Shown here piece by piece: positions 1 through 64,000 of a stretch of 64,000 nucleotides of DNA. How positions within the stretch are numbered: the stretch's first letter is position 1; the number at the start of each line of letters is the position of its first letter. Under the pieces are notes generated by a model that was not told the DNA's origin, ran no database searches, and saw only the letters and a list, made by a program, of their open reading frames with translations. Source of the stretch: Bacilli bacterium (lineage in GTDB: Bacteria; Bacillota_I; Bacilli_A; RF39; UBA660); NCBI GenBank assembly GCA_017470045.1, contig JAFUFG010000001.1, positions 62,001 through 126,000 of the forward strand, given 5' to 3'. A program made the translations under genes and the position numbers.

Positions 1-5
1 GTGCT

Positions 6-1088
6 ATGGGTAAATTGAATACTACAATTAATAACATTGGTGCATTATGGGCTATCAATAGAATTCCTATTATCTCTCACTTGTATCAGTTTTTACTTGT
101 TAGTGTAACATTCCTTGGTATAGCAATAGATCCTCATCCTGAATATAGTGCTCGTGTAATGAATATTATAAACACATTAGAACATGATTTGAATGATAGA
201 AGATTAGATCCTAAAGCAAGAAAACAAATTAGAGAAGACTTGGCTAGAGTAAAGAAGAATATTCAGACTTATCTTGATAATCCTATGAGCTCTGGGGATG
301 AAGTATCTCTAACATATCAGAAATGGTTAATGGAAAAGTTCCCTGGATATGGAGATATCAGATCTAAGATGTTAAAAGATAGTGATATTGATGATAGCAC
401 TATAGATAAAAACTTTAAAGAATTACAAAAAGTAAAAGAAGACTCAGATATCAATCAGTATCCTGGAATTAAAGAAATGTGCGAATCATTTGAATATCCT
501 GAATATGATGATTGTAGTGTTACTGAGACTGTAACTGAAGCATATGTTAAAGGATATATAGCCGGACTTGAGAACTATGGAAATATTAAATATGATACTT
601 TACATGAAGGTATTATAGATGATATTCAGGGATGGTATAGAAGAAGACTTACTAGTGAAGAACTTGAAGAAGCTAAAAAAGAATTAAGAGGAATTCTAAG
701 TAAAGTTAGGATTCCTGATGTTAAACCAGTAGTAAAAATATTCGGTAAAGAAATAGGAAATAAACAAGCAGCACTTAAAGTATCAGAAAAGTTCGTTCAT
801 ATTATAGATAAAAATGGAATAGCAGACTTTACTATAATAGATAGCTTTGCTATGACAGATCAAGGTAAACATACAATTACTGGTATTAATAAAGTAAATG
901 AAGTTATGAGAAAAATAAATGCTAATTCTAAGAAGTATCAGTACTTTGTTACTAGAGATATAACTTCTACTAATAATACTGGATTTGTTGGTGTTATTTA
1001 TGCTTATAGAAGAAAAGATAAAGTAACTAAGAGTGAACTTAGTGATAAGATAGAAGGATTAAACAAACAAACTATTATTGTATATTAA
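6..1088 (+). CDS. Unknown protein, possibly truncated at the left edge
   Basis: Unrecognised protein of at least 360 residues. The frame stays open to the window edge and only five bases precede the first ATG, so no ribosome binding site can be judged and the true start may lie outside. It has a hydrophobic stretch at about residues 20-42, then a charged helical region. A segment around residues 178-192 (TEAYVKGYIAGLENY) resembles the EAYxKGFxDGxDQT segment at the N-terminus of the small internal head candidates at 35.4-36.9 kb, so a virion role is possible. It is followed by a palindromic terminator. Function not assigned. Confidence 0.7.
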   Translation: MGKLNTTINNIGALWAINRIPIISHLYQFLLVSVTFLGIAIDPHPEYSARVMNIINTLEHDLNDRRLDPKARKQIREDLARVKKNIQTYLDNPMSSGDEVSLTYQKWLMEKFPGYGDIRSKMLKDSDIDDSTIDKNFKELQKVKEDSDINQYPGIKEMCESFEYPEYDDCSVTETVTEAYVKGYIAGLENYGNIKYDTLHEGIIDDIQGWYRRRLTSEELEEAKKELRGILSKVRIPDVKPVVKIFGKEIGNKQAALKVSEKFVHIIDKNGIADFTIIDSFAMTDQGKHTITGINKVNEVMRKINANSKKYQYFVTRDITSTNNTGFVGVIYAYRRKDKVTKSELSDKIEGLNKQTIIVY

Positions 1089-1103
1089 AAAATAAATAAT
1101 GAG

Positions 1104-1128
1104 AGGCTGACCCATAATGGGTCAGCCT
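1104..1128. terminator. Palindromic terminator
   Basis: Arms AGGCTGACCCAT and ATGGGTCAGCCT surround a single A. It lies between two convergent genes and probably serves both strands. Confidence 0.7.
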
Positions 1129-1147
1129 ACTCTTTGCCATGGGACTA

Positions 1148-1804
1148 CTATGCAGCCTTTCTCCAAGTTTTGGTTGCCCAAGACCAGACTAAAGGCTCTG
1201 TGAACATTATAGGTTGACCATATTGGTCATACACTATATGCCCATTTTCATCTACCGCATAGTACAACTGCGGTGTAGTTGATACTGTAGCCGTCATAGT
1301 ACCATTATTAACACCTTCTTGGACGGCTTCAACGATTTTTTCTGAAGGGGTTTGCAGCTCTACAGCTACTTCTTCTTTAACCCCTTTTTTCTTTTTTTCT
1401 TTTTCTTTCGTTTTGGATGTTGGAGCTCCCATAGGTACCGTAGCTGCTTTCTCTTTCTCTTTCGCATCAGAAATTGACTTTTGCTCAGGAGTCTGAGACT
1501 TAGGTTCTGCTTTTTCCTTTTTGGCATTCAACTCTTTTTCGAGTCTTTTGATTACATCAATAGAATTTTCATAATATCTTTCAGACGGATTTACATCGAA
1601 ATCCTTGTCCTCCAGAATTTGTTTCCGAATCCTAATCTGGGCTTCCAGATCTTTTGATTCTTCAGCATCACTCAACTCTTTTTCTAATTGGCGATACTTT
1701 TGAAGAATCTTTTTACGCTGTTCCAGCGTTTCTTTCAATGGATACAGATTCTTCATTATGTTGTAATCGACTCTCCGGATAAAATATGGCTCTTTAATTT
1801 TCAT
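1148..1804 (-). CDS. Lysine/glutamate-rich coiled-coil protein
   Basis: Unrecognised protein of 218 residues. I place the start at the ATG at 1804 (MKIKEPYF) because AAAGGAGGG lies 7-8 bases upstream; an upstream in-frame ATG has no such site. Residues about 20-85 are heptad-like and charged (coiled coil). A long Lys/Glu/Ala/Pro-rich linker follows, and then a compact C-terminal segment with aromatic residues (LVWSWATKTW). Its codons are richer in G+C than most neighbours, similar to the presumed abundant proteins at 6.9 and 37 kb. Probably a structural or assembly protein, but this is inference. Confidence 0.75.
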   Translation of the reverse strand: MKIKEPYFIRRVDYNIMKNLYPLKETLEQRKKILQKYRQLEKELSDAEESKDLEAQIRIRKQILEDKDFDVNPSERYYENSIDVIKRLEKELNAKKEKAEPKSQTPEQKSISDAKEKEKAATVPMGAPTSKTKEKEKKKKGVKEEVAVELQTPSEKIVEAVQEGVNNGTMTATVSTTPQLYYAVDENGHIVYDQYGQPIMFTEPLVWSWATKTWRKAA

Positions 1805-1860
1805 GATTAGCCCTCCTTTTAAGCAAATAATAATGTTTTTGGGATTCATTTTCCCATGGC

Positions 1861-1880
1861 ACTAATATAGTATCTAAATG
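1861..1880 (-). promoter_or_regulatory. Candidate promoter, GATACTATATTAG
   Basis: On the minus strand TTTAGATACTATATTAG lies upstream of the 1148-1804 gene. It matches the GATACTATAATAATG blocks near 8.83 and 9.72 kb and the TATACTATAATTATG blocks at 53.15 and 62.62 kb. A clear -35 element is not visible. Confidence 0.4.
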
Positions 1881-1936
1881 ATTTTTTCTTTAATAACAAA
1901 AACACAATAATAAATATATTATGGAGGTCTATAATC

Positions 1937-2131
1937 ATGAGCCAATATACTGATAGAATTAAAGCTAAAATGAATGGAACTTTTTATGATGATTCTGATT
2001 TCGATTTAGATAAAGAATATGATTCTCATTCTAAAGAAGTATCAATTGCAACACAGAATACTGAAATTAATGCGACAGATTCTACGTTTAATCTTAATGA
2101 TGACTATGAATACTATGTAAACAAAGAATGA
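1937..2131 (+). CDS. Small acidic protein, propeptide-like
   Basis: 64 residues with a good ribosome binding site (GGAGG). Strongly acidic, and it ends in FNLNDDYEYYVNKE. That tail resembles the FDLEDDYKYYTE segment found just before the proposed protease site in the internal head candidates at 35.4-36.9 kb. Here the protein stops at that point, so it looks like a propeptide without a basic mature domain. It may be a scaffold or internal head peptide; this is inference. Confidence 0.65.
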   Translation: MSQYTDRIKAKMNGTFYDDSDFDLDKEYDSHSKEVSIATQNTEINATDSTFNLNDDYEYYVNKE

Positions 2132-2138
2132 TTTAATG

Positions 2139-2162
2139 CCCACTAGCCATATGGCTAGTGGG
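2139..2162. terminator. CATATG-centred palindromic terminator
   Basis: Perfect 24-base palindrome with arms CCCACTAGCCAT/ATGGCTAGTGGG between convergent genes. Confidence 0.75.
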
Positions 2163-2169
2163 ATATTTA

Positions 2170-4806
2170 TTAGTAAACTATAAATTCATCTAAATCTTCT
2201 TTAGATATTTGCGGTTTAGATATTTTCGGTATTTCTTGTTTTCTAATCTTTTGAGAGTTATTATAAATATTTTGAATATTCTGTGCATGTCCTACTATAC
2301 TACTAAGACTATTTATATTAATACCACCTTTAGCAATATTTACTATGCTATTAGCATGCATAATTAAATCTTGTAAATTACCAGTATTACTATTACCATT
2401 ATTAGTTTTACTGGTACCATCTATATCTGTTACCTTAGCAAAATCTAATTGTGTACTAGATACAAAGTAATCACCTGTTCTAGTAAAGAAATCTTTCTTT
2501 GCTATAAGAATAAATAACCCATCTTTATTAGAATGAGCACTGTAGTTCTTAATAACATATCTTTTATTAATAGTAAACACTGTAGTATCCAATCCAGTTT
2601 TAGATATAGATATCTTATTTCCATAAGTTTCTATTTCATTTTTTATATTCTTTACTACGTTAGCATTATCGTTTTTAATCTTAACTATCTTTTGACCAGT
2701 ACCATTAGTATTCCCACCACTAATTTTTAAATTAACTCCAAAGCTAGATATACCAAGCATACCAATATTAGAAATATCTTTTATAATATTAATATCTTTC
2801 TGAAGATCAGGAAGAGATTTGATATTGAAATCTAAACTTTTTACTTTGTTTCCTATCTCTCTAGCTGATCTAACTATCTTATCTAGACTTTGCTGAGCTG
2901 TCTTACCTATATTTTCTATAGAATTCCATGTAGCAGTAGCTAAAGACTTTATATTTGCAGCTCTAGTCTGTATATTCTTTACTTGAGGTTGTACAGTAGA
3001 TACAATGTTTTTAGATACTTGGCACCAATCTACATAACCAGTAGTCATTAAAGCCATAGACTTAACACCATCTATTTGACTAGAAGAACCAGTACCAACA
3101 TACTTTAGTATATTAGTAACACAATTAGACATATTAGATGAGTAGACGATAAACGGATTAACTCTATCGCTACCACCACTTTCTTCTGAGTCATCAGGAT
3201 ATTCATTATACATACTTAACGCTAAATCGATGATAGATTTAGCACTATTAAGATTCGTATTCATATTATTTCCAAGACTTATAAGTTTAGTCTTGAATGT
3301 ATTACCTTTAGTCTGTTGATCTGTAGACTGGGTTATAAGAGTTTTTACTCTATCATTTAACATGTCAGAATTTTTACTCATATTTATAGGAGTAACACAA
3401 TTAAGACATCCAGGAAGATTAGTAGTACCGCCTAAGATTTTAGTCATATCGGAAGACAGATCTTTAAATTCATTAGGAACTTTCTGTATATTAGTATTTA
3501 TAGTTTTAATAGTAGTAAGTATTGTATTTAATCGAGTTATATAAGTATTAAGTTTATCATCCCATTCTCCAGGGTCTACTGTAGGAGTTGTTTCTCCAGT
3601 AATTGGGTCAGTAGAAGAAGGATAATCACCTATCATAGATCTAATAATAGATATAGCATTGGTAATAGTATCAGAAGCATTACCACTATTAGTTTGAGGA
3701 TAATTAGGATCTCCATCTGTACCAAGTATAGTAAGATTAACCTTCATAGCATTATCTATAAATAAACATCTATAATCGGATAATGTACTAGGAATAGTTT
3801 CTATATCTTTAACTGTATCTTTAATAGCATCTGTAAAGGTATTTGCTAATGTACTAAGATTGGACAATGCTTCATTTACAGATTGTAAACAGTTAGGATC
3901 GCTATCAAGACCAGGGTCAATTACAGTTTGTAATTCATTTATGATTTTGGTGGTATCGTTGTCGATTGTATAATAAGTATCTTTAACATGTATATCGGCA
4001 TAATAACATTGGTTTTGTTGATCTTCTCTCATACCAGTAATAGCAGATCCAGGATCATCTATAGGTCTTACATTGAATAAGCAAGTATCAAATAGTTCTC
4101 CTTTTTTCTTAGTAGCAACACCAGAGCTACTAATTAAATATGCACATTCTGGGTCTAAATAAAATCTATAATTTGTATCATAAAATACTTTAATATTATT
4201 AAAGAAAGATACAGCTTCAGATAAAGTTTCTTTAGGGGTAACTATTAGTTGATCTATTGTATCATTATATTTAAATGGTTCTATAAGTATAGGTATACCA
4301 TTAAAACAGTTTAATACACTATTAAACATCGTTGTATCTATAATGGTAGTATTATTTATTTTTTTATTCCATTCAATACAATTATCCCACATTAGTCCTA
4401 TACTAATAGTCTGCACAACAGCTTGCTTTCTAGCAGTTTCTTGTTTGTCTATATTATTTGGAAAATCTAGTTCTTTATTATAATTTATATCTTGATCTAT
4501 AAAATAAACACATTTACCAGAATATGGCGTTTCTAGTTTAGTATTAGCTTCTTTATTAAGAGACATTTGAGCAAACTTTTGTATCTTTAAATCGATATAA
4601 GATTCTTTAACGTATTTTATTATATCATCCATATCTAGTTTATTTATAGTTATAGTAGCATACGCTACAGGCATAAACGTTCTATCATAATCGTTAAATA
4701 TTGCAAATCCATTTATATTTTCAGTTTTTATTTCTATACTCTTGCTGGTGCCATTACTTGAATTATTACAATGCCACACCATATTTATATCGTAATTATA
4801 CTCCAT
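2170..4806 (-). CDS. Putative baseplate/tail hub protein
   Basis: 878 residues. The N-terminal 270 or so residues read like a tail hub protein of the gp27/XkdQ/late-control-D type: a strand-rich start (INGFAIFNDYDRTFMPVAYATITI), then a segment resembling NGIPILIEPFKYNDTIDQLIVTPKE followed by SEAVSFFNNIKVFYDTNYRFYLDPE, typical of the repeated barrel domains of hubs. The middle (about 290-650) is low-complexity and helical, rich in Ser/Thr/Asn. The C-terminus has another beta-rich segment. Hub assignment comes from overall sequence character, not a diagnostic motif. Start is supported by GAGGTG upstream. Confidence 0.5.
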   Translation of the reverse strand: MEYNYDINMVWHCNNSSNGTSKSIEIKTENINGFAIFNDYDRTFMPVAYATITINKLDMDDIIKYVKESYIDLKIQKFAQMSLNKEANTKLETPYSGKCVYFIDQDINYNKELDFPNNIDKQETARKQAVVQTISIGLMWDNCIEWNKKINNTTIIDTTMFNSVLNCFNGIPILIEPFKYNDTIDQLIVTPKETLSEAVSFFNNIKVFYDTNYRFYLDPECAYLISSSGVATKKKGELFDTCLFNVRPIDDPGSAITGMREDQQNQCYYADIHVKDTYYTIDNDTTKIINELQTVIDPGLDSDPNCLQSVNEALSNLSTLANTFTDAIKDTVKDIETIPSTLSDYRCLFIDNAMKVNLTILGTDGDPNYPQTNSGNASDTITNAISIIRSMIGDYPSSTDPITGETTPTVDPGEWDDKLNTYITRLNTILTTIKTINTNIQKVPNEFKDLSSDMTKILGGTTNLPGCLNCVTPINMSKNSDMLNDRVKTLITQSTDQQTKGNTFKTKLISLGNNMNTNLNSAKSIIDLALSMYNEYPDDSEESGGSDRVNPFIVYSSNMSNCVTNILKYVGTGSSSQIDGVKSMALMTTGYVDWCQVSKNIVSTVQPQVKNIQTRAANIKSLATATWNSIENIGKTAQQSLDKIVRSAREIGNKVKSLDFNIKSLPDLQKDINIIKDISNIGMLGISSFGVNLKISGGNTNGTGQKIVKIKNDNANVVKNIKNEIETYGNKISISKTGLDTTVFTINKRYVIKNYSAHSNKDGLFILIAKKDFFTRTGDYFVSSTQLDFAKVTDIDGTSKTNNGNSNTGNLQDLIMHANSIVNIAKGGININSLSSIVGHAQNIQNIYNNSQKIRKQEIPKISKPQISKEDLDEFIVY

Positions 4807-4830
4807 TTAAAGCACCTCATTAAAAAATAA

Positions 4831-4855
4831 AAGGGTATACTATATGTATACCCTT
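4831..4855. terminator. Palindromic terminator
   Basis: Arms AAGGGTATAC/GTATACCCTT around TATAT, between two minus-strand genes. Confidence 0.65.
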
Positions 4856-5948
4856 ACAATCCGTCTAAGTCCAATTGGCAATCATCATAATACGTAGCAT
4901 TGATACTATGCAATGAATCTTTATCCTCTAATGATTTTAAGAAGTCAAGTTCATTATATTCAGGTAGTAATTTATAAAGACTATACTGATAAACCAGATC
5001 TATTCCTTTAAAATGATCTATAAATACATCAACTGTCGGTCTAAGTATAACTTTACGTTTAGTTATATGAGTCTCAGTATAATTTAAATAACAGCTAGCC
5101 ACAGTATCAACATCATGTTCGTATCCTCTAGGAATACTATTGCATAACTCTATACTATCTCTATAATTAAATCCCATTGATTTAATCCCTAACTTAGGGA
5201 GACCATTAAGAGCCATTAATACAGATAGTGTATTCTGATTAAAGTTACCATAAATATTCTTCATTTTAGTAGCATACATATATGCTTCTATACAATTAGT
5301 ACTATTATAAGAATAACTGGTATCTTCAACAGACTTAATAGAATAAGTCTTACGTACTATTCTAGCACTCTTTAATAACTGAGGAATCTGAAACATATAT
5401 TCCCAATTAGATATAATCATACTAGGAGCGATTCCAATTAATTTTCTTTTTATGATATCATAAATCATAATACCACTATCTGTACTGCCAATCTTTAAAT
5501 ATATATTAGGCAGATACGGTACCAGTATTTTTAATAATTCAATATTTTTATTGAATGCATCCAAAGTAGCTTTATTAGCTTCAATACGTTTACCATATCT
5601 ACTATTATATTCTGGAATGAATTCTTTAATTGTACTCATGCTACCATCATTATATACTAATACAATATTAGCATAAACATTTATTTTTCTGAAGTATCTT
5701 CTTAAATGAGCACAATAATTTATGATTGCTGCTGATATAGAATATATATTCTTTAATTTAGTAAATCTAGATAAACTAGCAAGCATTTGATAAAGATCAA
5801 TATAAATATTAATCTTATCGCTATTACTATCTTTATATTCTTTAGCAATTATTTCATCTAAAGATTTATAGGTAATAAACTGCCAATATATAGCAGTATC
5901 TATTAAGAATTTATAGTCTAATGTTATAGATTTATATTTATCATCCAT
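4854..5948 (-). CDS. Unknown protein, weak PIN/FEN-like features
   Basis: 364 residues, not recognised with certainty. Residues about 46-125 contain KINIYIDLYQML and a hydrophobic strand followed by YNDGSMSTIKEFIPEYN, which recalls the strand, DG and P-x-YN layout of PIN/5'-nuclease folds. I cannot see the full set of acidic catalytic residues, so it may be an inactive relative or a coincidence. The stop codon overlaps the terminator palindrome. It sits at the end of a minus-strand run starting at 6828. Confidence 0.6.
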   Translation of the reverse strand: MDDKYKSITLDYKFLIDTAIYWQFITYKSLDEIIAKEYKDSNSDKINIYIDLYQMLASLSRFTKLKNIYSISAAIINYCAHLRRYFRKINVYANIVLVYNDGSMSTIKEFIPEYNSRYGKRIEANKATLDAFNKNIELLKILVPYLPNIYLKIGSTDSGIMIYDIIKRKLIGIAPSMIISNWEYMFQIPQLLKSARIVRKTYSIKSVEDTSYSYNSTNCIEAYMYATKMKNIYGNFNQNTLSVLMALNGLPKLGIKSMGFNYRDSIELCNSIPRGYEHDVDTVASCYLNYTETHITKRKVILRPTVDVFIDHFKGIDLVYQYSLYKLLPEYNELDFLKSLEDKDSLHSINATYYDDCQLDLDGL

Positions 5949-5967
5949 TTAGATTCATCCTTTATTA

Positions 5968-6432
5968 TTAGTGATGATGTAACCAATCATGGTGAGATCG
6001 GTAATATGCTAACATTGTTTTTAAATCTTCATAGCAATTATCACATATTCCACTAAACATAAGCTGAGCTGGGCTATTAACTGTTCTGCCACACATTACA
6101 CAATTGTGAGGTAATTTTTCAGCAGCTAACATTCTTGTTATACAAGATCTACAGAATGGAGCTCTATGTTCTTCTGGTTTAACAGAGTCTTCTCTATCAC
6201 AAATAAGACAATGAAAATACCAAAGCATAGTTCTAGGAGGCTCATGATCATCCATTATACAAGTTTCAAATATACATAAACCGTTATTGTCTATATATTT
6301 ACATTTGAAATCTTCTTTATGACGACATCCTTCGAATTGTTCATAAGGGCCATCACCAGTGTCTCCTCTTACTTCATCAGTACTTCCTCCACTACTAGAG
6401 AAAGCTGTTCCTTTTAAAGAGTCTAAATCCAT
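5968..6432 (-). CDS. Cysteine-rich zinc-binding protein
   Basis: 154 residues with at least four CxxC-like knuckles (CLIC, CRSC, CVMC, CDNC) plus several further Cys and His residues, and a His-rich end (SHHDWLHHH). This suggests two or more zinc ribbons or a RING-like treble-clef arrangement. The N-terminal 35 residues are Gly/Ser-rich and flexible. The family is not recognised. Such small multi-zinc proteins in phages can bind nucleic acid or other proteins, but no partner can be named. It is 12 bases downstream of the PC4-like gene. Confidence 0.7.
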   Translation of the reverse strand: MDLDSLKGTAFSSSGGSTDEVRGDTGDGPYEQFEGCRHKEDFKCKYIDNNGLCIFETCIMDDHEPPRTMLWYFHCLICDREDSVKPEEHRAPFCRSCITRMLAAEKLPHNCVMCGRTVNSPAQLMFSGICDNCYEDLKTMLAYYRSHHDWLHHH

Positions 6433-6444
6433 AATTTATCACCT

Positions 6445-6828
6445 TTAAAGAATATCTTTAGGATCTGAATATCTACTAGACTTTTTAGCCTGTTTAGGAT
6501 TATTCAGTTCTTGTAACGATTCATCAAAATCTTCTCTTGTTTTTAATACACTTAAGATTTCAATTGTTTTGCCATATCCTTTATCCAATAACACATTTAC
6601 TAAATTATCTGGGCCATCTTCTGTTAAGAAAGCTACGCCCTTTAACGGTTTTTCTTCATTAATATCTACGATCCATCTACGTAATTCCAACTTCTCTTTA
6701 CCATTATCTCCCCAAGCAATCTTTCTTAACATTATAACAGAATTACCTTTAGAATCGACTACTTCATCGACATCTCCTACACTATATGTAATTTTACCAT
6801 CATTATCGTTATTTCTTTTCCAAGCCAT
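6445..6828 (-). CDS. PC4/YdbC-like single-stranded DNA-binding protein
   Basis: 127 residues. The central part (LELRRWIVDINEEKPLKGVAFLTEDG) has the pattern of the PC4/YdbC fold: a strand with LxLRRW, a loop, then a PLKGxxFLTxE strand followed by a helix. In that family the domain dimerises and binds single-stranded DNA. The C-terminal tail is basic and polar. Replication, recombination or transcription use would all fit. The assignment rests on pattern only. Confidence 0.5.
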   Translation of the reverse strand: MAWKRNNDNDGKITYSVGDVDEVVDSKGNSVIMLRKIAWGDNGKEKLELRRWIVDINEEKPLKGVAFLTEDGPDNLVNVLLDKGYGKTIEILSVLKTREDFDESLQELNNPKQAKKSSRYSDPKDIL

Positions 6829-6892
6829 TTCTGACTCCTCCTTTATATAAACTTTTATCGTATTGTTTATCTATATAAAAAATAGAATAATA

Positions 6893-6918
6893 AGAGGGTA
6901 GTCATATGACTACCCTCT
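6893..6918. terminator. CATATG-centred palindromic terminator
   Basis: 26-base perfect palindrome, half-arm AGAGGGTAGTCAT, immediately downstream of the 6931-7689 gene on the minus strand. Confidence 0.75.
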
Positions 6919-6930
6919 ATTAATTAATTC

Positions 6931-7689
6931 TTAAAACGGTGTTACGATACCAAGGTCATTCTGCATGCTGAAACCAATTTCATTGCATACTTTACGAATG
7001 GTTTCGCCATTACCCTGACTAATGCTTAAGATATAATTCGGGAACTGTACACCGTATGTTCCCATTACATACATCGGGAATACTTCATATTCGAAGTAAT
7101 CATTTTCACTGGGTTTCTCACCATACATCTTAGCCAGAATCCTGTTAGGATCTAACTGAATTACACCATAATTATAGACTGCCGTTGGATTGATTCCATA
7201 CGGATTCTTATTTTCTACTTTTTCAGAGTAGATCTGTTCCCAAATGGGAACCCAAACGTTTCCACCTTTGTTCTTACGAGGAGCAGAGAACGGCAGGAAT
7301 TCCTGGAATACATTCTTTGCGTCATCAGTCAGAGACATAATCGTGTTCTGAGCTTTATAGGTATTAGTATACCTATCAATAATGCTAGAACCACGAACAG
7401 CCATATTAGACTGAATTACTGCTTTAAATTTCTTCTCATTGGTGAACTTGCTGTTCTGTAAATACAGATAGCAAGCTACCCGTTTAGTCATCTGATCGAT
7501 GTCAACGATACAACCTGCAACATCGTCAGACATGGAGTAAAAGAACTCCGCAAACTGACGAGCCAACTTAATTGAAGTTGTGAGCTTCATTGTTACATTG
7601 GCCTCAAATTTGGCTGGGGTTACGTTGTCTAATTTAAACAACCCCTTACCGACTTCCATGTCTTCACGAGACACTTTCCTTTCTTCCAT
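6931..7689 (-). CDS. Abundant-type unknown protein (virion or DNA-binding)
   Basis: 252 residues, not recognised. Codon use is clearly more G+C-rich than in most of the window, which suggests high expression, and it has its own strong ribosome binding site and its own terminator. It is a mixed alpha/beta globular protein without membrane segments. The C-terminal half is rich in Tyr/Phe/Pro (YEVFPMYVMGTYGVQFPNYIL). A monocistronic, highly translated phage gene of this size could be a structural protein or an abundant DNA-binding protein; the sequence does not decide. Confidence 0.7.
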   Translation of the reverse strand: MEERKVSREDMEVGKGLFKLDNVTPAKFEANVTMKLTTSIKLARQFAEFFYSMSDDVAGCIVDIDQMTKRVACYLYLQNSKFTNEKKFKAVIQSNMAVRGSSIIDRYTNTYKAQNTIMSLTDDAKNVFQEFLPFSAPRKNKGGNVWVPIWEQIYSEKVENKNPYGINPTAVYNYGVIQLDPNRILAKMYGEKPSENDYFEYEVFPMYVMGTYGVQFPNYILSISQGNGETIRKVCNEIGFSMQNDLGIVTPF

Positions 7690-7831
7690 TTTTGTTTCCT
7701 CCTTGTTTGAATAAAATTTTGCAAAATTTCACTCACAGTGAATTACTTCACTGTTAATGACTAATTAATAATTGATTAGTATTCTTACTAATCCAGGTAT
7801 ATAATATCTAAATCATATAAGATTTACTCAA

Positions 7832-8773
7832 TCAAGAATTTAATCTTCCTAGCATAACATCCATTTCTCTATTATTAAACGCTGATCTTAATGTATTAAG
7901 ATTTATACCACTACTATTAAATATAAATATATATAATTTTCCAGTTTTAGAATCTCTTATTAAAGTATGCTTCATAGATATAGCATTAAGATCTATATCG
8001 TACCAATATTTAATTATGATTAGATCTTTGACAGTTTCTCCTATTTCGCAAGAAAAAGATTCAAGATCTATTTCAGATACTTTGACTAAACCAAACTCAC
8101 TATCAGGATCTAGAAATTCAAAGTCAAACATTGTTTCTTCTTTTATGTCTAGCATAAATTCTATTCCTCTAAATAAACCTAAAAATTCTAGAGCTTCTTT
8201 AACAGTAGTTCTATGTCTATATTCATTATTATATTTCTTAATTATAATCTTAGATGATTCTTCTATTACTTTATCATATATTTTAGATGTACTTTGTAAT
8301 AAATTTATATAATCATTTAGCGTAGTATCTAAATATATAGCGATCTTTTTAAATGCTTTTTTACCTACAGCATCAATACGCCTTAGTTCTTCTTTAAATA
8401 GCCATTCATCATCCGACCAATCTACATTTTCACACATGATATCATAGGATGAATAGCCTTCATTTAATATATTCTCAGACACTCTATTCTTAATAACTCC
8501 AGGACTACAGTTGATAGAATGTTCCCATATAATAGAATCATAGTTTGGAAAGAAGAAAAATATCATATCATCAAAGTCGGCTATTTCTTCATCACGAATA
8601 TAAAAAGATTCTATCCATCCAATCGGAATAAGTTTTCTATAAGTACTTATTACATTTTTCTTTAAATACCTAAACTTTGTTTCATTATTAAATTTTACTT
8701 TTATACTATTGCGATAAATATCATATATTGTAAATATATTATGTTTATCGAAATACTTGTCTCCAATATTCAT
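7832..8773 (-). CDS. Unknown protein
   Basis: 313 residues, not recognised. I choose the ATG at 8773 (MNIGDKYF) because GGAG lies 9 bases upstream; the upstream ATG (MEIIYM) overlaps that site. It is rich in Ile, Lys, Asp and Glu with no membrane segment. Its 5' region is one copy of a duplicated regulatory block, also found upstream of the 9438-9656 gene. Confidence 0.65.
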   Translation of the reverse strand: MNIGDKYFDKHNIFTIYDIYRNSIKVKFNNETKFRYLKKNVISTYRKLIPIGWIESFYIRDEEIADFDDMIFFFFPNYDSIIWEHSINCSPGVIKNRVSENILNEGYSSYDIMCENVDWSDDEWLFKEELRRIDAVGKKAFKKIAIYLDTTLNDYINLLQSTSKIYDKVIEESSKIIIKKYNNEYRHRTTVKEALEFLGLFRGIEFMLDIKEETMFDFEFLDPDSEFGLVKVSEIDLESFSCEIGETVKDLIIIKYWYDIDLNAISMKHTLIRDSKTGKLYIFIFNSSGINLNTLRSAFNNREMDVMLGRLNS

Positions 8774-8846
8774 GTATATTATCTCCATTTAAATTAATTG
8801 AGAGTGACTCATATGAGTCACTCTCATTATTATAGTATCTATTTAA
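8766..8846 (-). repeat. Copy 1 of duplicated promoter/hairpin/RBS block
   Basis: About 75 bases nearly identical to 9660-9735. On the minus strand the order is TTTAAATAGATACTATAATAATG, then a palindrome centred on CATATG, then TTTAAATGGAGATAA containing the ribosome binding site. Both copies precede a minus-strand gene. Confidence 0.75.
8800..8825. terminator. CATATG-centred palindrome in duplicated block
   Basis: 26-base perfect palindrome, half-arm GAGAGTGACTCAT, identical to the one at 9684-9709. Confidence 0.6.
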
Positions 8847-8874
8847 ATAAAAATTTAAGAAATAAAAGAATGTT

Positions 8875-8900
8875 TGTAGGGCTTGATATCAAGCCCTACA
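8875..8900. terminator. Palindromic terminator
   Basis: 26-base perfect palindrome, half-arm TGTAGGGCTTGAT, between divergent genes. Confidence 0.5.
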
Positions 8901-8957
8901 ATTCTAACACATTAATAAAAGAGTAGGCCGCTCTTTATTAAAGGAAAGGTGAAAACA

Positions 8958-9410
8958 ATGAAAAACAATATTGATTCACATTTTAATCTTATGTTAGAAG
9001 AAATTAAAAATAAGCATAAATTTCATCATGAGGCTAACAATTACATAGATGTACCAAAACAATTAAAATATGAAGTGGAAAGATTTAAACGGTCTTTACA
9101 AAATAATGTGCCTGAAGCTAATGAAAATATTATTAATAAAAATACTGAAAATAATTCAGAAGCATTTTATCTTGGTATGGAACAATTATACAAACTATCT
9201 ATTGTTAGTAATCCTAATATAATTGATATTTATAAACATGTGTCAACTTCATATTTGAATCAATTTCAAATAGATCTTTTAAAAGAAATTATGTTCACAA
9301 TATTTGTTATTTTATTATTTCCATCTATTAGAAAAGATAGAATTAATAATATTAAAAAACTAATAATAGATTTTATGAATTCTATTGATGTTAGAAAATA
9401 TGATGTATAA
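8958..9410 (+). CDS. Unknown helical protein
   Basis: 150 residues. The start at 8958 is preferred over a GTG at 8949, because the GTG falls inside the AAAGGTG ribosome binding site. Lys/Asn/Ile-rich and mostly helical, with a hydrophobic stretch near residues 112-125 (FTIFVILLFPS) that could be one membrane segment. A short palindrome (GAGTAGG/CCTACTC, 9422-9435) follows. Not recognised. Confidence 0.65.
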   Translation: MKNNIDSHFNLMLEEIKNKHKFHHEANNYIDVPKQLKYEVERFKRSLQNNVPEANENIINKNTENNSEAFYLGMEQLYKLSIVSNPNIIDIYKHVSTSYLNQFQIDLLKEIMFTIFVILLFPSIRKDRINNIKKLIIDFMNSIDVRKYDV

Positions 9411-9421
9411 TTATTATTAAT

Positions 9422-9435
9422 GAGTAGGCCTACTC
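9422..9435. terminator. Short palindromic terminator
   Basis: GAGTAGGCCTACTC followed by T-rich sequence, between convergent genes. Confidence 0.5.
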
Positions 9436-9437
9436 TT

Positions 9438-9656
9438 TTAATGGTAATTATATATAGTATATAATATTATTGGAATATAAATTAATAAAATTATTTTCAT
9501 AAATATTTTAGGAGTCTGATTATATTTATCTTTAATAATATTAAGATAAATATAATTAGGAATTATTAATAACCACCCTCCATAGTTAATAGTTAACAAT
9601 GAAAATATAATTATTATAATTTCATATATTATAAATGATGATTTATTTGTATTCAT
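9438..9656 (-). CDS. Small membrane protein
   Basis: 72 residues starting at the ATG at 9656 (MNTNKSSF), with GGAG upstream. Two hydrophobic segments (about 8-32 and 45-68) separated by a charged loop (KDKYNQTPK) suggest a two-pass inner-membrane protein. Size and topology would allow a holin, but nothing specific supports that and no endolysin is nearby. Confidence 0.6.
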   Translation of the reverse strand: MNTNKSSFIIYEIIIIIFSLLTINYGGWLLIIPNYIYLNIIKDKYNQTPKIFMKIILLIYIPIILYTIYNYH

Positions 9657-9659
9657 ATT

Positions 9660-9735
9660 ATTTATCTCCATTTAAATTTAATAGAGAGTGACTCATATGA
9701 GTCACTCTCATTATTATAGTATCTATTTAAATATA
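9660..9735 (-). repeat. Copy 2 of duplicated promoter/hairpin/RBS block
   Basis: Near-identical to 8766-8846. The candidate -10 (TACTATAAT) begins just after the stop codon of the 9723-11564 gene, and the palindrome lies between it and the next ribosome binding site. Confidence 0.75.
9684..9709. terminator. CATATG-centred palindrome in duplicated block
   Basis: Same 26-base palindrome as at 8800-8825. It follows the end of the 9723-11564 gene on the minus strand. Confidence 0.65.
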
Positions 9736-11564
9736 TTTTTCAATTCTTTAAAAGAGAAATTCTTTTTAATAAAGTTGTATATATAGAATAGAGTAGAACT
9801 TTTAATAACAACTTTATCGTTATTAAACGGAGAATTTTGATAAGTCTTCAATATATCGAAATTAGGATCCTTCTTAAGTATGATAGGAGTATACTTCTTT
9901 ATATCATTCATGATCTTAGCTCTAGATTTATAATATGCTGCTTTAGTAGCACCGTCTACTCTATTGTCATGAATTCTATCTTCAAGTATAATATTAAGAT
10001 ACCATAGCTTACAAATACAATACTTCATACCAGTAATATTATTAGATTCTTCATACATTTTAAGAGCTAAATGAGTTCTACTGTATTCCCCATCAAAGTC
10101 AATACTATGGCCTTTACTAATAAGAAGATTTCCATCTTTATCAAATTCTATAGGAAATTCATTAGTAGTAGATTCTGTAATACCCATTTTTTCATACTTC
10201 ATTTTTAAAGCGGATAAAAGGTTAATGCATTTCTCACCTTTATCTTCTAAATAATCCGATACAGTACCATTGAATATCTTATATAAGAACTGTTTATCAT
10301 TATCAAATACAAATCCAGCAGAACTAAATAGATTAATTAAGAACAGCTTTAATCCTCCAATATTATTTACATCTATCTCAGAGCTATAATGATCAAAATC
10401 AGGAGAATTAGAGATGTATAATTTGTTGATAATATCAAAGCTAGTTTGGTTATTATTACAAATTATAAATACATCACACTTTTGAGGGGTTATAGAGAAT
10501 ATACTAATCTTTTTCATCATAGGAACTGCAGAAGAATGAGGAGAAGAATAATCGAACCCTATTTCTACAGCATTACTAAAATCATTATTGTATGAAATAA
10601 TAAGGCTATTGTACTTACTACCACTTATAGTACACATAATATACAGATAGGGTATTATTGGAGAACTATGTTTATATTCAGGAATATCTTCATTATCTTC
10701 TGTAAGATCTATCATAATAAACTTGCTTAAAACATCTTCTATTTTAGACTTAGTAAGTTCAGATGCTTTATTGAGAGTAGCAGTATTAGGGTTAATATCA
10801 GGAGGCCATCCATACTGGATTAAAGTTTTAGTATATTTACTTGCACTTTGAGAATCATTATTTTTCTTAGCATCTTGTAATTTATTATAAGTATCAGTAA
10901 CCATGCGTTTCCAGAATTTAGCAAGTTGCATGTATTCTCTAGCATCACCACTAGTCATCATTTTCTTATATGAATTTTGCCATCTCTTTTGGTCATCATC
11001 TACAGGTTGCAAATTATCTTCATCATCAGACATAGCTTCTAATGATAAAAATGGAAAGTCTATTCCTACATTATCCCAAATATTAGAAGATTCAAGAGAA
11101 CTCATAATCTCTTCTTTGATATCTTCTTTGTCGTGGTGAATATCGTATATGCTAGCATCTTCTTGTATAATGCTAGTAAACTTATTCTTATTTACAGTAT
11201 TTAAATAATCTTTATTTATAGCACATTCTCTCATAAGAAATAATTTATCCAGAGGAGATACTTTAATAGTAGGAGAATAAGTACGCTTAAATTCGTCATA
11301 TATTTCTTCCGGTCTGGAATACATTTTATGAAGCATATCATTATATCTCTCTTGATTGGTTTTACCAAATAATTCAATACTCTTATCATCAGAAATATGC
11401 TGATCTTCTACATCCATAATATTAAAGTCTTCAAAGTCAGCTTTTAATTCTGCAAGAGTATTGTAATGAGTATATAATAATATAGTATTACTAGATAATC
11501 TCCAATCATGTATCTTATTATCGGTTTCACTCATTTCGTTATTAAGAACTTTAATCCTGCCCAT
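9723..11564 (-). CDS. Large unknown protein
   Basis: 613 residues, not recognised. The first third is helical and acidic. Around 300-450 it becomes beta-rich (YLYIMCTISGSKYNSLIISYN), and the end is basic and helical. There is no membrane segment or catalytic motif that I can identify. It overlaps the 3' end of the upstream transglutaminase-like gene by 14 bases, which implies translational coupling and a shared role. GGGAGTGA provides the ribosome binding site. Confidence 0.65.
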   Translation of the reverse strand: MGRIKVLNNEMSETDNKIHDWRLSSNTILLYTHYNTLAELKADFEDFNIMDVEDQHISDDKSIELFGKTNQERYNDMLHKMYSRPEEIYDEFKRTYSPTIKVSPLDKLFLMRECAINKDYLNTVNKNKFTSIIQEDASIYDIHHDKEDIKEEIMSSLESSNIWDNVGIDFPFLSLEAMSDDEDNLQPVDDDQKRWQNSYKKMMTSGDAREYMQLAKFWKRMVTDTYNKLQDAKKNNDSQSASKYTKTLIQYGWPPDINPNTATLNKASELTKSKIEDVLSKFIMIDLTEDNEDIPEYKHSSPIIPYLYIMCTISGSKYNSLIISYNNDFSNAVEIGFDYSSPHSSAVPMMKKISIFSITPQKCDVFIICNNNQTSFDIINKLYISNSPDFDHYSSEIDVNNIGGLKLFLINLFSSAGFVFDNDKQFLYKIFNGTVSDYLEDKGEKCINLLSALKMKYEKMGITESTTNEFPIEFDKDGNLLISKGHSIDFDGEYSRTHLALKMYEESNNITGMKYCICKLWYLNIILEDRIHDNRVDGATKAAYYKSRAKIMNDIKKYTPIILKKDPNFDILKTYQNSPFNNDKVVIKSSTLFYIYNFIKKNFSFKELKNIFK

Positions 11565-12942
11565 CTATATCACTCCCAATCACAATATCGCTAATAGAAG
11601 AATAATATTTTGTTCTTCTCATCGTATTTCTATTACAAGCAAAATATCCAAGATCAGCATTCTCCATGATAATTACATTATCAGGATGACCATTTAATTT
11701 AGATGAGGCCTCTAATGTATTCACTACTGAGTAGCGACTTGCCAAGGTTGGGTTCATGTTTACATATTTATTTAATACACTATAGGCCTCATTCTCTATA
11801 GAAGCTTTGAGTTCATCAAATTTGATTTCTTCAAAGTCTTCATCAATACATATTTGGTCATCTGCATACATATGTTTATCGGTTATTGCTTCATAAATAA
11901 AACGTCTATCTACTTCTTGACCAACAGATTCGAATATTTTATTTAACTTCTTATTTCCATCTTTACCTTTATACTTGAACACTCTAACTTTCTTATCTTT
12001 AAGATAATCAGAAGACATCATTTCTAATGTATCGTTATCGTTAGTGGTAAGAATGTTATCTGTAAATATATCATTAGAAACACCATATTTAGGTCTAACA
12101 AATGTAGAAGACATTATTTGTGATACAAATGGTGTACCATATACTCCCACAACTGCACCTCCAGTACTACTCATTAACCCAGACTCTATGTTTGGTAACC
12201 CTAATTTGAATAAAGGCTTACCAATATACTCTGAAATAAATTGTTTAATATCATGAATAGCTATATCAAAAAAGCTGCGTTCTATCATACGCGCAGCACC
12301 ATATTTGAATGGATAACTACTGCCATACTTTTTAATCATTAATGGTGTAGTAGTTGCATCTATAATTTCATTCTGCGTAATCTTAGGATCATTGTAGTAT
12401 TTATCATACATAGCACTACACTGATTTTCATCTAATACAACATAAAATGGTTTCTTATGAATTTTATATGCATTAGTATTAAAGAAATGAGAATTAGAAA
12501 CCATATTAGAGTAAAGAGATACATATTTACGTATAGCCTCTTCAAAAGAATGATATGGGCCTAATTCTTTACTATGAATTTCTTCTCCTTGAATATCAAA
12601 AAAATTAACACCATTATCTGATTTATATAAACCAATAGCGTGGCCTATACAATAAATAGCATCTTTTACTTCAACAGCTCCTTGTATAAAAAGCAATCGA
12701 TGCTCTATATGATTCTTCATACAAAAATAATGAAGAAAGATGGCGTGGTCAAAACATAATCCGACTTTAGTTTGTAATAAATTATCTGGCCAAGACATAG
12801 GTCTATCATTAGCATCTTTATTTTTTCTATTTTTAGGCCATTTAACTTTATTTGCTTTATACCATTTAAGAAGATCTTCTACAGTATGAAAATCTTTACA
12901 AAAACTATCAAGAGTTTTATACTTCATTTTATATCTATTCAT
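11551..12942 (-). CDS. Transglutaminase-like (papain-fold) protein
   Basis: 463 residues. The N-terminal 120 residues carry the transglutaminase-core pattern: Cys63 in KVGLCFDHAIF, His101 in IGHAIGLY and Asp116 in FFDIQGEE. These have the order and spacing of the Cys-His-Asp triad of bacterial transglutaminase-like and NlpC-related cysteine enzymes. The rest has no recognised domain. The reaction could be peptide cleavage or protein crosslinking; the substrate is unknown. It is the first gene of a two-gene unit with 9723-11564. Start supported by AAAGGAG. Confidence 0.55.
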   Translation of the reverse strand: MNRYKMKYKTLDSFCKDFHTVEDLLKWYKANKVKWPKNRKNKDANDRPMSWPDNLLQTKVGLCFDHAIFLHYFCMKNHIEHRLLFIQGAVEVKDAIYCIGHAIGLYKSDNGVNFFDIQGEEIHSKELGPYHSFEEAIRKYVSLYSNMVSNSHFFNTNAYKIHKKPFYVVLDENQCSAMYDKYYNDPKITQNEIIDATTTPLMIKKYGSSYPFKYGAARMIERSFFDIAIHDIKQFISEYIGKPLFKLGLPNIESGLMSSTGGAVVGVYGTPFVSQIMSSTFVRPKYGVSNDIFTDNILTTNDNDTLEMMSSDYLKDKKVRVFKYKGKDGNKKLNKIFESVGQEVDRRFIYEAITDKHMYADDQICIDEDFEEIKFDELKASIENEAYSVLNKYVNMNPTLASRYSVVNTLEASSKLNGHPDNVIIMENADLGYFACNRNTMRRTKYYSSISDIVIGSDIDGQD

Positions 12943-13014
12943 ATTTATTCTCCTTTAAAAAATAAACAGAGTATTGATTTACTGAGATGTTTAGGAGTGG
13001 AATTTATATAAAAA

Positions 13015-13037
13015 AGAAAGCCCTATTCTGGGCCTTC
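13015..13037. terminator. Imperfect hairpin terminator
   Basis: AAGAAAGCCC and GGGCCTTCTT arms followed by a T-run on the plus strand and preceded by an A-run, at the 3' end of the 13023-13292 gene. Confidence 0.5.
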
Positions 13038-13292
13038 TTTTTTATTTTGAACATCTGGGAAAGCTGATTTTTTCAGTTTAATATCCATAATTAAAATATT
13101 TTGGTCAATATCGTTTTCCGGGGTTACTCTGACAATATCAAACCTTCCAGATCCATGTAATGACCCGATATACATATATCTGGCCATCTTACTTAACTGC
13201 ACAGCCATATCGATGCACTTATACAGCGATCTGTCTTGAAAGACAGCATAAGGAATATATCCTTTTTTCTCTAATAATACCTGGTACCTCAT
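13023..13292 (-). CDS. Small unknown protein
   Basis: 89 residues with ribosome binding site GGAGGTGA. A compact alpha/beta protein with slightly higher G+C codons than its neighbours and a charged, likely flexible, C-terminus. Not recognised. It is monocistronic between two terminators. Confidence 0.65.
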   Translation of the reverse strand: MRYQVLLEKKGYIPYAVFQDRSLYKCIDMAVQLSKMARYMYIGSLHGSGRFDIVRVTPENDIDQNILIMDIKLKKSAFPDVQNKKEGPE

Positions 13293-13344
13293 AGTACTCT
13301 CACCTCCAATTTTATAATATACAATTAAAAAAAAGAAAATTACA

Positions 13345-13368
13345 GAGGGTAGGTATACACCTACCCTC
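13345..13368. terminator. Palindromic terminator
   Basis: Arms GAGGGTAGGT/ACCTACCCTC around ATAC, downstream of the 13404-15764 gene on the minus strand. Confidence 0.65.
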
Positions 13369-13403
13369 CATTGATTGTAAAGAATTTATAATATACAATA
13401 TTA

Positions 13404-15764
13404 TTATTTTATAGGACCCTTATCTCTAAATTCACCTATATCTTTATGCCAATCTTTATACATTTTAAAAATTGAATACATAGTGTCAAAGTTAGCGTTA
13501 GGTTTATCCCTCTTCAATCTTCTAAATAATGAAATCATAGTAGAAGTTCCTTTTACCATAATAGCATTATTTTTAAATAAAGATTTATCTTTAAAATAAA
13601 TATAAGGTATCTGAACCCCTTCTACTATAAGCTGATTGGAAGTTGAATATTTAGGAACAATAAGTTTTACTACACTATAAATCCATTCGAATAATTTTTT
13701 AAAATGTTTTCCCCATTCTGCTTCATTCCAATTACGATTAATAGTACAATCTTCAATCAATTTCTTATTATTTTTAGCAAAATCATAAATATATTTAAAA
13801 TTTTTATCTTGATTTATTATTTTCTTAATTTCGTTATTATTATTTTTCTCTGCTAATAAATGTAAAAAATGTTCTACACTATCTATTTCTAATAAATCAC
13901 AATTCATTTCATCTGCTAGTTTTCTAGCAGTAGTTGTTTTGCCTCCACCTGATTGCCCTGTAATCCAGAGTATCGGTACTTTACGATTCTTAAAATCATC
14001 AACTCTATATTCTACATCTTTTTCAGATATAAAAAGAGGTTGAGAAGATTCAGTTATAATTTTTACACTATTTTTAGTTTTATAATAAGTATCTCTAGTA
14101 TAATTTTTAGTAGGTTCATAAATCTTAAAATCAGGTCTACTTTTTATTAATCCTACACTAGCTTTATTATCTCTATCTACAGAATAACATAAAACATTGA
14201 ATTCAGATTGACCATTAAACCACTGTATAGCTTTATTTAATAATAATTTAGATATTCCTTGACCTCTATGCTCAGGATCAACTACTATACCTATCCATAC
14301 ACCATCTTTTAAAGGTTCGAGAACTTTTTCTCCTTTACATGTCATAGATAAATCTACAAATCCTACAGGCTCATTATCTATATAATGAAAATATCTATAT
14401 ATAGTATTTATACTTTCTCCAGAAGTTCCAAAACCAAAAAACTTTTTATCTTCTTTAGTTAATTTTTTGTATACATTTAAAGCATCTTTATATGTACCAT
14501 TACTTTCAACTTTTCTAGGTTTATGATAACATTGCTTTTCATTATAAGATTCGTTAAGAGGAATTTCAAATGAATATTGTGTTTTAGATTGGCTAGTCAT
14601 TTTAGAACTATTATAATTCTTAATAAGATTTAATGATCCTTTATTACCTTTATCTAATTTATATATTACTTTTTTATATCCCATTTCTCTTAGTTTATTA
14701 CAGCATTTAGCTAGCATTTTCTTAGCTATACCTCGTCCTCTATATTTAGGATCTACAGCTAATATGACAAATGCTGTTGTTTTAGAAGTACCATTGTATT
14801 TATATGCTTCTATAAAACCAATAGGATTATTATTATCCTTTTCGATATACCTATAAATCTTATAAGGACTATCTACAAATCTACCACTTGGTGATACAAA
14901 AGCTTTATCAGAATCTGATAAATTATCATATACTTTTTTAGCCAATTCATATGAAGATGATTCATTTAACGGCAAACTATCTTCATGTACTCTACTGATA
15001 GTATTAGTATTCTCTGGGTCTTCTATCATCTGTAATTTAAGTTCATACATAATACCAATTAATTGGCCGAATTGATTATCTGTAAGTCTAAGATAGTTAT
15101 ATTCACCTTTATTAGTAATAACCTTTTCCTTTTCTATTTGTTTTTCTCTATAAGAATGCATATCTCTATTGTTAGGATTATTACCACCATCTTTAATATC
15201 AATACAAAGATTATATGGTAATATTAAAACATCAGTAATCCATACATGTTTCTCTCCATGATAACTATATTCTATAGTAGGACCAGGCATCATTATATTA
15301 TCTGGATCCATATTAAGCATAATATCACAGAACTCTAAAAATTTCTTTTCATAAGATCCAGTGAACTGTTTAATCTTTCCATTTCTAAACTTATATATAC
15401 CAGAAATACTACGATTACGTAGCATCTTCTCTTGCTGATCCATGTCATTGAGAATATTATAAGTCCCATATACTTTTAGCATATTCTTCTTATATGAATC
15501 TCTTAACTTATCTTTACATTCCCTTCTATCACATAATCTATTATATTTATACGTTCTTTCGTTCCATTTAGTTTCGCCTTTACATATAACACAACTACCT
15601 TTTACATTATATGGTCTTTTATGAATAGAATGAAATAATACCTGAGCTGCAGTAAACCCTTCTGGAATCATTTCTTCATGCTGTTTTTCTATATGATATA
15701 CTAATTTCTCTTTTGTATTATGCTCATTACAAAAAGGGCATTTAAATCTTTTATTTGGATTCAT
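13404..15764 (-). CDS. Multidomain protein: zinc fingers, PD-(D/E)xK nuclease, two GNATs, P-loop kinase
   Basis: 786 residues with five readable modules. Residues 9-29 form a C2H2-like finger (C9, C12, H24, H29). Residues 58-83 form a second zinc knuckle (CVIC, then C78 and C83). Residues 136-200 fit a PD-(D/E)xK nuclease (E139, D178, then D189-I-K191). Residues about 270-400 and 415-560 are two GNAT acetyltransferase domains with acetyl-CoA loops VDPKYRGRGIAKKM and VDPEHRGQGISKLL. Residues 596-786 form a P-loop kinase-like domain (GQSGGGKTT, 603-611). The nuclease part resembles phage restriction/homing-type enzymes. Joint function unknown. It follows the TIGR array and its terminator. Ribosome binding site GAAGGAGG. 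Confidence 0.65.
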   Translation of the reverse strand: MNPNKRFKCPFCNEHNTKEKLVYHIEKQHEEMIPEGFTAAQVLFHSIHKRPYNVKGSCVICKGETKWNERTYKYNRLCDRRECKDKLRDSYKKNMLKVYGTYNILNDMDQQEKMLRNRSISGIYKFRNGKIKQFTGSYEKKFLEFCDIMLNMDPDNIMMPGPTIEYSYHGEKHVWITDVLILPYNLCIDIKDGGNNPNNRDMHSYREKQIEKEKVITNKGEYNYLRLTDNQFGQLIGIMYELKLQMIEDPENTNTISRVHEDSLPLNESSSYELAKKVYDNLSDSDKAFVSPSGRFVDSPYKIYRYIEKDNNNPIGFIEAYKYNGTSKTTAFVILAVDPKYRGRGIAKKMLAKCCNKLREMGYKKVIYKLDKGNKGSLNLIKNYNSSKMTSQSKTQYSFEIPLNESYNEKQCYHKPRKVESNGTYKDALNVYKKLTKEDKKFFGFGTSGESINTIYRYFHYIDNEPVGFVDLSMTCKGEKVLEPLKDGVWIGIVVDPEHRGQGISKLLLNKAIQWFNGQSEFNVLCYSVDRDNKASVGLIKSRPDFKIYEPTKNYTRDTYYKTKNSVKIITESSQPLFISEKDVEYRVDDFKNRKVPILWITGQSGGGKTTTARKLADEMNCDLLEIDSVEHFLHLLAEKNNNNEIKKIINQDKNFKYIYDFAKNNKKLIEDCTINRNWNEAEWGKHFKKLFEWIYSVVKLIVPKYSTSNQLIVEGVQIPYIYFKDKSLFKNNAIMVKGTSTMISLFRRLKRDKPNANFDTMYSIFKMYKDWHKDIGEFRDKGPIK

Positions 15765-15823
15765 TACAAAAACCTCCTTCTATAATTACCTAGATGTTTT
15801 GGAATGTAGTAAATAGAAAAAAA

Positions 15824-15853
15824 TAAACCAGACAGCATATGCTGTCTGGTTTA
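15824..15853. terminator. CATATG-centred terminator at the end of the tas/array unit
   Basis: 30-base perfect palindrome, half-arm TAAACCAGACAGCAT. On the minus strand it lies directly after the repeat array, so it would close a tasA-array transcript. Confidence 0.7.
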
Positions 15854-15868
15854 CTCTCGAAGTTTTTG

Positions 15869-16750
15869 TGTATAATCAGTTTGGATGGATCAATCATGCA
15901 ATCTGTGTTAATCAAAACCCATGTTTCATTCATAGCTTGTGTTATTGATCTTGAAATGTAGTAATTCAATCTTCTGCTGTAATTTAATTCAAAAGCTTTG
16001 TTTCATTCTTCTTGAATGTTAAAATCTAGTTTTTTAATTCATTCTTCCTCTTTGGGTCGATCGATTGATTTAATTCTATCATAGTCATTGGTTTAATCTT
16101 TCGCAATGTATCATTCGGTAATAATATTATTAAACTTTTTATCTGATTCAATCATTACGACTGTGGTAATCAACCCTCCTGTTTCAATCATAACTAATGT
16201 TGTAATCTGCTTGAGTGTTTCATTCGTAAGACTTGTTAAAATCCAGCATCATTAATTCTATCCGTGGTCTTGGTTTAATCATAAGGTTTGTATCATTCGG
16301 CAATTAATGTTATTCATCTTATTGAATGATTCAATCTTTGTTATTGTAGTTTAATCAAACCTCCTGTTTCATTCTTTATTTCTGTGTAAATCTGTGTAAT
16401 TAATTCAATTCTGTGTGGTCAATCTTCAGGTGTGTTTCACTCATACCTTTTAACATTATTCGAGATTACTGGTTCAATCCCGGCTGTTGTAATTAATCAT
16501 TTCGTTTGTTTTATTCTTCTGCAATGTTGTTATTCTTTTTCCTTAATTCAATCTGCGCCAATGTGATAATCAGGCATTTTGTTTCTCTCATCACTATTGT
16601 TATTAATCCATTTGTTTGGATCATTCTCCTGGTATGTGATAATCTTAAGTTATGATTCATTCGATATTCATGGTATTATCAAAATTCATAACTTATTAAG
16701 TGACTCGATTAAAATATTTGTAATTAATCTAAACGGTTGTCTCAATATTT
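15869..16750 (-). repeat. TIGR-like guide RNA array (36-base period, alternating 9-base repeats and 9-base spacers)
   Basis: A non-coding stretch of about 880 bases with stops in all frames. Read on the minus strand it alternates two degenerate 9-mers: type A, GAATGAAAC or GATTGAATC; type B, GATTACAAC, GATTAACAC or GATTTTAAC. Each is separated from the next by a variable 9-mer. Plus-strand type A sites end at 15895, 15931, 15971, 16008, 16044, 16080, 16116, 16153, 16189, 16225, 16262, 16298, 16336, 16374, 16410, 16442, 16479, 16516, 16553, 16589, 16626 and 16662, mostly 36-37 bases apart. Type B sites fall midway. About 24 units. This is the layout of TIGR arrays, which yield 36-nt tigRNAs with two spacers. 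The strand is inferred from the adjacent minus-strand tas gene. Confidence 0.85.
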
Positions 16751-16754
16751 ATAT

Positions 16755-16783
16755 ATAGGGGTGACAATCATCCCTATATATTA
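16755..16783. promoter_or_regulatory. Hairpin between tasA and the array
   Basis: Arms TATATAGGG and CCCTATATA, extended by a G-T pair and TGA/TCA around a CAA loop. It overlaps the tasA stop and has no T-run on the minus strand. It may be a weak terminator or a processing/boundary hairpin ahead of the array. Confidence 0.45.
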
Positions 16784-17758
16784 TTCATTAAATAATTCTA
16801 ACTCATCTTCTGTAATATCCATAGGCCAGTTAGGTGCAGGAACCATATGAGCATGTCCTAACTGAGCAATCGGATACGGTTTAGGTGGTTTCTCATGATG
16901 ATACATTTCATAATATACATCAAAGAAATGTGACAGAAATCTTTTTGTAGCATATCTAGCAGCTCTTGCTGCGATATGACAATCCGGCAACATTCCGGTT
17001 TCGTAAATTTCTTTCATCCACATGGTCTTTTCAGTCCATTTTCTAGTTTTTACAATATCAAGAGCCTGATCTAAATACTCCAGGTTCTCATTCTTTTCTT
17101 TTTCATACGCCTTCCTTTCTTGATAAATCTTTCCATAGATATCACTTTCGCGATTGGAAGTCTTTACAAAAGACTGCCCAATTTTCCAATACAATGTTTT
17201 AAGAGACGCATTCCACGGTCTCTTTTCACCCTTTTTCCATGTCATTCTATTCGGGTCTAATCCACCAAATGCTTGAATTTGTCCTGCTGTTTGAACTTTA
17301 CTAATGTCAATATGTGCAATAAGTCCTGCTGCTATTACTGGGCCAATCCCAGTAATAGATAATAACCAACGTCCAATAGGTTTAGACTTAGCATAAATTT
17401 CCAAACATGCTTTCATGTCTTTTTCATTTGCTAAATAAGTCTTCAGAAAATAATCCAACGTTTTGTGCGGTTCGATTATCGGTTCTTGTTTGATTAATTC
17501 ATCAAGTTCTTCTTGAGTAGCATTACCCTTTTCTACTTGATGAGTCAATTTAGACACTTCTTTCTCCCAATCTTTATGCGGCTTATGAATAGCCGCAATT
17601 TGGTTATTCGCCCGAATCCTGTCTTTCTGTGTAATATAATACAGATCTACTAGGTCACGAGCTTCTTCTTTGGTCATTGTTACAGATGCTTTTTTCAACT
17701 CTTTGGAAATCTTTCTAATTTCCTGAATCTCTTGTGCATCTTCAAAAATAGTGCTCAT
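16781..17758 (-). CDS. tasA: TasA-type Nop/IS110-like protein, partner of the TIGR array
   Basis: 325 residues. Residues 136-169 (TGIGPVIAAGLIAHI, then DISKVQTAGQIQAFGGLDP) match the helix-hairpin core of IS110/IS116 transposases and the related Nop-like RNA-binding fold. Residues about 1-120 are helical, probably coiled coil. Residues 258-310 form a basic, aromatic C-terminal segment (ARYATKRFLSHFFDVYYEMY, ending PPKPYPIAQLGHAH). The N-terminus has no RuvC/DEDD acidic motif as in IS110 transposases or TasR, and no HNH motif as in TasH is visible. That leaves the nuclease-free TasA type. It lies directly beside the array. Ribosome binding site AAGGAGG, 7 bases from ATG. Known Tas proteins bind DNA guided by tigRNAs; the biological role here is unknown. 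Confidence 0.8.
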   Translation of the reverse strand: MSTIFEDAQEIQEIRKISKELKKASVTMTKEEARDLVDLYYITQKDRIRANNQIAAIHKPHKDWEKEVSKLTHQVEKGNATQEELDELIKQEPIIEPHKTLDYFLKTYLANEKDMKACLEIYAKSKPIGRWLLSITGIGPVIAAGLIAHIDISKVQTAGQIQAFGGLDPNRMTWKKGEKRPWNASLKTLYWKIGQSFVKTSNRESDIYGKIYQERKAYEKEKNENLEYLDQALDIVKTRKWTEKTMWMKEIYETGMLPDCHIAARAARYATKRFLSHFFDVYYEMYHHEKPPKPYPIAQLGHAHMVPAPNWPMDITEDELELFNE

Positions 17759-17903
17759 ATAGTTTGCCTCCTTATAGCAATTAAATATATCTAAAGAGTT
17801 TATTTACTCTTTACTTCTATAATATATAATTGAAATATAGTTTTATATCAATTAAACTTTATAGTAATCAATTTGTGTCTTATTTTGAAAGGTGGTGAGT
17901 GAT

Positions 17904-18332
17904 ATGGCTTCAGTACCAGATCAAAGAATGATGGATATAAATAATAAATATTCTCAATATACAGAACACGTACTAGATATAGACGAATTTAAGAAACCTA
18001 AAGTATATACTGGACCACGAGCTGTAGTTCATAAAATACTAGAGTTAATAATGATGAAACCTGGAACTTATCCTACAAGACCATATATGGGCGTTGGATT
18101 AGTAGAAAATTTTAGATATACATTTACAGATAAAATCAGTGATCTAAGCGCTACCATTAATGAACAAATAGCAACATACTTACCAGAATTCTCTTCTGTT
18201 AGAGTAGAATTAGATACATCGATGGAACACGATAAGAGACTGGTTATATATATAATTATAGATAGCATGACATATACAGTAGCATTAGATACTGATAAAA
18301 AGACATTGTCATGGATAACTGGCGAGGCATAA
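17904..18332 (+). CDS. Baseplate wedge protein, T4 gp25-like
   Basis: 142 residues. Size and pattern fit the gp25/W family of baseplate wedge proteins in contractile tails: an N-terminal helix, then MKPGTYPTRPYMGVGL (equivalent to the conserved P-x-x-G-x-G-L segment), a helical middle and C-terminal strands (KRLVIYIIIDSMTYTVAL). The start is set at 17904 because AAAGGTGG precedes it; two upstream GTG codons fall within that site. It begins a plus-strand baseplate block with the next genes. Confidence 0.65.
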   Translation: MASVPDQRMMDINNKYSQYTEHVLDIDEFKKPKVYTGPRAVVHKILELIMMKPGTYPTRPYMGVGLVENFRYTFTDKISDLSATINEQIATYLPEFSSVRVELDTSMEHDKRLVIYIIIDSMTYTVALDTDKKTLSWITGEA

Positions 18333-18354
18333 TTTTTCAAGGAGGAAATAAAAT

Positions 18355-20109
18355 ATGGAAAATAAGAAGATCTCTTTAGACGATATTCTTAACGAAGAAA
18401 CAGTTAATGCTATTGATGATAAGTCTAAAGACACTGCTAAGAAAGTAGAGAATTCTAAGAGTGATACTGTATTCGTAGGAGGAGCACCAGTTAAGAGACG
18501 TATTGTTGAGGATCTTAGCGAAATAGCTCCTATGCCTAAACCTGTAGACCCTAATAAAGAATTTGAGGATCATTATTATGGATTAATGGATAAAGCAATT
18601 GAACGTACAAAGAAATCTTTGTATGAAGAAAGAATTAAACCTTGGCAAGATAAGTGTAAAGAATTAGCATTAGAAGCCGAACTGAATGGTGAAGAAGAAC
18701 CTTCCGATATGGCTTCTATGGTAAATCCTACCAATACTTCACCTGTAGTAGAATCAATTCCTACTCCTGTACAACCAGAGACTACTAAGGTAGATCCTAT
18801 TGTAGATAATACTGAAAAAGAAGCTTCTGATATTATCAGATCTGATGTAGAATCTCCTACTGTAACAAGAGACATTAGTAAAGATTTATCAGACGGTCAA
18901 GATATCGAAATTGACCCTGATGATTTTGGAGATACATCTTTATTTGATGAAGCTGAAGAAGATTTAGAAGACTCAGTGGATACAACAGATCCTACCGAAG
19001 AAGCAAAACGAGTTGAAGAAGAAGCTAACCAGAAAAGATTAATGGAACAGTTAAAAGGTGAACTTTCTAAAGCGATGCAATTTGATAAAATCAATTTTGG
19101 TGAGTACAGTATTGGAGATAATAAAGTTTCTATTAATAAAGCTATGTCTCACATTGCTAAAGAAACACCTACATTTAATCAGACGCAGACTGTTCCTTTG
19201 TATGAAACTGGTAGAACTATTAGTTTTACTCCTCTTTCTGGTTCTGATATTGTAAAAATGTCTACAGATAGTGGAGACAGTAGATTGGACGTTCTGAAGA
19301 AAACATATTCTATTATGTATGCTCATGATGCTTCTATCAACAAAAATGAAGTTAGCTTTACTATGTGGATGAAAACTATTGCTGCTGGAGATTTGTATCA
19401 GCTGTACTTTGGTCTTTATAAAGCAACATTTGCCGGTTCTAACTATATCGCTTATAAGTGCCCTAAATGTGATAATTTCTTTATGGTCAAGAAAGACATA
19501 AAAGAAATGTATGAATTCAATGAAGGTGTAACTGAAGAGCAGAAAGCTAGAATGAAAGATATTGAAGATCATGGTGAAGTTGAAGATAATATTAAAAATA
19601 AAGGTGAAATGTTCCAGGTAAGTGATAACTATGTAGTCTTAATTCATCCTAAGACTTTATACAATACACTCGAAATGGAGCATTTAGATACTAAATTTAG
19701 AAATAAGTATGCCGCTATTATTAACGTAATGCAATATATCGATAAATTATTCTATATTGATAAATCTAGAAAGAGACTTATTCCTGTAAACTTACATCCC
19801 GATCCCGAAAGTATGGTTAAGACTATAAAGAATAAGTGTATTATCATTCATAAATTTATTTCATCTATTACAGTTGAACAGTACTCTGCTTTGACTGGTA
19901 AATTAGCTTCTTATAATATCAAAGAAATTGAAGCTTCTAATTTGATTGAATATCATATTCCTGAACAGGTATGTACTGAAAGCTATACTAAAGAAGGTCC
20001 TAAGAAGGGGCAGAAGTGTACTCATAAATTTAAAAAAGAAATTATGAGTCCTTATGCAATGCTTTTTACGCAGCATCAGTTGTACATCAACACGACCTTG
20101 ACAATCTGA
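18355..20109 (+). CDS. Baseplate-associated zinc-ribbon protein
   Basis: 584 residues. The first 250 residues are acidic, low-complexity and probably disordered. The rest is globular and carries a zinc ribbon split between YKCPKCDNFF (about residues 366-375) and a later pair CTESYTKEGPKKGQKC near 540-556. It lies directly after the gp25-like gene with AAGGAGG, in the place where T4-like baseplate clusters carry hub assembly proteins, so an assembly role is inferred. A T-run near 20063 and a long open -1 frame at the 3' end raise the possibility of a frameshift product joined to the next gene. Confidence 0.55.
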   Translation: MENKKISLDDILNEETVNAIDDKSKDTAKKVENSKSDTVFVGGAPVKRRIVEDLSEIAPMPKPVDPNKEFEDHYYGLMDKAIERTKKSLYEERIKPWQDKCKELALEAELNGEEEPSDMASMVNPTNTSPVVESIPTPVQPETTKVDPIVDNTEKEASDIIRSDVESPTVTRDISKDLSDGQDIEIDPDDFGDTSLFDEAEEDLEDSVDTTDPTEEAKRVEEEANQKRLMEQLKGELSKAMQFDKINFGEYSIGDNKVSINKAMSHIAKETPTFNQTQTVPLYETGRTISFTPLSGSDIVKMSTDSGDSRLDVLKKTYSIMYAHDASINKNEVSFTMWMKTIAAGDLYQLYFGLYKATFAGSNYIAYKCPKCDNFFMVKKDIKEMYEFNEGVTEEQKARMKDIEDHGEVEDNIKNKGEMFQVSDNYVVLIHPKTLYNTLEMEHLDTKFRNKYAAIINVMQYIDKLFYIDKSRKRLIPVNLHPDPESMVKTIKNKCIIIHKFISSITVEQYSALTGKLASYNIKEIEASNLIEYHIPEQVCTESYTKEGPKKGQKCTHKFKKEIMSPYAMLFTQHQLYINTTLTI

Positions 20110-20147
20110 TTATATCATTAGCGTCTACATATAGACATGGGTTTGAT

Positions 20148-20435
20148 ATGATACAGGCTAGACATGTGTCTATGGGCTTCTTACGTTCATTATATTATGA
20201 ACAGGTACAGAAAAGTATAGCTGATGCGAAGAGAGAAAGAGCCCGTAAAGTAGAACAACAAGCTAAAGAAGATAGAGAGAAAGCTAGAGACTTAAGAAGA
20301 AGACTATCTGACAGACGTAACCGTCATATCAGGCCTGTAGAGACTAATATTAACAAAAGACCAATACCTCAACAACAACGTACACCAAATTTCACGCAAG
20401 ATGATTTAATAGATGCTTTTGAAGAAATGGAGTAA
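20148..20435 (+). CDS. Basic helical protein, possible frameshift extension of the preceding gene
   Basis: 95 residues if started at 20148, but no ribosome binding site precedes that ATG. The same frame is open upstream to 20034, overlapping the previous gene, and reads protein-like (HQHDLDNLIISLASTYRHGF, then DMIQARHVSM). Thus it may be reached by -1 frameshifting near CTTTTTA at 20062-20068, or by coupled initiation. The middle is an Arg/Lys/Glu helix and the end is acidic. It lies in the baseplate block; function not assigned. Confidence 0.5.
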   Translation: MIQARHVSMGFLRSLYYEQVQKSIADAKRERARKVEQQAKEDREKARDLRRRLSDRRNRHIRPVETNINKRPIPQQQRTPNFTQDDLIDAFEEME

Positions 20436-20442
20436 TAATAAA

Positions 20443-20769
20443 ATGAATATTCCAGAGTATGCTAAAATGGTACGAGTTAGTAAGAAGACTACTAGTACTA
20501 TTTTAGGCAATCACTTCAATACTAATATCATCTTACATTCTATACTTAACTTGTATGATATAAGTATGGAAGACTATGATGTTAGTATAGATACATCAAG
20601 AGCATCATATGGAATGATAAAATATAGAATTAAACCATTACTAAATCAGGATTTATCTGATATTCAATCTAAATATGATAATCAAACTATATCTTTATTT
20701 GGAAAAACATATATATCTACGACCAAGATATTAAATGATACGTTAGTGATCACTATGTATGAAAAATAA
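20443..20769 (+). CDS. Small unknown protein of the baseplate block
   Basis: 108 residues from the ATG at 20443 (MNIPEYAK), with GGAG 10 bases upstream overlapping the previous stop. It is a compact alpha/beta protein with no recognised motif. As last gene of the 17.9-20.8 kb block it is probably a small baseplate or assembly component (inference from position only). Confidence 0.6.
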   Translation: MNIPEYAKMVRVSKKTTSTILGNHFNTNIILHSILNLYDISMEDYDVSIDTSRASYGMIKYRIKPLLNQDLSDIQSKYDNQTISLFGKTYISTTKILNDTLVITMYEK

Positions 20770-20779
20770 AAGTTAATGC

Positions 20780-20806
20780 GAGGGCTAGGTATTACACCTA
20801 GCCCTC
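20780..20806 (+). terminator. Hairpin terminator
   Basis: Arms GAGGGCTAGGT/ACCTAGCCCTC around ATTAC, followed by TTTT: an intrinsic terminator for the baseplate block. Confidence 0.8.
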
Positions 20807-20816
20807 TTTTTAATAT

Positions 20817-20838
20817 CCCATCTCCATATGGAGATGGG
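20817..20838. terminator. CATATG-centred palindrome
   Basis: Arms CCCATCTCCAT/ATGGAGATGGG, only 10 bases after the previous hairpin, giving a tandem terminator. Confidence 0.6.
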
Positions 20839-20926
20839 GTTATTTTCTTTATTCATGTATATAATATACAAATGAAACTGTTTTTGAGTACAATTACATT
20901 TTAATAATATTAAGAAAGGAGTATAT

Positions 20927-22971
20927 ATGATGAGTCAACAAAAACGATTCTTTACTATAGATCCATTAGATATAGATAAGTTTATAGAATATAATGAATG
21001 TAAGCCTATAACTAACGCTATTTTCTTTGATGCTAATGGAGCCCCTACACCAGACGGATTATTATCTAATAATATATTTGGTATTACTAAACAAGATAGA
21101 GCTAATACTTTTGGATATATTAATCTCGGTGGAGAATACTTTTTACATCCATTATTCTATCAAACTTGGAAAACTCTTGATCGGAACATAGTAAAATGTG
21201 TTCATGGTACGTCTAATTTCATCATAGATAAAGATGGGTATGTAGTAGAGTCTGAAGAAGGAGAGACTGGAATAGACTTTCTTAGAAAGAATATATCTAA
21301 AATAAAATTTAAACCATCTGATTCTACTACTAGAAAAATAGATATAGAGTTTATGGAGAAGTATAGAAAGTTAGCATTTATTAGAAACTATCTTGTTATA
21401 CCTGCATTCTATAGAGACGTTCTTACTACAGAAAGATATATAGGCGTAGGAGAGATCAATAAATTATATGCACAACTTATAATGGCTGTTAGAAGTTTAG
21501 TTGAATTAGATAAGTTTGGTATAACAGTATACGATGCGAATAAGGGTAGAATTCAGGAGATCATTCATGATATATTTGAATTCTTAACTCAAGGCAAGAT
21601 TAATGGTGAAAGAATGGGTTCTACTATAGCTGGTAAAGCAGGCGTATTCTTGTATGGTGGTACATCTAAGACTACAGACTATTCGTCTAGAATGGTTATT
21701 GTAAATCCTAATTTAAAAGTAGAGTCTATAGAAGACTTAATGGTAGATGAAGATCATGCTGCTTTACCGTTAGCATCTGTTATTGTAAATTACTATCCTT
21801 ATATACTTACTTATGTAAGAAAGTTCTTTGAAGATGAATATTTAAATAACTCTATTAGAACTACTATTGATCCTAAGACTGGTAAAGAAATTAAAGTTAA
21901 ACTTAAAGATGTACGTATAGCATTTCCTGATGATGTCTTAAAAGAAGAGATGGGAAGATTCGTACATGGTATCGCTAATAGATTTAGACCTATAGAACTA
22001 CCTACTGAAGATAGGAGATATCCTACAGTTAAAATAAGATTCTTAGGGAGAACTATTACTAAAGAACAATTACGAGATCCATCTAAGATTACATCTGATA
22101 CCAATGTAGGTATTGTGGATAGACATATGACTTGGTGTGATCTATTTTACATGGCTGCAGTAGATATCGTAAAAGATAAGTATACACTTATTACACGATA
22201 CCCAATTGATACTTGTTATAACCAGTTTCCAATCGGCATAAATGTAAATAGTACTATCAAGACAGAACCAATGCTTATCGATGGTAAAGTGTATAGATGG
22301 TACCCACATATAAGAGAATCTGATATTGGTAAGAATACAACTCAGAGCTTTGTAGATACTTGTATGGTACCAAATACATCATTAGAATTCTTGAAAGGTG
22401 ACTATAAACTTTAGTTACGGATCATTGTAGTCACATAAATAAACCTTCTTAATTGCGGGGAAGAGCGTAAATCATTGTAATAACCAAGTTTAGATAGTGA
22501 TATCTAGATGGCGATTAGTAACGGAATCGGTATGGTAAAATCATTACAGATTGCTTTATCAAACGCAGCGAAGCTTCTACGTAAGATAGAAGAACGTTCA
22601 CAGACTATCGAAAGCTAATAAAAATAAGGTAGATTGAGATATCTACACGAAGTGAGTAGAGTAGGATATCTACATATCCGAAAGAGAAGGCTACGTTTCA
22701 AAAGATTATGGCTTTTCAAATAAAAAACGTAGATAATATAGTCGAAATAATAATAATAAACTGTTTGGATGGGGACACCGTAACGTCTAAGTCTCTTTAT
22801 TCTATAGAAGCAAATAATGAATTAAAGAATCAACTTAATTCTAAAAGGCATTATATATCTTTTGGTGGGGTAAATATAGCAAAAACTACCAATGAAGGTA
22901 TGGAAACAATGTATAATCTTACTATGAATCTTAAAGAAGATGAAAAGAAATTTATAGATCCTGTATTTTAA
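20927..22971 (+). CDS. RNA polymerase beta' subunit, N-terminal part (two exons)
   Basis: Coding exons 20927-22405 and 22768-22971, joined to 560 residues. Exon 1 reads as the beta' N-terminus: GLLSNNIFG near the start, a YINLGG...HP segment, then TLITRYPIDTCYNQFPIGIN and KVYRWYPHI, which correspond to the region before the active site. Exon 1 ends ...LKGDY and exon 2 begins DGDTVTSKSLYS. The join restores the Mg-binding DxDGD motif (here GDYDGD) of all multisubunit RNA polymerases. The protein ends soon after, and the C-terminal half is encoded at 49082-51265. A split beta' is usual in phiKZ-type jumbo phages. Ribosome binding site AAAGGAG. Confidence 0.9.
22406..22767 (+). ncRNA. Group I intron in RNA polymerase beta'
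   Basis: 362 bases without a substantial ORF. The upstream exon ends in U and the intron ends in G, as in group I introns. P7 can be formed by CAGACTATCG (22601-22610) and AATATAGTC (22735-22743). AATTGCGGGGAA (about 22453-22464) resembles the P4 strand of phage group I introns. The in-frame ATG at 22708 lies inside the intron and is probably not a real start. Confidence 0.85.
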
Positions 22972-22979
22972 TCAATATA

Positions 22980-23003
22980 CCCCTAGACCATATGGTCTAG
23001 GGG
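22980..23003. terminator. CATATG-centred palindromic terminator
   Basis: 24-base perfect palindrome, half-arm CCCCTAGACCAT, after beta' exon 2. Confidence 0.75.
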
Positions 23004-23074
23004 TAATTATATTATTGAAAATTAATAATAATTATATATTATATTAATAACTAAAATACAAGGAGGAGTCTCTT

Positions 23075-23395
23075 ATGAAAAGAGAAAGAATAAGCGTTAG
23101 AAAGTTATTAGATTTTATTAAGGAAGTTGCAATAACTTACTGTTCAAAAGATATATTTGATGAAATTTACATTTATGTTAAAGACAGTAATGGGAAGGAA
23201 ACACCTATATATTTAGATAATCTTCTTACTGTATTAGAAAAACGTAAGTCTGTAGAAACTGGTGAAGTTGAAAACGAAAATAAATTAGTAATCGATCCTT
23301 ATGATAAAAGATATTTTCAATCCATATTAAATAATTTAGGTAAAAATGTTAGCGAATATGAAGACGATCTTGAAGACTATGAAGATGAGGAGTAA
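23075..23395 (+). CDS. Small acidic unknown protein
   Basis: 106 residues with ribosome binding site AAGGAGGAG. A helical N-terminus (RKLLDFIKEVAITY), a beta hairpin (IYIYVKDSNGKETPIYL) and a highly acidic tail (EYEDDLEDYEDEE). First gene of a four-gene plus-strand operon ending at 24791. Not recognised. Confidence 0.65.
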   Translation: MKRERISVRKLLDFIKEVAITYCSKDIFDEIYIYVKDSNGKETPIYLDNLLTVLEKRKSVETGEVENENKLVIDPYDKRYFQSILNNLGKNVSEYEDDLEDYEDEE

Positions 23396-23398
23396 TTT

Positions 23399-23665
23399 AT
23401 GGATATAGAAGATTTACAGAATAGTGCTTATATGAAAGACAGAATAAGAGATACTTATAGCGGAGATGTAGTCTCCACTAAAATCTTTTCTGTTTCTGTT
23501 AAATGGTTAGAGAAAGGTTATACTGGGTTAAGAGAGTATAACTTTGTTACTAATGCTCCTGTTGATTATGAGAGTATTACAAAGATGATTAGTGAGAATA
23601 AAGATATTAAGAAGATTCTTAATATCGATATTCAACCTATAGATTTTTTTAATCAAGTTAAATAA
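23399..23665 (+). CDS. Small unknown protein
   Basis: 88 residues, starting 3 bases after the previous stop, with GATGAGGAG inside the preceding gene as ribosome binding site. Mixed alpha/beta and no recognised motif. Tight spacing implies co-translation with its neighbours. Confidence 0.65.
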   Translation: MDIEDLQNSAYMKDRIRDTYSGDVVSTKIFSVSVKWLEKGYTGLREYNFVTNAPVDYESITKMISENKDIKKILNIDIQPIDFFNQVK

Positions 23666-23679
23666 TAAGGAGTGAAATT

Positions 23680-24084
23680 ATGATACCTGAAAAAGAAAAA
23701 GAATTGCTAGAAGAAACTACTGAAGAAGAAGCGTTGAGTGCTAGTGATATGGATACTTTGTTTGAAGACAAACCTCAGACAGGCGTGTTTGGTAATACTC
23801 CTGAAGAAGCTGCTAATACCCAGCGTAGTATGATAGTATTTATTGAGAGTGTAGTAAAAGAAGTTATCTATCCAGAAACTAAGAGACGTAATAGAAAGAA
23901 GAAAGCATATATCTATGAAGTAATTGTAACTATTGGTAATATTACTTTAAATATGTTTAGATTTGTTACTGATGAACAGCTTACTAAAGAACAGCAGTCT
24001 GAGATGTGTAATAAGATGGATAGTCAGACTAATTTTAAGCATGTTATTCGTGAAGAAAGTTCTGTTCCATTTTATCGTATTTAA
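23680..24084 (+). CDS. Unknown protein with acidic N-terminus
   Basis: 134 residues, ribosome binding site AAGGAGTG. The first 55 residues are acidic and probably disordered. The rest is a globular alpha/beta domain with a basic patch (KRRNRKKKAYIYEVIVTIG). Third of four genes in the operon. Not recognised. Confidence 0.65.
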   Translation: MIPEKEKELLEETTEEEALSASDMDTLFEDKPQTGVFGNTPEEAANTQRSMIVFIESVVKEVIYPETKRRNRKKKAYIYEVIVTIGNITLNMFRFVTDEQLTKEQQSEMCNKMDSQTNFKHVIREESSVPFYRI

Positions 24085-24098
24085 GGAGAAGAAAAATC

Positions 24099-24791
24099 AT
24101 GATTTCATTATTTGATACTCAATATAGAGTAATGTTTTCTAATATGCTTAACCCTGAGTTCTTAGCTAATGGTGGTTATAATACTTACGGATATTTAGAA
24201 GATAATATCGCTTCTGTGGTTATGAATGTACAGAAAATCGAAAGAGATAAATTTAGAGCTATTAAAATTGGTGGAGTAGAAGATTTAAATATCTGGTCTA
24301 TTTACTATAAAGACTTTGATTATTCCAAAAAGATGACGAAAGAAGAACGTGAAGATTATGAACGTCGAGCCACTAGTCCGTTTAATACTTATATTGGCTC
24401 TTCAATTACTCCTGTATTGCAGGATCAATATGTAGTGGATGAAAGAAATGTTATTCTTGATAGTAGAAATATTACAAATATAGTAGAAATCAATGATATC
24501 TATACATATTTCATTAAAACTTGGAGAGCATTAGAATATGTGAAACCTGGTCTTATTCCTAGTTTCTTTGTTGCTAATGTGTATTTACTTGGTAATAAAG
24601 TTGATACGTCTTACAAAGGAATGGCTGCTTACTATCAGTTGCAAAAGATGGTAGATGAAAATAGGTGTAAGAATACTGTAATTGAAAAACTTATCGAAAC
24701 AGATTATCCAGACTACTATCCTTTTGCATTTGAAAATCAAAGTGAATTTCATAACTATATTAAGCTTGTAGATAAATATTCTAAAAGATAA
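24099..24791 (+). CDS. Unknown globular protein
   Basis: 230 residues, ribosome binding site AAGGAGAAG. Rich in Tyr, Asn and Asp with mixed secondary structure, no membrane segments and no identifiable catalytic motif. The sequence (YNTYGYLEDNIASVVMNVQ, ending YPFAFENQSEFHNYIKLV) looks like a conserved structural or assembly protein, but this is only an impression. Last gene of its operon; a terminator follows. Confidence 0.6.
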   Translation: MISLFDTQYRVMFSNMLNPEFLANGGYNTYGYLEDNIASVVMNVQKIERDKFRAIKIGGVEDLNIWSIYYKDFDYSKKMTKEEREDYERRATSPFNTYIGSSITPVLQDQYVVDERNVILDSRNITNIVEINDIYTYFIKTWRALEYVKPGLIPSFFVANVYLLGNKVDTSYKGMAAYYQLQKMVDENRCKNTVIEKLIETDYPDYYPFAFENQSEFHNYIKLVDKYSKR

Positions 24792-24796
24792 TAAAA

Positions 24797-24828
24797 ATAG
24801 TCTAGTACTCATATGAGTACTAGACTAT
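24797..24828. terminator. CATATG-centred palindromic terminator
   Basis: 32-base perfect palindrome with half-arm ATAGTCTAGTACTCAT. Confidence 0.75.
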
Positions 24829-24888
24829 TACGTTTTTATTCTTATATTTACAATACGATAAAGTAATTATAAGAGGAGAGTTTAATTT

Positions 24889-27582
24889 ATGAGAATATTA
24901 TTATTAGAATTAGAAAATTACATCGGAATCTATAATGGTTCTGGTCTACATAAATTGAAAATAGACTTTAGTAAATGTATAAACAAAATTACCGTTATTA
25001 GAGGAGCCAATGGATCTGGTAAGTCTAGTTTGTTTAAAACTATCCATCCATTTTCTGATACTAGTTATTATCTTATTCCTGGGTTAACTGCTAAAAAGAG
25101 AATAGTATATGAAATAGATAGCTCTACAGTTATAGATATTAAATATACTTATCCGGATGGTGGTAAAGGTGATGGTAGTAGAAAACCTACTACTTGTGAA
25201 GTATTCCTTAATGGTGTAGATGTAAATACTACTAAAAACGTTAATACTGGAAAAGACGTTATATGTGATATAATGGATATAGATTCTGGATTCTTAACAC
25301 TAGGTCAATTATCTTCTGAAGATAAAGGGTTAGTAGATAAGAAACCGTCTGATAGAAAGAGATTTATTAATACTAAGCTAGCTGAATTAGATGTATATAA
25401 TACTATTTATAAGAAGATAACTAAAAAGTCTCTTGAACTTAAAGGTTTAGTAAATTCTCTATCTAATGATATTAATAATATTGGAGATGTAAATGCCATT
25501 CAGTCTAATATTTATTTGTGGGAAGGACAATTAGAAAGTCTTGAAGAAACAAAACTTACCATGATTAGAGATATGACTGAAATGAATTTACGTATGCATG
25601 ACATATTTGGTGATGATATAGAGCCAGACGATCAATATTTATTATTACAAAGAGAAATGAAAGATATTGAGAAGTCTATAGAATTATATAAAGATTGCAT
25701 TGATTGTACTGAGGAAGAATTAAAAGATCATGAGTACTACAGAGATAAATGTAAATCATCTTTAGATAATGCTAATAAAGATTTACTTAGATTAACCAAT
25801 GAATTGTCTGATATTAATAGTAAGATTACTGAACTTAAGACCAGAATATCTGCTATAGGAGATATTGATTTATTAGATAAATATAAAGTTCGAATTGATG
25901 AATTAAAGGCTAATAAAGAGGCTTTTGAAAGAGTATGTGAGGAACACGGATTTTATAAGTATGCTGACATATCTGTAGATGAATATAACTATAGTATTCG
26001 TACTTATAAAATGATACACAATCAAGAGCAAAGTATTAAACTTACTTATAGTAATGGAGAAATAGAAGAAGCTGTTAATACATTTAATGGTGAATCTCAA
26101 TTAGAAGACGAAGAAGAATTACAACAGTCTTTAGATGAGATAACTAAATATGCTCAAGACTTAGTTCAAACACTTAATCAGCAAAACTTTTATAAAGAAC
26201 AATCTAAAGGTATAACTAATATTCCTAAAGAATGTACTTTAAAGAATGAATGTCCTTTTGTAAAGAATATGGTTGAAGCTAATAATAAACTTATTAGTGA
26301 AGCTGAAGAGGAGAAATTAATTAAATACTTAAATCAATGTAATAACGATATCAAAGATATTAAGAATAGATTGAATGAAGTTCGTAATATCAATAGATGT
26401 TTAGCCGAAATACATAATCTTTATAATCTGGAAAGTTCTGCAAAATCTACTTTACTTAAGTTCTGTAAAAATACTCCGAGGAATATTAATGATTATAATG
26501 ATATGATTAGAAGTTCTCTTCTTGGTAGATCTTGGTTTGATTTTGATTGGAATTATTATAATGATCTATCTAATGCATTTATAATTTATAAATCCTATCA
26601 AGCTGATATCGATAAACTTGAAGCTCAATATAAGTCTTTATCTAAGAACGAAGAATTATTGGTTTATATGAATTCCCAACTTCATGATTTAATGGATAAA
26701 AAGATAATAGTTGATAAAGAGTATCATCATGTATCTGCCCAAGTAATAGATTTAGATAGAGAATTAGATCAAGCTACTGCATTTGTAGAATTATATAAAG
26801 ATCGATTAGAAAAGAAGAATTCCATTGATTCTCTTAATAAACGATATAAAGAACTTACAGATGAATTAGAGAATTTCTCTGTTAAATATGATAAGTATAA
26901 ATCTATTAATGATAAATTTGAAGAAATAAAGATACAGATGAAACTTATAGACTCAGAACAGATTCCATCTTTAAAAAATCGTATATCCGATGCTAAATAC
27001 AAGTTGGTTATTTATAATGATTATGTGAGTAAGTATAATAAATATTCTAAAGAGTATGAAAAGATAGAGGTCATTAAATACTGTTGTTCTCCTACTACTG
27101 GTATACAGACTATATATGCTGAGATGTATATGAATAAAATATTAGGTATATCCAACCAACTTTTATCTATGTTCTTTGGTGGAGAATTTGTAATGCAGCC
27201 ATTTATCATTAACGATAAAGAGTTTAGAATGCCTGTATTGGGTAGCGGAGTATTAAATGACGATATATCTTCTATGAGTACTAGTCAGAAGTGTATTATT
27301 GCTATGATTATTAGCTTTGCATTGCTAAGTAATGCATCTTCTATTTATAAAATAATTAAGATAGATGAAGTTGATTCTCCGTTAGATACTATAAATAGGA
27401 GTGCATTCTTCCAAGCCCTTGATACACTAATGAATTATCTTAAGTTTGATCAATGCATTATGATATCTCATAATGTAGAACTCAATATGAGTAATACAGA
27501 TATTATATTACTACGTAATGATGACCCAGATTTAAAATTAGATGGAAATATTATATTTAATTTAGAAGATTATAAAGGGTAG
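24889..27582 (+). CDS. SMC/Rad50-like recombination ATPase, T4 gp46-like
   Basis: 897 residues. Walker A GANGSGKSS lies at residues 39-47 and a long coiled coil spans about 165-760. A hook-like Cys pair (C449-TLKNE-C455) sits near the middle, with a signature-like SSMSTSQKC near 800, Walker B KIDEVDSPLD near 823-832 and a switch ISHNVEL near 862. This is the architecture of SbcC/Rad50/gp46, the ATPase partner of an Mre11-type nuclease in end processing and recombination. The usual zinc hook is CxxC; here the spacing is five residues. No gp47/Mre11 partner is visible in this window. Ribosome binding site AGAGGAGAG. Confidence 0.88.
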   Translation: MRILLLELENYIGIYNGSGLHKLKIDFSKCINKITVIRGANGSGKSSLFKTIHPFSDTSYYLIPGLTAKKRIVYEIDSSTVIDIKYTYPDGGKGDGSRKPTTCEVFLNGVDVNTTKNVNTGKDVICDIMDIDSGFLTLGQLSSEDKGLVDKKPSDRKRFINTKLAELDVYNTIYKKITKKSLELKGLVNSLSNDINNIGDVNAIQSNIYLWEGQLESLEETKLTMIRDMTEMNLRMHDIFGDDIEPDDQYLLLQREMKDIEKSIELYKDCIDCTEEELKDHEYYRDKCKSSLDNANKDLLRLTNELSDINSKITELKTRISAIGDIDLLDKYKVRIDELKANKEAFERVCEEHGFYKYADISVDEYNYSIRTYKMIHNQEQSIKLTYSNGEIEEAVNTFNGESQLEDEEELQQSLDEITKYAQDLVQTLNQQNFYKEQSKGITNIPKECTLKNECPFVKNMVEANNKLISEAEEEKLIKYLNQCNNDIKDIKNRLNEVRNINRCLAEIHNLYNLESSAKSTLLKFCKNTPRNINDYNDMIRSSLLGRSWFDFDWNYYNDLSNAFIIYKSYQADIDKLEAQYKSLSKNEELLVYMNSQLHDLMDKKIIVDKEYHHVSAQVIDLDRELDQATAFVELYKDRLEKKNSIDSLNKRYKELTDELENFSVKYDKYKSINDKFEEIKIQMKLIDSEQIPSLKNRISDAKYKLVIYNDYVSKYNKYSKEYEKIEVIKYCCSPTTGIQTIYAEMYMNKILGISNQLLSMFFGGEFVMQPFIINDKEFRMPVLGSGVLNDDISSMSTSQKCIIAMIISFALLSNASSIYKIIKIDEVDSPLDTINRSAFFQALDTLMNYLKFDQCIMISHNVELNMSNTDIILLRNDDPDLKLDGNIIFNLEDYKG

Positions 27583-27601
27583 AGCTATATAGCTCTACCC
27601 T
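27576..27601. terminator. Palindromic terminator overlapping a stop codon
   Basis: 26-base palindrome, half-arm AGGGTAGAGCTAT; the TAG stop of the gp46-like gene lies inside it. Confidence 0.7.
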
Positions 27602-27624
27602 AATTATTAAAGGAGATGTGTTAA

Positions 27625-27861
27625 GTGATAACCGCAAATTATACTATATTAGAATGGATCGGTATTGCCATTTTAATCGTACTATTTATATTATATACTT
27701 TATTCAGCTTTTTAATCTTTAGAGTATTATTTGAACCTGGTATACGTAATAAATATATCAGATGGATAATATCTTTAGTTACAGCTGTTATTGTATCATT
27801 TATGATAGTACTCTGTATCAAATATTTTGTAGTTGGTATAATAAGTATACTGTTTAATTAG
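27625..27861 (+). CDS. Small two-pass membrane protein
   Basis: 78 residues with a GTG start and AAAGGAGATG upstream. Two strongly hydrophobic segments (about 10-35 and 47-75) flank a basic loop (GIRNKYIRW), which suggests an inner-membrane protein with that loop in the cytoplasm. A holin-like or superinfection role is possible but unsupported. Its 3' end overlaps by 4 bases the convergent gene at 27858. Confidence 0.6.
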   Translation: MITANYTILEWIGIAILIVLFILYTLFSFLIFRVLFEPGIRNKYIRWIISLVTAVIVSFMIVLCIKYFVVGIISILFN

Positions 27862-28751
27862 AATTCATCAGCAGCACGCATACCTACAACTTTAAGTTTA
27901 AAGGTTTGATTAAGGGAAGCGTTTCTTGCTATACCATTTCTAATATCTACAGTACAACCATCTTTAACAAAGTCATTTGGTAATTCCATATTAGGAACAG
28001 GCATACCAGTTCTAGTATCAATTACTTCAAACCATTTTGTATGATTGGTTTGATCATATACCAATACTGTTTCAATAAACGGATTACGTTCTTGAATCAT
28101 TGCATTCTGTTGAGGAGTTAAATTGTTCATGTAATTAGCAAATCCAGTATCTAATCCACCAATATTAACTCCTTCGTTATGATTAGAATTGATATACTGT
28201 GTTGGCATTACCATATTAGCAGCACCAGGAGCAGCAGTACCTGGATTATAATTAATATATGCGTTATACATATCCGCTATAATTTTATCATCAGAGTCCT
28301 GTTCGTTAATCTTAAGCTGTTGCTGTCTCTTAAGCTCATAATTATTAGCCTGATCTATCATAGATCTTAATTCTCTGATAGCACTAACTTTAGTTCCAAT
28401 AGTTGAGGTAAGAGCCCCAGTAAGATTAGCTATATATAAATATTTAGACTTCAGCGTCCTACTCATACGAACTGCTTCTAAGTCAGCATTTATTCTAGCT
28501 TCAATATCATTTAATTCTGTTATAGCATTATTGACTAATGTAGCTGGAGCAGTATATGTCTCTAAATAAGACATAGTAGAATCATTTAATGGAGATCTAG
28601 CAGCTCTAACCTGTGGACCTTCTACATGTTCTTTCTTCTTAGGTCTACCACGTTTAGTTGCTTCTATAACTTCTACTTCAGTAGCAGCAGTACTACCATT
28701 ACCTTTTAATGACGTCAAGTCAACTTTTAATCCCGTTTTATCTTCACTCAT
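27858..28751 (-). CDS. Unknown protein with AT-hook-like motif
   Basis: 297 residues. Near residue 33 it has KRGRPKKK, the core of an AT-hook that would bind the minor groove of AT-rich DNA. Residues 60-150 are helical, then come Asn/Pro/Gly-rich stretches and a beta-rich C-terminal domain (ETVLVYDQTNHTKWFEVIDT). Codons are slightly richer in G+C. A virion or DNA-associated structural role is plausible; the family is not recognised. Confidence 0.6.
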   Translation of the reverse strand: MSEDKTGLKVDLTSLKGNGSTAATEVEVIEATKRGRPKKKEHVEGPQVRAARSPLNDSTMSYLETYTAPATLVNNAITELNDIEARINADLEAVRMSRTLKSKYLYIANLTGALTSTIGTKVSAIRELRSMIDQANNYELKRQQQLKINEQDSDDKIIADMYNAYINYNPGTAAPGAANMVMPTQYINSNHNEGVNIGGLDTGFANYMNNLTPQQNAMIQERNPFIETVLVYDQTNHTKWFEVIDTRTGMPVPNMELPNDFVKDGCTVDIRNGIARNASLNQTFKLKVVGMRAADEF

Positions 28752-28866
28752 TTAATTTAATCCTCACTTTCTAAATAGAGTTGTTTTAATCATGTGTTGA
28801 GCTATTAGCGTTTTAAACACATAACAACTCCAAAATAAATTAGGAAGAGAAAGGAAGAAGATAATT

Positions 28867-30807
28867 ATGAATTTTCCACAATTAATAACAGGCTATCCAA
28901 AAGGTAGCGATATAACTATTTTAGATTGTTCTTATAGATATCCTAGAAAAGATGAAGATAGTGGTCTTACTAAATCTGATTCAGTATTAATTATATTTAA
29001 AGATAATAAAACAGGACAAAAGAAGTATGAATTAATAGAGAAACCTGAATATGCTTATTACTATAAAGATATTAATAAATATGGTGATGTAGGTTACAAT
29101 CAGTTCTTTGAGAGTGAAGATTATTTGGATCTCGTTATATGCAGATACAAAGATCTTAATAAGTCTTTAGCAAAAACACTTGGTTATTCTAAAGAATGGT
29201 TTGCTACTAATAAAGCAGATAGATCCAAGATGGATATGTTGATAAGAGATAGAAGAATATTTGGTTCTGATATAGATATCAATGATTTCTATCGTATGAG
29301 ATTTGCAGAGCAATATACTAATGAAGATATTAGTGTAAATATTGGGTTCTTTGATATTGAAACCGATAATGCTCAGATAGGAGGTAAGTTCCCTGAACCA
29401 GGTGAATGCCCTATTAATGCAATATCATATTTTGATGGTACTACTAAAGAATTATATACTCTTTTATTGGATACTAAAAATAATCCATTAATAGACGAAT
29501 TTATATGTAAATATGACGAGGGTGCCTTTAACCTTGAGTTTCGAGAGTTCTTAACGCACGCATTTGGAGGCGTTCAGGAAGTCGAAAAATTCAAATTAAG
29601 CGAAATCCAGACTCATGTGTATATGTATACGTCCGAAGTCGATTTAATCGCTGATTTCTTTAACTTTGTAAATATGAAGCGTCCAGACTTCATGTTGGCA
29701 TGGAATATGGCATTCGACTTACCATTTATTATTGAAAGATTAAAGACTCTTGGAATTAATCCAGAAAAGATAATATGTGATAAAGAGATACCAATAAAGC
29801 ATTGTAGTTATTATATCGACGATAAGCATGACGAATTTGCAGAACGAGGGGATGCAGCAAATATTACTTCATTCATAGTTTATCTTGATCAGTTAATTCA
29901 GTTTGCATCTAGACGTAAAGGAACTAAGTTTAGAAATTATAAATTGGATGGCATTGGTGAAGAGATAGCAGGAGTTCGTAAGTTAGACTATAGTGATCTT
30001 ACCAACAACGTCTGGGAATTACCATACTTAGATTATAAGAGATTTGTAATGTATAATATGATGGACGTATTAGTTCAGTATTGTATAGAGTTTAAGACTG
30101 ATGATATTCCATATTTATATAGTAAATCTCTTATGAATTGTACTCAGTTCCGTAAAGTACATAGACAGACTATTTATTTAGCAAATAGAGCTATAATCAG
30201 ATTCTATGATTATAATCGATTTGTTATGGGTAATAATGTAAATAAGTTTAAACCAAAACCAACCGATAAATATGAAGGTGCATTTGTAGCAGATCCTATT
30301 TTATATTCTGATAAGAATAAAGTAAAAATAGACGGTGCTCCGATAGATATGACATGTAATACAATCGACTATGACTTTAAGAGACTGTATCCATCTCTTA
30401 CACAAGAGTATGGTATGGCTCCTAATACACTCATAGGTAAGTTAGAGATTCCACATCGTATTTATCAAAAAGAAAATGGTCTTCACAATCCAAAGTATAC
30501 TAGATCTGGTCAATTTATAGAAGACTTTACTTCTGAATGTCCAATTCAGTTCTGTGCTAGATGGTTACATTTGGGCACTGTATCTGAAGTATACCAAGAT
30601 ATATTTGAGTATTTCTATAAATATGAAGTTCCATGTATTGATATCTTTAATGAATTTTATAGTAAAGATAAGATAGATATAGCTGGAATATTAGATCCTA
30701 ATTATAAAGTGAATATTGCTATGGTTATAAATGATGAACAAAAGAGAATGATGAATATTACAATACCAAATAGACCAGTAAGAGAAGGAGAAGTTCATCA
30801 TGATTAA
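28867..30807 (+). CDS. DNA polymerase family B, N-terminal part (exonuclease and palm motif A)
   Basis: 646 residues. It carries the three 3'-5' exonuclease motifs: FFDIETD (161-167), LAWNMAFDLPFI (277-288) and YNMMD (396-400). It also has polymerase motif A DFKRLYPS (503-510). The protein then ends: motifs B and C are absent and are encoded about 12 kb away at 42745-46240. So the polymerase is made as two polypeptides split between motifs A and B, and these presumably assemble. The 3' end overlaps the next gene by 8 bases. Confidence 0.9.
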   Translation: MNFPQLITGYPKGSDITILDCSYRYPRKDEDSGLTKSDSVLIIFKDNKTGQKKYELIEKPEYAYYYKDINKYGDVGYNQFFESEDYLDLVICRYKDLNKSLAKTLGYSKEWFATNKADRSKMDMLIRDRRIFGSDIDINDFYRMRFAEQYTNEDISVNIGFFDIETDNAQIGGKFPEPGECPINAISYFDGTTKELYTLLLDTKNNPLIDEFICKYDEGAFNLEFREFLTHAFGGVQEVEKFKLSEIQTHVYMYTSEVDLIADFFNFVNMKRPDFMLAWNMAFDLPFIIERLKTLGINPEKIICDKEIPIKHCSYYIDDKHDEFAERGDAANITSFIVYLDQLIQFASRRKGTKFRNYKLDGIGEEIAGVRKLDYSDLTNNVWELPYLDYKRFVMYNMMDVLVQYCIEFKTDDIPYLYSKSLMNCTQFRKVHRQTIYLANRAIIRFYDYNRFVMGNNVNKFKPKPTDKYEGAFVADPILYSDKNKVKIDGAPIDMTCNTIDYDFKRLYPSLTQEYGMAPNTLIGKLEIPHRIYQKENGLHNPKYTRSGQFIEDFTSECPIQFCARWLHLGTVSEVYQDIFEYFYKYEVPCIDIFNEFYSKDKIDIAGILDPNYKVNIAMVINDEQKRMMNITIPNRPVREGEVHHD

Positions 30808-31522
30808 TTATGAATTGTATCCATCTAAAGTAAATTTCGAAAGTATTATAGCAGTAAACAAAATTCTTAAAGTAAATATAATTGTATACGATAAGAAGTT
30901 TAAAACAATATACGGTTATTGCCAGGATAATGCAGACTCGAATGTACTTAAAATATTTACACCTACTAACAGTCTAGATTTTACATTAAAATATTTAGAT
31001 TGTTTCCAGTTAGATTTTCCAAACTTTGTAGCATTTAGTAAAGACGTTAGTGCTATCTATAAAATAGCATCTGTAAATGATGCTAGAATAGGAATAGACG
31101 TATTAAATTATAGAGGAATAGATGAAGACTTTGCTATTAGATTTGGTTGTAAAGCATTTAGAACTACAATCATAGATGAAGAGCGCCCATGTTTTGATGT
31201 AATACCATATAGAGAAAAAATGATGAGTATTATTGAAGAAATGGGTGTAACTCCTAATAGTGAAGTATATTCTAATATTCTTTCTATAGAAGAATTTAAG
31301 AATGCATTATCCGCATCTGCATCTAAAGGAATACAGACTGTAAGATACAATAATAATGTATACTTTATTCCTCCTACATTCATCAATAATACTAAAGGTG
31401 ATGTAATAGATTTAATATGTAAAAATAATCTTTCTAATAACACAAAACTTATGAATTTTAGAATCAAAAAATCTTCTGGAATAGTAGATGTAATATATAG
31501 ACAGATGAATGTAAATTTATAA
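30800..31522 (+). CDS. Unknown protein coupled to the DNA polymerase
   Basis: 240 residues, starting inside the end of the polymerase N-part gene (ATG within CATCATGAT) with AGGAG upstream, so it is translationally coupled. It has alternating strands and helices without a recognisable motif. Its size and coupling would suit a replication accessory protein such as a clamp, but I see no sequence evidence for that. A terminator follows. Confidence 0.6.
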   Translation: MINYELYPSKVNFESIIAVNKILKVNIIVYDKKFKTIYGYCQDNADSNVLKIFTPTNSLDFTLKYLDCFQLDFPNFVAFSKDVSAIYKIASVNDARIGIDVLNYRGIDEDFAIRFGCKAFRTTIIDEERPCFDVIPYREKMMSIIEEMGVTPNSEVYSNILSIEEFKNALSASASKGIQTVRYNNNVYFIPPTFINNTKGDVIDLICKNNLSNNTKLMNFRIKKSSGIVDVIYRQMNVNL

Positions 31523-31530
31523 TATTAATA

Positions 31531-31556
31531 CCCAGAGACTCATATGAGTCTCTGGG
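31531..31556. terminator. CATATG-centred palindromic terminator
   Basis: 26-base perfect palindrome, half-arm CCCAGAGACTCAT, between convergent genes. Confidence 0.75.
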
Positions 31557-31568
31557 ATAATTTATTTT

Positions 31569-32975
31569 TTATATTTGAGTAGTTCCAATATTAGTGCCGA
31601 AATGGAATCCACCAACATCACTTGTCCACCATACAACAAGATTATCAATATCTTTTTCAAATGCAGCGACATCAGTATTAGCATGAGCATTAATAGTTGT
31701 AATCAATCCTTCTGGGAATTGGAATGTTCCAGCTCTAATAATACCTTCTTCACCAAGAGTAGTTACACCCTGCATAGTAATACCACATTCTGCTGTACCA
31801 CCATATACAGTAGCACCAACAATAGTATTACCAATGATAGTACCGCCTTTTACAGTACCGCCGGTAACAGTGCACTTATTAGAATAACCACCTTTAGTTA
31901 CACCTTCTTCAATAGTATATACTCTACCATCTATTTCACCAGTAGCAGTACCACCATACAGTACACCGCCCTCACAGTTTCCACCATATGCAATACCATC
32001 TATAACAATAGCACCAGTAGTTACTAAATCAGTACCAATTCTAGTACCACCAGCAACCATACTAGGATTCAGTGTAGGATCTATTACCGTACCATTTGTC
32101 GTAGTACCACCAATAACAGAAACAGAAGTAGCAATAAGCATACCCTTTTCAGCTTCTACAGTACAATTAGTAACAGTACCAGTTTCAGGATCAGTTTCAC
32201 CATCAGTAATTATATAACTATAAACTTTACCAGAAGTAACTTGACCAGTCATAATGTTACCGCCAAGAGTAGTGCCATTAATAACAACAATAGTATGCCC
32301 TTTTTCATTTTCACCAGTAGCACAACCGTCAGCTACAACAGCATTAGTACAATCAGGAGCACCTTTTACTATCTTACCTTTAGTAACAATACCATCCAGA
32401 GTAATTGTAGCTTCCAGTATTTTAATACCTTCTACTCTACCAATAAGAGTAGCACCACGAACAACACTATCTTGAATAGTAGTATCTTCATCTGCATATT
32501 TAGTATAAACAGATATATCTCTAATAGCAGAAGACTTGATTATTACAACACTAGAAGAGTATTCAGAAGAGCAGTCTAATTTAATCAAATAGTCTTCAGT
32601 ATTGCAGCAATCACATGTACAGCTAGTAGTGTTATTTACTTTACCAATAGCTGTTATAATTCCAACAACTTGTAATAATTGTCCATCTTGCACGTATTTA
32701 ATTAAGTACTTAGTATTTTTAGAAAGAGTCGTTGTTTTAGATGAACCATCTGAGTAAGAAATAGTTAAGTCTACAGTATATGAAGAAGTAGCAGATACAT
32801 CTGTTACATATAAAGGCTGCATCTTAGCAGCCCCAGGGCATTTTTTATCTAAACACTTCCCACATACCGGATAATATTCTTTACCATCATAACCATCTAT
32901 ACAATATCTAATACCAGTATTAGTAAATTCGTGTGGAAATACATAATTAGGACCTACATGATAACCACCATACAT
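31569..32975 (-). CDS. Gly/Thr-rich beta-repeat virion protein
   Basis: 468 residues. The N-terminal 150 residues contain Cys-rich patches (VCGKCLDKKC and CTCDCC). From about 165 to 440 it is made of short imperfect repeats such as GGTVKGGTIIGNTIVGATVYGG, with the dense Gly/Thr/Val spacing of stacked beta-helix or solenoid proteins. This suggests a fibre, spike or capsid decoration protein. The repeats have no exact copies, so they are old or constrained by structure. Ribosome binding site AAAGGAG. Host-binding use is inference. Confidence 0.6.
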   Translation of the reverse strand: MYGGYHVGPNYVFPHEFTNTGIRYCIDGYDGKEYYPVCGKCLDKKCPGAAKMQPLYVTDVSATSSYTVDLTISYSDGSSKTTTLSKNTKYLIKYVQDGQLLQVVGIITAIGKVNNTTSCTCDCCNTEDYLIKLDCSSEYSSSVVIIKSSAIRDISVYTKYADEDTTIQDSVVRGATLIGRVEGIKILEATITLDGIVTKGKIVKGAPDCTNAVVADGCATGENEKGHTIVVINGTTLGGNIMTGQVTSGKVYSYIITDGETDPETGTVTNCTVEAEKGMLIATSVSVIGGTTTNGTVIDPTLNPSMVAGGTRIGTDLVTTGAIVIDGIAYGGNCEGGVLYGGTATGEIDGRVYTIEEGVTKGGYSNKCTVTGGTVKGGTIIGNTIVGATVYGGTAECGITMQGVTTLGEEGIIRAGTFQFPEGLITTINAHANTDVAAFEKDIDNLVVWWTSDVGGFHFGTNIGTTQI

Positions 32976-33109
32976 TTTAGAATTCTCCTTTCATTATTTA
33001 TAAGGGTTTATTCAGATGTTGGATTAATAAGAATCGGGCATTTAACGATAAAATTTGATTTTTTATTTTACACTTTAATAAAAATTTTATTATAAAGGAG
33101 AATAAAATT

Positions 33110-33898
33110 ATGAATCTTACTAGTGGTATAGATAAAGCATACTATTTACAAGCTGAAGGGGAAAGTGCTAATGTATTAGCTAACTTCAGTACAGATTTCG
33201 TCTATAATGTAACTAATGATTTAATTGATGATAGATATAAAGACTTCTCTCTTATACCGAAAATTAATATCATCGATCAGTTTGAAAATACGTTTAAATA
33301 TTTATTAGTTCAGTACCCGTATGATAAAGAGAATACTCTTCAAACTCGCTATAATATTTATAATCAAATTATAAATATTATTAGTACCAGAACGGGGGTT
33401 CGTATTTATAATGACGAAAATACCGACATTTATAATCTTGCACGTTGTGTTTTTGATTTCTTTATTTCTAGCTATGATAATTACGTATTTACTTTTTTGC
33501 TTAACTTTATATATGAACAAAAAGATGCAATCTACATGGCACTCGATCTGGAACGTAGTAAAAAATCTAAAGACATCACTACAGTTTATAACAAAATGAA
33601 CTATAATGATATGAATTTAGCAATCATTAATGCTAACTTAGATAAAGTCTTAAATTATATTGTAACACTAGACATTCCTCCATATGATATTTTAAGACGT
33701 ATTTGTGCAGATAATTCTAATATACATATGCTGAACTTTATGATGTCTCATTTAGATATGGATGCATCTCTATTTGATATACTCATTAAACCTATCTTAA
33801 ATAGTCCTGTTCTATATCCACTATTACTTACATATATTAAATTGGAGATTCAGAAGAATAGTGTTACTATTATATCATCATTTAGTCAAAAGGAGTAA
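33110..33898 (+). CDS. Unknown helical protein
   Basis: 262 residues with ribosome binding site AAAGGAG. Predominantly helical and Ile/Asn/Asp/Tyr-rich, with no membrane segment or catalytic motif. It is the first of a two-gene unit with the next gene, 6 bases apart. Not recognised. Confidence 0.65.
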   Translation: MNLTSGIDKAYYLQAEGESANVLANFSTDFVYNVTNDLIDDRYKDFSLIPKINIIDQFENTFKYLLVQYPYDKENTLQTRYNIYNQIINIISTRTGVRIYNDENTDIYNLARCVFDFFISSYDNYVFTFLLNFIYEQKDAIYMALDLERSKKSKDITTVYNKMNYNDMNLAIINANLDKVLNYIVTLDIPPYDILRRICADNSNIHMLNFMMSHLDMDASLFDILIKPILNSPVLYPLLLTYIKLEIQKNSVTIISSFSQKE

Positions 33899-33904
33899 AT
33901 ACTA

Positions 33905-34936
33905 ATGGAAGAGAATAAAGTAGTAGAAGAAATTAATGGTAAGGATGAATTAGCTAGAGAAGTAGAATCTCTTAATGAGTTAGCTAAAAAAGATTTTGAA
34001 GAAATTATTAATAGTAAAGTAGAGGAAGATAAGAACTTTACATTAGAACCATTAACTGATGAGGAGAAATCTAAGCTTACATCTGATGAAGTTGAAGAGT
34101 ATGAAATTGGTCTTAAGTTGTTTGAAGATAAAGACAAAGTTATCGATCCATTTACTATCATACCAGAACGTCTTCTTAGTGAAGATGATAAACGTATGTT
34201 AGAAACTATTAAAAGTGGTGTAGATAATAAGAAAGCCTTAGAAGACTTTAAAGAAACTATTAGATATCAGTATATCTTATCAGCTATTAATATTTATAAT
34301 GCTATTATACAAGAAAGATTTTCTAAAGAAGTACAGAAGTTACAAGAAAATACTTCACCTGAAGAAATAATCGACTATTTCTTTACTACTAATAACGAGA
34401 ACTTTGGGTTTAACCCAGATACATTACAAGTATCTTATAATGAAGATACTAAAGATAAAAACTTGGCGTATTCTCATACTGTATTAATGGATAAAATGAT
34501 AGCATTATCTAATAATCCTAAATTTTTGTCTAGATTAGAGAAACAATGTAAAGATAGTAGATATAAGAGACATTTAGAAGATCTTAATTATTTATTAAAG
34601 AAGAAGTTGCAATATACAAATGGAAGTCTTATTAATGTGGATTTGTGTGAAAGAATTATTAAAACTATTTTCTTCCGTAAATTTAAAATAGATATTTATG
34701 AATTAGATAAAAGAAATAATATGGTTATCTCAAGAGCTTATGTTATAGCTATGAGTGAATTAGCTAAAAAAGCATACAGTAATCATGCAGACTTTGTTGA
34801 ATTATATTACTATAATGCTAATCTTAATATGTTAGCTCAAACTAAAAAATATAGTGATCTCAAAGGTTCTGCTAAATTAGCATTTGATGGAATATTAGAA
34901 TTCATTACAAATATTTATATATATTACAAAAAATGA
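33905..34936 (+). CDS. Unknown acidic helical protein
   Basis: 343 residues, ribosome binding site AAAAGGAG overlapping the previous stop. The N-terminal 120 residues are very acidic (Glu/Asp/Lys), and the rest is helical and more basic, ending in an aromatic helix (EFITNIYIYYKK). Not recognised. It presumably acts with the 33110-33898 product because the two are adjacent and co-transcribed. Confidence 0.65.
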   Translation: MEENKVVEEINGKDELAREVESLNELAKKDFEEIINSKVEEDKNFTLEPLTDEEKSKLTSDEVEEYEIGLKLFEDKDKVIDPFTIIPERLLSEDDKRMLETIKSGVDNKKALEDFKETIRYQYILSAINIYNAIIQERFSKEVQKLQENTSPEEIIDYFFTTNNENFGFNPDTLQVSYNEDTKDKNLAYSHTVLMDKMIALSNNPKFLSRLEKQCKDSRYKRHLEDLNYLLKKKLQYTNGSLINVDLCERIIKTIFFRKFKIDIYELDKRNNMVISRAYVIAMSELAKKAYSNHADFVELYYYNANLNMLAQTKKYSDLKGSAKLAFDGILEFITNIYIYYKK

Positions 34937-34943
34937 AATAAAT

Positions 34944-34969
34944 AGAGAAGGTGCATATGCACCTTCTCT
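34944..34969. terminator. CATATG-centred palindromic terminator
   Basis: Half-arm AGAGAAGGTGCAT, perfect, followed by T-rich sequence; between convergent genes. Confidence 0.75.
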
Positions 34970-35001
34970 TATTTTCTGTCTTTCCAAATTTTAATCCTCC
35001 T

Positions 35002-35193
35002 TTAAAGTTTATCAGTGTTAGCCCAAAAATCCCATGCCTCATCTGTCATATAATAGAAGACCAAATAGTCATCTGATCTAACTATACCTTTTTTATTCTC
35101 CCAGAGACAATTTGTCTCTGTTAACATTTTTATTAACTTACAGCCATGCTCTTCTAGTATTTTTCTGGCTGCATTTTCAAAACAACTTTTCAT
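35002..35193 (-). CDS. Small unknown protein
   Basis: 63 residues starting at the ATG at 35193 (MKSCFENAAR), which has AAAGGAGGA upstream. A helix is followed by aromatic, acidic sequence (YYMTDEAWDFWANTDKL). Not recognised. It has its own promoter region to the right. Confidence 0.6.
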   Translation of the reverse strand: MKSCFENAARKILEEHGCKLIKMLTETNCLWENKKGIVRSDDYLVFYYMTDEAWDFWANTDKL

Positions 35194-35282
35194 ACATATT
35201 CCTCCTTTTAAATTATATTGAAAACGCTTATGAATTCTCACATATATATTATCTAATTCTTTTTTGTTACTAAATCAAAATT

Positions 35283-35312
35283 CTACCCATACTCCATATG
35301 GAGTATGGGTAG
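35283..35312. terminator. CATATG-centred palindrome
   Basis: 30-base perfect palindrome, half-arm CTACCCATACTCCAT, in the intergenic region between divergent genes at 35.2 and 35.4 kb. Confidence 0.55.
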
Positions 35313-35326
35313 ATTGATATGTATTT

Positions 35327-35359
35327 CTATAAACATCAAGGTTACCTTGATGTTTATAG
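35327..35359. terminator. Second long hairpin in the same gap
   Basis: 15-base arms (CTATAAACATCAAGG and complement) around TTA. Because both flanking genes point away from it, it may be a boundary or regulatory hairpin rather than a terminator. Confidence 0.5.
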
Positions 35360-35403
35360 GTATTAAAATATAGACATATTAAATTATTATAGGAGGACGT
35401 ATT

Positions 35404-35925
35404 ATGTTCGATGATTACGATGTAAAAGAGCTATTACAAGAAGCATATGAAAAAGGCTTTAATGATGGTATTGATCAGACATGTGATTATATCACAGAAA
35501 ACTATGAATTAGAAGAAGATAATAGTTTTGATTTAGAAGACGATTACAAATATTATACTGAATCTTCTAAGAATGTTCGTCAGCAGATGGATAATTTGAA
35601 CGGCTATACAGATAATGGTATTGCAAAAGAATACTATCCGAAATATCATAATAAAGATTGGACTAAGTTTACTAACAGACAGGTTTTCAGTAAAAAGACA
35701 GGTGAAAGAAGCGCTTTTAGTCGTCCTGGATCATATAGAGTTAATAATAATGGTCCGGAAGGAGCTTCTTCAGAACCTAGAGGCCGAATTAAATCTGGGT
35801 ATAAAGATAGCGAAGATCCTAGATCTTCCAAATTAAAAGCAAAAGTTAAAGCTAATGCTGATAGAAGAGAAGCTGAAAAGAAAGAAAGATTACGTCCTTT
35901 CAAAAACAAAGGCAATCAGTATTAA
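35404..35925 (+). CDS. Putative internal head protein with cleavable acidic propeptide
   Basis: 173 residues. Residues 1-53 are acidic and contain LLQEAYEKGFNDGIDQTCDY and then FDLEDDYKYYTE. Residues 54-173 are strongly basic. The neighbours at 35976-36473 and 36539-36940 have the same acidic front joined to unrelated basic bodies. I infer cleavage after Glu53 by the prohead protease encoded at 62964-63827, leaving a DNA-associated basic protein inside the head, as with T4 internal proteins. The cleavage itself is not shown. Ribosome binding site AGGAGG. Confidence 0.65.
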   Translation: MFDDYDVKELLQEAYEKGFNDGIDQTCDYITENYELEEDNSFDLEDDYKYYTESSKNVRQQMDNLNGYTDNGIAKEYYPKYHNKDWTKFTNRQVFSKKTGERSAFSRPGSYRVNNNGPEGASSEPRGRIKSGYKDSEDPRSSKLKAKVKANADRREAEKKERLRPFKNKGNQY

Positions 35926-35939
35926 TAAATAAAGTTCCA

Positions 35940-35967
35940 TCCACTAGCCTCATATGAGGCTAGTGGA
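35940..35967. terminator. CATATG-centred palindromic terminator
   Basis: 28-base perfect palindrome with half-arm TCCACTAGCCTCAT between convergent genes. Confidence 0.75.
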
Positions 35968-35975
35968 TTATCCGA

Positions 35976-36473
35976 TTAATTATTTTTTACTATTTTATTT
36001 CCGTAATGAGGGTTTGTTTTTATAACTTTGTCTACTGCAGCTTTTGCTTTTGCTCTTTTTTCGGGATTCGGCTCATTATTAGACATATGAATTATATCAG
36101 CAAATGCTATATTATTTTTTGCTCTTTGTAAACTATTTACTGTTTTCTCACCAGCACCTTTTTCTTTTTTAGCATATTTACTAGATAAATCTAAAGCTGC
36201 TACACCTCTAGCCCAATGTTTCTTTTCTAAATCAGAGGCAGTACCTTTTCTTTTTTTCACCACAGCATGATATGCATCTTTCCACCTCTGATCCATTTCA
36301 GTATAATATTTGTAATCGTCTTCAAGATCAAAACAATCTTCAGAATATGCTTCTTCATCAGAATCTAAGTCGTAATTCTCACAGATGTAATCACATGTCT
36401 GATCAATACCATCATTAAAGCCTTTCTCATAGGCTTCTTGTAATAACTCTTTTACATCTTCTTCGCTAAACAT
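35976..36473 (-). CDS. Putative internal head protein with acidic propeptide (paralogue)
   Basis: 165 residues. The first 28 residues are almost identical to those of 35404-35925 (VKELLQEAYEKGFNDGIDQT). The acidic front runs to FDLEDDYKYYTE with Glu59, and the remaining 106 residues are basic and Lys/Ala-rich. Cleavage after Glu59 would release a histone-like basic body. Front conserved, body different: a modular family. Ribosome binding site GTGAGG. Confidence 0.65.
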   Translation of the reverse strand: MFSEEDVKELLQEAYEKGFNDGIDQTCDYICENYDLDSDEEAYSEDCFDLEDDYKYYTEMDQRWKDAYHAVVKKRKGTASDLEKKHWARGVAALDLSSKYAKKEKGAGEKTVNSLQRAKNNIAFADIIHMSNNEPNPEKRAKAKAAVDKVIKTNPHYGNKIVKNN

Positions 36474-36498
36474 ATTTTATTTACCTCACTTTTAATTA

Positions 36499-36529
36499 TT
36501 CCTGGGTAGGAATTATTCCTACCCAGGAA
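36499..36529. terminator. Palindromic terminator
   Basis: 15-base arms (TTCCTGGGTAGGAAT and complement) around a single T, downstream of the 36539-36940 gene. Confidence 0.65.
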
Positions 36530-36538
36530 CTTATTTTG

Positions 36539-36940
36539 TTATTTATTGATTTTACGTTTCAATAACTTAGCTCTAGATTTAATATAACCTTTTAAAGAAT
36601 CAGGAGCTTTGCTTACATTACCAACAACACGTTTCATACGTGCTACACCAGCTTTATAAGCCTGCTTACCATTACCTTTAATCCCGCTAAAATTAACTTT
36701 ACCAGGAACGTTATTCAGTTTCTTCTTTAAATCGGCATATGTACCTTCAGCATAAGATTCATATTCTTCTTCCAGATCAAAAGCGTCTTCCAGTTCGCTA
36801 TCTTCTTCGTTCATAGATTCTACTTCTTCATCTTCGATTTCATAGTTCTCTTGAACGTAGTCAAAAGTCTGATCAACGCCATCCTGGAAACCTTCGAGAT
36901 ATGCTTTATCTAAAGCTTCTCTTAATTCGTATTTATCCAT
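36539..36940 (-). CDS. Putative internal head protein with acidic propeptide (paralogue)
   Basis: 133 residues. The acidic front (ALDKAYLEGFQDGVDQTFDY, then EDAFDLEEEYESYAE) ends at Glu65. The remaining 68 residues have many Lys/Arg and few acids (ending KSRAKLLKRKINK). This is the clearest acidic/basic switch of the family. Codons are richer in G+C, suggesting abundance. Ribosome binding site GAGGTG. Confidence 0.65.
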   Translation of the reverse strand: MDKYELREALDKAYLEGFQDGVDQTFDYVQENYEIEDEEVESMNEEDSELEDAFDLEEEYESYAEGTYADLKKKLNNVPGKVNFSGIKGNGKQAYKAGVARMKRVVGNVSKAPDSLKGYIKSRAKLLKRKINK

Positions 36941-36966
36941 GATAAATAATCACCTCATTTAAAGAA

Positions 36967-36996
36967 TACAACTCAACCATTTAAGGTTGAGTTGTA
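36967..36996. terminator. Hairpin terminator
   Basis: 12-base arms (TACAACTCAACC and complement) with an ATTTAA loop, after the 37008-38099 gene on the minus strand. Confidence 0.65.
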
Positions 36997-37007
36997 TAAT
37001 TTACTAC

Positions 37008-38099
37008 TTAAGCCAGAATGTCTTCGATGTCAGCGGATTCACCAAAACGCTCATCTGCCTGCTGTTTAACAGCTGCTTTAGCGCCTTCTTTATCTTTCTT
37101 GTATTTATAAGCATCGTCACCCATAACTGCACGTTTAATAGCATAAACGGTAGCTTTAATGTTCTGATGCAGAGCAAATACAGATACACGATATACCGCA
37201 GAGAACAGCATAGTGTTCAAAGTGATGGTATTATTTACGGCAGCATTTAAACGTTTAATGACCAAACGAGATTTAGAAATATGCTTTTTACCATCTTTAT
37301 TAACACCATTCTTATTGAAATTATACTCACCGGTGTTTTCTTTACTAATATCTTTTTCAGCTTTATGAGCAGCTTTCAGAAGTTTATCGTTGTTTTTCAT
37401 TAAAGATTTGTAAACAGCGTTTACTTTCTTAACTAAGCAATTATCATACAGAGCTTTCAAAGATGCAGTATTAGCATCAGCGGTTTCCATATATTTAAAT
37501 AAGCTGCCATCTTCTTCTTTCTTACCGATCATACCTTTGATCTTATCTTTTAACAGTTTACTACCTTTGTCTTTCAGGTAATCCTGCTGACGAAGATCAT
37601 CATCATTATCGTTAGCAAAAGCAGATACATGTTCTGTTGCACCAATCATGTCATCTGTAGTCTTTTCAATCTGTTTGCAGAATTCATCACATTTAGCACT
37701 GAATGCTGCGGTATCCAGTTTACGCCATTTAACTTTAGCGGTACCACCATTCTTAGAAGTCAGGTTCTTAGCAGCGAACTTACCAATAGATTTCATAGCA
37801 GACAGGTAAGCCATTTTCAGTTTATGAACCAGGCTCAAAAACAGAGATTTCAGTTTAGCAATAGCTTTCTTAATATTCTTAATGATCCATTCAATGGCCT
37901 TACGAACATATTTAGCAGCAGCGCCAATAACGCCTTCAGTAAATACGTCTTCTTCAGCGGCTACAGCGCCTTCATCAATAACGTCGTTAATCAGAGCAAA
38001 GTTTTCTGCATTCTCTACTACGAGGCTCATAGCACCTTCTAAACCCTGATATTCGAAATCGGGTTCGATGGATTCAATAAATGCAACTGTATTAAACAT
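37008..38099 (-). CDS. Abundant basic internal virion protein candidate
   Basis: 363 residues with high-G+C codons for this genome, so probably very abundant. Residues 1-55 are acidic and end in EEDVFTE. They are followed at once by a strongly amphipathic basic helix region (IIKNIKKAIAKLKSLF, about 70-100) and Lys-rich helices to the end. The acidic-front/basic-body organisation and the FTE|G junction match the other proposed prohead-protease substrates. It could be a major internal head protein. No family is recognised. Confidence 0.6.
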   Translation of the reverse strand: MFNTVAFIESIEPDFEYQGLEGAMSLVVENAENFALINDVIDEGAVAAEEDVFTEGVIGAAAKYVRKAIEWIIKNIKKAIAKLKSLFLSLVHKLKMAYLSAMKSIGKFAAKNLTSKNGGTAKVKWRKLDTAAFSAKCDEFCKQIEKTTDDMIGATEHVSAFANDNDDDLRQQDYLKDKGSKLLKDKIKGMIGKKEEDGSLFKYMETADANTASLKALYDNCLVKKVNAVYKSLMKNNDKLLKAAHKAEKDISKENTGEYNFNKNGVNKDGKKHISKSRLVIKRLNAAVNNTITLNTMLFSAVYRVSVFALHQNIKATVYAIKRAVMGDDAYKYKKDKEGAKAAVKQQADERFGESADIEDILA

Positions 38100-38254
38100 T
38101 ATTTATTCCTCCTAATAAAATATAACATATCTAATTCTTTGTTATTCTTCATTTGGGGATGTAAAAATGAATATTAACGTAAGAAACTTAGATTTTATAT
38201 AATTGTTATTACTTTACACTATAATCTAGATTAATTAAAATAGAACAAGTTCAA

Positions 38255-40612
38255 TTATTGTGCTTGTTTTTCTCCTTCAGCAGGTTGCTGAGTCTGTTGT
38301 TGCTGGCCTTGATTTTGGTTTACAGTAGCAGCATCATTAGCATTTTCTCTGTTTTCTTTAGAATTCTTAATAGGATCACCTGTTTGCAGGTTCTTCAATA
38401 TTCTATTGTTTCTATAACATAACTGCTCAAATGTAGTACATGCGGCAGCCATAATAGCCATTAATACATTTGTATATGTTTTACATGCAGCTCTAATATT
38501 CTTTACTTTACTTTCTTCTTCGACATTCTTCTGATTAACATCGGTCTGCTGAGCTGCGGGAGCAGGATCGGCTTCAGTATAAGCTTGATATCCTTCACCA
38601 AAGTACTCTTCCATAATGCTAGCAATCTTTTCTTTAGCATTAATCATAAGAGTCTCTTCATTGGTAGCATAATAATTTCTTACATACTTCTCAGTAAATC
38701 TATCTCCATCTTCCATTAATTTATTAATGGTTTTAGTCAATTGACTACTAGTTAATTCGGCAGACAGCAAGAGATCGATCATATTAGAGAACGTAGCTTG
38801 ATCTACATTAGGACCAAAGTTAGTAAGAACAGGATTGCCTTTATTAGGGTTATCCATACCTTTAAAGTAATTAGTACAGAATTCTGTAAGATTATTCTTA
38901 CCCTCATAATTAACTGCTCCACCTAACATAGCTTTCAAGAAATAAGCTTCATCGTACTTCTTATCAGTACTTTCAGCATCAAAGATATTCTTGTTACTGA
39001 ATGCACAATTAGGAAGAGTTTTAAAGATGTCTTTTACTCTCTGTACAGACTGTTGGTATAATCCTTCATACTTAGGATACAGATTGGGAGCCATAGTAGC
39101 ATCACTCTTAGAGTAAGTCTTATAAATATCTTCAGCAACGTACTCTCTAGCATCCTTAGAATATTTACCGGCTGCAGTATTAAATCTCTGAGCCATTTTA
39201 CTAAAGAATTCTTTTATTTTATTCCAAATATTTGTAAAAAAGTCTTTATCTTTCTTTTCTTTATCTTTTTTCTCAGCTTTTTTATCTGCTGTGTTTTCAG
39301 CAGGTTTTTCTTTTTCTTTATTTTTATCTTGATCTTTAACGACAGCTGGTTTATTCGCTTCTTCTTTTTCTTTTGCAACTCTTTCTTTATTATTAGGGTC
39401 AATTTTTTCGCTAACTACTTCAGCATCGTCTATTGTCTGATTAGGGTCCATTTGACTTTTAATATTTGATTTTAATGCTTCATTGAATATTTCTTCATTC
39501 AGAATAGTCATGACTTGAGATTCAATTAGATATAATTCAGGGCTAGTAACAGTTTCAGATTCAAAGTCATTTGTAGCATCATATGCTTCCATAGCACATT
39601 CAAATGCTTCATCATCTAATTGATCTAATCCATCATACTCACTATCATCATCAGTGAAGTCAGGACCATCATCATCAACTACAGTAGATACAGGATCCAT
39701 ATTCTGATGATATTCTCCATCACACAGACCATGATTACCACATGGATTCAAGTATCCTCTAACAGCATCAGCTTTAATAGCATATACAATATTAGCATAT
39801 ACTAAGAACTTATGTAAATACAGAAGCATCATCTTATAAAGAGCGTGTTTATTATCAACACACTCATCATATACTTCTACACCTTTGAATCCAATATCTT
39901 TCTTTAACAAATTCTGGGCTTCAGTTAATAATTTGATACACTTAGTCATATTTTTATTATAAGTATCAACTGACTCAGCAATACCCATATAATTATTTAC
40001 TACAGTATCAAAATATTCTCTACTAGTTTCTTCACTATATTCTTCTGTATAGAAGTTCTCTCCATTTCTAAATTTCAGATAAGCAGATTCAGTGAAGTCT
40101 TTAGGAGCAATTCTACTGCTATTCTTCAGGATATCTTCAAATACAGATTTATACCCACTCAAGCAATCTTCTTTAAGAGATTCTAATTCTTCATTATAAT
40201 CTTTCAACGCATCACTAGTTAAGTGAGCTTCGTATTTAGATACAGTACTAACAATAGACTCCAATACACCAATAGGTTTATCTAATGAAGGAATATCTTT
40301 ATCTAAGTTAGTATATTTACAAGTTACAAATGAACCATACCCGTCAGAATTTGTATGTCTAGTATCAAAGGCATACATCTCCATCAAGATATTTTTAGAA
40401 ATCTTTTTTTCTGTTTGACGATGCATAGTCTTAACTTCATCCATAATATCAGAGGACTCATTATTTATCATATTCAAGACTTTAGCACCGTTTTTAACAG
40501 ACATTTCTATTACATTTGTATTATTTGAAAGAGAGCTATACTCATCAGTATAGCAACTACTTTCAGAGAATATTTTTCTAGGAATATCTTTTAAAGAGAA
40601 AGTCTTCTCCAT
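38255..40612 (-). CDS. Large virion protein candidate with internal cleavage-like sites
   Basis: 785 residues, mostly helical. It has an acidic middle (DDDGPDFTDDDSEYDGLDQL), a long Lys/Glu-rich linker (about 400-470), a second helical domain, and a Gln-rich tail. Sequences such as EEIFNEAL and YQAYTEADPAP resemble the F/Y-x-E sites of the neighbouring substrates. It precedes 37008-38099 in the same direction, so the two may be expressed together as internal head components. No enzyme motif is seen. Confidence 0.55.
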   Translation of the reverse strand: MEKTFSLKDIPRKIFSESSCYTDEYSSLSNNTNVIEMSVKNGAKVLNMINNESSDIMDEVKTMHRQTEKKISKNILMEMYAFDTRHTNSDGYGSFVTCKYTNLDKDIPSLDKPIGVLESIVSTVSKYEAHLTSDALKDYNEELESLKEDCLSGYKSVFEDILKNSSRIAPKDFTESAYLKFRNGENFYTEEYSEETSREYFDTVVNNYMGIAESVDTYNKNMTKCIKLLTEAQNLLKKDIGFKGVEVYDECVDNKHALYKMMLLYLHKFLVYANIVYAIKADAVRGYLNPCGNHGLCDGEYHQNMDPVSTVVDDDGPDFTDDDSEYDGLDQLDDEAFECAMEAYDATNDFESETVTSPELYLIESQVMTILNEEIFNEALKSNIKSQMDPNQTIDDAEVVSEKIDPNNKERVAKEKEEANKPAVVKDQDKNKEKEKPAENTADKKAEKKDKEKKDKDFFTNIWNKIKEFFSKMAQRFNTAAGKYSKDAREYVAEDIYKTYSKSDATMAPNLYPKYEGLYQQSVQRVKDIFKTLPNCAFSNKNIFDAESTDKKYDEAYFLKAMLGGAVNYEGKNNLTEFCTNYFKGMDNPNKGNPVLTNFGPNVDQATFSNMIDLLLSAELTSSQLTKTINKLMEDGDRFTEKYVRNYYATNEETLMINAKEKIASIMEEYFGEGYQAYTEADPAPAAQQTDVNQKNVEEESKVKNIRAACKTYTNVLMAIMAAACTTFEQLCYRNNRILKNLQTGDPIKNSKENRENANDAATVNQNQGQQQQTQQPAEGEKQAQ

Positions 40613-40676
40613 ATTATTTAACTCCTTTCTTTTTGGTCAAAGTTTATATAGATGTTAGACTAGTACAAAAGAAAAC

Positions 40677-40700
40677 CCCTGTAGTCATATGACTACAGGG
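40677..40700. terminator. CATATG-centred palindromic terminator
   Basis: 24-base perfect palindrome, half-arm CCCTGTAGTCAT, between the 40781-41224 gene and the next minus-strand gene. Confidence 0.7.
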
Positions 40701-40780
40701 AGTCAGAGTCTTGTTTTGAAAGATGTGAGAATTTCAAATAAATGACTAAAACAAAAATAATACAAATTTACAAATTAGAA

Positions 40781-41224
40781 TTAGTTGTTACCAAAATTAG
40801 TCTTAGTATAATAGCGAGAGTCAGCTTTAATTAAAGCCTTCTGAGCTTTTAAAACATCACGTTTTACGCTCATACCATATTTCTTAACAATAGCAGCAAT
40901 TGCAGCTTTACGAGCCCTCTGAGCTTTCTTCAAACGCTTCCAATCAGAAGAGTTCTGCTGTTTTGCTTTTTCCATAGCAGCCAAAGTGATACGACGGTTG
41001 TAGTCGTCCTGTTTAGACAGACGAACAATCGTGCGGCGTTTAATACCGCCATTAGCTTCACACAGTGCTTTGACTTCTGCAGATTCCAAGAATTCTTTTC
41101 TTTCGTCATCAGACATATGATTTACATAGTCGATGAAAAGAGTTTCAAATAATGCGCCCTGATCCTGAATACCATCAGTATTAGTATCTTCGGATGCATT
41201 ATATCTTTCATCAAGCATAGACAT
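40781..41224 (-). CDS. Basic virion/core protein candidate
   Basis: 147 residues. An acidic first half (to about residue 55, containing ALFETLFIDY and KEFLESAEVK) is followed by an Arg/Lys/Ala-rich helical second half (KKAQRARKAAIAAIVKKYG). G+C-rich codons suggest high expression. The layout resembles prohead core or internal proteins that are trimmed during maturation. Ribosome binding site CGGAGGTGA. Confidence 0.6.
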   Translation of the reverse strand: MSMLDERYNASEDTNTDGIQDQGALFETLFIDYVNHMSDDERKEFLESAEVKALCEANGGIKRRTIVRLSKQDDYNRRITLAAMEKAKQQNSSDWKRLKKAQRARKAAIAAIVKKYGMSVKRDVLKAQKALIKADSRYYTKTNFGNN

Positions 41225-41400
41225 TGATATGTCACCTCCGTGATATATTTTGTAATTGTATATACAACTACAGTTAAGTAGTTTTAATCAAATGTTTAAT
41301 ATATTAATTAAAAATCTACGTTAAACTCCACATTTTAATACTATTATGGTAAATTTCATTTAAAGAATATATTATAGTACTAGAAGGAGATGAAAATTGT

Positions 41401-41676
41401 ATGGCAGACATGAAGTTGTATAAAAAATTATATATCAAAAATTTATTACTTGATACATTTGATAAACTTGATATTTGTACTTATGAAGAAAGACTTCAGT
41501 TTATAGAGTCATTAAAAGAAACAGTAGAAAATGATCATTTAGCTACTGAATGTATGAAATGCCCAGTTTGCAATCAGTATTCTGCTAATGCAGATTGGAA
41601 CTGTAAATATGATCCATTAGCAGGATGCTTTGTATATGTTTGCCCTAAATGTCATACATCAGTATTACCTGTATAA
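41401..41676 (+). CDS. Small zinc-ribbon protein
   Basis: 91 residues, ribosome binding site AGAAGGAGATG. The C-terminal half has CPVC at 54-57 and a second CPKC pair about 25 residues later, a typical zinc ribbon. The N-terminal half is helical. It may bind nucleic acid or a protein partner. Start of a plus-strand run of small genes leading to the DNA polymerase C-part. Confidence 0.65.
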   Translation: MADMKLYKKLYIKNLLLDTFDKLDICTYEERLQFIESLKETVENDHLATECMKCPVCNQYSANADWNCKYDPLAGCFVYVCPKCHTSVLPV

Positions 41677-41702
41677 TATTATAGAAAGAAGAGAGTAATA
41701 TT

Positions 41703-41966
41703 ATGAAATATACTACTGTAAATGGTAAAAAAGCATTTAACAGATTTATTCAACTTTGTAAAGCTGAAAATAATAATCTTATTAAATATATTAATACTAA
41801 AAATCTAGCTTATCGAAATATTTTAATCAAGCATTCTGAATTTGATATTACAGATATAGACAGATCAATATCTCTGTACTATGATAATTGTAGTATAAAA
41901 AAGAGAAGAATATGCAGAAGAAGATTCAAAGCAGGAAAAGATTACTGGCCTTATGATAATCAATGA
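41703..41966 (+). CDS. Small basic protein
   Basis: 87 residues, very basic (KKRRICRRRFKAGK near the end), with a weak purine-rich ribosome binding site (AGAAGAGAG). Mostly helical. Not recognised; nucleic-acid binding would fit the charge. Confidence 0.6.
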   Translation: MKYTTVNGKKAFNRFIQLCKAENNNLIKYINTKNLAYRNILIKHSEFDITDIDRSISLYYDNCSIKKRRICRRRFKAGKDYWPYDNQ

Positions 41967-41977
41967 GGTGATAGTAA

Positions 41978-42130
41978 ATGAATGATAGACACAGACAACG
42001 ATCAAGAGTTGCAAATAAACGTCTTTATAAAATACTTAAAAAGTTTAATACAAATAAAAAGGAAGTTTATAATAAATTACAAAGAGTAGCCGAGAATTTC
42101 TTTGTAATTATTAATGATATCTTTGAATAA
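41978..42130 (+). CDS. Very small basic protein
   Basis: 50 residues beginning MNDRHRQRSRVANKRL, with GAGGTGA 7 bases upstream, starting 11 bases after the previous stop. Basic N-terminus, helical remainder ending FVIINDIFE. The ribosome binding site and operon position support it as a real gene. Not recognised. Confidence 0.55.
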   Translation: MNDRHRQRSRVANKRLYKILKKFNTNKKEVYNKLQRVAENFFVIINDIFE

Positions 42131-42146
42131 CTAGGAGTGATATATT

Positions 42147-42586
42147 ATGTACGATAGATCAAAGTATTATGATTTAGAAAAGGAATCGTTATAGGCAAAT
42201 ATAAATTATTACAATTCATAAATCCAGATAAACCGATTACTACTAGTTCAGATATTAAATATAAAGTTGAATGTACGAAGTGTGGATGGATAGGTATCAT
42301 TACATACAAATCCATTTTACGTACGAAAAAATTAAAGAATATTAAGTGTACCCATCAATATGGGTACACTATTAAACCAGGAGATATTTATGGTAAGTAT
42401 ACAGTAATTCAAAAAGTTCCAGCTAAGTTATGTAATAATGGATTACTAGTACCATACTTTCAATGTAAGTGTAATAAATGTGGTAATGTAGTAAGCGTAG
42501 CAGCTTCTACGTTATATGCTACTAAAGGTAGGATTCCTTCTAGTAGTATTAAATGTAAGCATGAACAAATAGAAAGGAATAAATAA
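42147..42586 (+). pseudogene. Frameshifted zinc-ribbon homing-endonuclease-type fragment
   Basis: The ATG at 42147 has AGGAGTGA upstream and opens MYDRSKYYDLEK, but that frame stops at 42194. From 42182 another frame runs to 42586 and reads GIVIGKYKLLQFI, then VECTKCGWIG, and later FQCKCNKCGN and IKCKHE. This GKY...CxxCG...CxH repeat pattern is that of the endonuclease-like gene at 46684-48078. A one-base loss near GAAAAGGAATC separates the frames. It has no HNH portion, so it looks like a decayed or minimal relative; a programmed frameshift cannot be excluded. Confidence 0.65.
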
Positions 42587-42587
42587 T

Positions 42588-42740
42588 ATGGATATATTTT
42601 GCTGGTTAATGTTATTCATGTTTTTATGTATATTAGGAGTAGCATTACTGTTTACAATATTCATTTTATGTATAGTATTGATATGCTATGCAATATATAA
42701 AGCAATATCGTATTTATTTGAAGTAGAAGAGGAGGAGTAA
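42588..42740 (+). CDS. Small single-pass membrane protein
   Basis: 50 residues beginning MDIFCWLMLFMF, with AAAGGA 9 bases upstream. Residues 4-42 are almost wholly hydrophobic and the tail is acidic (FEVEEEE). The tail's own codons form the GAGGAGGAG ribosome binding site of the next gene. Likely a small inner-membrane protein. Confidence 0.55.
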   Translation: MDIFCWLMLFMFLCILGVALLFTIFILCIVLICYAIYKAISYLFEVEEEE

Positions 42741-42744
42741 GTTT

Positions 42745-45700
42745 ATGGATCAATATGATAATAGAGGTATTCAAATACAATCTTCTGAATATTTAAAAGA
42801 AGACTATTCTAGTATGATGAGAATGTACCCAGAAGATGCTTCTAAAGAAAAAGCATTTGAAGAATACAATAACCAAATGTTTAGAGTAATGAGACTTCTT
42901 ATCCCCACATTAGGAGATAATGAACTTGAACGAGCAATCTCTTATTCTATTAATAAAAGAGCATATAATGGTGCTATTAGAGTAGAAGACTCCTATAGAG
43001 GAGAAGAATTCAATAAGAATACCCAAATGATTGAAATGGTGAATTATTTATTGAGTCGTAAACCAATTCTCACATCATTTGGATGTATCTTTACTCAGCA
43101 TGGTGATATGCCAAATCCCATGTACCAACTTATACAAGAATTCTCAGACAGACGGGATTCGTACAAGAAAGAGATGTTTAAGTACGAAAAAGGTAGTGAA
43201 TTATTTAATAAATATAATTTATTTCAGTTGATCGCGAAAGTGGACGCAAACGCTTGAGTATAGGCCCGTTATTTGGTAACAAATAGCGTGAACAGTGGTG
43301 AAATGCTGGAAAGCGGTAAAGCCCTAATAGCTACAACGTAATCTGTAAAGATAAGCGTGAATGCCGTCGAAAGACAGAAAAAATATTAGGGATGGTATAT
43401 GCTGAGATAAAAGCTTATATAATCTTACTCCAATTATATAAGTGCTAAGTACCTTTACAATCTGTAATCAGTTACTGAGAATACATATTCGTATTATTTC
43501 TTTCAGGGTTACATTACTTCCATAAAGATAGGAGGAATGATAAATCATGGAAGAATATAATGGATTAATAAAATTTGCATATGAAGAACAATGGTCTTTA
43601 ATAAGAGACCCGAGAGTTAGGCCAAATATGTATTTGGTTAGTACATTCGGAAGAGTATGCCATGCTTATTCAAGGGAAATACTACGACTAGAATTAATTA
43701 ATAGTGGGTATCTTACAGTTCATTTAATAAGATCTGATAGTGATGATAGAAAATACGTATCATGTCTAGTTCATCGTTTAGTTGCAGAAGCATTTATTCC
43801 TAATGATAGTCCGTTAAAAAATACAGTCAATCATATTGATGGAAATAAATTAAATAATTATGTATGGAATCTTGAATGGATGACTCAATTAGAAAATAAT
43901 ATACACGCAGATTTATACAAATCTGGAGTTGAGCATTATAAAGCTAAGCTTACAGAAAAACAAGTTAGAACTGCATGTGAAATGCTGTCTAAAAATGAAC
44001 GATATCGAGATATAATTACAGCTATTGGATTAGACCCTAATGAACCTAATAATTATGATATTATTGGAAATATTAGACGACGAATTACATACCTTAATAT
44101 TAGTAAAGATTATGTATTTCCTTATAAAACAAGAATAAATAAACATTCTGAAAAAGAAATTCGAGAAATTTGTAAATGTATATCTGATGGATTGACTATG
44201 AGAGAAGCATTTACTAAGTTAACAGGAAAAGTATATTCTTGTTATACTGATAAAAGTTTTAACGAATTGTATAGAAATATAAAAATTAGAAAAATATGCA
44301 AAGAAATAAGTAACGAATATGATTTTTAGTTCAACGACTATTCCTGAAATGGAAGTAGAATACAAGTGTATTCGAAGCGCCACTGGTCCTATTTAAAAAT
44401 AGGATTATAATATAGTCTCGCCATCATGGTAACACCATGAGAAGTTCATAAGAGAACTGCGTAAATGTTTCGACGTTCCCAAACGCACGCATTTACGTGA
44501 AGATAGTCGATTTACGGGAGTTCCGGTGCGCCGTCGTCGATATTTTATAATATTCATGTTGCATCTTCTATTACTAGACAGGGTAGAAGTAGTATATCTG
44601 CATCTATCATGTTCTTTGAAGCATTCTTAGCAAATAATACAAAATTTGGTTCTTTAGATGAAGTATTTACATTTATAGATAATGTATGTATGGAGAGACC
44701 AAATAGATCTCGAGAGAATTATGATACTAATATTTTGGATAGAAATGTATCTGTTGAAGAATGTTTTAATAAGCTAGTTCTTACATGTGGATATAATTGG
44801 ATTCCGAATAATATAGAACTAGATATGATTTGGGCGGCAGTATGCCGTTTAGATCAGCAAGACATTAATAGAATTTATTATAAGAATAATTTATTTGAGT
44901 TTTTTGAAAATTCTACTCCAATGAATTTATTAATAGACATTTTAGGATCTTTAGATACACCATTCTTTGATCCCAATAAACCGCCAAAGTCTATTGAATT
45001 CAAATTATCTGTATTGGATAATTTAGTATCCGAATATATATTTTATAATTATCAGACTATAGATAAGATTGAACGAGTAGAACGTCTTATTAGAGAAGTG
45101 GTTGTTGTAGTAGATACAGATAGCTGCATGATCAATCTAGACCCATGGTATCACTATGTAGAAGAGAAGATTAGAGGTATTAATATTCCAATTAAGAATT
45201 ACGATATTCAGGGAGATAAATTGTTAGATAAAGAAGATATTAATGATGGCTCTGATTGTAAAGAAGAGATTACTCAGTTCTATGATTTTTATAATGACGA
45301 AATTATAGAAAAGAAAAGAGTTATTAATCCAACTAAGATTATTGCAGAAGACGGATTGAGATACTCCATTATTAATATTATGGCATACATTATCTCCAAT
45401 TGTTTGCGTAAGTATTTTGATAAGATTGGTAGACTTCATAATACAACTAACAAAGAACACGATTTCTCGTTCTTGATTATGAAGAATGAATTCTTATTTA
45501 AACGTATTCTTCTTACAAATGTAAAGAAACACTACGCTACATATGTAGAAGTGCAGGAAGGAAAAAGAATACCAAAAGGAATAGATACTTCTCTTGATAT
45601 TAAGGGTATGGAAATAGCCAAAACAACAGTACCAGTTTCTACCAAAAAAGCATTATCTAAGATTCTCTATGAAGATATATTGAATTGTGATAATATTAAT

Positions 45701-46240
45701 CAATTACAGATTCTTAATGATATAGCAGTATTAGAGAGACATATTTTAGACAGTATTAAGTCTGGATCTTTAGAGTATTATAAACCAGTAAAAGTTAAGT
45801 CTATTGATTCTTATAAAGAACCAATGTCTCAGCAAGCAATCAAGGGTAGTGTAATATATAATGCTCTTAGATCTTCAACAGAACCACCAATCAATTTAAA
45901 AGAAGCTCAGTCTAATGTATTTGTAATTAAAACAGATATTACAATTTCTAGATTAGAAAACGATTATGAATATAAAGAGAATTATCCAGATAAGTATCAA
46001 ATCTTTATGGATATATTGTCTAAGAATTCTTTGAATATTTATAATGAAAAAATATCTATCAATCATAGAGAAATAACGTCTATCGCCATACCAGATGGAC
46101 TTGCAACTCCTGTATGGTTAATGCCATTTATCGATTATGATAGTATTCTGAAAGACAATATTTCGGGTTTCCCATTAGAATCTGTTGGCTTTACAAAATT
46201 AAATACTAATTCAGCTATATCTGGTATAGTACATTTATAA
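42745..46240 (+). CDS. DNA polymerase family B, C-terminal part (motifs B and C; two exons)
   Basis: Exons 42745-43254 and 44510-46240, joined to 746 residues. Exon 1 has its own start (GAGGAGGAG upstream) and ends [15 protein letters not shown]. Exon 2 begins [14 protein letters not shown]. The join restores polymerase motif B (K...NAxYG) of the fingers, followed by [14 protein letters not shown]. Motif C is VVVVDTDS with DTDS at 45113-45124 (residues 372-375), and the remainder is the thumb. Together with the 28867-30807 product it makes a full family-B polymerase. The ATG at 44609 is internal to exon 2. Confidence 0.9.
43255..44509 (+). ncRNA. Group I intron in DNA polymerase, with endonuclease ORF
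   Basis: 1255 bases. The 5' exon ends in U and the intron ends in G. P7 is formed by TCAACGACTATTCC (44331-44344) and AATATAGTCT (44409-44418), both in the usual group I context. The endonuclease ORF occupies the middle. About 290 bases before and 180 bases after the ORF form the structured RNA. The insertion lies between the Ala and Ile codons of motif B. Confidence 0.88.
43547..44329 (+). CDS. Intron-encoded HNH homing endonuclease (NUMOD4-HNH)
   Basis: 260 residues with ribosome binding site ATAGGAGGA. The N-terminal NUMOD4-type segment is [13 protein letters not shown]. The HNH core is [13 protein letters not shown], then [20 protein letters not shown]. Helical DNA-recognition repeats follow. 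Family members nick or cut the intron-less allele to spread the intron. It sits wholly within the intron and ends 180 bases before the 3' splice site. Confidence 0.88.
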
Positions 46241-46255
46241 GAGGTGAGCAGAGTA

Positions 46256-46549
46256 ATGTATGAAGATAAAATTAAAAAGATATTAGAATTGATGGATGTA
46301 CTTAACAAAGAGAAACCAACACCATCATTAGATGATGAACAATCCAGTTTACCATCTGTTCAAATAAGAACTCTTGTAAAAGATATTTTATATGAAAATG
46401 GTAATCTGGTTCTCAATAGAGAAAAAGTTCTTCTCTTTAGAGAAAATGGTATTACTCTTTCAGTTGAGTACTTTAGTATGGCAGATAAAAGATACGTATG
46501 TGTAATGAAAGATAATGTGGGAATAATGATAGATGAATTTAAACCATAA
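46256..46549 (+). CDS. Small unknown protein
   Basis: 97 residues from the ATG at 46256 (MYEDKIKK), with AAGAGGTGA upstream; a GTG 12 bases earlier lies within that site. Helical N-terminus, then a beta-rich segment (GITLSVEYFSMADKRYVCVMK). It follows the polymerase gene by 15 bases and is co-transcribed with it. Not recognised. Confidence 0.6.
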   Translation: MYEDKIKKILELMDVLNKEKPTPSLDDEQSSLPSVQIRTLVKDILYENGNLVLNREKVLLFRENGITLSVEYFSMADKRYVCVMKDNVGIMIDEFKP

Positions 46550-46552
46550 TTA

Positions 46553-46578
46553 GAGAGTAGACCATATGGTCTGCTCTC
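46553..46578. terminator. CATATG-centred palindromic terminator
   Basis: 26 bases, half-arm GAGAGTAGACCAT, with one T-G wobble pair; it ends the polymerase operon. Confidence 0.7.
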
Positions 46579-46683
46579 TCCCTTTTATATTAAATTTATT
46601 TTTAATTGGATATTATATAAGTAGAGATACAAATGTATCTAAAAGAATTATTAAATATTTTTTAATATAGGAGGTCTTTTATT

Positions 46684-48078
46684 ATGGCTTACGAAGATTT
46701 AACAGGAAAAACAGTTGGTAAGTACAAATGTATTGAAATGGTTGGTAAACGTAGTAACGGAGTACCAATCTACAAATGCGAATGTAAAGATTGTGGGTGG
46801 ATTGGAGATGTCAATTATAGTACAATAATTGATTCCGATAACCATCCAAAATGTGCACACAAATGGAATTATAATGATTGGATTGGTAAAGATATTGGTA
46901 GATATCATGTAATATCAATTGATCATGTAGAAGAAGTTCCATTTGGTACAAGTCATTATCCAAGATATTATTTTAACGTAATGTGTAATAGATGCGGAAT
47001 GCCAGCTATTATTACAGATAATGATATAAAGAAAGATATGAAAAATACAAATTTAAATGCGATAACAAAATGTTCTCATAATGTTGATGAATCTAAAATA
47101 GTTGGTATGCAATTTGGTAAATATAAAATTACTAAAAATATGGGTAGAGTTAATGGTAGAATAATGGTAGAAGCTGTTTGTACTAAATGCGGATTTGTTA
47201 AAACTTATAGACTTAATGATCTTAAAGATAGATCCAACGACAATCAGGAAATATGCACTCATAAATATACATGGGATCAAGAAAAAGAAAGAGAACGCTC
47301 TGGAGAAATTATAGCAGATAAAGGTATTGGTGATACTACTATGGGTAAATATAGTATCATTCAGTTTTTAAAACGGGATGAGTATGGCCATCGAATTTAT
47401 TATGTTCGCTGTAATAGATGTGGATGGGAAGGTAATATGGTAGACCATAATATACTTGCATCAAAAGATAAAATAAATTGTGTGCATCAGACTTCCAGTA
47501 ATATTTGGTCTACTGCTAGATTGGGATATATTTATGATGCTATGGTAGATAGATGCTATAATCCTCATAATGTAAATTATCCTAATTATGGAGCTAAAGG
47601 TATAGGTGTGTGTCCAGAATGGTATGATCCTAATGATCCTAATAATTATATTGGAAAAAGGAATTTTAATAAATTCGCTGTAACTCATGGGTTTACAGAT
47701 TCACTTAGTATTGATAGAATAGATCCTACTAAAGATTATTCTCCAAATAACGTTCAATTTGTTACTCGAAAATATAATTCTATATTTAGAGCTAATGTAG
47801 AGGTTATACATATAATAGGTAATGGAATCGACATTCCTGCTACTATTAGCGGATGGGAAAAAATATTAAATATTGCTGACGGATTTTTAAGAAGAACATT
47901 TAATCCTTCTTTATATCCAGATCCTGCAATGAGATACTATTATATGGTATCTTATATTGTAAATGTATTACAACCTAATGCTTTACCAGGATCATTTGTA
48001 TATAAAGTATATTTTGAAAAACCAATAGGATATGATTTTAAAACTTCATTCGATTTGTATCCTACTAAAAAAGAATAA
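46684..48078 (+). CDS. Free-standing HNH-type endonuclease with zinc-ribbon repeats
   Basis: 464 residues, ribosome binding site TAGGAGG. Residues 1-270 hold four imperfect repeats of the form GKY.VI...C..CG.......C.H (for example CECKDCGWIG and CTKCGFVK), each a likely zinc ribbon. The C-terminal part has MVDRCYNPHNVNYPNYGAKG, then CPEWYDP, and LSIDRIDPTKDYSPNNVQFV: the pattern of HNH/AP2-type homing endonucleases. It is not inside a recognisable intron. The broken copy at 42147-42586 resembles its repeat part. Confidence 0.75.
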   Translation: MAYEDLTGKTVGKYKCIEMVGKRSNGVPIYKCECKDCGWIGDVNYSTIIDSDNHPKCAHKWNYNDWIGKDIGRYHVISIDHVEEVPFGTSHYPRYYFNVMCNRCGMPAIITDNDIKKDMKNTNLNAITKCSHNVDESKIVGMQFGKYKITKNMGRVNGRIMVEAVCTKCGFVKTYRLNDLKDRSNDNQEICTHKYTWDQEKERERSGEIIADKGIGDTTMGKYSIIQFLKRDEYGHRIYYVRCNRCGWEGNMVDHNILASKDKINCVHQTSSNIWSTARLGYIYDAMVDRCYNPHNVNYPNYGAKGIGVCPEWYDPNDPNNYIGKRNFNKFAVTHGFTDSLSIDRIDPTKDYSPNNVQFVTRKYNSIFRANVEVIHIIGNGIDIPATISGWEKILNIADGFLRRTFNPSLYPDPAMRYYYMVSYIVNVLQPNALPGSFVYKVYFEKPIGYDFKTSFDLYPTKKE

Positions 48079-48080
48079 TA

Positions 48081-48110
48081 AATACGGAGGTCCATATGGA
48101 CCTCCGTATT
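48081..48110. terminator. CATATG-centred palindromic terminator
   Basis: 30-base perfect palindrome, half-arm AATACGGAGGTCCAT, between convergent genes. Confidence 0.75.
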
Positions 48111-48117
48111 ATTTAAA

Positions 48118-48891
48118 TTAAACTGCAATAATCATAGGCTGGAATCTATTACTTGCACTTACATAACTATCACGTAAGACTGTAATACAGTCATCACGCC
48201 TAGCTGAATAGTCCACCAATACATCCAAATTCAAATCAGTTGTAGCAAATGCACTCTCCACATTCTGATAGTATTTGAGTTGGTGATATAAGAATATTGC
48301 TACATCACAGCAAGCTAATTGCTCAAATACTTCCATTTGTGTTGGAGGTATAGTCATTAAATTTTTTGAATGTTTAACAAATAATTGTATAGGTATAGCT
48401 TTTAAGTATTGAGTCATATTATTAGATAATGCCGACTCAAGTCTAATCATATTAGGAGGAACGAATTGTAAGTATATAGAACACTTAAGCATACTAGTAT
48501 GATCATTCAACATTTGGTACATTCCTATATCGTCCATACTTATAGAGTTGGAGAAAAAGTCAAACATTGAAAAATAACTAGCAGTACCATATCCCCATCC
48601 TGGAGAGGTCTTACTTAATTCATTCCAAAGAATATCTCCACAACCTAAAATCTCTACTGAGTTACATACCTTCTCATCTATTAAATATACATTACCTTTC
48701 TTTCTATCGTCTGTAAGATAGTATGGTATCATGTGAGGGATAAAGCGTGAGAAAGCAGTTAGTGTTTCTTTTTCTATTACTTGATCTGCCCATACATCTT
48801 TACTAAGAGATTCTGGCAGATTAAGTTGTTTGGTTCCTAGTCTATGCTCTATTAGATTTAATAAGTCTGTCATTCTGTTTAACATCGGCAT
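48118..48891 (-). CDS. Virion structural protein candidate (neck/tail completion-like)
   Basis: 257 residues, ribosome binding site AGAGAGGTG. The N-terminus (DLLNLIEHRLGTKQLNLPES, then KDVWADQVIEKETLTAFSRF) and a later PGWGYG segment look like conserved virion proteins of large myophages, possibly neck or tail-completion proteins. I recognise the style rather than a defined family. Single-gene unit. Confidence 0.45.
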   Translation of the reverse strand: MPMLNRMTDLLNLIEHRLGTKQLNLPESLSKDVWADQVIEKETLTAFSRFIPHMIPYYLTDDRKKGNVYLIDEKVCNSVEILGCGDILWNELSKTSPGWGYGTASYFSMFDFFSNSISMDDIGMYQMLNDHTSMLKCSIYLQFVPPNMIRLESALSNNMTQYLKAIPIQLFVKHSKNLMTIPPTQMEVFEQLACCDVAIFLYHQLKYYQNVESAFATTDLNLDVLVDYSARRDDCITVLRDSYVSASNRFQPMIIAV

Positions 48892-49012
48892 ATAAATACA
48901 CCTCTCTTTATTGTATCTATTTTAATGGATTTATTAAAATGTTAAAGAGGTATCAACTTAATTATTAATAGGTAATTTATTTTTTAATGAGATAATATAT
49001 ACATGAATGGAA

Positions 49013-49036
49013 TTGGGTATACATATGTATACCCAA
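49013..49036. terminator. CATATG-centred palindrome
   Basis: 24-base perfect palindrome, half-arm TTGGGTATACAT, between divergent genes; possibly regulatory for the RNA polymerase gene that follows. Confidence 0.55.
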
Positions 49037-49081
49037 GTATAAATTGTTTGTTTTTATTATTAAATATAAGGAGTGGAAAGT

Positions 49082-51265
49082 ATGAATGTACCAACTGATT
49101 ATTTAACTAATTATCAGAACTATTTTGTATTTGAATCATTAGTGAGAAATGGTACTATGAGTATTAAGACTAGTGATATTAATCTTAGTAATTATCAAGA
49201 TTATTATTACGGGATTAAAAACATTTTAAAAGACGGGATTGAGTTACAAAGAGTACAGCAGATGAAAATTACGGTGGACTTTGGGAATGGTGATATCGTA
49301 AATCTGTCTATCTTTGATTTGTATTATAATATCATTATGTGGTATATAGTGATTAGAACAGGATTGGTAATTGATGGTGGAGCACTGTTCTATCCGAAAC
49401 ATATGACACAAAAAGCAATAAAGAAATATTTAGATAAATATGTAATTCTGAATAGAAAGAAGTTTAGTCCTAAAGAAATTAATAATATATTAGACGATAC
49501 TTTATACAGGTTTAGTGATGTAGATGAATTCTCATTCTATTTGGCTAATACTATTAATCTAAAAGATAATATTGAATTAATGAATGCAATTCCTGAATTC
49601 AATGATCTCTTACATACATCATTAGAGAACGTTAGAATAGAGAATGTTAAAGATGAAGGAATGAAGAGAGCATATCGTAGTATAGAGATTATTAAAAATG
49701 ATAGTGAAAGAGTGCTGGGATATGATCACTGTTTAAAGAATTCTTTTGAAGCAGAAGAAGGAACTAATGAAAGACAGTATAAAGAATTTGCGATACATAT
49801 TGGATCTAAACCAAATGGTAATGGAGGAGTACATCCGCATATTATTGATAAGAGTTATTTGACTGCTGGTTTGGAACATGTAGCCGACCAGTTTGTTGAT
49901 TCTGCTAGTAGTCGTGTAGCTCAGATTCAAATGAAAAAGAATACTGGGACTAGTGGTAATTTTGCTAGAATATTAGGCGATAATAATATGGATTCTATTA
50001 TTAATCCTGATCCTAATTTCAAGTGCGATACCAAAAACTTTGAAGTGTATACAGTAGAAGATGAAAAGTTCTTAGATATGATTGTTGGTAGATATTATAA
50101 GTTGGATCCTGATGGGGCAGATTTCTTAGTTGGACCTAAAGACTATTTCTTAATTGGAACGACTATTTACATGTATTCTCCTATGACTTGTGCTAGTGCA
50201 GCCCACGGTAATGGAATATGTTACAGATGTTATGGTGATCTGGCATATGTAAATAATAATATTAAAGTTGGTAAATTTGCTTCTGATGAATTAAGCTCTC
50301 AGTTAACTCAGAGACAATTATCTGCTAAACATTTGTTAGAAACAGTTGTTAAGAAGATTATTTGGAGTAAAGAGTTTGATTTAATATTTGATATTAACGT
50401 AAATAAAATCTTCATCAAACCAGAGTCTACAGGGTATCTGTTTATTAATCCAGAAGAAATATATTACGAAAATGAAGATGAATACGTTAATAATATGGAC
50501 GATGATGATATGGCCAATACCAGATATATTACTGAATTAGAGTATATCGATAGTCTTGGAGTTCAGCATGTAATCGGATCTGAAGATGGAACTAATATGT
50601 ATCTTACTAAAGAATTCGAGAAGTATTTACAAACTGGTGCTGAAATGACTGATGATGGTATGTACAAGATAGACATATCTTATCTTGCAAGTTCAGAGTA
50701 TACTGAATTTGATTTGTTCTCAATTCATATCAGCAATAATGATATTGGTAAAAACCTGAAAGATATAGAGAATCTAATTAATAGAAAGAATACTACCACG
50801 TCTTTTAATAAAGATCAACTGTTACAGCAATTAGTAAGACTGATTATAAATGGTAAACTTAATATTAAAGCTGTACATCTTGAAGTATTATTAAGCAATC
50901 AGATTAGATCTTCTAGAGATATATTAAAGAAACCGGATTGGAGTGATGAAGATCCGGAATACACTATTCTAACTCTGGATCAAGCTCTTAAAGATAATCC
51001 TAGTGTTATCAATAGTTTGATCTACCAGAACTTAGGATATGTATTGAGTTATCCTTTGACTTATAAGAAGAGTCAACCTTCTAAGATGGATCTGTTCTTT
51101 ATGCTTAGACCTCAAGATTATATAGCAAATTATGTTCCAGAGGACCATCCAAAGACTTATAAAGTTACACCTGCATATCTGACGTATGAAGGTATGAGAA
51201 AGTTGGATGAACTGGAAAAAGAAATGAGTGGTAAGAATGATGATAGTTCCATCCCCAATAATTAG
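49082..51265 (+). CDS. RNA polymerase beta' subunit, C-terminal part
   Basis: 727 residues from the ATG at 49082 (MNVPTDYL), with AAGGAG upstream; an earlier GTG has poorer spacing. The middle holds the beta' zinc site: a Cys in FKCDTKN, then SPMTCASAAHGNGICYRCYG. It is followed by FASDELSSQLTQRQLSAKHL, which corresponds to the GEPGTQLTMRTFH trigger-loop region. It complements the N-terminal half encoded 26 kb upstream. No beta subunit parts are seen here, so they must lie outside. Overlaps the next small ORF. Confidence 0.88.
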   Translation: MNVPTDYLTNYQNYFVFESLVRNGTMSIKTSDINLSNYQDYYYGIKNILKDGIELQRVQQMKITVDFGNGDIVNLSIFDLYYNIIMWYIVIRTGLVIDGGALFYPKHMTQKAIKKYLDKYVILNRKKFSPKEINNILDDTLYRFSDVDEFSFYLANTINLKDNIELMNAIPEFNDLLHTSLENVRIENVKDEGMKRAYRSIEIIKNDSERVLGYDHCLKNSFEAEEGTNERQYKEFAIHIGSKPNGNGGVHPHIIDKSYLTAGLEHVADQFVDSASSRVAQIQMKKNTGTSGNFARILGDNNMDSIINPDPNFKCDTKNFEVYTVEDEKFLDMIVGRYYKLDPDGADFLVGPKDYFLIGTTIYMYSPMTCASAAHGNGICYRCYGDLAYVNNNIKVGKFASDELSSQLTQRQLSAKHLLETVVKKIIWSKEFDLIFDINVNKIFIKPESTGYLFINPEEIYYENEDEYVNNMDDDDMANTRYITELEYIDSLGVQHVIGSEDGTNMYLTKEFEKYLQTGAEMTDDGMYKIDISYLASSEYTEFDLFSIHISNNDIGKNLKDIENLINRKNTTTSFNKDQLLQQLVRLIINGKLNIKAVHLEVLLSNQIRSSRDILKKPDWSDEDPEYTILTLDQALKDNPSVINSLIYQNLGYVLSYPLTYKKSQPSKMDLFFMLRPQDYIANYVPEDHPKTYKVTPAYLTYEGMRKLDELEKEMSGKNDDSSIPNN

Positions 51266-51518
51266 TTTTCTATATGTATCATTAGCAGCTTTAACGCTGC
51301 TAATGATACTGCAAATAGTCTTTTTTAATCTTAATACTAAGATGACAGAAGGGCAGTTTGCTATCGTAGTTACACTGAAGATTGTATTTACTGTAAATGC
51401 TTTATTATGTACATTAGCTGAGATAGAATACTTTTTGCATAATGAATTGTATGAAGAATTGTCTTTTATTGAAGCTGTACCAGCGTGTATTAATGCTGTA
51501 TTAAATTATAAGTTTTAG
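51237..51518 (+). CDS. Small membrane protein overlapping RNA polymerase gene
   Basis: 93 residues if started at the ATG at 51237, overlapping the end of the beta' C-part by 29 bases in another frame. Two hydrophobic segments (about 7-32 and 40-60) suggest a two-pass membrane protein with an acidic C-terminal part. The ribosome binding site is weak, so translational coupling is likely. Not recognised. Confidence 0.5.
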   Translation: MMIVPSPIISFLYVSLAALTLLMILQIVFFNLNTKMTEGQFAIVVTLKIVFTVNALLCTLAEIEYFLHNELYEELSFIEAVPACINAVLNYKF

Positions 51519-51529
51519 GGGTCAATAAA

Positions 51530-53104
51530 ATGAATTACACACCAAAGATAGAATGCTTTAATACACATATTGTAATTCACAATTATGAAATGGAAGATAG
51601 TGTTGAATTTGAAGAATACTTTTCAAGCTACAATAAGATGACTAGACGTTGGGAATTCCCAGCTGGAATAGAATTTCATACTGGTGATGAAGAAGAAGAA
51701 AAACATGTATTGATTCCAGGAGGATTTGATAAAGGACTATTGATAGATTGGTTTAATGATTTTCCTACTAAAGTAGATACATGTGATGAATATGATAAAA
51801 ATATATTTATAAGATTAGCCTATGGTCCAAGAGATGATGTACAACAAGAGGCTATTGACTTTATAGTTGGAAAAGGGAAATATGAGTCTATTAAGAATAA
51901 ACCACAGTTATGTGTAAATTTAAATACTGGTGCTGGTAAAACATTTGTAACTATTGCTTGTTCTGCATATCTTGGATATAAATCTATTATTATGCTTTCT
52001 TCTTTAGGATGGATAGATCAATGGAAAGCTGAGATAATGAGACATACAGATACAGCTCCAAATGAAATTTATATTATTACTGGTGTAAGTAGTATAGCAA
52101 TGATATTACAAGGAAGAGTTAAACTTAATCATATTAAATACTTTCTTGCTAGCCATCAAACCATACATTCTTATGCTATGAACTATGGTTGGGATAAGGT
52201 TACAGAATTATTTAAGTTATTAAGAGTTGGTATTAAAATATATGATGAAGCCCACGTATACTTTAAAAGTTTATGTGAAATAGATTTTCATACTAACACT
52301 CATAAGACTCTATATTTAACTGCTACTCCAGCAAGATCTCAACAAGATGAGAACAGAGTGTATCAATCTTCGTTTGCAGAATGCCCTAAGATAAACTTAT
52401 TCAACGAAGAGACTGATCCTAGAACTCATTATGTAGCATTAATGTATAATAGTCATCCATCTGAAAGAGATATCTCTAAGTGTAATAATAAGAGAGCTCA
52501 AGTGTTTGATGTAAATGCATATTGTAGATATGCTGTTCATAATCCTACTTTTTATAAAATATTACGTATAGTATTAGAAGAGATATTTATTAGAGGAAAA
52601 GCCCTGATATATGTAGGTCTTAATGATGCTATATTACAAATCAAAGATTGGATTATTTATAATTATCCTTGGTTACAGAATCAGATAGGAATATATACTT
52701 CTATTATACCTAGAGATAAAAAAGAAGAAGAAAAGAATAAGTTAATTATTCTTACTACAACTAAATCTGCTGGTGCCGCTCTTGATATTAAAGGACTGAA
52801 AGTTACAGTTATATTAGCTGAAATATTTAAAAGTCAAGTAGTTGCTAGGCAGGCTTTAGGTAGAACCAGAGATAGGAATACTACATGTATAGAATGTGTA
52901 GATACTGGATTCAGTGCTGCTACAGCATGCTATAATAATAAGAAACCAGTAATGGAAAAGTACGCATTAGATACTGAAGAAATATTCTTAGATGATAATA
53001 TGATAGAAAGTAGAGTAGATGAAATTATTAAACATGAAGAAGAGCGTATTAAAACGTTTTATGACAGAGATGGATTGATAGAAATTGCCGAAATAATAGA
53101 GTAG
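51530..53104 (+). CDS. SF2 DNA helicase, UvsW-like
   Basis: 524 residues. Motif I is NTGAGKTF near 132, motif II DEAH at 239-242, motif III LTATPAR near 264 and motif VI QALGRTRDR near 441. There is an N-terminal domain of about 100 residues before the helicase core. Domain size and order fit T4 UvsW, which unwinds branched DNA and R-loops during recombination-dependent replication. Its stop codon lies inside the terminator palindrome. Confidence 0.85.
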   Translation: MNYTPKIECFNTHIVIHNYEMEDSVEFEEYFSSYNKMTRRWEFPAGIEFHTGDEEEEKHVLIPGGFDKGLLIDWFNDFPTKVDTCDEYDKNIFIRLAYGPRDDVQQEAIDFIVGKGKYESIKNKPQLCVNLNTGAGKTFVTIACSAYLGYKSIIMLSSLGWIDQWKAEIMRHTDTAPNEIYIITGVSSIAMILQGRVKLNHIKYFLASHQTIHSYAMNYGWDKVTELFKLLRVGIKIYDEAHVYFKSLCEIDFHTNTHKTLYLTATPARSQQDENRVYQSSFAECPKINLFNEETDPRTHYVALMYNSHPSERDISKCNNKRAQVFDVNAYCRYAVHNPTFYKILRIVLEEIFIRGKALIYVGLNDAILQIKDWIIYNYPWLQNQIGIYTSIIPRDKKEEEKNKLIILTTTKSAGAALDIKGLKVTVILAEIFKSQVVARQALGRTRDRNTTCIECVDTGFSAATACYNNKKPVMEKYALDTEEIFLDDNMIESRVDEIIKHEEERIKTFYDRDGLIEIAEIIE

Positions 53105-53123
53105 ACGCATCTGCGTCTACTCT
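53098..53123. terminator. Palindromic terminator overlapping the helicase stop codon
   Basis: 12-base arms AGAGTAGACGCA/TGCGTCTACTCT around TC; the TAG stop is within the left arm. Confidence 0.75.
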
Positions 53124-53176
53124 AATTTAAATTTGTTTTCAATTATATACTATAATTATGAATAAACGAGAAAGGA
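53116..53176 (+). repeat. Copy 1 of duplicated promoter/RBS block
   Basis: About 60 bases almost identical to 62590-62650: TCTACTCTAATTTAAAT, then AATTATATACTATA, then TTATGAATAAAC and AAAGGAG. It includes a -10-like TATAAT at 53151-53156 and the ribosome binding site of the next gene. Confidence 0.75.
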
Positions 53177-53185
53177 GGATTCGTT

Positions 53186-53416
53186 ATGAAGTCTATCTGT
53201 TTATTCATAAGAACGCATAGTATATTAATACAGGCTATTGTATTAATAATACTAGCAAATGGGTATGTAGTTAATAACTTTTACTCATTAATTATGATTG
53301 GGATATCTGTGGTAGCGTTACATGAAGCTATCAATTTAAAAAACATTTATTCCACCAACGATATACTTGGAATGATATTCATAAATATAATGAGTATCTC
53401 CTATATATTGTTTTAA
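53186..53416 (+). CDS. Small membrane protein
   Basis: 76 residues with AAAGGAGGA upstream. Two or three hydrophobic segments (about 10-30, 33-48, 60-76) and few charges suggest an inner-membrane protein. Expressed from its own duplicated promoter block. Not recognised. Confidence 0.6.
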   Translation: MKSICLFIRTHSILIQAIVLIILANGYVVNNFYSLIMIGISVVALHEAINLKNIYSTNDILGMIFINIMSISYILF

Positions 53417-53437
53417 TACTATCATGTAAAAACGGAA

Positions 53438-53455
53438 AGAGTGTAGATGCACTCT
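53438..53455 (+). terminator. Short hairpin
   Basis: AGAGTG/CACTCT arms after the small membrane protein gene. Weak terminator candidate. Confidence 0.4.
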
Positions 53456-53551
53456 TATCCTCTATATAAATAATAGACTAATGGAAGTACAGACGATAGT
53501 CCAAGGCTTCCCAATTATTTTTTCTACATACCCATTATCTACATGTTTACC

Positions 53552-54694
53552 TTAGCTTATTTTACGAAGAAGCTTTATTTCTTTTTCTTTTTGTTTATTT
53601 GCTTCTTTATCTTTTTCATTATGCCTATGTAATTTTTGTTTTATAATTTTATTACTTAGATTATTTGGATTTGGTATAGTTCCTTTTAACTGTCCTTCAC
53701 GTCTCTGTATTTTTTCACTATTCAATTCTTTAGCTTTTTGGTATTCGTGTTGTAAATCGTCATATTTACTAGCTTGCTGTTTGGCTTTTTCTTGATATTC
53801 TTTATTATCTGAGAGCTTATATACTTGACTTTTAATATATGCTTTGGATAAATTTTTATTGAATTTCTTTTTGTTATCTTTGAATTCATCTTTATCTTCA
53901 GTATCTCCACCAAGAGCTTCAAACCCTATTGTTTTATTTTTATAATGTTTAGCAACTGCGGATATACCTTTTTTAAGACTCGGTTCAAGAGTAACCCCAG
54001 ATTTCTTTTCAGCTTTTTTAATCCATTTTTTCACACCCTCAGTATAAACATTGTATTCTTTCATCAGATCAAAATTATCGTCAGAAATATTATTAAAAAG
54101 ATCAATAGAATCAAAGTATTCTTCAGAACTTTCCCATCCATTGAACTTTTTCCATGCATTAATAGGGCCTGTTACATCAATACCAGTATCGCCTGTTTTG
54201 ATTTTTAACCCAGCTTTCTTAATAGCACTTTCAATAGTCATAGTGGAAGATTTAATACCAGTTCTTTTAGCAAAATCCTGTCTAAAACTCTTAGTCAGAA
54301 TTCCACCACCACTAATAATTCCACCATGCTGTGTATACGGATTACCAATATTTCTATCAGAAAAGATTCCTTTAAATGTACTGCCCTCCGGAGCTTCTAA
54401 TATTATAACTTCAGTATTTTTTTCTTTATCCCACCAGTCTTCATCTACTGTTATAGTATTGTCATCAATATGGACGTGTTTAATAAAATTATTATGCTTA
54501 ATCCATCTAATGACAGATTCTTTTAATCCAGGGCTAGCTACAGCAGATGTTACTCTATTTATATGACCCCAAGGAATACCTCCAGCTGTAGCAGCACTAC
54601 CAAATAAAGAACCCCATGTTTTAGCAGAAATACAAGCATACCAAATCTTTTTATTTGCTTCTTCTAACATAATTTGCTCTAATACACTTATCAT
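53552..54694 (-). CDS. Basic virion protein candidate with protease-like site
   Basis: 380 residues from the ATG at 54694 (MISVLEQI), with TTAGGTGA upstream; an earlier GTG at 54703 directly follows the terminase stop. Residues 1-219 form a mixed globular domain ending NFDLMKEYNVYTE. From Gly220 on the protein is very Lys-rich and helical. The FDLxxEYxxYTE|G junction matches the proposed prohead-protease sites of the internal head proteins at 35-37 kb. Its position after terminase also fits a head role. Confidence 0.6.
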   Translation of the reverse strand: MISVLEQIMLEEANKKIWYACISAKTWGSLFGSAATAGGIPWGHINRVTSAVASPGLKESVIRWIKHNNFIKHVHIDDNTITVDEDWWDKEKNTEVIILEAPEGSTFKGIFSDRNIGNPYTQHGGIISGGGILTKSFRQDFAKRTGIKSSTMTIESAIKKAGLKIKTGDTGIDVTGPINAWKKFNGWESSEEYFDSIDLFNNISDDNFDLMKEYNVYTEGVKKWIKKAEKKSGVTLEPSLKKGISAVAKHYKNKTIGFEALGGDTEDKDEFKDNKKKFNKNLSKAYIKSQVYKLSDNKEYQEKAKQQASKYDDLQHEYQKAKELNSEKIQRREGQLKGTIPNPNNLSNKIIKQKLHRHNEKDKEANKQKEKEIKLLRKIS

Positions 54695-54703
54695 AATAAT
54701 CAC

Positions 54704-57286
54704 CTAATTACCAGGATTGAAGTTTTTAAAATTCATATTTTCATCGACTTGTTTTTTAGACAGCTCATTTGGATCCATACCAAAGTTGGTAAATAACGAA
54801 TTTGGTAAAGTAAACTGCCCACCAACCATACTCTCTGTTTCTTGTAAAGGAATATGATAGTACTTAGAGTAAGCTTCTCTTGCAGCTTTATTTTGAAGCA
54901 TATTCATTAACAACTCGTTTTCTTTTACACGCTGTTGTTTAATGAAATCTCCAAACATGGTACCCATACCTTGTTTAAGAACTTTAAGAGATTCGTTCAT
55001 CTCTTTAAGAGTCTTTTGCTCGTCTTCTTCAGGAAGTTTAAGTTCTTCAATTATCTCTACATACTTCTTTTCAAGATCAGTATCAGCACCAACAATATCA
55101 TCAACACTATCTTCAGTCTTAATTGGAACTTTATTGATATGGAAGTTTTCTTTGATATTCTTACCTTCATACCATACATATAGAGCCATTAATAAAGAGA
55201 ATACTAAGTCATCGTGAGAATTCTCGCTGTGTTCTACTTTACCATTTCTTTTAACCACCATCTTAGATAATTCATCTAATAAGACAGGGCTATTGAACTT
55301 GTCTTTATGGCGTTCCATTCTTTCTCTTAATATTTCTATTAAGAGATCACGCATATCTTTACTAGAATCTAATCCATATACTTTAGTACGTTGTTTTCTT
55401 CTAACAACTCTTCCAAAAGCGTCACTGGTTTCTTCTATAACTCTATCTTTAATTTCGTAATAAAGATTTTGTTTAATTCCACCAGGCTCTTTTAGTTTAG
55501 CTATTAATGATGCCCCAAAACCCATTAGTTTCTTTATAGACGCAACTCTATAAAGCTTGGTTCATTCCAAGTCACTTCCATTACAGAACGTGAGCAGATC
55601 ATATGTCCATCTCTATAAAATATAGAGAGCGGTATTTTTCTTCCACCATAAGCTTGTGGTTCTACTCTCCCGTCAGGAGATGATCGTTGAACGTCTACTA
55701 TTTATATTAAATAGCATTTCGCTTCTGAACAAAGGTATTCTATTTAAGAACTTAACCTTCTTCCCAGAAATTAACACCGGAAACTGGTAAGTCGCCTTAC
55801 CAGCTGAGATTGCTTTCGCTACTCCATTACGCTCTATATTAATTACAGCGTTGGGCATCATAGTTCTTACTATCCATATTAGTACTCGTGCTGTATCTGG
55901 AATGCTCATATAGTTACACTTTATACCAGCTATATATTTAGTAGTCTTACTATCTATAACTGATATAGCGGTATAGTCTCGTTTATAACCGCCAGATACG
56001 TCGACGCCTACTATAGGAGGATTGATAGGTACGCCTGCCACACTTACTTCAATAGTATCATAAATATTCAGGTTATATTTATTTAATACTAATACTGTAT
56101 TTATAGGCTCGTGGACCATACCTCTTAATGCTTCAATATCATCCTGCGAGAAAGGAGAGTTTTCAGGTGTATCAATCCATTCAAGTAAAATCTCTCGACG
56201 GATAGCTACCATATTCCATTCCATTTCTTTGCAGACTCTATAGAACCATTGTTCCCCTAAGCCTAATTGTTTATATGTGTATCTAATATAAACATAGTTA
56301 GAGTTCATATTGTTAGCTATAATATCCATTATTTCTTGATATGATAAATCATACCAAGCTTCACTGAATACTGTAGCATTCTGTATCATTCTAAAAGCAT
56401 ACTCTCCTTCAGGTGTAGAAAGTATGCCTGCAGTTGTAGTAATAGTAACTCCATAAGGAGCATTAACTTTAGCTGCATTTTCGAATGCTTTCATTAATGC
56501 AGGAACACCATTTACATAAATAACATCATTAAATTTAGTAAATGCCCATTCGTCTAACCAGAGATTTGTAATGGTATGACCACGAATCAAGTTAGCTGCA
56601 GCCATTGCATTTCTAGCACTCGGACTAGTTCTAATGATATTATGATTAAATGGATTTTGTATAGTAGTAACTGTAGATGGTAATTTCTTCTTTTTACCAG
56701 ATACAACTGAATACTCTTGATCAAACTGTAAATAAGATGGTAGCATGCTACGCACTGTCTTCATTTGATCCAAGTTTCTTTTAGCGTCAGGATGCTGTTT
56801 GTTCATGAAGAGCATAGCACTATTAGCAGAACCAAAGTTATATATCCATAAGTATCTGACATTAGCTGCCATGGTCTTACCAACCTGACGAGGCATCTCA
56901 AAGAATGTATTTAAGTTGTACATCGTACAAAAGTTGTATGCTAGGTTTCCACGATTTAGTTCATACCGTATACCCTGAGGAGAACCAGAAGAAGGAACTC
57001 TAACCACTTCTCTAAGAAAGTACCAATAGTTACGCTGTACTTCTTTAAGAATTTTAGTTTTGATAGCTAAACTAAGATTAGGGTCATACGGATCAACTCC
57101 TGCTAAATCAGGATCATACAAAACAAGCATGAATCTATTATTCTTTATACCAATAGCTTTTAAATAATGATGCATATTTAAAAAACTAGTGTTACTAGTA
57201 CTCATCTGATAATAAGGTTTCAGATATTGAGTCTGAGGAACCATTTGTCTCGAATTAGGAGATATTAGATTATTAATAATACTCAT
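54704..57286 (-). CDS. terL: Terminase large subunit (two exons)
   Basis: Exons 57286-55826 and 55522-54704 on the minus strand, joined to 759 residues. Exon 1 has the packaging ATPase with Walker A-like PRQVGKTMA, a TNLWLDEWA Walker B-like segment, and the start of the RNase H-like nuclease (GVDVSGGYKRDYT). It reaches INIERN. Exon 2 starts GFGASLIAKL and continues KQNLYYEIKDRVIEE to HDDLVFSLLMALYVWYEG. The join gives IERNGFGASL, the expected continuation of the nuclease. Without splicing, exon 1 would read on for about 50 residues of intron. Ribosome binding site AAAGGAG. Confidence 0.9.
55523..55825 (-). ncRNA. ORF-less group I intron in terminase
   Basis: 303 bases on the minus strand. 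The 5' exon ends in U (AAT codon) and the intron ends in G. P7 pairs ACGATCATC with ATATGATCTG, the same position as GACTAT/ATAGTC in the other two introns but with both strands changed, so the pairing is kept. GTTCAACGA is shared with the polymerase intron. Perfect stems CTGGTAAG-GCGA-CTTACCAG and CTCTATA/TATAGAG are also present. Confidence 0.85.
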
Positions 57287-57351
57287 TAATTATTCTCCTT
57301 TCTTTAGAATTATTTGTATGTTCGGCAAACTCATTTTCTCTTGTATATTAT

Positions 57352-57381
57352 ATAAATAGATTCATATATGAATCTATTTAT
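57352..57381. promoter_or_regulatory. Long palindrome upstream of the 57.4 kb operon
   Basis: 30-base palindrome centred on TCATATATGA between divergent terL and the 57414 gene, with TATATTATA next to it. Probably a regulatory or boundary element. Confidence 0.45.
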
Positions 57382-57413
57382 ATAATTATATATAATTAAA
57401 GGAGGCGTTAGAA

Positions 57414-58103
57414 ATGAAAGTTAGTGAGATCATTCAAGATTATAATCAACTTTTAACAACGATTGAACGTTTAAGTAGAGAATTAAAGGAGAACACAGAA
57501 AACTTTACTTTTGATTGTTTTCCAATGTTTTGTAAAAAGGCAGATGAACTTCAAAAGTTGGTCAATGAATTTCAAGTGTTTATTGATGAAGAGGTTAGTA
57601 TTGTAACCTCTAAAACAAATTCTTACGATTTATCTGAAGATGATGAGAAAGCATTATCTGGCATTATCGAAAAAGAAAATAAAGAAATATCTAGTATTAA
57701 GGAAAATCTTTCTACATGGATGATGGTATTATGGTATGATGCATTTAATCGTACTGATAAAACTATGATATCGTCAGATGAATTTGATGAAGAAGGAAAA
57801 TATGAGTATATCGATGCCGAGATTTGCGGAATTCCTTTCAACGTTCATACATTCTGCAATATTGTTAGGATGCTTGTTAAGATAAATCCTAATAGTACAC
57901 CTAATGAATTGTGGGATGGTCAAAAATCCGCATTTACGTATAAAAATCAGATATTTGAAGCCGAATATTTTTATGGTCAAGGATCAGAATATACTTTAAG
58001 AATATTAGAACCCAACGAAGATATTCCTGCTGTGGTGGCCAATTTTGACAAACTATTTATAAAAATGGTAAAGGAGAAGAAAGTAGGAAAAATAAATGAT
58101 TAA
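57414..58103 (+). CDS. Unknown protein A of a duplicated cluster
   Basis: 229 residues, ribosome binding site AAAGGAGG. The N-terminal half is helical coiled coil. The C-terminal half contains SSDEFDEEGKYEYI, then DGQKSAFTYKNQIFEAEYFY and GQGSEYTLRILEPNED. The 58951-59664 product has the same organisation and the same C-terminal pattern (GKKSYFLYKNKIFESEYVHG, then LYTLRILQPDED). So they are paralogues flanking another paralogous pair. Family unknown. Confidence 0.65.
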   Translation: MKVSEIIQDYNQLLTTIERLSRELKENTENFTFDCFPMFCKKADELQKLVNEFQVFIDEEVSIVTSKTNSYDLSEDDEKALSGIIEKENKEISSIKENLSTWMMVLWYDAFNRTDKTMISSDEFDEEGKYEYIDAEICGIPFNVHTFCNIVRMLVKINPNSTPNELWDGQKSAFTYKNQIFEAEYFYGQGSEYTLRILEPNEDIPAVVANFDKLFIKMVKEKKVGKIND

Positions 58104-58506
58104 TTTTGATGAATTTCAAAAATTAAAATCTAAACGTAATTCTGCTAAAGAGTCTTATGAATATGCAATACGAGATTTAAATGTAGCAATGAAAGATTAT
58201 AATCATAGTCAAAAACTTGATAAAGAGGGGTTTCGGTTTCATTATGATCCTACTCCTGAAAGCTATTTAACTGCTAATAGTCCAGCTACATGCAGTTTTT
58301 TAAGATTAGTAGAATTCACGAAGAAATACTATGATATTAAAGCAGAGTATGAAGAATTGAATAGAGAATTTATGAGGCAAAGCAGAATAATTGATTTAGA
58401 ATGCGAAATTGATGATTATATCGATCGTATTAAAAATAATAATTCATCTGATAATATTAAATTTCTAAAAGACGATTTAAATCAGTTATTTAAATTAATC
58501 AAATAA
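58096..58506 (+). CDS. Unknown helical protein B of a duplicated cluster
   Basis: 136 residues, overlapping the previous gene by 8 bases. Helical, with SFLRLVEFTKKYYDIKAEYEE in the middle. It resembles the next product (LNLVETAKDYYDSKAESEK) in length, layout and the LINLIK-like end. Function unknown. Confidence 0.65.
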   Translation: MINFDEFQKLKSKRNSAKESYEYAIRDLNVAMKDYNHSQKLDKEGFRFHYDPTPESYLTANSPATCSFLRLVEFTKKYYDIKAEYEELNREFMRQSRIIDLECEIDDYIDRIKNNNSSDNIKFLKDDLNQLFKLIK

Positions 58507-58527
58507 TTTAAGGAGGAGATTGGTATA

Positions 58528-58935
58528 ATGCCAGATAAATTAAATTATGATTATTTAAACAAACTTAGACAAGAAAAGTATTCTAAAAGTAGAGATTATG
58601 ATTATTCGGTAAAATATTTGAATTCTGCTATTACCGAATCTCAAAGATGTATAAGTGATATTAATAGTTCAAATATAGATTATACAGAAGAAAAAAGACC
58701 TGAATTATCTTATTTATCAGAACAGTTTTTAAATCTTGTAGAAACTGCCAAAGATTATTATGATTCAAAAGCTGAATCCGAAAAAATAAATAAAGAATAC
58801 AAAAGATTAGCAAGAATACTTGAATTAGAAGAATCTATTGGTAATTATATTAGATGGATCTCTAATGCTAATTATACAGATTATAATGAGCCATTAGAAA
58901 ATGATTTTAATGAATTGATAAATTTAATTAAATGA
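58528..58935 (+). CDS. Unknown helical protein B' of a duplicated cluster
   Basis: 135 residues with AAGGAGGAG upstream. Paralogue of the 58096-58506 product: same length, a similar N-terminal segment, matching VExxKxYYDxKAExE and a similar C-terminus (FNELINLIK). Function unknown. Confidence 0.65.
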   Translation: MPDKLNYDYLNKLRQEKYSKSRDYDYSVKYLNSAITESQRCISDINSSNIDYTEEKRPELSYLSEQFLNLVETAKDYYDSKAESEKINKEYKRLARILELEESIGNYIRWISNANYTDYNEPLENDFNELINLIK

Positions 58936-58950
58936 AGGAGAGGATATACT

Positions 58951-59664
58951 ATGGAAGAGTGTGAATTTGTATTAAAGGAGATAAAAATAATTAAAAAGAT
59001 TCAAGACGAATCTAAAAAGTTAACAAAAGAAAGCAATAATCTTATTAACGAGTGTCTTTATAATAAAAATGCAGAATCATATAATACTACATTTGAAAAA
59101 GTGTTAACTCAGGTAAATGATATTAATAAGAGTATTATGGAATTGAAAGGATTTGTTACTACAAAATTTAACGAAAATATCAATTCTAATCCTAGTAATA
59201 ATGATATTTTTAAAGAATATGAGGGTATATTAAATGCGCATTTAGAAAAAGAGAAATCTATTCTTGTTCATTTACTTGATTGGATGAATACATTATATGA
59301 AGATGCATTTAAATATTCTCAGATACAAATTATTACATCGGATGATTTTGACGACTGTGCTAACTATATTTATAGAGATAAAATAATTCCTGTAGACGGA
59401 ATAGATTTCGATGTTAACGTATTCTGTTCTATAGTATCTGATTTAACTAGAATTGACCCCGATAGTGTAGAAAATGAATGGAATGGTAAAAAATCGTACT
59501 TTTTATATAAAAATAAAATATTTGAATCAGAATACGTACATGGGCAAGGATCATTATATACATTAAGAATATTACAACCAGATGAAGATTGCCCTAAATA
59601 TGCTGTAAATTTAAAAGAGTTATTTATAAGCTATAAGCATAGATTTGAGGAGGAGTTTAATTAA
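58951..59664 (+). CDS. Unknown protein A' of a duplicated cluster
   Basis: 237 residues, ribosome binding site GAAGGAGAGG. N-terminal helices, then TSDDFDDCANYIY and the YKNKIFESEYVHGQGSLYTL segment shared with 57414-58103. The order A-B-B'-A' suggests a duplication with rearrangement. Its last codons include the GAGGAGGAG ribosome binding site of the next gene. Confidence 0.65.
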   Translation: MEECEFVLKEIKIIKKIQDESKKLTKESNNLINECLYNKNAESYNTTFEKVLTQVNDINKSIMELKGFVTTKFNENINSNPSNNDIFKEYEGILNAHLEKEKSILVHLLDWMNTLYEDAFKYSQIQIITSDDFDDCANYIYRDKIIPVDGIDFDVNVFCSIVSDLTRIDPDSVENEWNGKKSYFLYKNKIFESEYVHGQGSLYTLRILQPDEDCPKYAVNLKELFISYKHRFEEEFN

Positions 59665-60192
59665 ATGGCGCACCATCGTGTATATGAGAACTTTGTAGTT
59701 ATTGACTCCGAAATAATTTGGATGAATGAAGAAATAGTAAATATTATTACTCATATTCAAGAAGATGATAAATATATACATAGTAATGAATTTAAATTTA
59801 AAATATACTTTTTGACAATGACTAATAAAAATATTTATAAACTTGCTAAACATTGTATCGGAGTAATAAATTTAAATGAAGAGTATCATGATTTGGATGT
59901 AGAACGTGATATTAGAGCTATTGTTGACTTATCATCGGATATTGAGTATAGTATTACAATGATTGATAATGTTAAAATGGCTAATAAGTACGCAATACTG
60001 GATATATCAACTAATATTAAACGTATTGTAGATACGCTACAAGACATGAGTAATATAGCTGGTGGTATATGTCATTCAGACTATTGTTATGTCGAAAGAA
60101 AGCTACTTACAAAAGAGTCTGTTTATGGCGATAGTAAAAAGGAGATTTTGATAGAGAATGGAGAAACAAGAATTATTGAAGAAAACGTTTGA
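59665..60192 (+). CDS. Unknown helical protein
   Basis: 175 residues, starting immediately after the previous stop. Helical, Ile/Asp/Asn-rich, with no recognised motif. It overlaps the next gene by 35 bases in another frame, which indicates coupled translation. Part of the 57.4-60.4 kb accessory operon. Confidence 0.6.
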   Translation: MAHHRVYENFVVIDSEIIWMNEEIVNIITHIQEDDKYIHSNEFKFKIYFLTMTNKNIYKLAKHCIGVINLNEEYHDLDVERDIRAIVDLSSDIEYSITMIDNVKMANKYAILDISTNIKRIVDTLQDMSNIAGGICHSDYCYVERKLLTKESVYGDSKKEILIENGETRIIEENV

Positions 60193-60412
60193 AATCCATA
60201 AGGCGATTAATCGCCTTATGGAATATGATGTCGATAATATAAAAATAGACTTAGATGAATTGTCTAAAAATAAGATGACTGAATATCAGTTCAAGATGTT
60301 ATCAGTAGCATCTATTGCTATGGAACAAGTACTTTGGTCTCTTAAATTAGCATCAGATTGTTGTTGTGATGTGGAAAACGATTTGACTCTTGAGGAGAAT
60401 GATAATGGGTAA
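60158..60412 (+). CDS. Small unknown protein with CCC cluster
   Basis: 84 residues, overlapping the previous gene. Helical, with ASDCCCDVEND near the end; the three adjacent Cys residues are unusual. Its ribosome binding site is not ideal (GGAG 12-13 bases upstream), and coupling to the preceding gene is likely. Not recognised. Confidence 0.55.
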   Translation: MEKQELLKKTFEIHKAINRLMEYDVDNIKIDLDELSKNKMTEYQFKMLSVASIAMEQVLWSLKLASDCCCDVENDLTLEENDNG

Positions 60413-60456
60413 AAGAGTCTGGTAAATATAATGCATGGAATGAGGAGGAATAAAAT

Positions 60457-60732
60457 ATGAAATCTTTAGTTAAAATTTTACTGATAACTTTTATGTGTAT
60501 GATGGTTGTAGGGTGTAATCCTGTAGCTAGAAAAATGGGTGGTAATATGACCATTAATCTGAAACCAGGAGAAAAACTAGTTAATGCAACGTGGAAAGAT
60601 ACATCGTTATGGATTCTCACAAGAAAGATGAAATCTGATGATGTTGTTGAAACGTACAAGTTTAAAGAAGACTCTACGTTCGGTGTCCTAGAGGGCACTG
60701 TAACTATCTACGAATATAAGGAGGATAAGTAA
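60457..60732 (+). CDS. Phage lipoprotein
   Basis: 91 residues with TGAGGAGG upstream. Lys near the N-terminus, a hydrophobic segment and the lipobox VVGC (Cys20) form a type II signal peptide, so the mature protein is probably lipid-anchored on the outer face of the cytoplasmic membrane. The mature part (PGEKLVNATWKDTSLWILTR, then EGTVTIYE) resembles small lipoproteins found in many phages. A superinfection-exclusion or lysis-related role is possible; not shown here. Confidence 0.65.
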   Translation: MKSLVKILLITFMCMMVVGCNPVARKMGGNMTINLKPGEKLVNATWKDTSLWILTRKMKSDDVVETYKFKEDSTFGVLEGTVTIYEYKEDK

Positions 60733-61262
60733 TGAAAGTAATAACAGCACCAAATGATTACATATTGAAACCTGGAGAAATATCTGTATTTTTAGCAGGT
60801 GGGATTACTAATTGCCCAAATTGGCAGGCTAATATTATTGAACAGCTTGACAACTATCATCTGCCTCAATTAGTTGTGTTTAATCCTAGAAGAGAGAACT
60901 TTCCGATTAATGATCCAAATGCATCTTATGAACAGATAGAATGGGAATTTAAATACTTAGAACGAGCAGATATATTTTCAATGTATTTTTGTGCATCTGA
61001 AAGTGATCAACCTATCTGTATGTATGAGTTAGGAAGATATATTTCTAGAATGCAGTCAAAGCATCCTACTACTTGGAAATATAGAATTGTTATATCTGTA
61101 GAAGATGGTTATAAACGTAAGAACGATGTATTAATTCAAACAAATTTAGCATGCGGAGATTTATTTGTTAATACACAAATGCCAATACTTCAAGATTATC
61201 ACACAATAATGATAAAGCAATCTTTCCATAATATACTTGAATTAAGAAACTTTCGATATTAA
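60732..61262 (+). CDS. Nucleoside 2-deoxyribosyltransferase-like protein
   Basis: 176 residues. The start overlaps the lipoprotein stop (TAATG). It has the features of the nucleoside deoxyribosyltransferase-like family: FLAGGITNCPNWQ near residue 25, NPRRENFPI around 57-65, EQIEWEFKYLERADI and a later PICMYELGRY with the catalytic-type Glu. In known enzymes this fold moves deoxyribose between bases or hydrolyses nucleosides, so a role in nucleotide salvage or host NAD/nucleoside modification is possible. Confidence 0.7.
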   Translation: MKVITAPNDYILKPGEISVFLAGGITNCPNWQANIIEQLDNYHLPQLVVFNPRRENFPINDPNASYEQIEWEFKYLERADIFSMYFCASESDQPICMYELGRYISRMQSKHPTTWKYRIVISVEDGYKRKNDVLIQTNLACGDLFVNTQMPILQDYHTIMIKQSFHNILELRNFRY

Positions 61263-61290
61263 AGAAAGTGATAAAGGAGGACTAGTAATT

Positions 61291-61668
61291 ATGTCTGTTT
61301 ATTCTACTCATGTAAATATTGAAAAGAGAACTGATGATGGTGTATATTGGTTAGTAGAAGGTATTGAATATCCTAATCTTATTACAGATGGTATTACATT
61401 AGAAGAAGCTATTGATAATGCTAAAGATGCTTGGTCTCTTCTTTGTACTGTATACGAAGATAAAGGAGTAGAGATTGACCCTCCCGATAATAAGTTTGAT
61501 AATGAAACTTGGGATGGTGTATCCGAATTACAAGATGATACAACTAAAGTAGTTGTTTTTATCGATTCATTTGATATAGATGTGTATAGAGACAATGTAT
61601 CAGACTATGATCCTGATAAAGAAACCGATGACTCTATGAAAGTAATAGAGGAGAATGTAGATAAGTAA
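61291..61668 (+). CDS. HicB-like protein without HicA
   Basis: 125 residues, ribosome binding site AAAGGAGGA. Residues 1-70 follow the HicB/UPF0150 pattern: a strand start, YWLVEGIEYPNLITDGITLEE and AIDNAKDAWSLL, then DPP. HicB is normally the antitoxin of the HicA ribonuclease. No HicA-like gene adjoins it, and the C-terminal half is acidic rather than a DNA-binding domain. It may neutralise a host toxin or simply use the fold. Confidence 0.6.
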   Translation: MSVYSTHVNIEKRTDDGVYWLVEGIEYPNLITDGITLEEAIDNAKDAWSLLCTVYEDKGVEIDPPDNKFDNETWDGVSELQDDTTKVVVFIDSFDIDVYRDNVSDYDPDKETDDSMKVIEENVDK

Positions 61669-61687
61669 CGAATCAAAATAAATTGAT

Positions 61688-61712
61688 AGAGAACGGTTTA
61701 AAACCGTTCTCT
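61688..61712 (+). terminator. Intrinsic terminator
   Basis: Arms AGAGAACGGTTT/AAACCGTTCTCT around A, followed by a run of T. Confidence 0.8.
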
Positions 61713-61748
61713 TTTTTAATAATCTTATATGAAGGATAGGAGGTATAT

Positions 61749-62579
61749 ATGATTAAAAGCATTCAGTATACTAATTTAGAAAATGTACCATCGTATTATG
61801 CTGCCGATGTTAAATCGTTAGCTCAATTTATAAAGAAACCAATGGAATTTAAAACTGGTATTAATGTTATTCTTGGGCCAAATGGTATAGGAAAATCAAC
61901 TATTATCAGAGATTTAGCAAAATATTTTTATTGTTATAATACAGGTATTTTTGAATTTACAGATAGCGCTATAGACGAAGTATATAAGCACAGTTTAGAT
62001 CAATATTGGAAAGCTATTGATAAACTTAGAGATGGAATGACAATCAGTTCTGATGGTCAAGTATGCTATATTTCATCTAAAAGATTTAATGGAAACGTTG
62101 ATGTTTGTAACAGAGATTATGGTAATGATATGGATGGATTAGCTGAAGTATGGAACAATTTCCATTCCAGTAGTGGTCAAACCAATTTAAGATCATTTAA
62201 TCATATATGGAATTTAATAAAGAAGTTGGATTTTGACGCACATAGAAAGAAAGTTATAATAGACTATAAACAAACTGATCAATATAAAAACAGGCATTTT
62301 GGTATTACAGAATTCTACCATATAGAGAATCCAGATTTAAGTCCTAGTGTTCCTACAATATTAATGGACGAATTAGATGCCAATCTAGATGTAGTAAATA
62401 CTGTGTCTTTATTTAAAGCATTTGAAATACTATCAGATAGATTTCAAATTATTATGTCTACACATTCTCCATTACTCTATTATATAAAAAATGTAAATGT
62501 AATAGAATTAATTCCAGGATACTATAAGAAATGTGATGAAGAACTACATGCCTTCATGAAAGATCATAATCTGGGGTAG
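61749..62579 (+). CDS. AAA/ABC-type ATPase
   Basis: 276 residues, ribosome binding site TAGGAGG. Walker A GPNGIGKST lies at about residues 43-51. A later TILMDELDANLD is Walker B with D-loop, followed by MSTHSPLLYY as switch. This is the compact ABC-type ATPase arrangement of the AAA_21/OLD-like class. No TOPRIM nuclease follows in this chain and no partner nuclease adjoins it, so whether it acts in repair or anti-defence is open. Its TAG stop lies in the following palindrome. Confidence 0.75.
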   Translation: MIKSIQYTNLENVPSYYAADVKSLAQFIKKPMEFKTGINVILGPNGIGKSTIIRDLAKYFYCYNTGIFEFTDSAIDEVYKHSLDQYWKAIDKLRDGMTISSDGQVCYISSKRFNGNVDVCNRDYGNDMDGLAEVWNNFHSSSGQTNLRSFNHIWNLIKKLDFDAHRKKVIIDYKQTDQYKNRHFGITEFYHIENPDLSPSVPTILMDELDANLDVVNTVSLFKAFEILSDRFQIIMSTHSPLLYYIKNVNVIELIPGYYKKCDEELHAFMKDHNLG

Positions 62580-62595
62580 ACTCATATGAGTCTAC
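62576..62595. terminator. CATATG-centred palindromic terminator overlapping a stop codon
   Basis: 20-base perfect palindrome, half-arm GTAGACTCAT. Confidence 0.7.
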
Positions 62596-62650
62596 TCTAA
62601 TTTAAATCTGTTTTTAATTATATACTATAGTTATGAATAAACAAGAAAGG
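62590..62650 (+). repeat. Copy 2 of duplicated promoter/RBS block
   Basis: Near-identical to 53116-53176. Here the -10-like element reads TATAGT (62626-62631), with TATACTATAGTTATGAATAAAC at 62621-62642, and AAAGGAG follows. Confidence 0.75.
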
Positions 62651-62662
62651 AGAAGTATTAAT

Positions 62663-62917
62663 ATGAGTAATGATAATAATCGCCATAGAGCCATATACGG
62701 TCTAGCAACAAAGTATTTTATTAAATACACTAAAATAGGATACAAAAAATTTGTTGGGAATGATATTACTATGCTTTATAAATGGCCCATTTTTTTATAC
62801 TATAGAAAGATAAGATCTAGGGCTATAAAACGCTCTAGAGAAAAAGATGCTGCTAAATCTTGGAAAAGGTTAGATGCACAGATTAAGAAAGATCTAAAAA
62901 AAGAAATTCGTTCTTAA
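62663..62917 (+). CDS. Small basic protein
   Basis: 84 residues from the ATG at 62663 (MSNDNNRH), with AAAGGAG upstream; an earlier in-frame ATG lies in the duplicated promoter block and has no site. Very basic helical C-terminus (RKIRSRAIKRSREKDAAKSW). Not recognised; expressed from the same promoter type as the 53186-53416 gene. Confidence 0.6.
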   Translation: MSNDNNRHRAIYGLATKYFIKYTKIGYKKFVGNDITMLYKWPIFLYYRKIRSRAIKRSREKDAAKSWKRLDAQIKKDLKKEIRS

Positions 62918-62925
62918 AAAGCAAT

Positions 62926-62961
62926 AAGTATACGGTAGGGAATATTCCCTACCGTATACTT
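62926..62961. terminator. Long palindromic terminator
   Basis: 36-base perfect palindrome, half-arm AAGTATACGGTAGGGAAT, with T-run; between convergent genes. Confidence 0.8.
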
Positions 62962-62963
62962 TT

Positions 62964-63827
62964 TTAGAATTTTTTACAGAAGTTATTAATCTGGTTCTGG
63001 ACAAACTTATTTAAAGGTACAATAATAGTCTGATAATCATCAGTTATCATAGTTACCTGAGTGCCTTCTTGGTTTACTTTGATACTCTGATAGAAAGGAG
63101 AAAAGTCGTTGCAAATAGTATATACATCGGCAGATTCTTTAAGAATCATTTTAACTACATCTTCATTCATGATAGGAGCGATAAAGTTGTCGTCTTCTCC
63201 TACAAACAAATTATTTCCTTTTTCAATAATCGATTCTTGTAATGTTTTAATACCTGTTGTGGACTCCGTTATACCTTGGGTATAGGCTTGAACATAAGAC
63301 GGAAAATATACCCTATCCCAACACACGATTCGTAAATTTCCGACTTTAGAACGACCATTAACTATTTGAATACTTCCTAAAGAACGTAACGAAAATGACG
63401 GTTTTTGGCCACTCTTTAAATCTTCATTAAATGATTTACCTAATTCATTATTGGTACCACGAACCCACGATTTAACAACAGGACCTTCCATCCAAAGTTT
63501 TTGATACCAAACCTGTTCCAGCATAGGGTCTATCTTTTGCTGTCTAGCTAAGTTCATATCCAGCGGATGCCCCGCTTCGCCTTTCATATTCCCCGTAGTA
63601 ACTAGCTCTTTAATACGATCTCCGTATATTTCTCTATGAAGATCTTCCGTAGCATAATATCGTCTATTACGGTTTAATACTTCAGCTACCTGAAGTACAG
63701 CTTCTGCTACCAACCAATCCTTATCTTTTTTAATAATATCACAAGATACAGCATCAGGTGGAACTGTAGACTCATTAATCATATAAGCTACAGGAGTATC
63801 ATTTTTAAATTCTATTACATCAGCCAT
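62964..63827 (-). CDS. Prohead maturation protease, T4 gp21-like
   Basis: 287 residues, ribosome binding site GGAGG. It has LNRNRRYYATEDL (51-63), GEAGHPLD with His87, and PSFSLRSLG with Ser144/Ser146 (143-151): the His and Ser region of phage prohead serine proteases. These cut scaffold, internal head proteins and capsid after acidic-type sites. Likely substrates in this window are the acidic-front/basic-body proteins at 35.4-41.2 and 53.6-54.7 kb. G+C-rich codons suggest strong expression. Confidence 0.8.
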   Translation of the reverse strand: MADVIEFKNDTPVAYMINESTVPPDAVSCDIIKKDKDWLVAEAVLQVAEVLNRNRRYYATEDLHREIYGDRIKELVTTGNMKGEAGHPLDMNLARQQKIDPMLEQVWYQKLWMEGPVVKSWVRGTNNELGKSFNEDLKSGQKPSFSLRSLGSIQIVNGRSKVGNLRIVCWDRVYFPSYVQAYTQGITESTTGIKTLQESIIEKGNNLFVGEDDNFIAPIMNEDVVKMILKESADVYTICNDFSPFYQSIKVNQEGTQVTMITDDYQTIIVPLNKFVQNQINNFCKKF

Positions 63828-63948
63828 TTATTAAAGCCTCCTATATTAATAAAGTTATTAATTTAATGTCAGGATAATAGAGCATTATAAATTATAAATA
63901 GGTTATAACAGCAAAATAAGATATTAATATAGAAAGTAGATGATAAAT

Positions 63949-64000
63949 ATGATCAATATAGTTATTATGAATGATGCTGGTACTGATGGATATGCTAGTG
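63949..64000 (+). CDS. Start of an unknown gene, truncated at the right edge
   Basis: An open frame from the ATG at 63949 (MINIVIMNDAGTDGYAS) runs off the window. Only a weak purine stretch precedes it. The short N-terminus gives no family. Confidence 0.4.
   Translation, partial: MINIVIMNDAGTDGYAS

Follow-up and report, generated by a model that had tools for sequence, protein, structure and literature searches.

Edge-to-edge complementarity in the two-spacer array of a probable phage TIGR-TasA locus

In the window, i.e. the whole 64-kb stretch of DNA analysed here, a short dual-repeat array lies beside a gene for a Nop-domain protein, and each of its edge repeats is complementary at two positions to the edge that follows. 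This is probably a phage TIGR-TasA locus, a kind of system published in 2025, for which the primary paper on TIGR-Tas systems (PMC12045711) gives, in the passages cited here, the Flavonifractor plautii FpTIGR as a dual-repeat example. In such a locus, the minus-strand array precursor would be cut in mid-edge, as has been measured for other TIGR systems (PMC12045711), and the ends thus created would pair, within each guide of 36-37 nt, through the two-base clamp. About 22 short guide RNAs with two spacers each would direct a dimer of nuclease-free TasA to matching double-stranded DNA, where spacers A and B would base-pair with opposite strands, and bound TasA would likely block the transcription or replication of a competing element.

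Organisation of the array and its edge-to-edge clamp

A Viterbi parse, together with self-matching, defined a TIGR dual-repeat array on the minus strand at 15854..16662, with 22 complete units, a truncated last edge and, ahead of them, one leading partial unit. Each unit reads, in order, edge repeat (10 nt, GAWTGAAACA type), spacer A (8 nt), loop repeat (10-12 nt, GATTANAACA type) and spacer B (8 nt), the 8-nt spacer length holding in most units. The parse comprised 23 repeats of each kind, the truncated last edge being counted among the edges, which run from 16662 down to 15858, and a cyclic-profile parser recovered the same edges. Edge and loop repeats have box-like ends in common, nearly all starting with GA and finishing with CA or TA, and units 11 and 16 have an identical scaffold and different spacers. 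Unit length was 36 nt (n = 10), 37 nt (n = 8), 38 nt (n = 2), 32 nt (n = 1) or 40 nt (n = 1); the two units of 32 and 40 nt may be defective, which counts against the reading as a TIGR-TasA locus.

Self-matching of 15861-16760 (minus strand) gave 0.397 at lag 18 and 0.387 at lag 36, compared with 0.307 (sd 0.015) in 1000 dinucleotide shuffles, for which the largest values were 0.353 and 0.356 at these respective lags and 0.375 over all lags from 5 to 119. Lags 73, 37 and 109 were likewise among the highest, as units of 36 or 37 nt would predict. A pattern of one full unit found 4 matches in the window (maximum in 100 shuffles, 0), and an array-profile scan revealed no second array in the remaining window (best score 13, vs 221 for 600 nt of array). 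A coding repeat was rejected, since no ORF of at least 60 aa occurs between 15764 and 16781, and CRISPR was rejected by the form of the repeats, two alternating ones of 10-12 nt and not one of 25-36 nt between similar-sized spacers; an Rfam search of the window gave no match. The preliminary description had correctly recognised a non-coding region with 18/36-base periodicity, the autocorrelation peaks lying above all shuffled controls, in which conserved repeats alternate with variable stretches. Its 9+9 sizes have to be replaced by repeats of 10 and 10-12 nt with 8-nt spacers, its roughly 48 half-units by 46, and its roughly 24 guides by 22 complete ones, while the 36-base period it had extended over the whole region is kept by 18 of the 22 units (36-37 nt) and gives way, at 16681-16750, to a part that is array-like but degenerate.

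Directly 3' of the array lies an intrinsic terminator (15819..15858, minus strand; 18-bp stem, -26.2 kcal/mol, z = -8.0; terminator scan), the stem of which takes in the truncated last edge. At the other end, the leading partial unit (16663..16680, minus strand; Viterbi parse) is made up of a loop-like GATAATACCA and the spacer B TGAATATC; the regular array starts from 16680, and the degenerate part reaches up to 16750, with the tas stop at 16781. This degenerate start (16681..16750, minus strand), read by eye, holds edge- and loop-like words at irregular spacing in the place where known TIGR arrays show a truncated 5' edge. Between the array and the tas stop, an AT-rich 14-bp hairpin (16751..16781, no strand assigned) scored as terminator-like on the plus strand in the terminator scan. 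A promoter scan found 9 candidates, with 15.3 expected.

The edge sequence varies from unit to unit within the array. In 22/22 cases, position 8 of an edge and position 3 of the one after it are complementary, and so are position 7 and position 4 of the following edge (22/22). For the 8-3 pair, complementarity inside the same edge was seen in 3/23 edges, the controls taken two units on, two back, one back and three on gave 2/21, 7/21, 12/22 and 11/20, respectively, and the maximum of 200,000 shuffles was 18, vs 22 observed. The 7-4 pair is less variable, 14/21 already being complementary inside one edge. All edges mismatched internally were matched by the following edge (19/19 for 8-3 and 7/7 for 7-4), the clamp types being AT/AT, AA/TT, TC/GA, TA/TA and AC/GT; the analogous pair in the loop repeats holds in 18/22. 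At the sequence level, the two edge halves within one predicted tigRNA are thus complementary in 22/22 and 22/22 cases, a match between consecutive edges that the preliminary description had missed.

For TasR, PMC12045711 describes, in the passages cited, a single edge pair in addition to that of box C/D, which joins different edges of the processed tigRNA and is supported by covariation between arrays. What is new here is that the pairing partner switches between the units of one array, agreeing with its neighbour every time; a literature search, conducted outside most subscription journals, bioRxiv and supplements, returned no report of clamp covariation inside one TIGR array. Since the edge partner agrees with the next edge each time, the unit is fixed as running from mid-edge to mid-edge, and since both halves of each clamp belong to one unit, the array can be read as a series of independent cassettes, which could be gained, lost or re-spaced as wholes. 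The clamp rule provides a sequence-only test of where a guide starts and ends, makes arrays parsable and their joints readable, and predicts that joints lie in mid-edge.

Set against the TIGR-TasA dual-repeat systems as presented in those parts of PMC12045711, the locus has the same solo Nop-domain Tas, the same adjacent edge/loop array with two short spacers per unit, and the same truncated last edge with terminator; its spacer total of 16 nt (8+8) is that given for SpTIGR, while FpTIGR has 18. It differs in that its edges vary per unit and find their complement in the edge that follows, not in themselves, and in that a likely jumbo phage carries it. With the TIGR stem-loop arrays of the same source it shares unit ends that are variable yet complementary; here, however, the match amounts to two base pairs from one edge to the next, and edge and loop repeats are still recognisable. 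From this comparison, the array looks intermediate between the dual-repeat and stem-loop TIGR types.

Clamp, guide turnover and sibling arrays in related loci

Relatives, taken as the best 80 of 157 from a profile scan of viral contigs and the best 80 of 134 from a later scan, mostly obey the same clamp rule. In 87 arrays, both clamp pairs held in 769 of 1034 complete neighbours (2000 shuffles: mean 548, largest 577), and internally mismatched edges were matched by the next one in 196/300 (8-3) and 202/341 (7-4) instances, compared with shuffle means of 109 and 107. A larger set of 170 arrays from 129 loci, in which the edge block was chosen by clamp score (a step absent from the shuffles) and duplicates were partly kept, gave 329/504 and 428/524, respectively (shuffle means 188 and 236). 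The two-pair fraction was at least 0.9 in 47/87 arrays and at most 0.5 in 11/87, a point against the TIGR-TasA reading, and in some low-fraction arrays the parser may have mistaken the loop for the edge. Mixed counts were obtained for L104 (12/30 and 7/30), L099 (11/23 and 23/23) and L111 (0/3 and 1/3), the arrays contrary to the rule including L104, L111 and, for one pair, L099. An array signal lies within 2.5 kb of tas in 74/89 relative loci; its absence near tas in 15/89 counts against the TIGR-TasA reading. An 18-base tandem coding-like repeat (GCTTCGGTC / GATTCGGTC) was noticed 3' of one TIGR locus (L001:11405-12131) and is no guide array.

Guides shared by close relatives keep their order. 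Across 18 chosen pairs, 37 of the gaps that separate shared guides were unequal, meaning that units were gained or lost, or that several changed, and 19 were equal. The 16 readable equal-gap units showed 0.81 scaffold mismatches of 20, vs 3.62 for random units of the same arrays, and spacer mismatches averaging 5.3 (A) and 5.1 (B) of 8. The clearest turnover pair, L004 and L008, is 98.9% identical over 871 nt spanning most of tas and shares 17 guides (25 and 23 units); between L004:6992-7460 and L008:912-1380, 5 units have 0-1 scaffold mismatches together with 2-7 (A) and 2-4 (B) spacer mismatches. Such common-scaffold cases could reflect whole-unit replacement; some changed spacers retain most of their bases, a pattern that stepwise mutation could also have produced.

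Two RNA polymerase scans yielded a single relative, L097, a viral contig of 11 kb that shows synteny with the window (71-84% nucleotide blocks). At the place equivalent to the window's, it holds a hairpin and a 9-unit array (L097:1795-2300) with clamps in 7/8 and 7/8 cases (8-3 inside one edge, 3/8); its guides and those of the window differ by 7 mismatches in 16 in the most similar pair. There is no tas gene within its 11 kb, and a 35-codon frame starts at most about 10 bases from the expected tas start. This sibling keeps an array without tas in its 11 kb, and the locus is therefore not always complete. Tas was present in 7/8 records searched, the exception being that of L097, and in 0/3 further small array-holding records (5-15 kb). 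In G004 (83.5 kb), an array lies at 10.3-11.8 kb and tas at 77.4-78.3 kb, and in G007 (81.9 kb) at 7.5 kb and 22.8 kb, respectively; the second arrays of these records (L123 and L124 in G004, L125 and L126 in G007) are at least 15 kb from tas in the same record, and an array-like lag-36 signal is found beside tas in both as well.

We put forward, tentatively, the possibility that a TIGR array is a mosaic of guide cassettes, each closing on itself, and that arrays could stand on their own, relying on a Tas encoded elsewhere or on that of another phage. Each cassette would carry its own two-base end clamp and would be joined, deleted or re-spaced in mid-edge without an adaptation gene, and guides would evolve far more rapidly than tas, in the manner of an arms race for targets. 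The Discussion of PMC12045711 states the origin, change and targets of TIGR arrays as open.

Tas protein, target searches and alternative explanations

The adjoining gene, tasA (16781..17758, minus strand; profiles and fold), encodes a 325-aa Nop-domain Tas protein. It matches the NCBIfam family NF052498 'TIGR-Tas system RNA-guided endonuclease' with 173 bits (cut-off 100, E = 6.3e-51) and PHROG 4285 (E = 1.9e-38), and phmmer aligned it with 9mty, titled TIGR-TasR (1.1e-11), and with TasH (3.3e-10). In the AF2 model (pLDDT 84.4), residues 2-124 are predicted almost entirely helical, and the first ten Foldseek matches are all TasH or TasR. Its coiled-coil and Nop core resembles that of TasR (9mty) and TasH (9vzx, 21kl) in both sequence and fold. 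Unlike them, the protein has no recognised RuvC or HNH domain at the N terminus, and neither family was among the Pfam matches at E up to 10. It thus appears to be of the TasA subtype, without recognised nuclease domain, an unknown nuclease fold being conceivable. PADLOC reported nothing on tas, a protein search of the phage collection gave Salicola phage CGphi29 as the sole match (26% identity), and a first tas scan of viral contigs yielded no relative. Hence the IS110/Nop-like adjoining gene and the nuclease-free Tas of the preliminary description are borne out by the NF052498 and Pfam results, the structure prediction that it had proposed ranks TasH and TasR first, i.e. a Nop/IS110-related fold, and its TIGR-Tas identification agrees with the array, the family match and the likeness to TasR and TasH.

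Target sites were expected to consist of spacer A and, after a gap of 0-2 bp, spacer B in reverse complement, an arrangement suggested by two details of PMC12045711, the 'C - 5' rule and the 3' overhang of 8 nt; because two wordings of the cut position in that source disagree, the opposite spacer order was run too, among the controls. In the 64-kb window with the array masked, the 22 guides gave 0 exact, 1 one-mismatch and 9 two-mismatch sites in the expected arrangement, and 0/0/12, 0/1/7 and 0/0/8 in three control arrangements; the lack of a convincing self-target in these 64 kb counts against the TIGR-TasA reading. A pooled search of 1127 guides (1105 from 68 relative loci and the 22) in 1.34 Mb of DNA with arrays masked gave 5 exact and 157 one-mismatch sites, a slight excess over the controls (exact 1, 1 and 2; one-mismatch 107, 146 and 122). 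No exact site fell in a guide's own locus in any arrangement (69 loci), and own-locus one-mismatch sites numbered 2, vs 1, 2 and 2 in controls. Between the window and L097, searched in both directions, there was no exact site in any arrangement and one one-mismatch site, in the opposite order. Guide 17 fits, in the opposite spacer order, the window at 14548 (2 mismatches) and L097:538 (1 mismatch), two sites that look homologous, the fit being weak given the number of tests. A guide near-identical in G004 and G007 matched none of 11 records exactly, whichever spacer order was used. The spacer-pair search against other phage DNA that had been suggested, run within the window, L097 and the relatives, thus brought out no convincing target.

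These searches bear on the idea that the system serves the phage's own gene control, with tigRNAs binding its own promoters or genes and timing their expression. A nuclease-free protein suits regulation, and the self-search spans only 64 kb of the genome; we nevertheless regard this as unlikely, as the 0 exact and 1 one-mismatch sites in the window resemble the control arrangements and the pooled guides of 69 loci have 0 exact sites in their own DNA. Moreover, guides differ between some phages with array-upstream flanks 97-99% identical, so that fixed own-gene control fits poorly, yet the near-identical pairs L133/L135 and L147/L149 showed no guide change. RNA-guided DNA bending in aid of recombination or integration, raised for TasA in PMC12045711, would accord with the Nop/IS110 kinship of Tas and with the bending of target DNA by about 180 degrees reported there for TasR; it is quite improbable, given that the 21 of 60 larger ORFs scanned against PHROGs held no integrase-type family besides tas and that 22 diverse guides would exceed the need of one integration site.

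That the locus is a decaying, non-functional remnant might be argued from the degenerate stretch ahead of the first full unit, the few odd unit lengths and the missing tas in the 11 kb of L097, but is very improbable in view of clamp pairs intact in 44/44 cases, an intact terminator and an open tas frame with invariant residues common to Tas and 21 homologues. An IS110-type transposase gene beside an unrelated repeat is scarcely credible: PF02371 Transposase_20 is the only above-cut-off Pfam family of Tas and the PHROG label is 'transposase', but the IS110 model NF033542 reached 42.2 bits, below its curated cut-off of 140, on which ground an IS110 element was rejected. TasH and TasR also rank above IS110 in the predicted-fold comparison, and the array signal recurs within 2.5 kb of tas in the 74/89 relatives; compared with IS110-type bridge RNA recombinases, there is no model match at cut-off and a guide array is present.

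The phage carrier

The window contains part of a phage RNA polymerase subunit (20927..22414, plus strand; PHROG 2986, E = 3.1e-62) and the terminase large subunit, a phage hallmark (55673..57286, minus strand; PHROG 32359, E = 3.5e-52), along with RNA polymerase subunits, a split family B DNA polymerase and an SbcC-like gene; the RNA polymerase subunits, terminase and split DNA polymerase support the large phage first proposed. Neither megablast with the initial 25 kb of the window nor blastn with the tas-array region gave a match in the phage collection. The RNA polymerase part has matches in 213 phage records, with 28-32% identity among the 25 listed, which include Listeria LPJP1, Staphylococcus S6, Bacillus AR9/PBS1/Goe21 and others, and Fusobacterium phages; LPJP1/S6/AR9/PBS1-type phages measure about 224-269 kb and the Fusobacterium phages about 175-180 kb. 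Judged from these matches, the carrier is distantly related to PBS1/AR9 jumbo phages and, by this RNA polymerase kinship, is therefore likely a jumbo phage itself. Our literature search, of the scope given above, found no TIGR in jumbo phages, and the main text of PMC12045711 lacks the word 'jumbo'. Trans-acting guides become testable through the combination of a nuclease-free guide system, carried by a likely jumbo phage, with a sibling array without adjacent tas. The family B DNA polymerase is apparently split between 28867-30807 and 44609-46240, and HNH endonuclease genes at 43547-44329 and 46684-48078 flank its second part.
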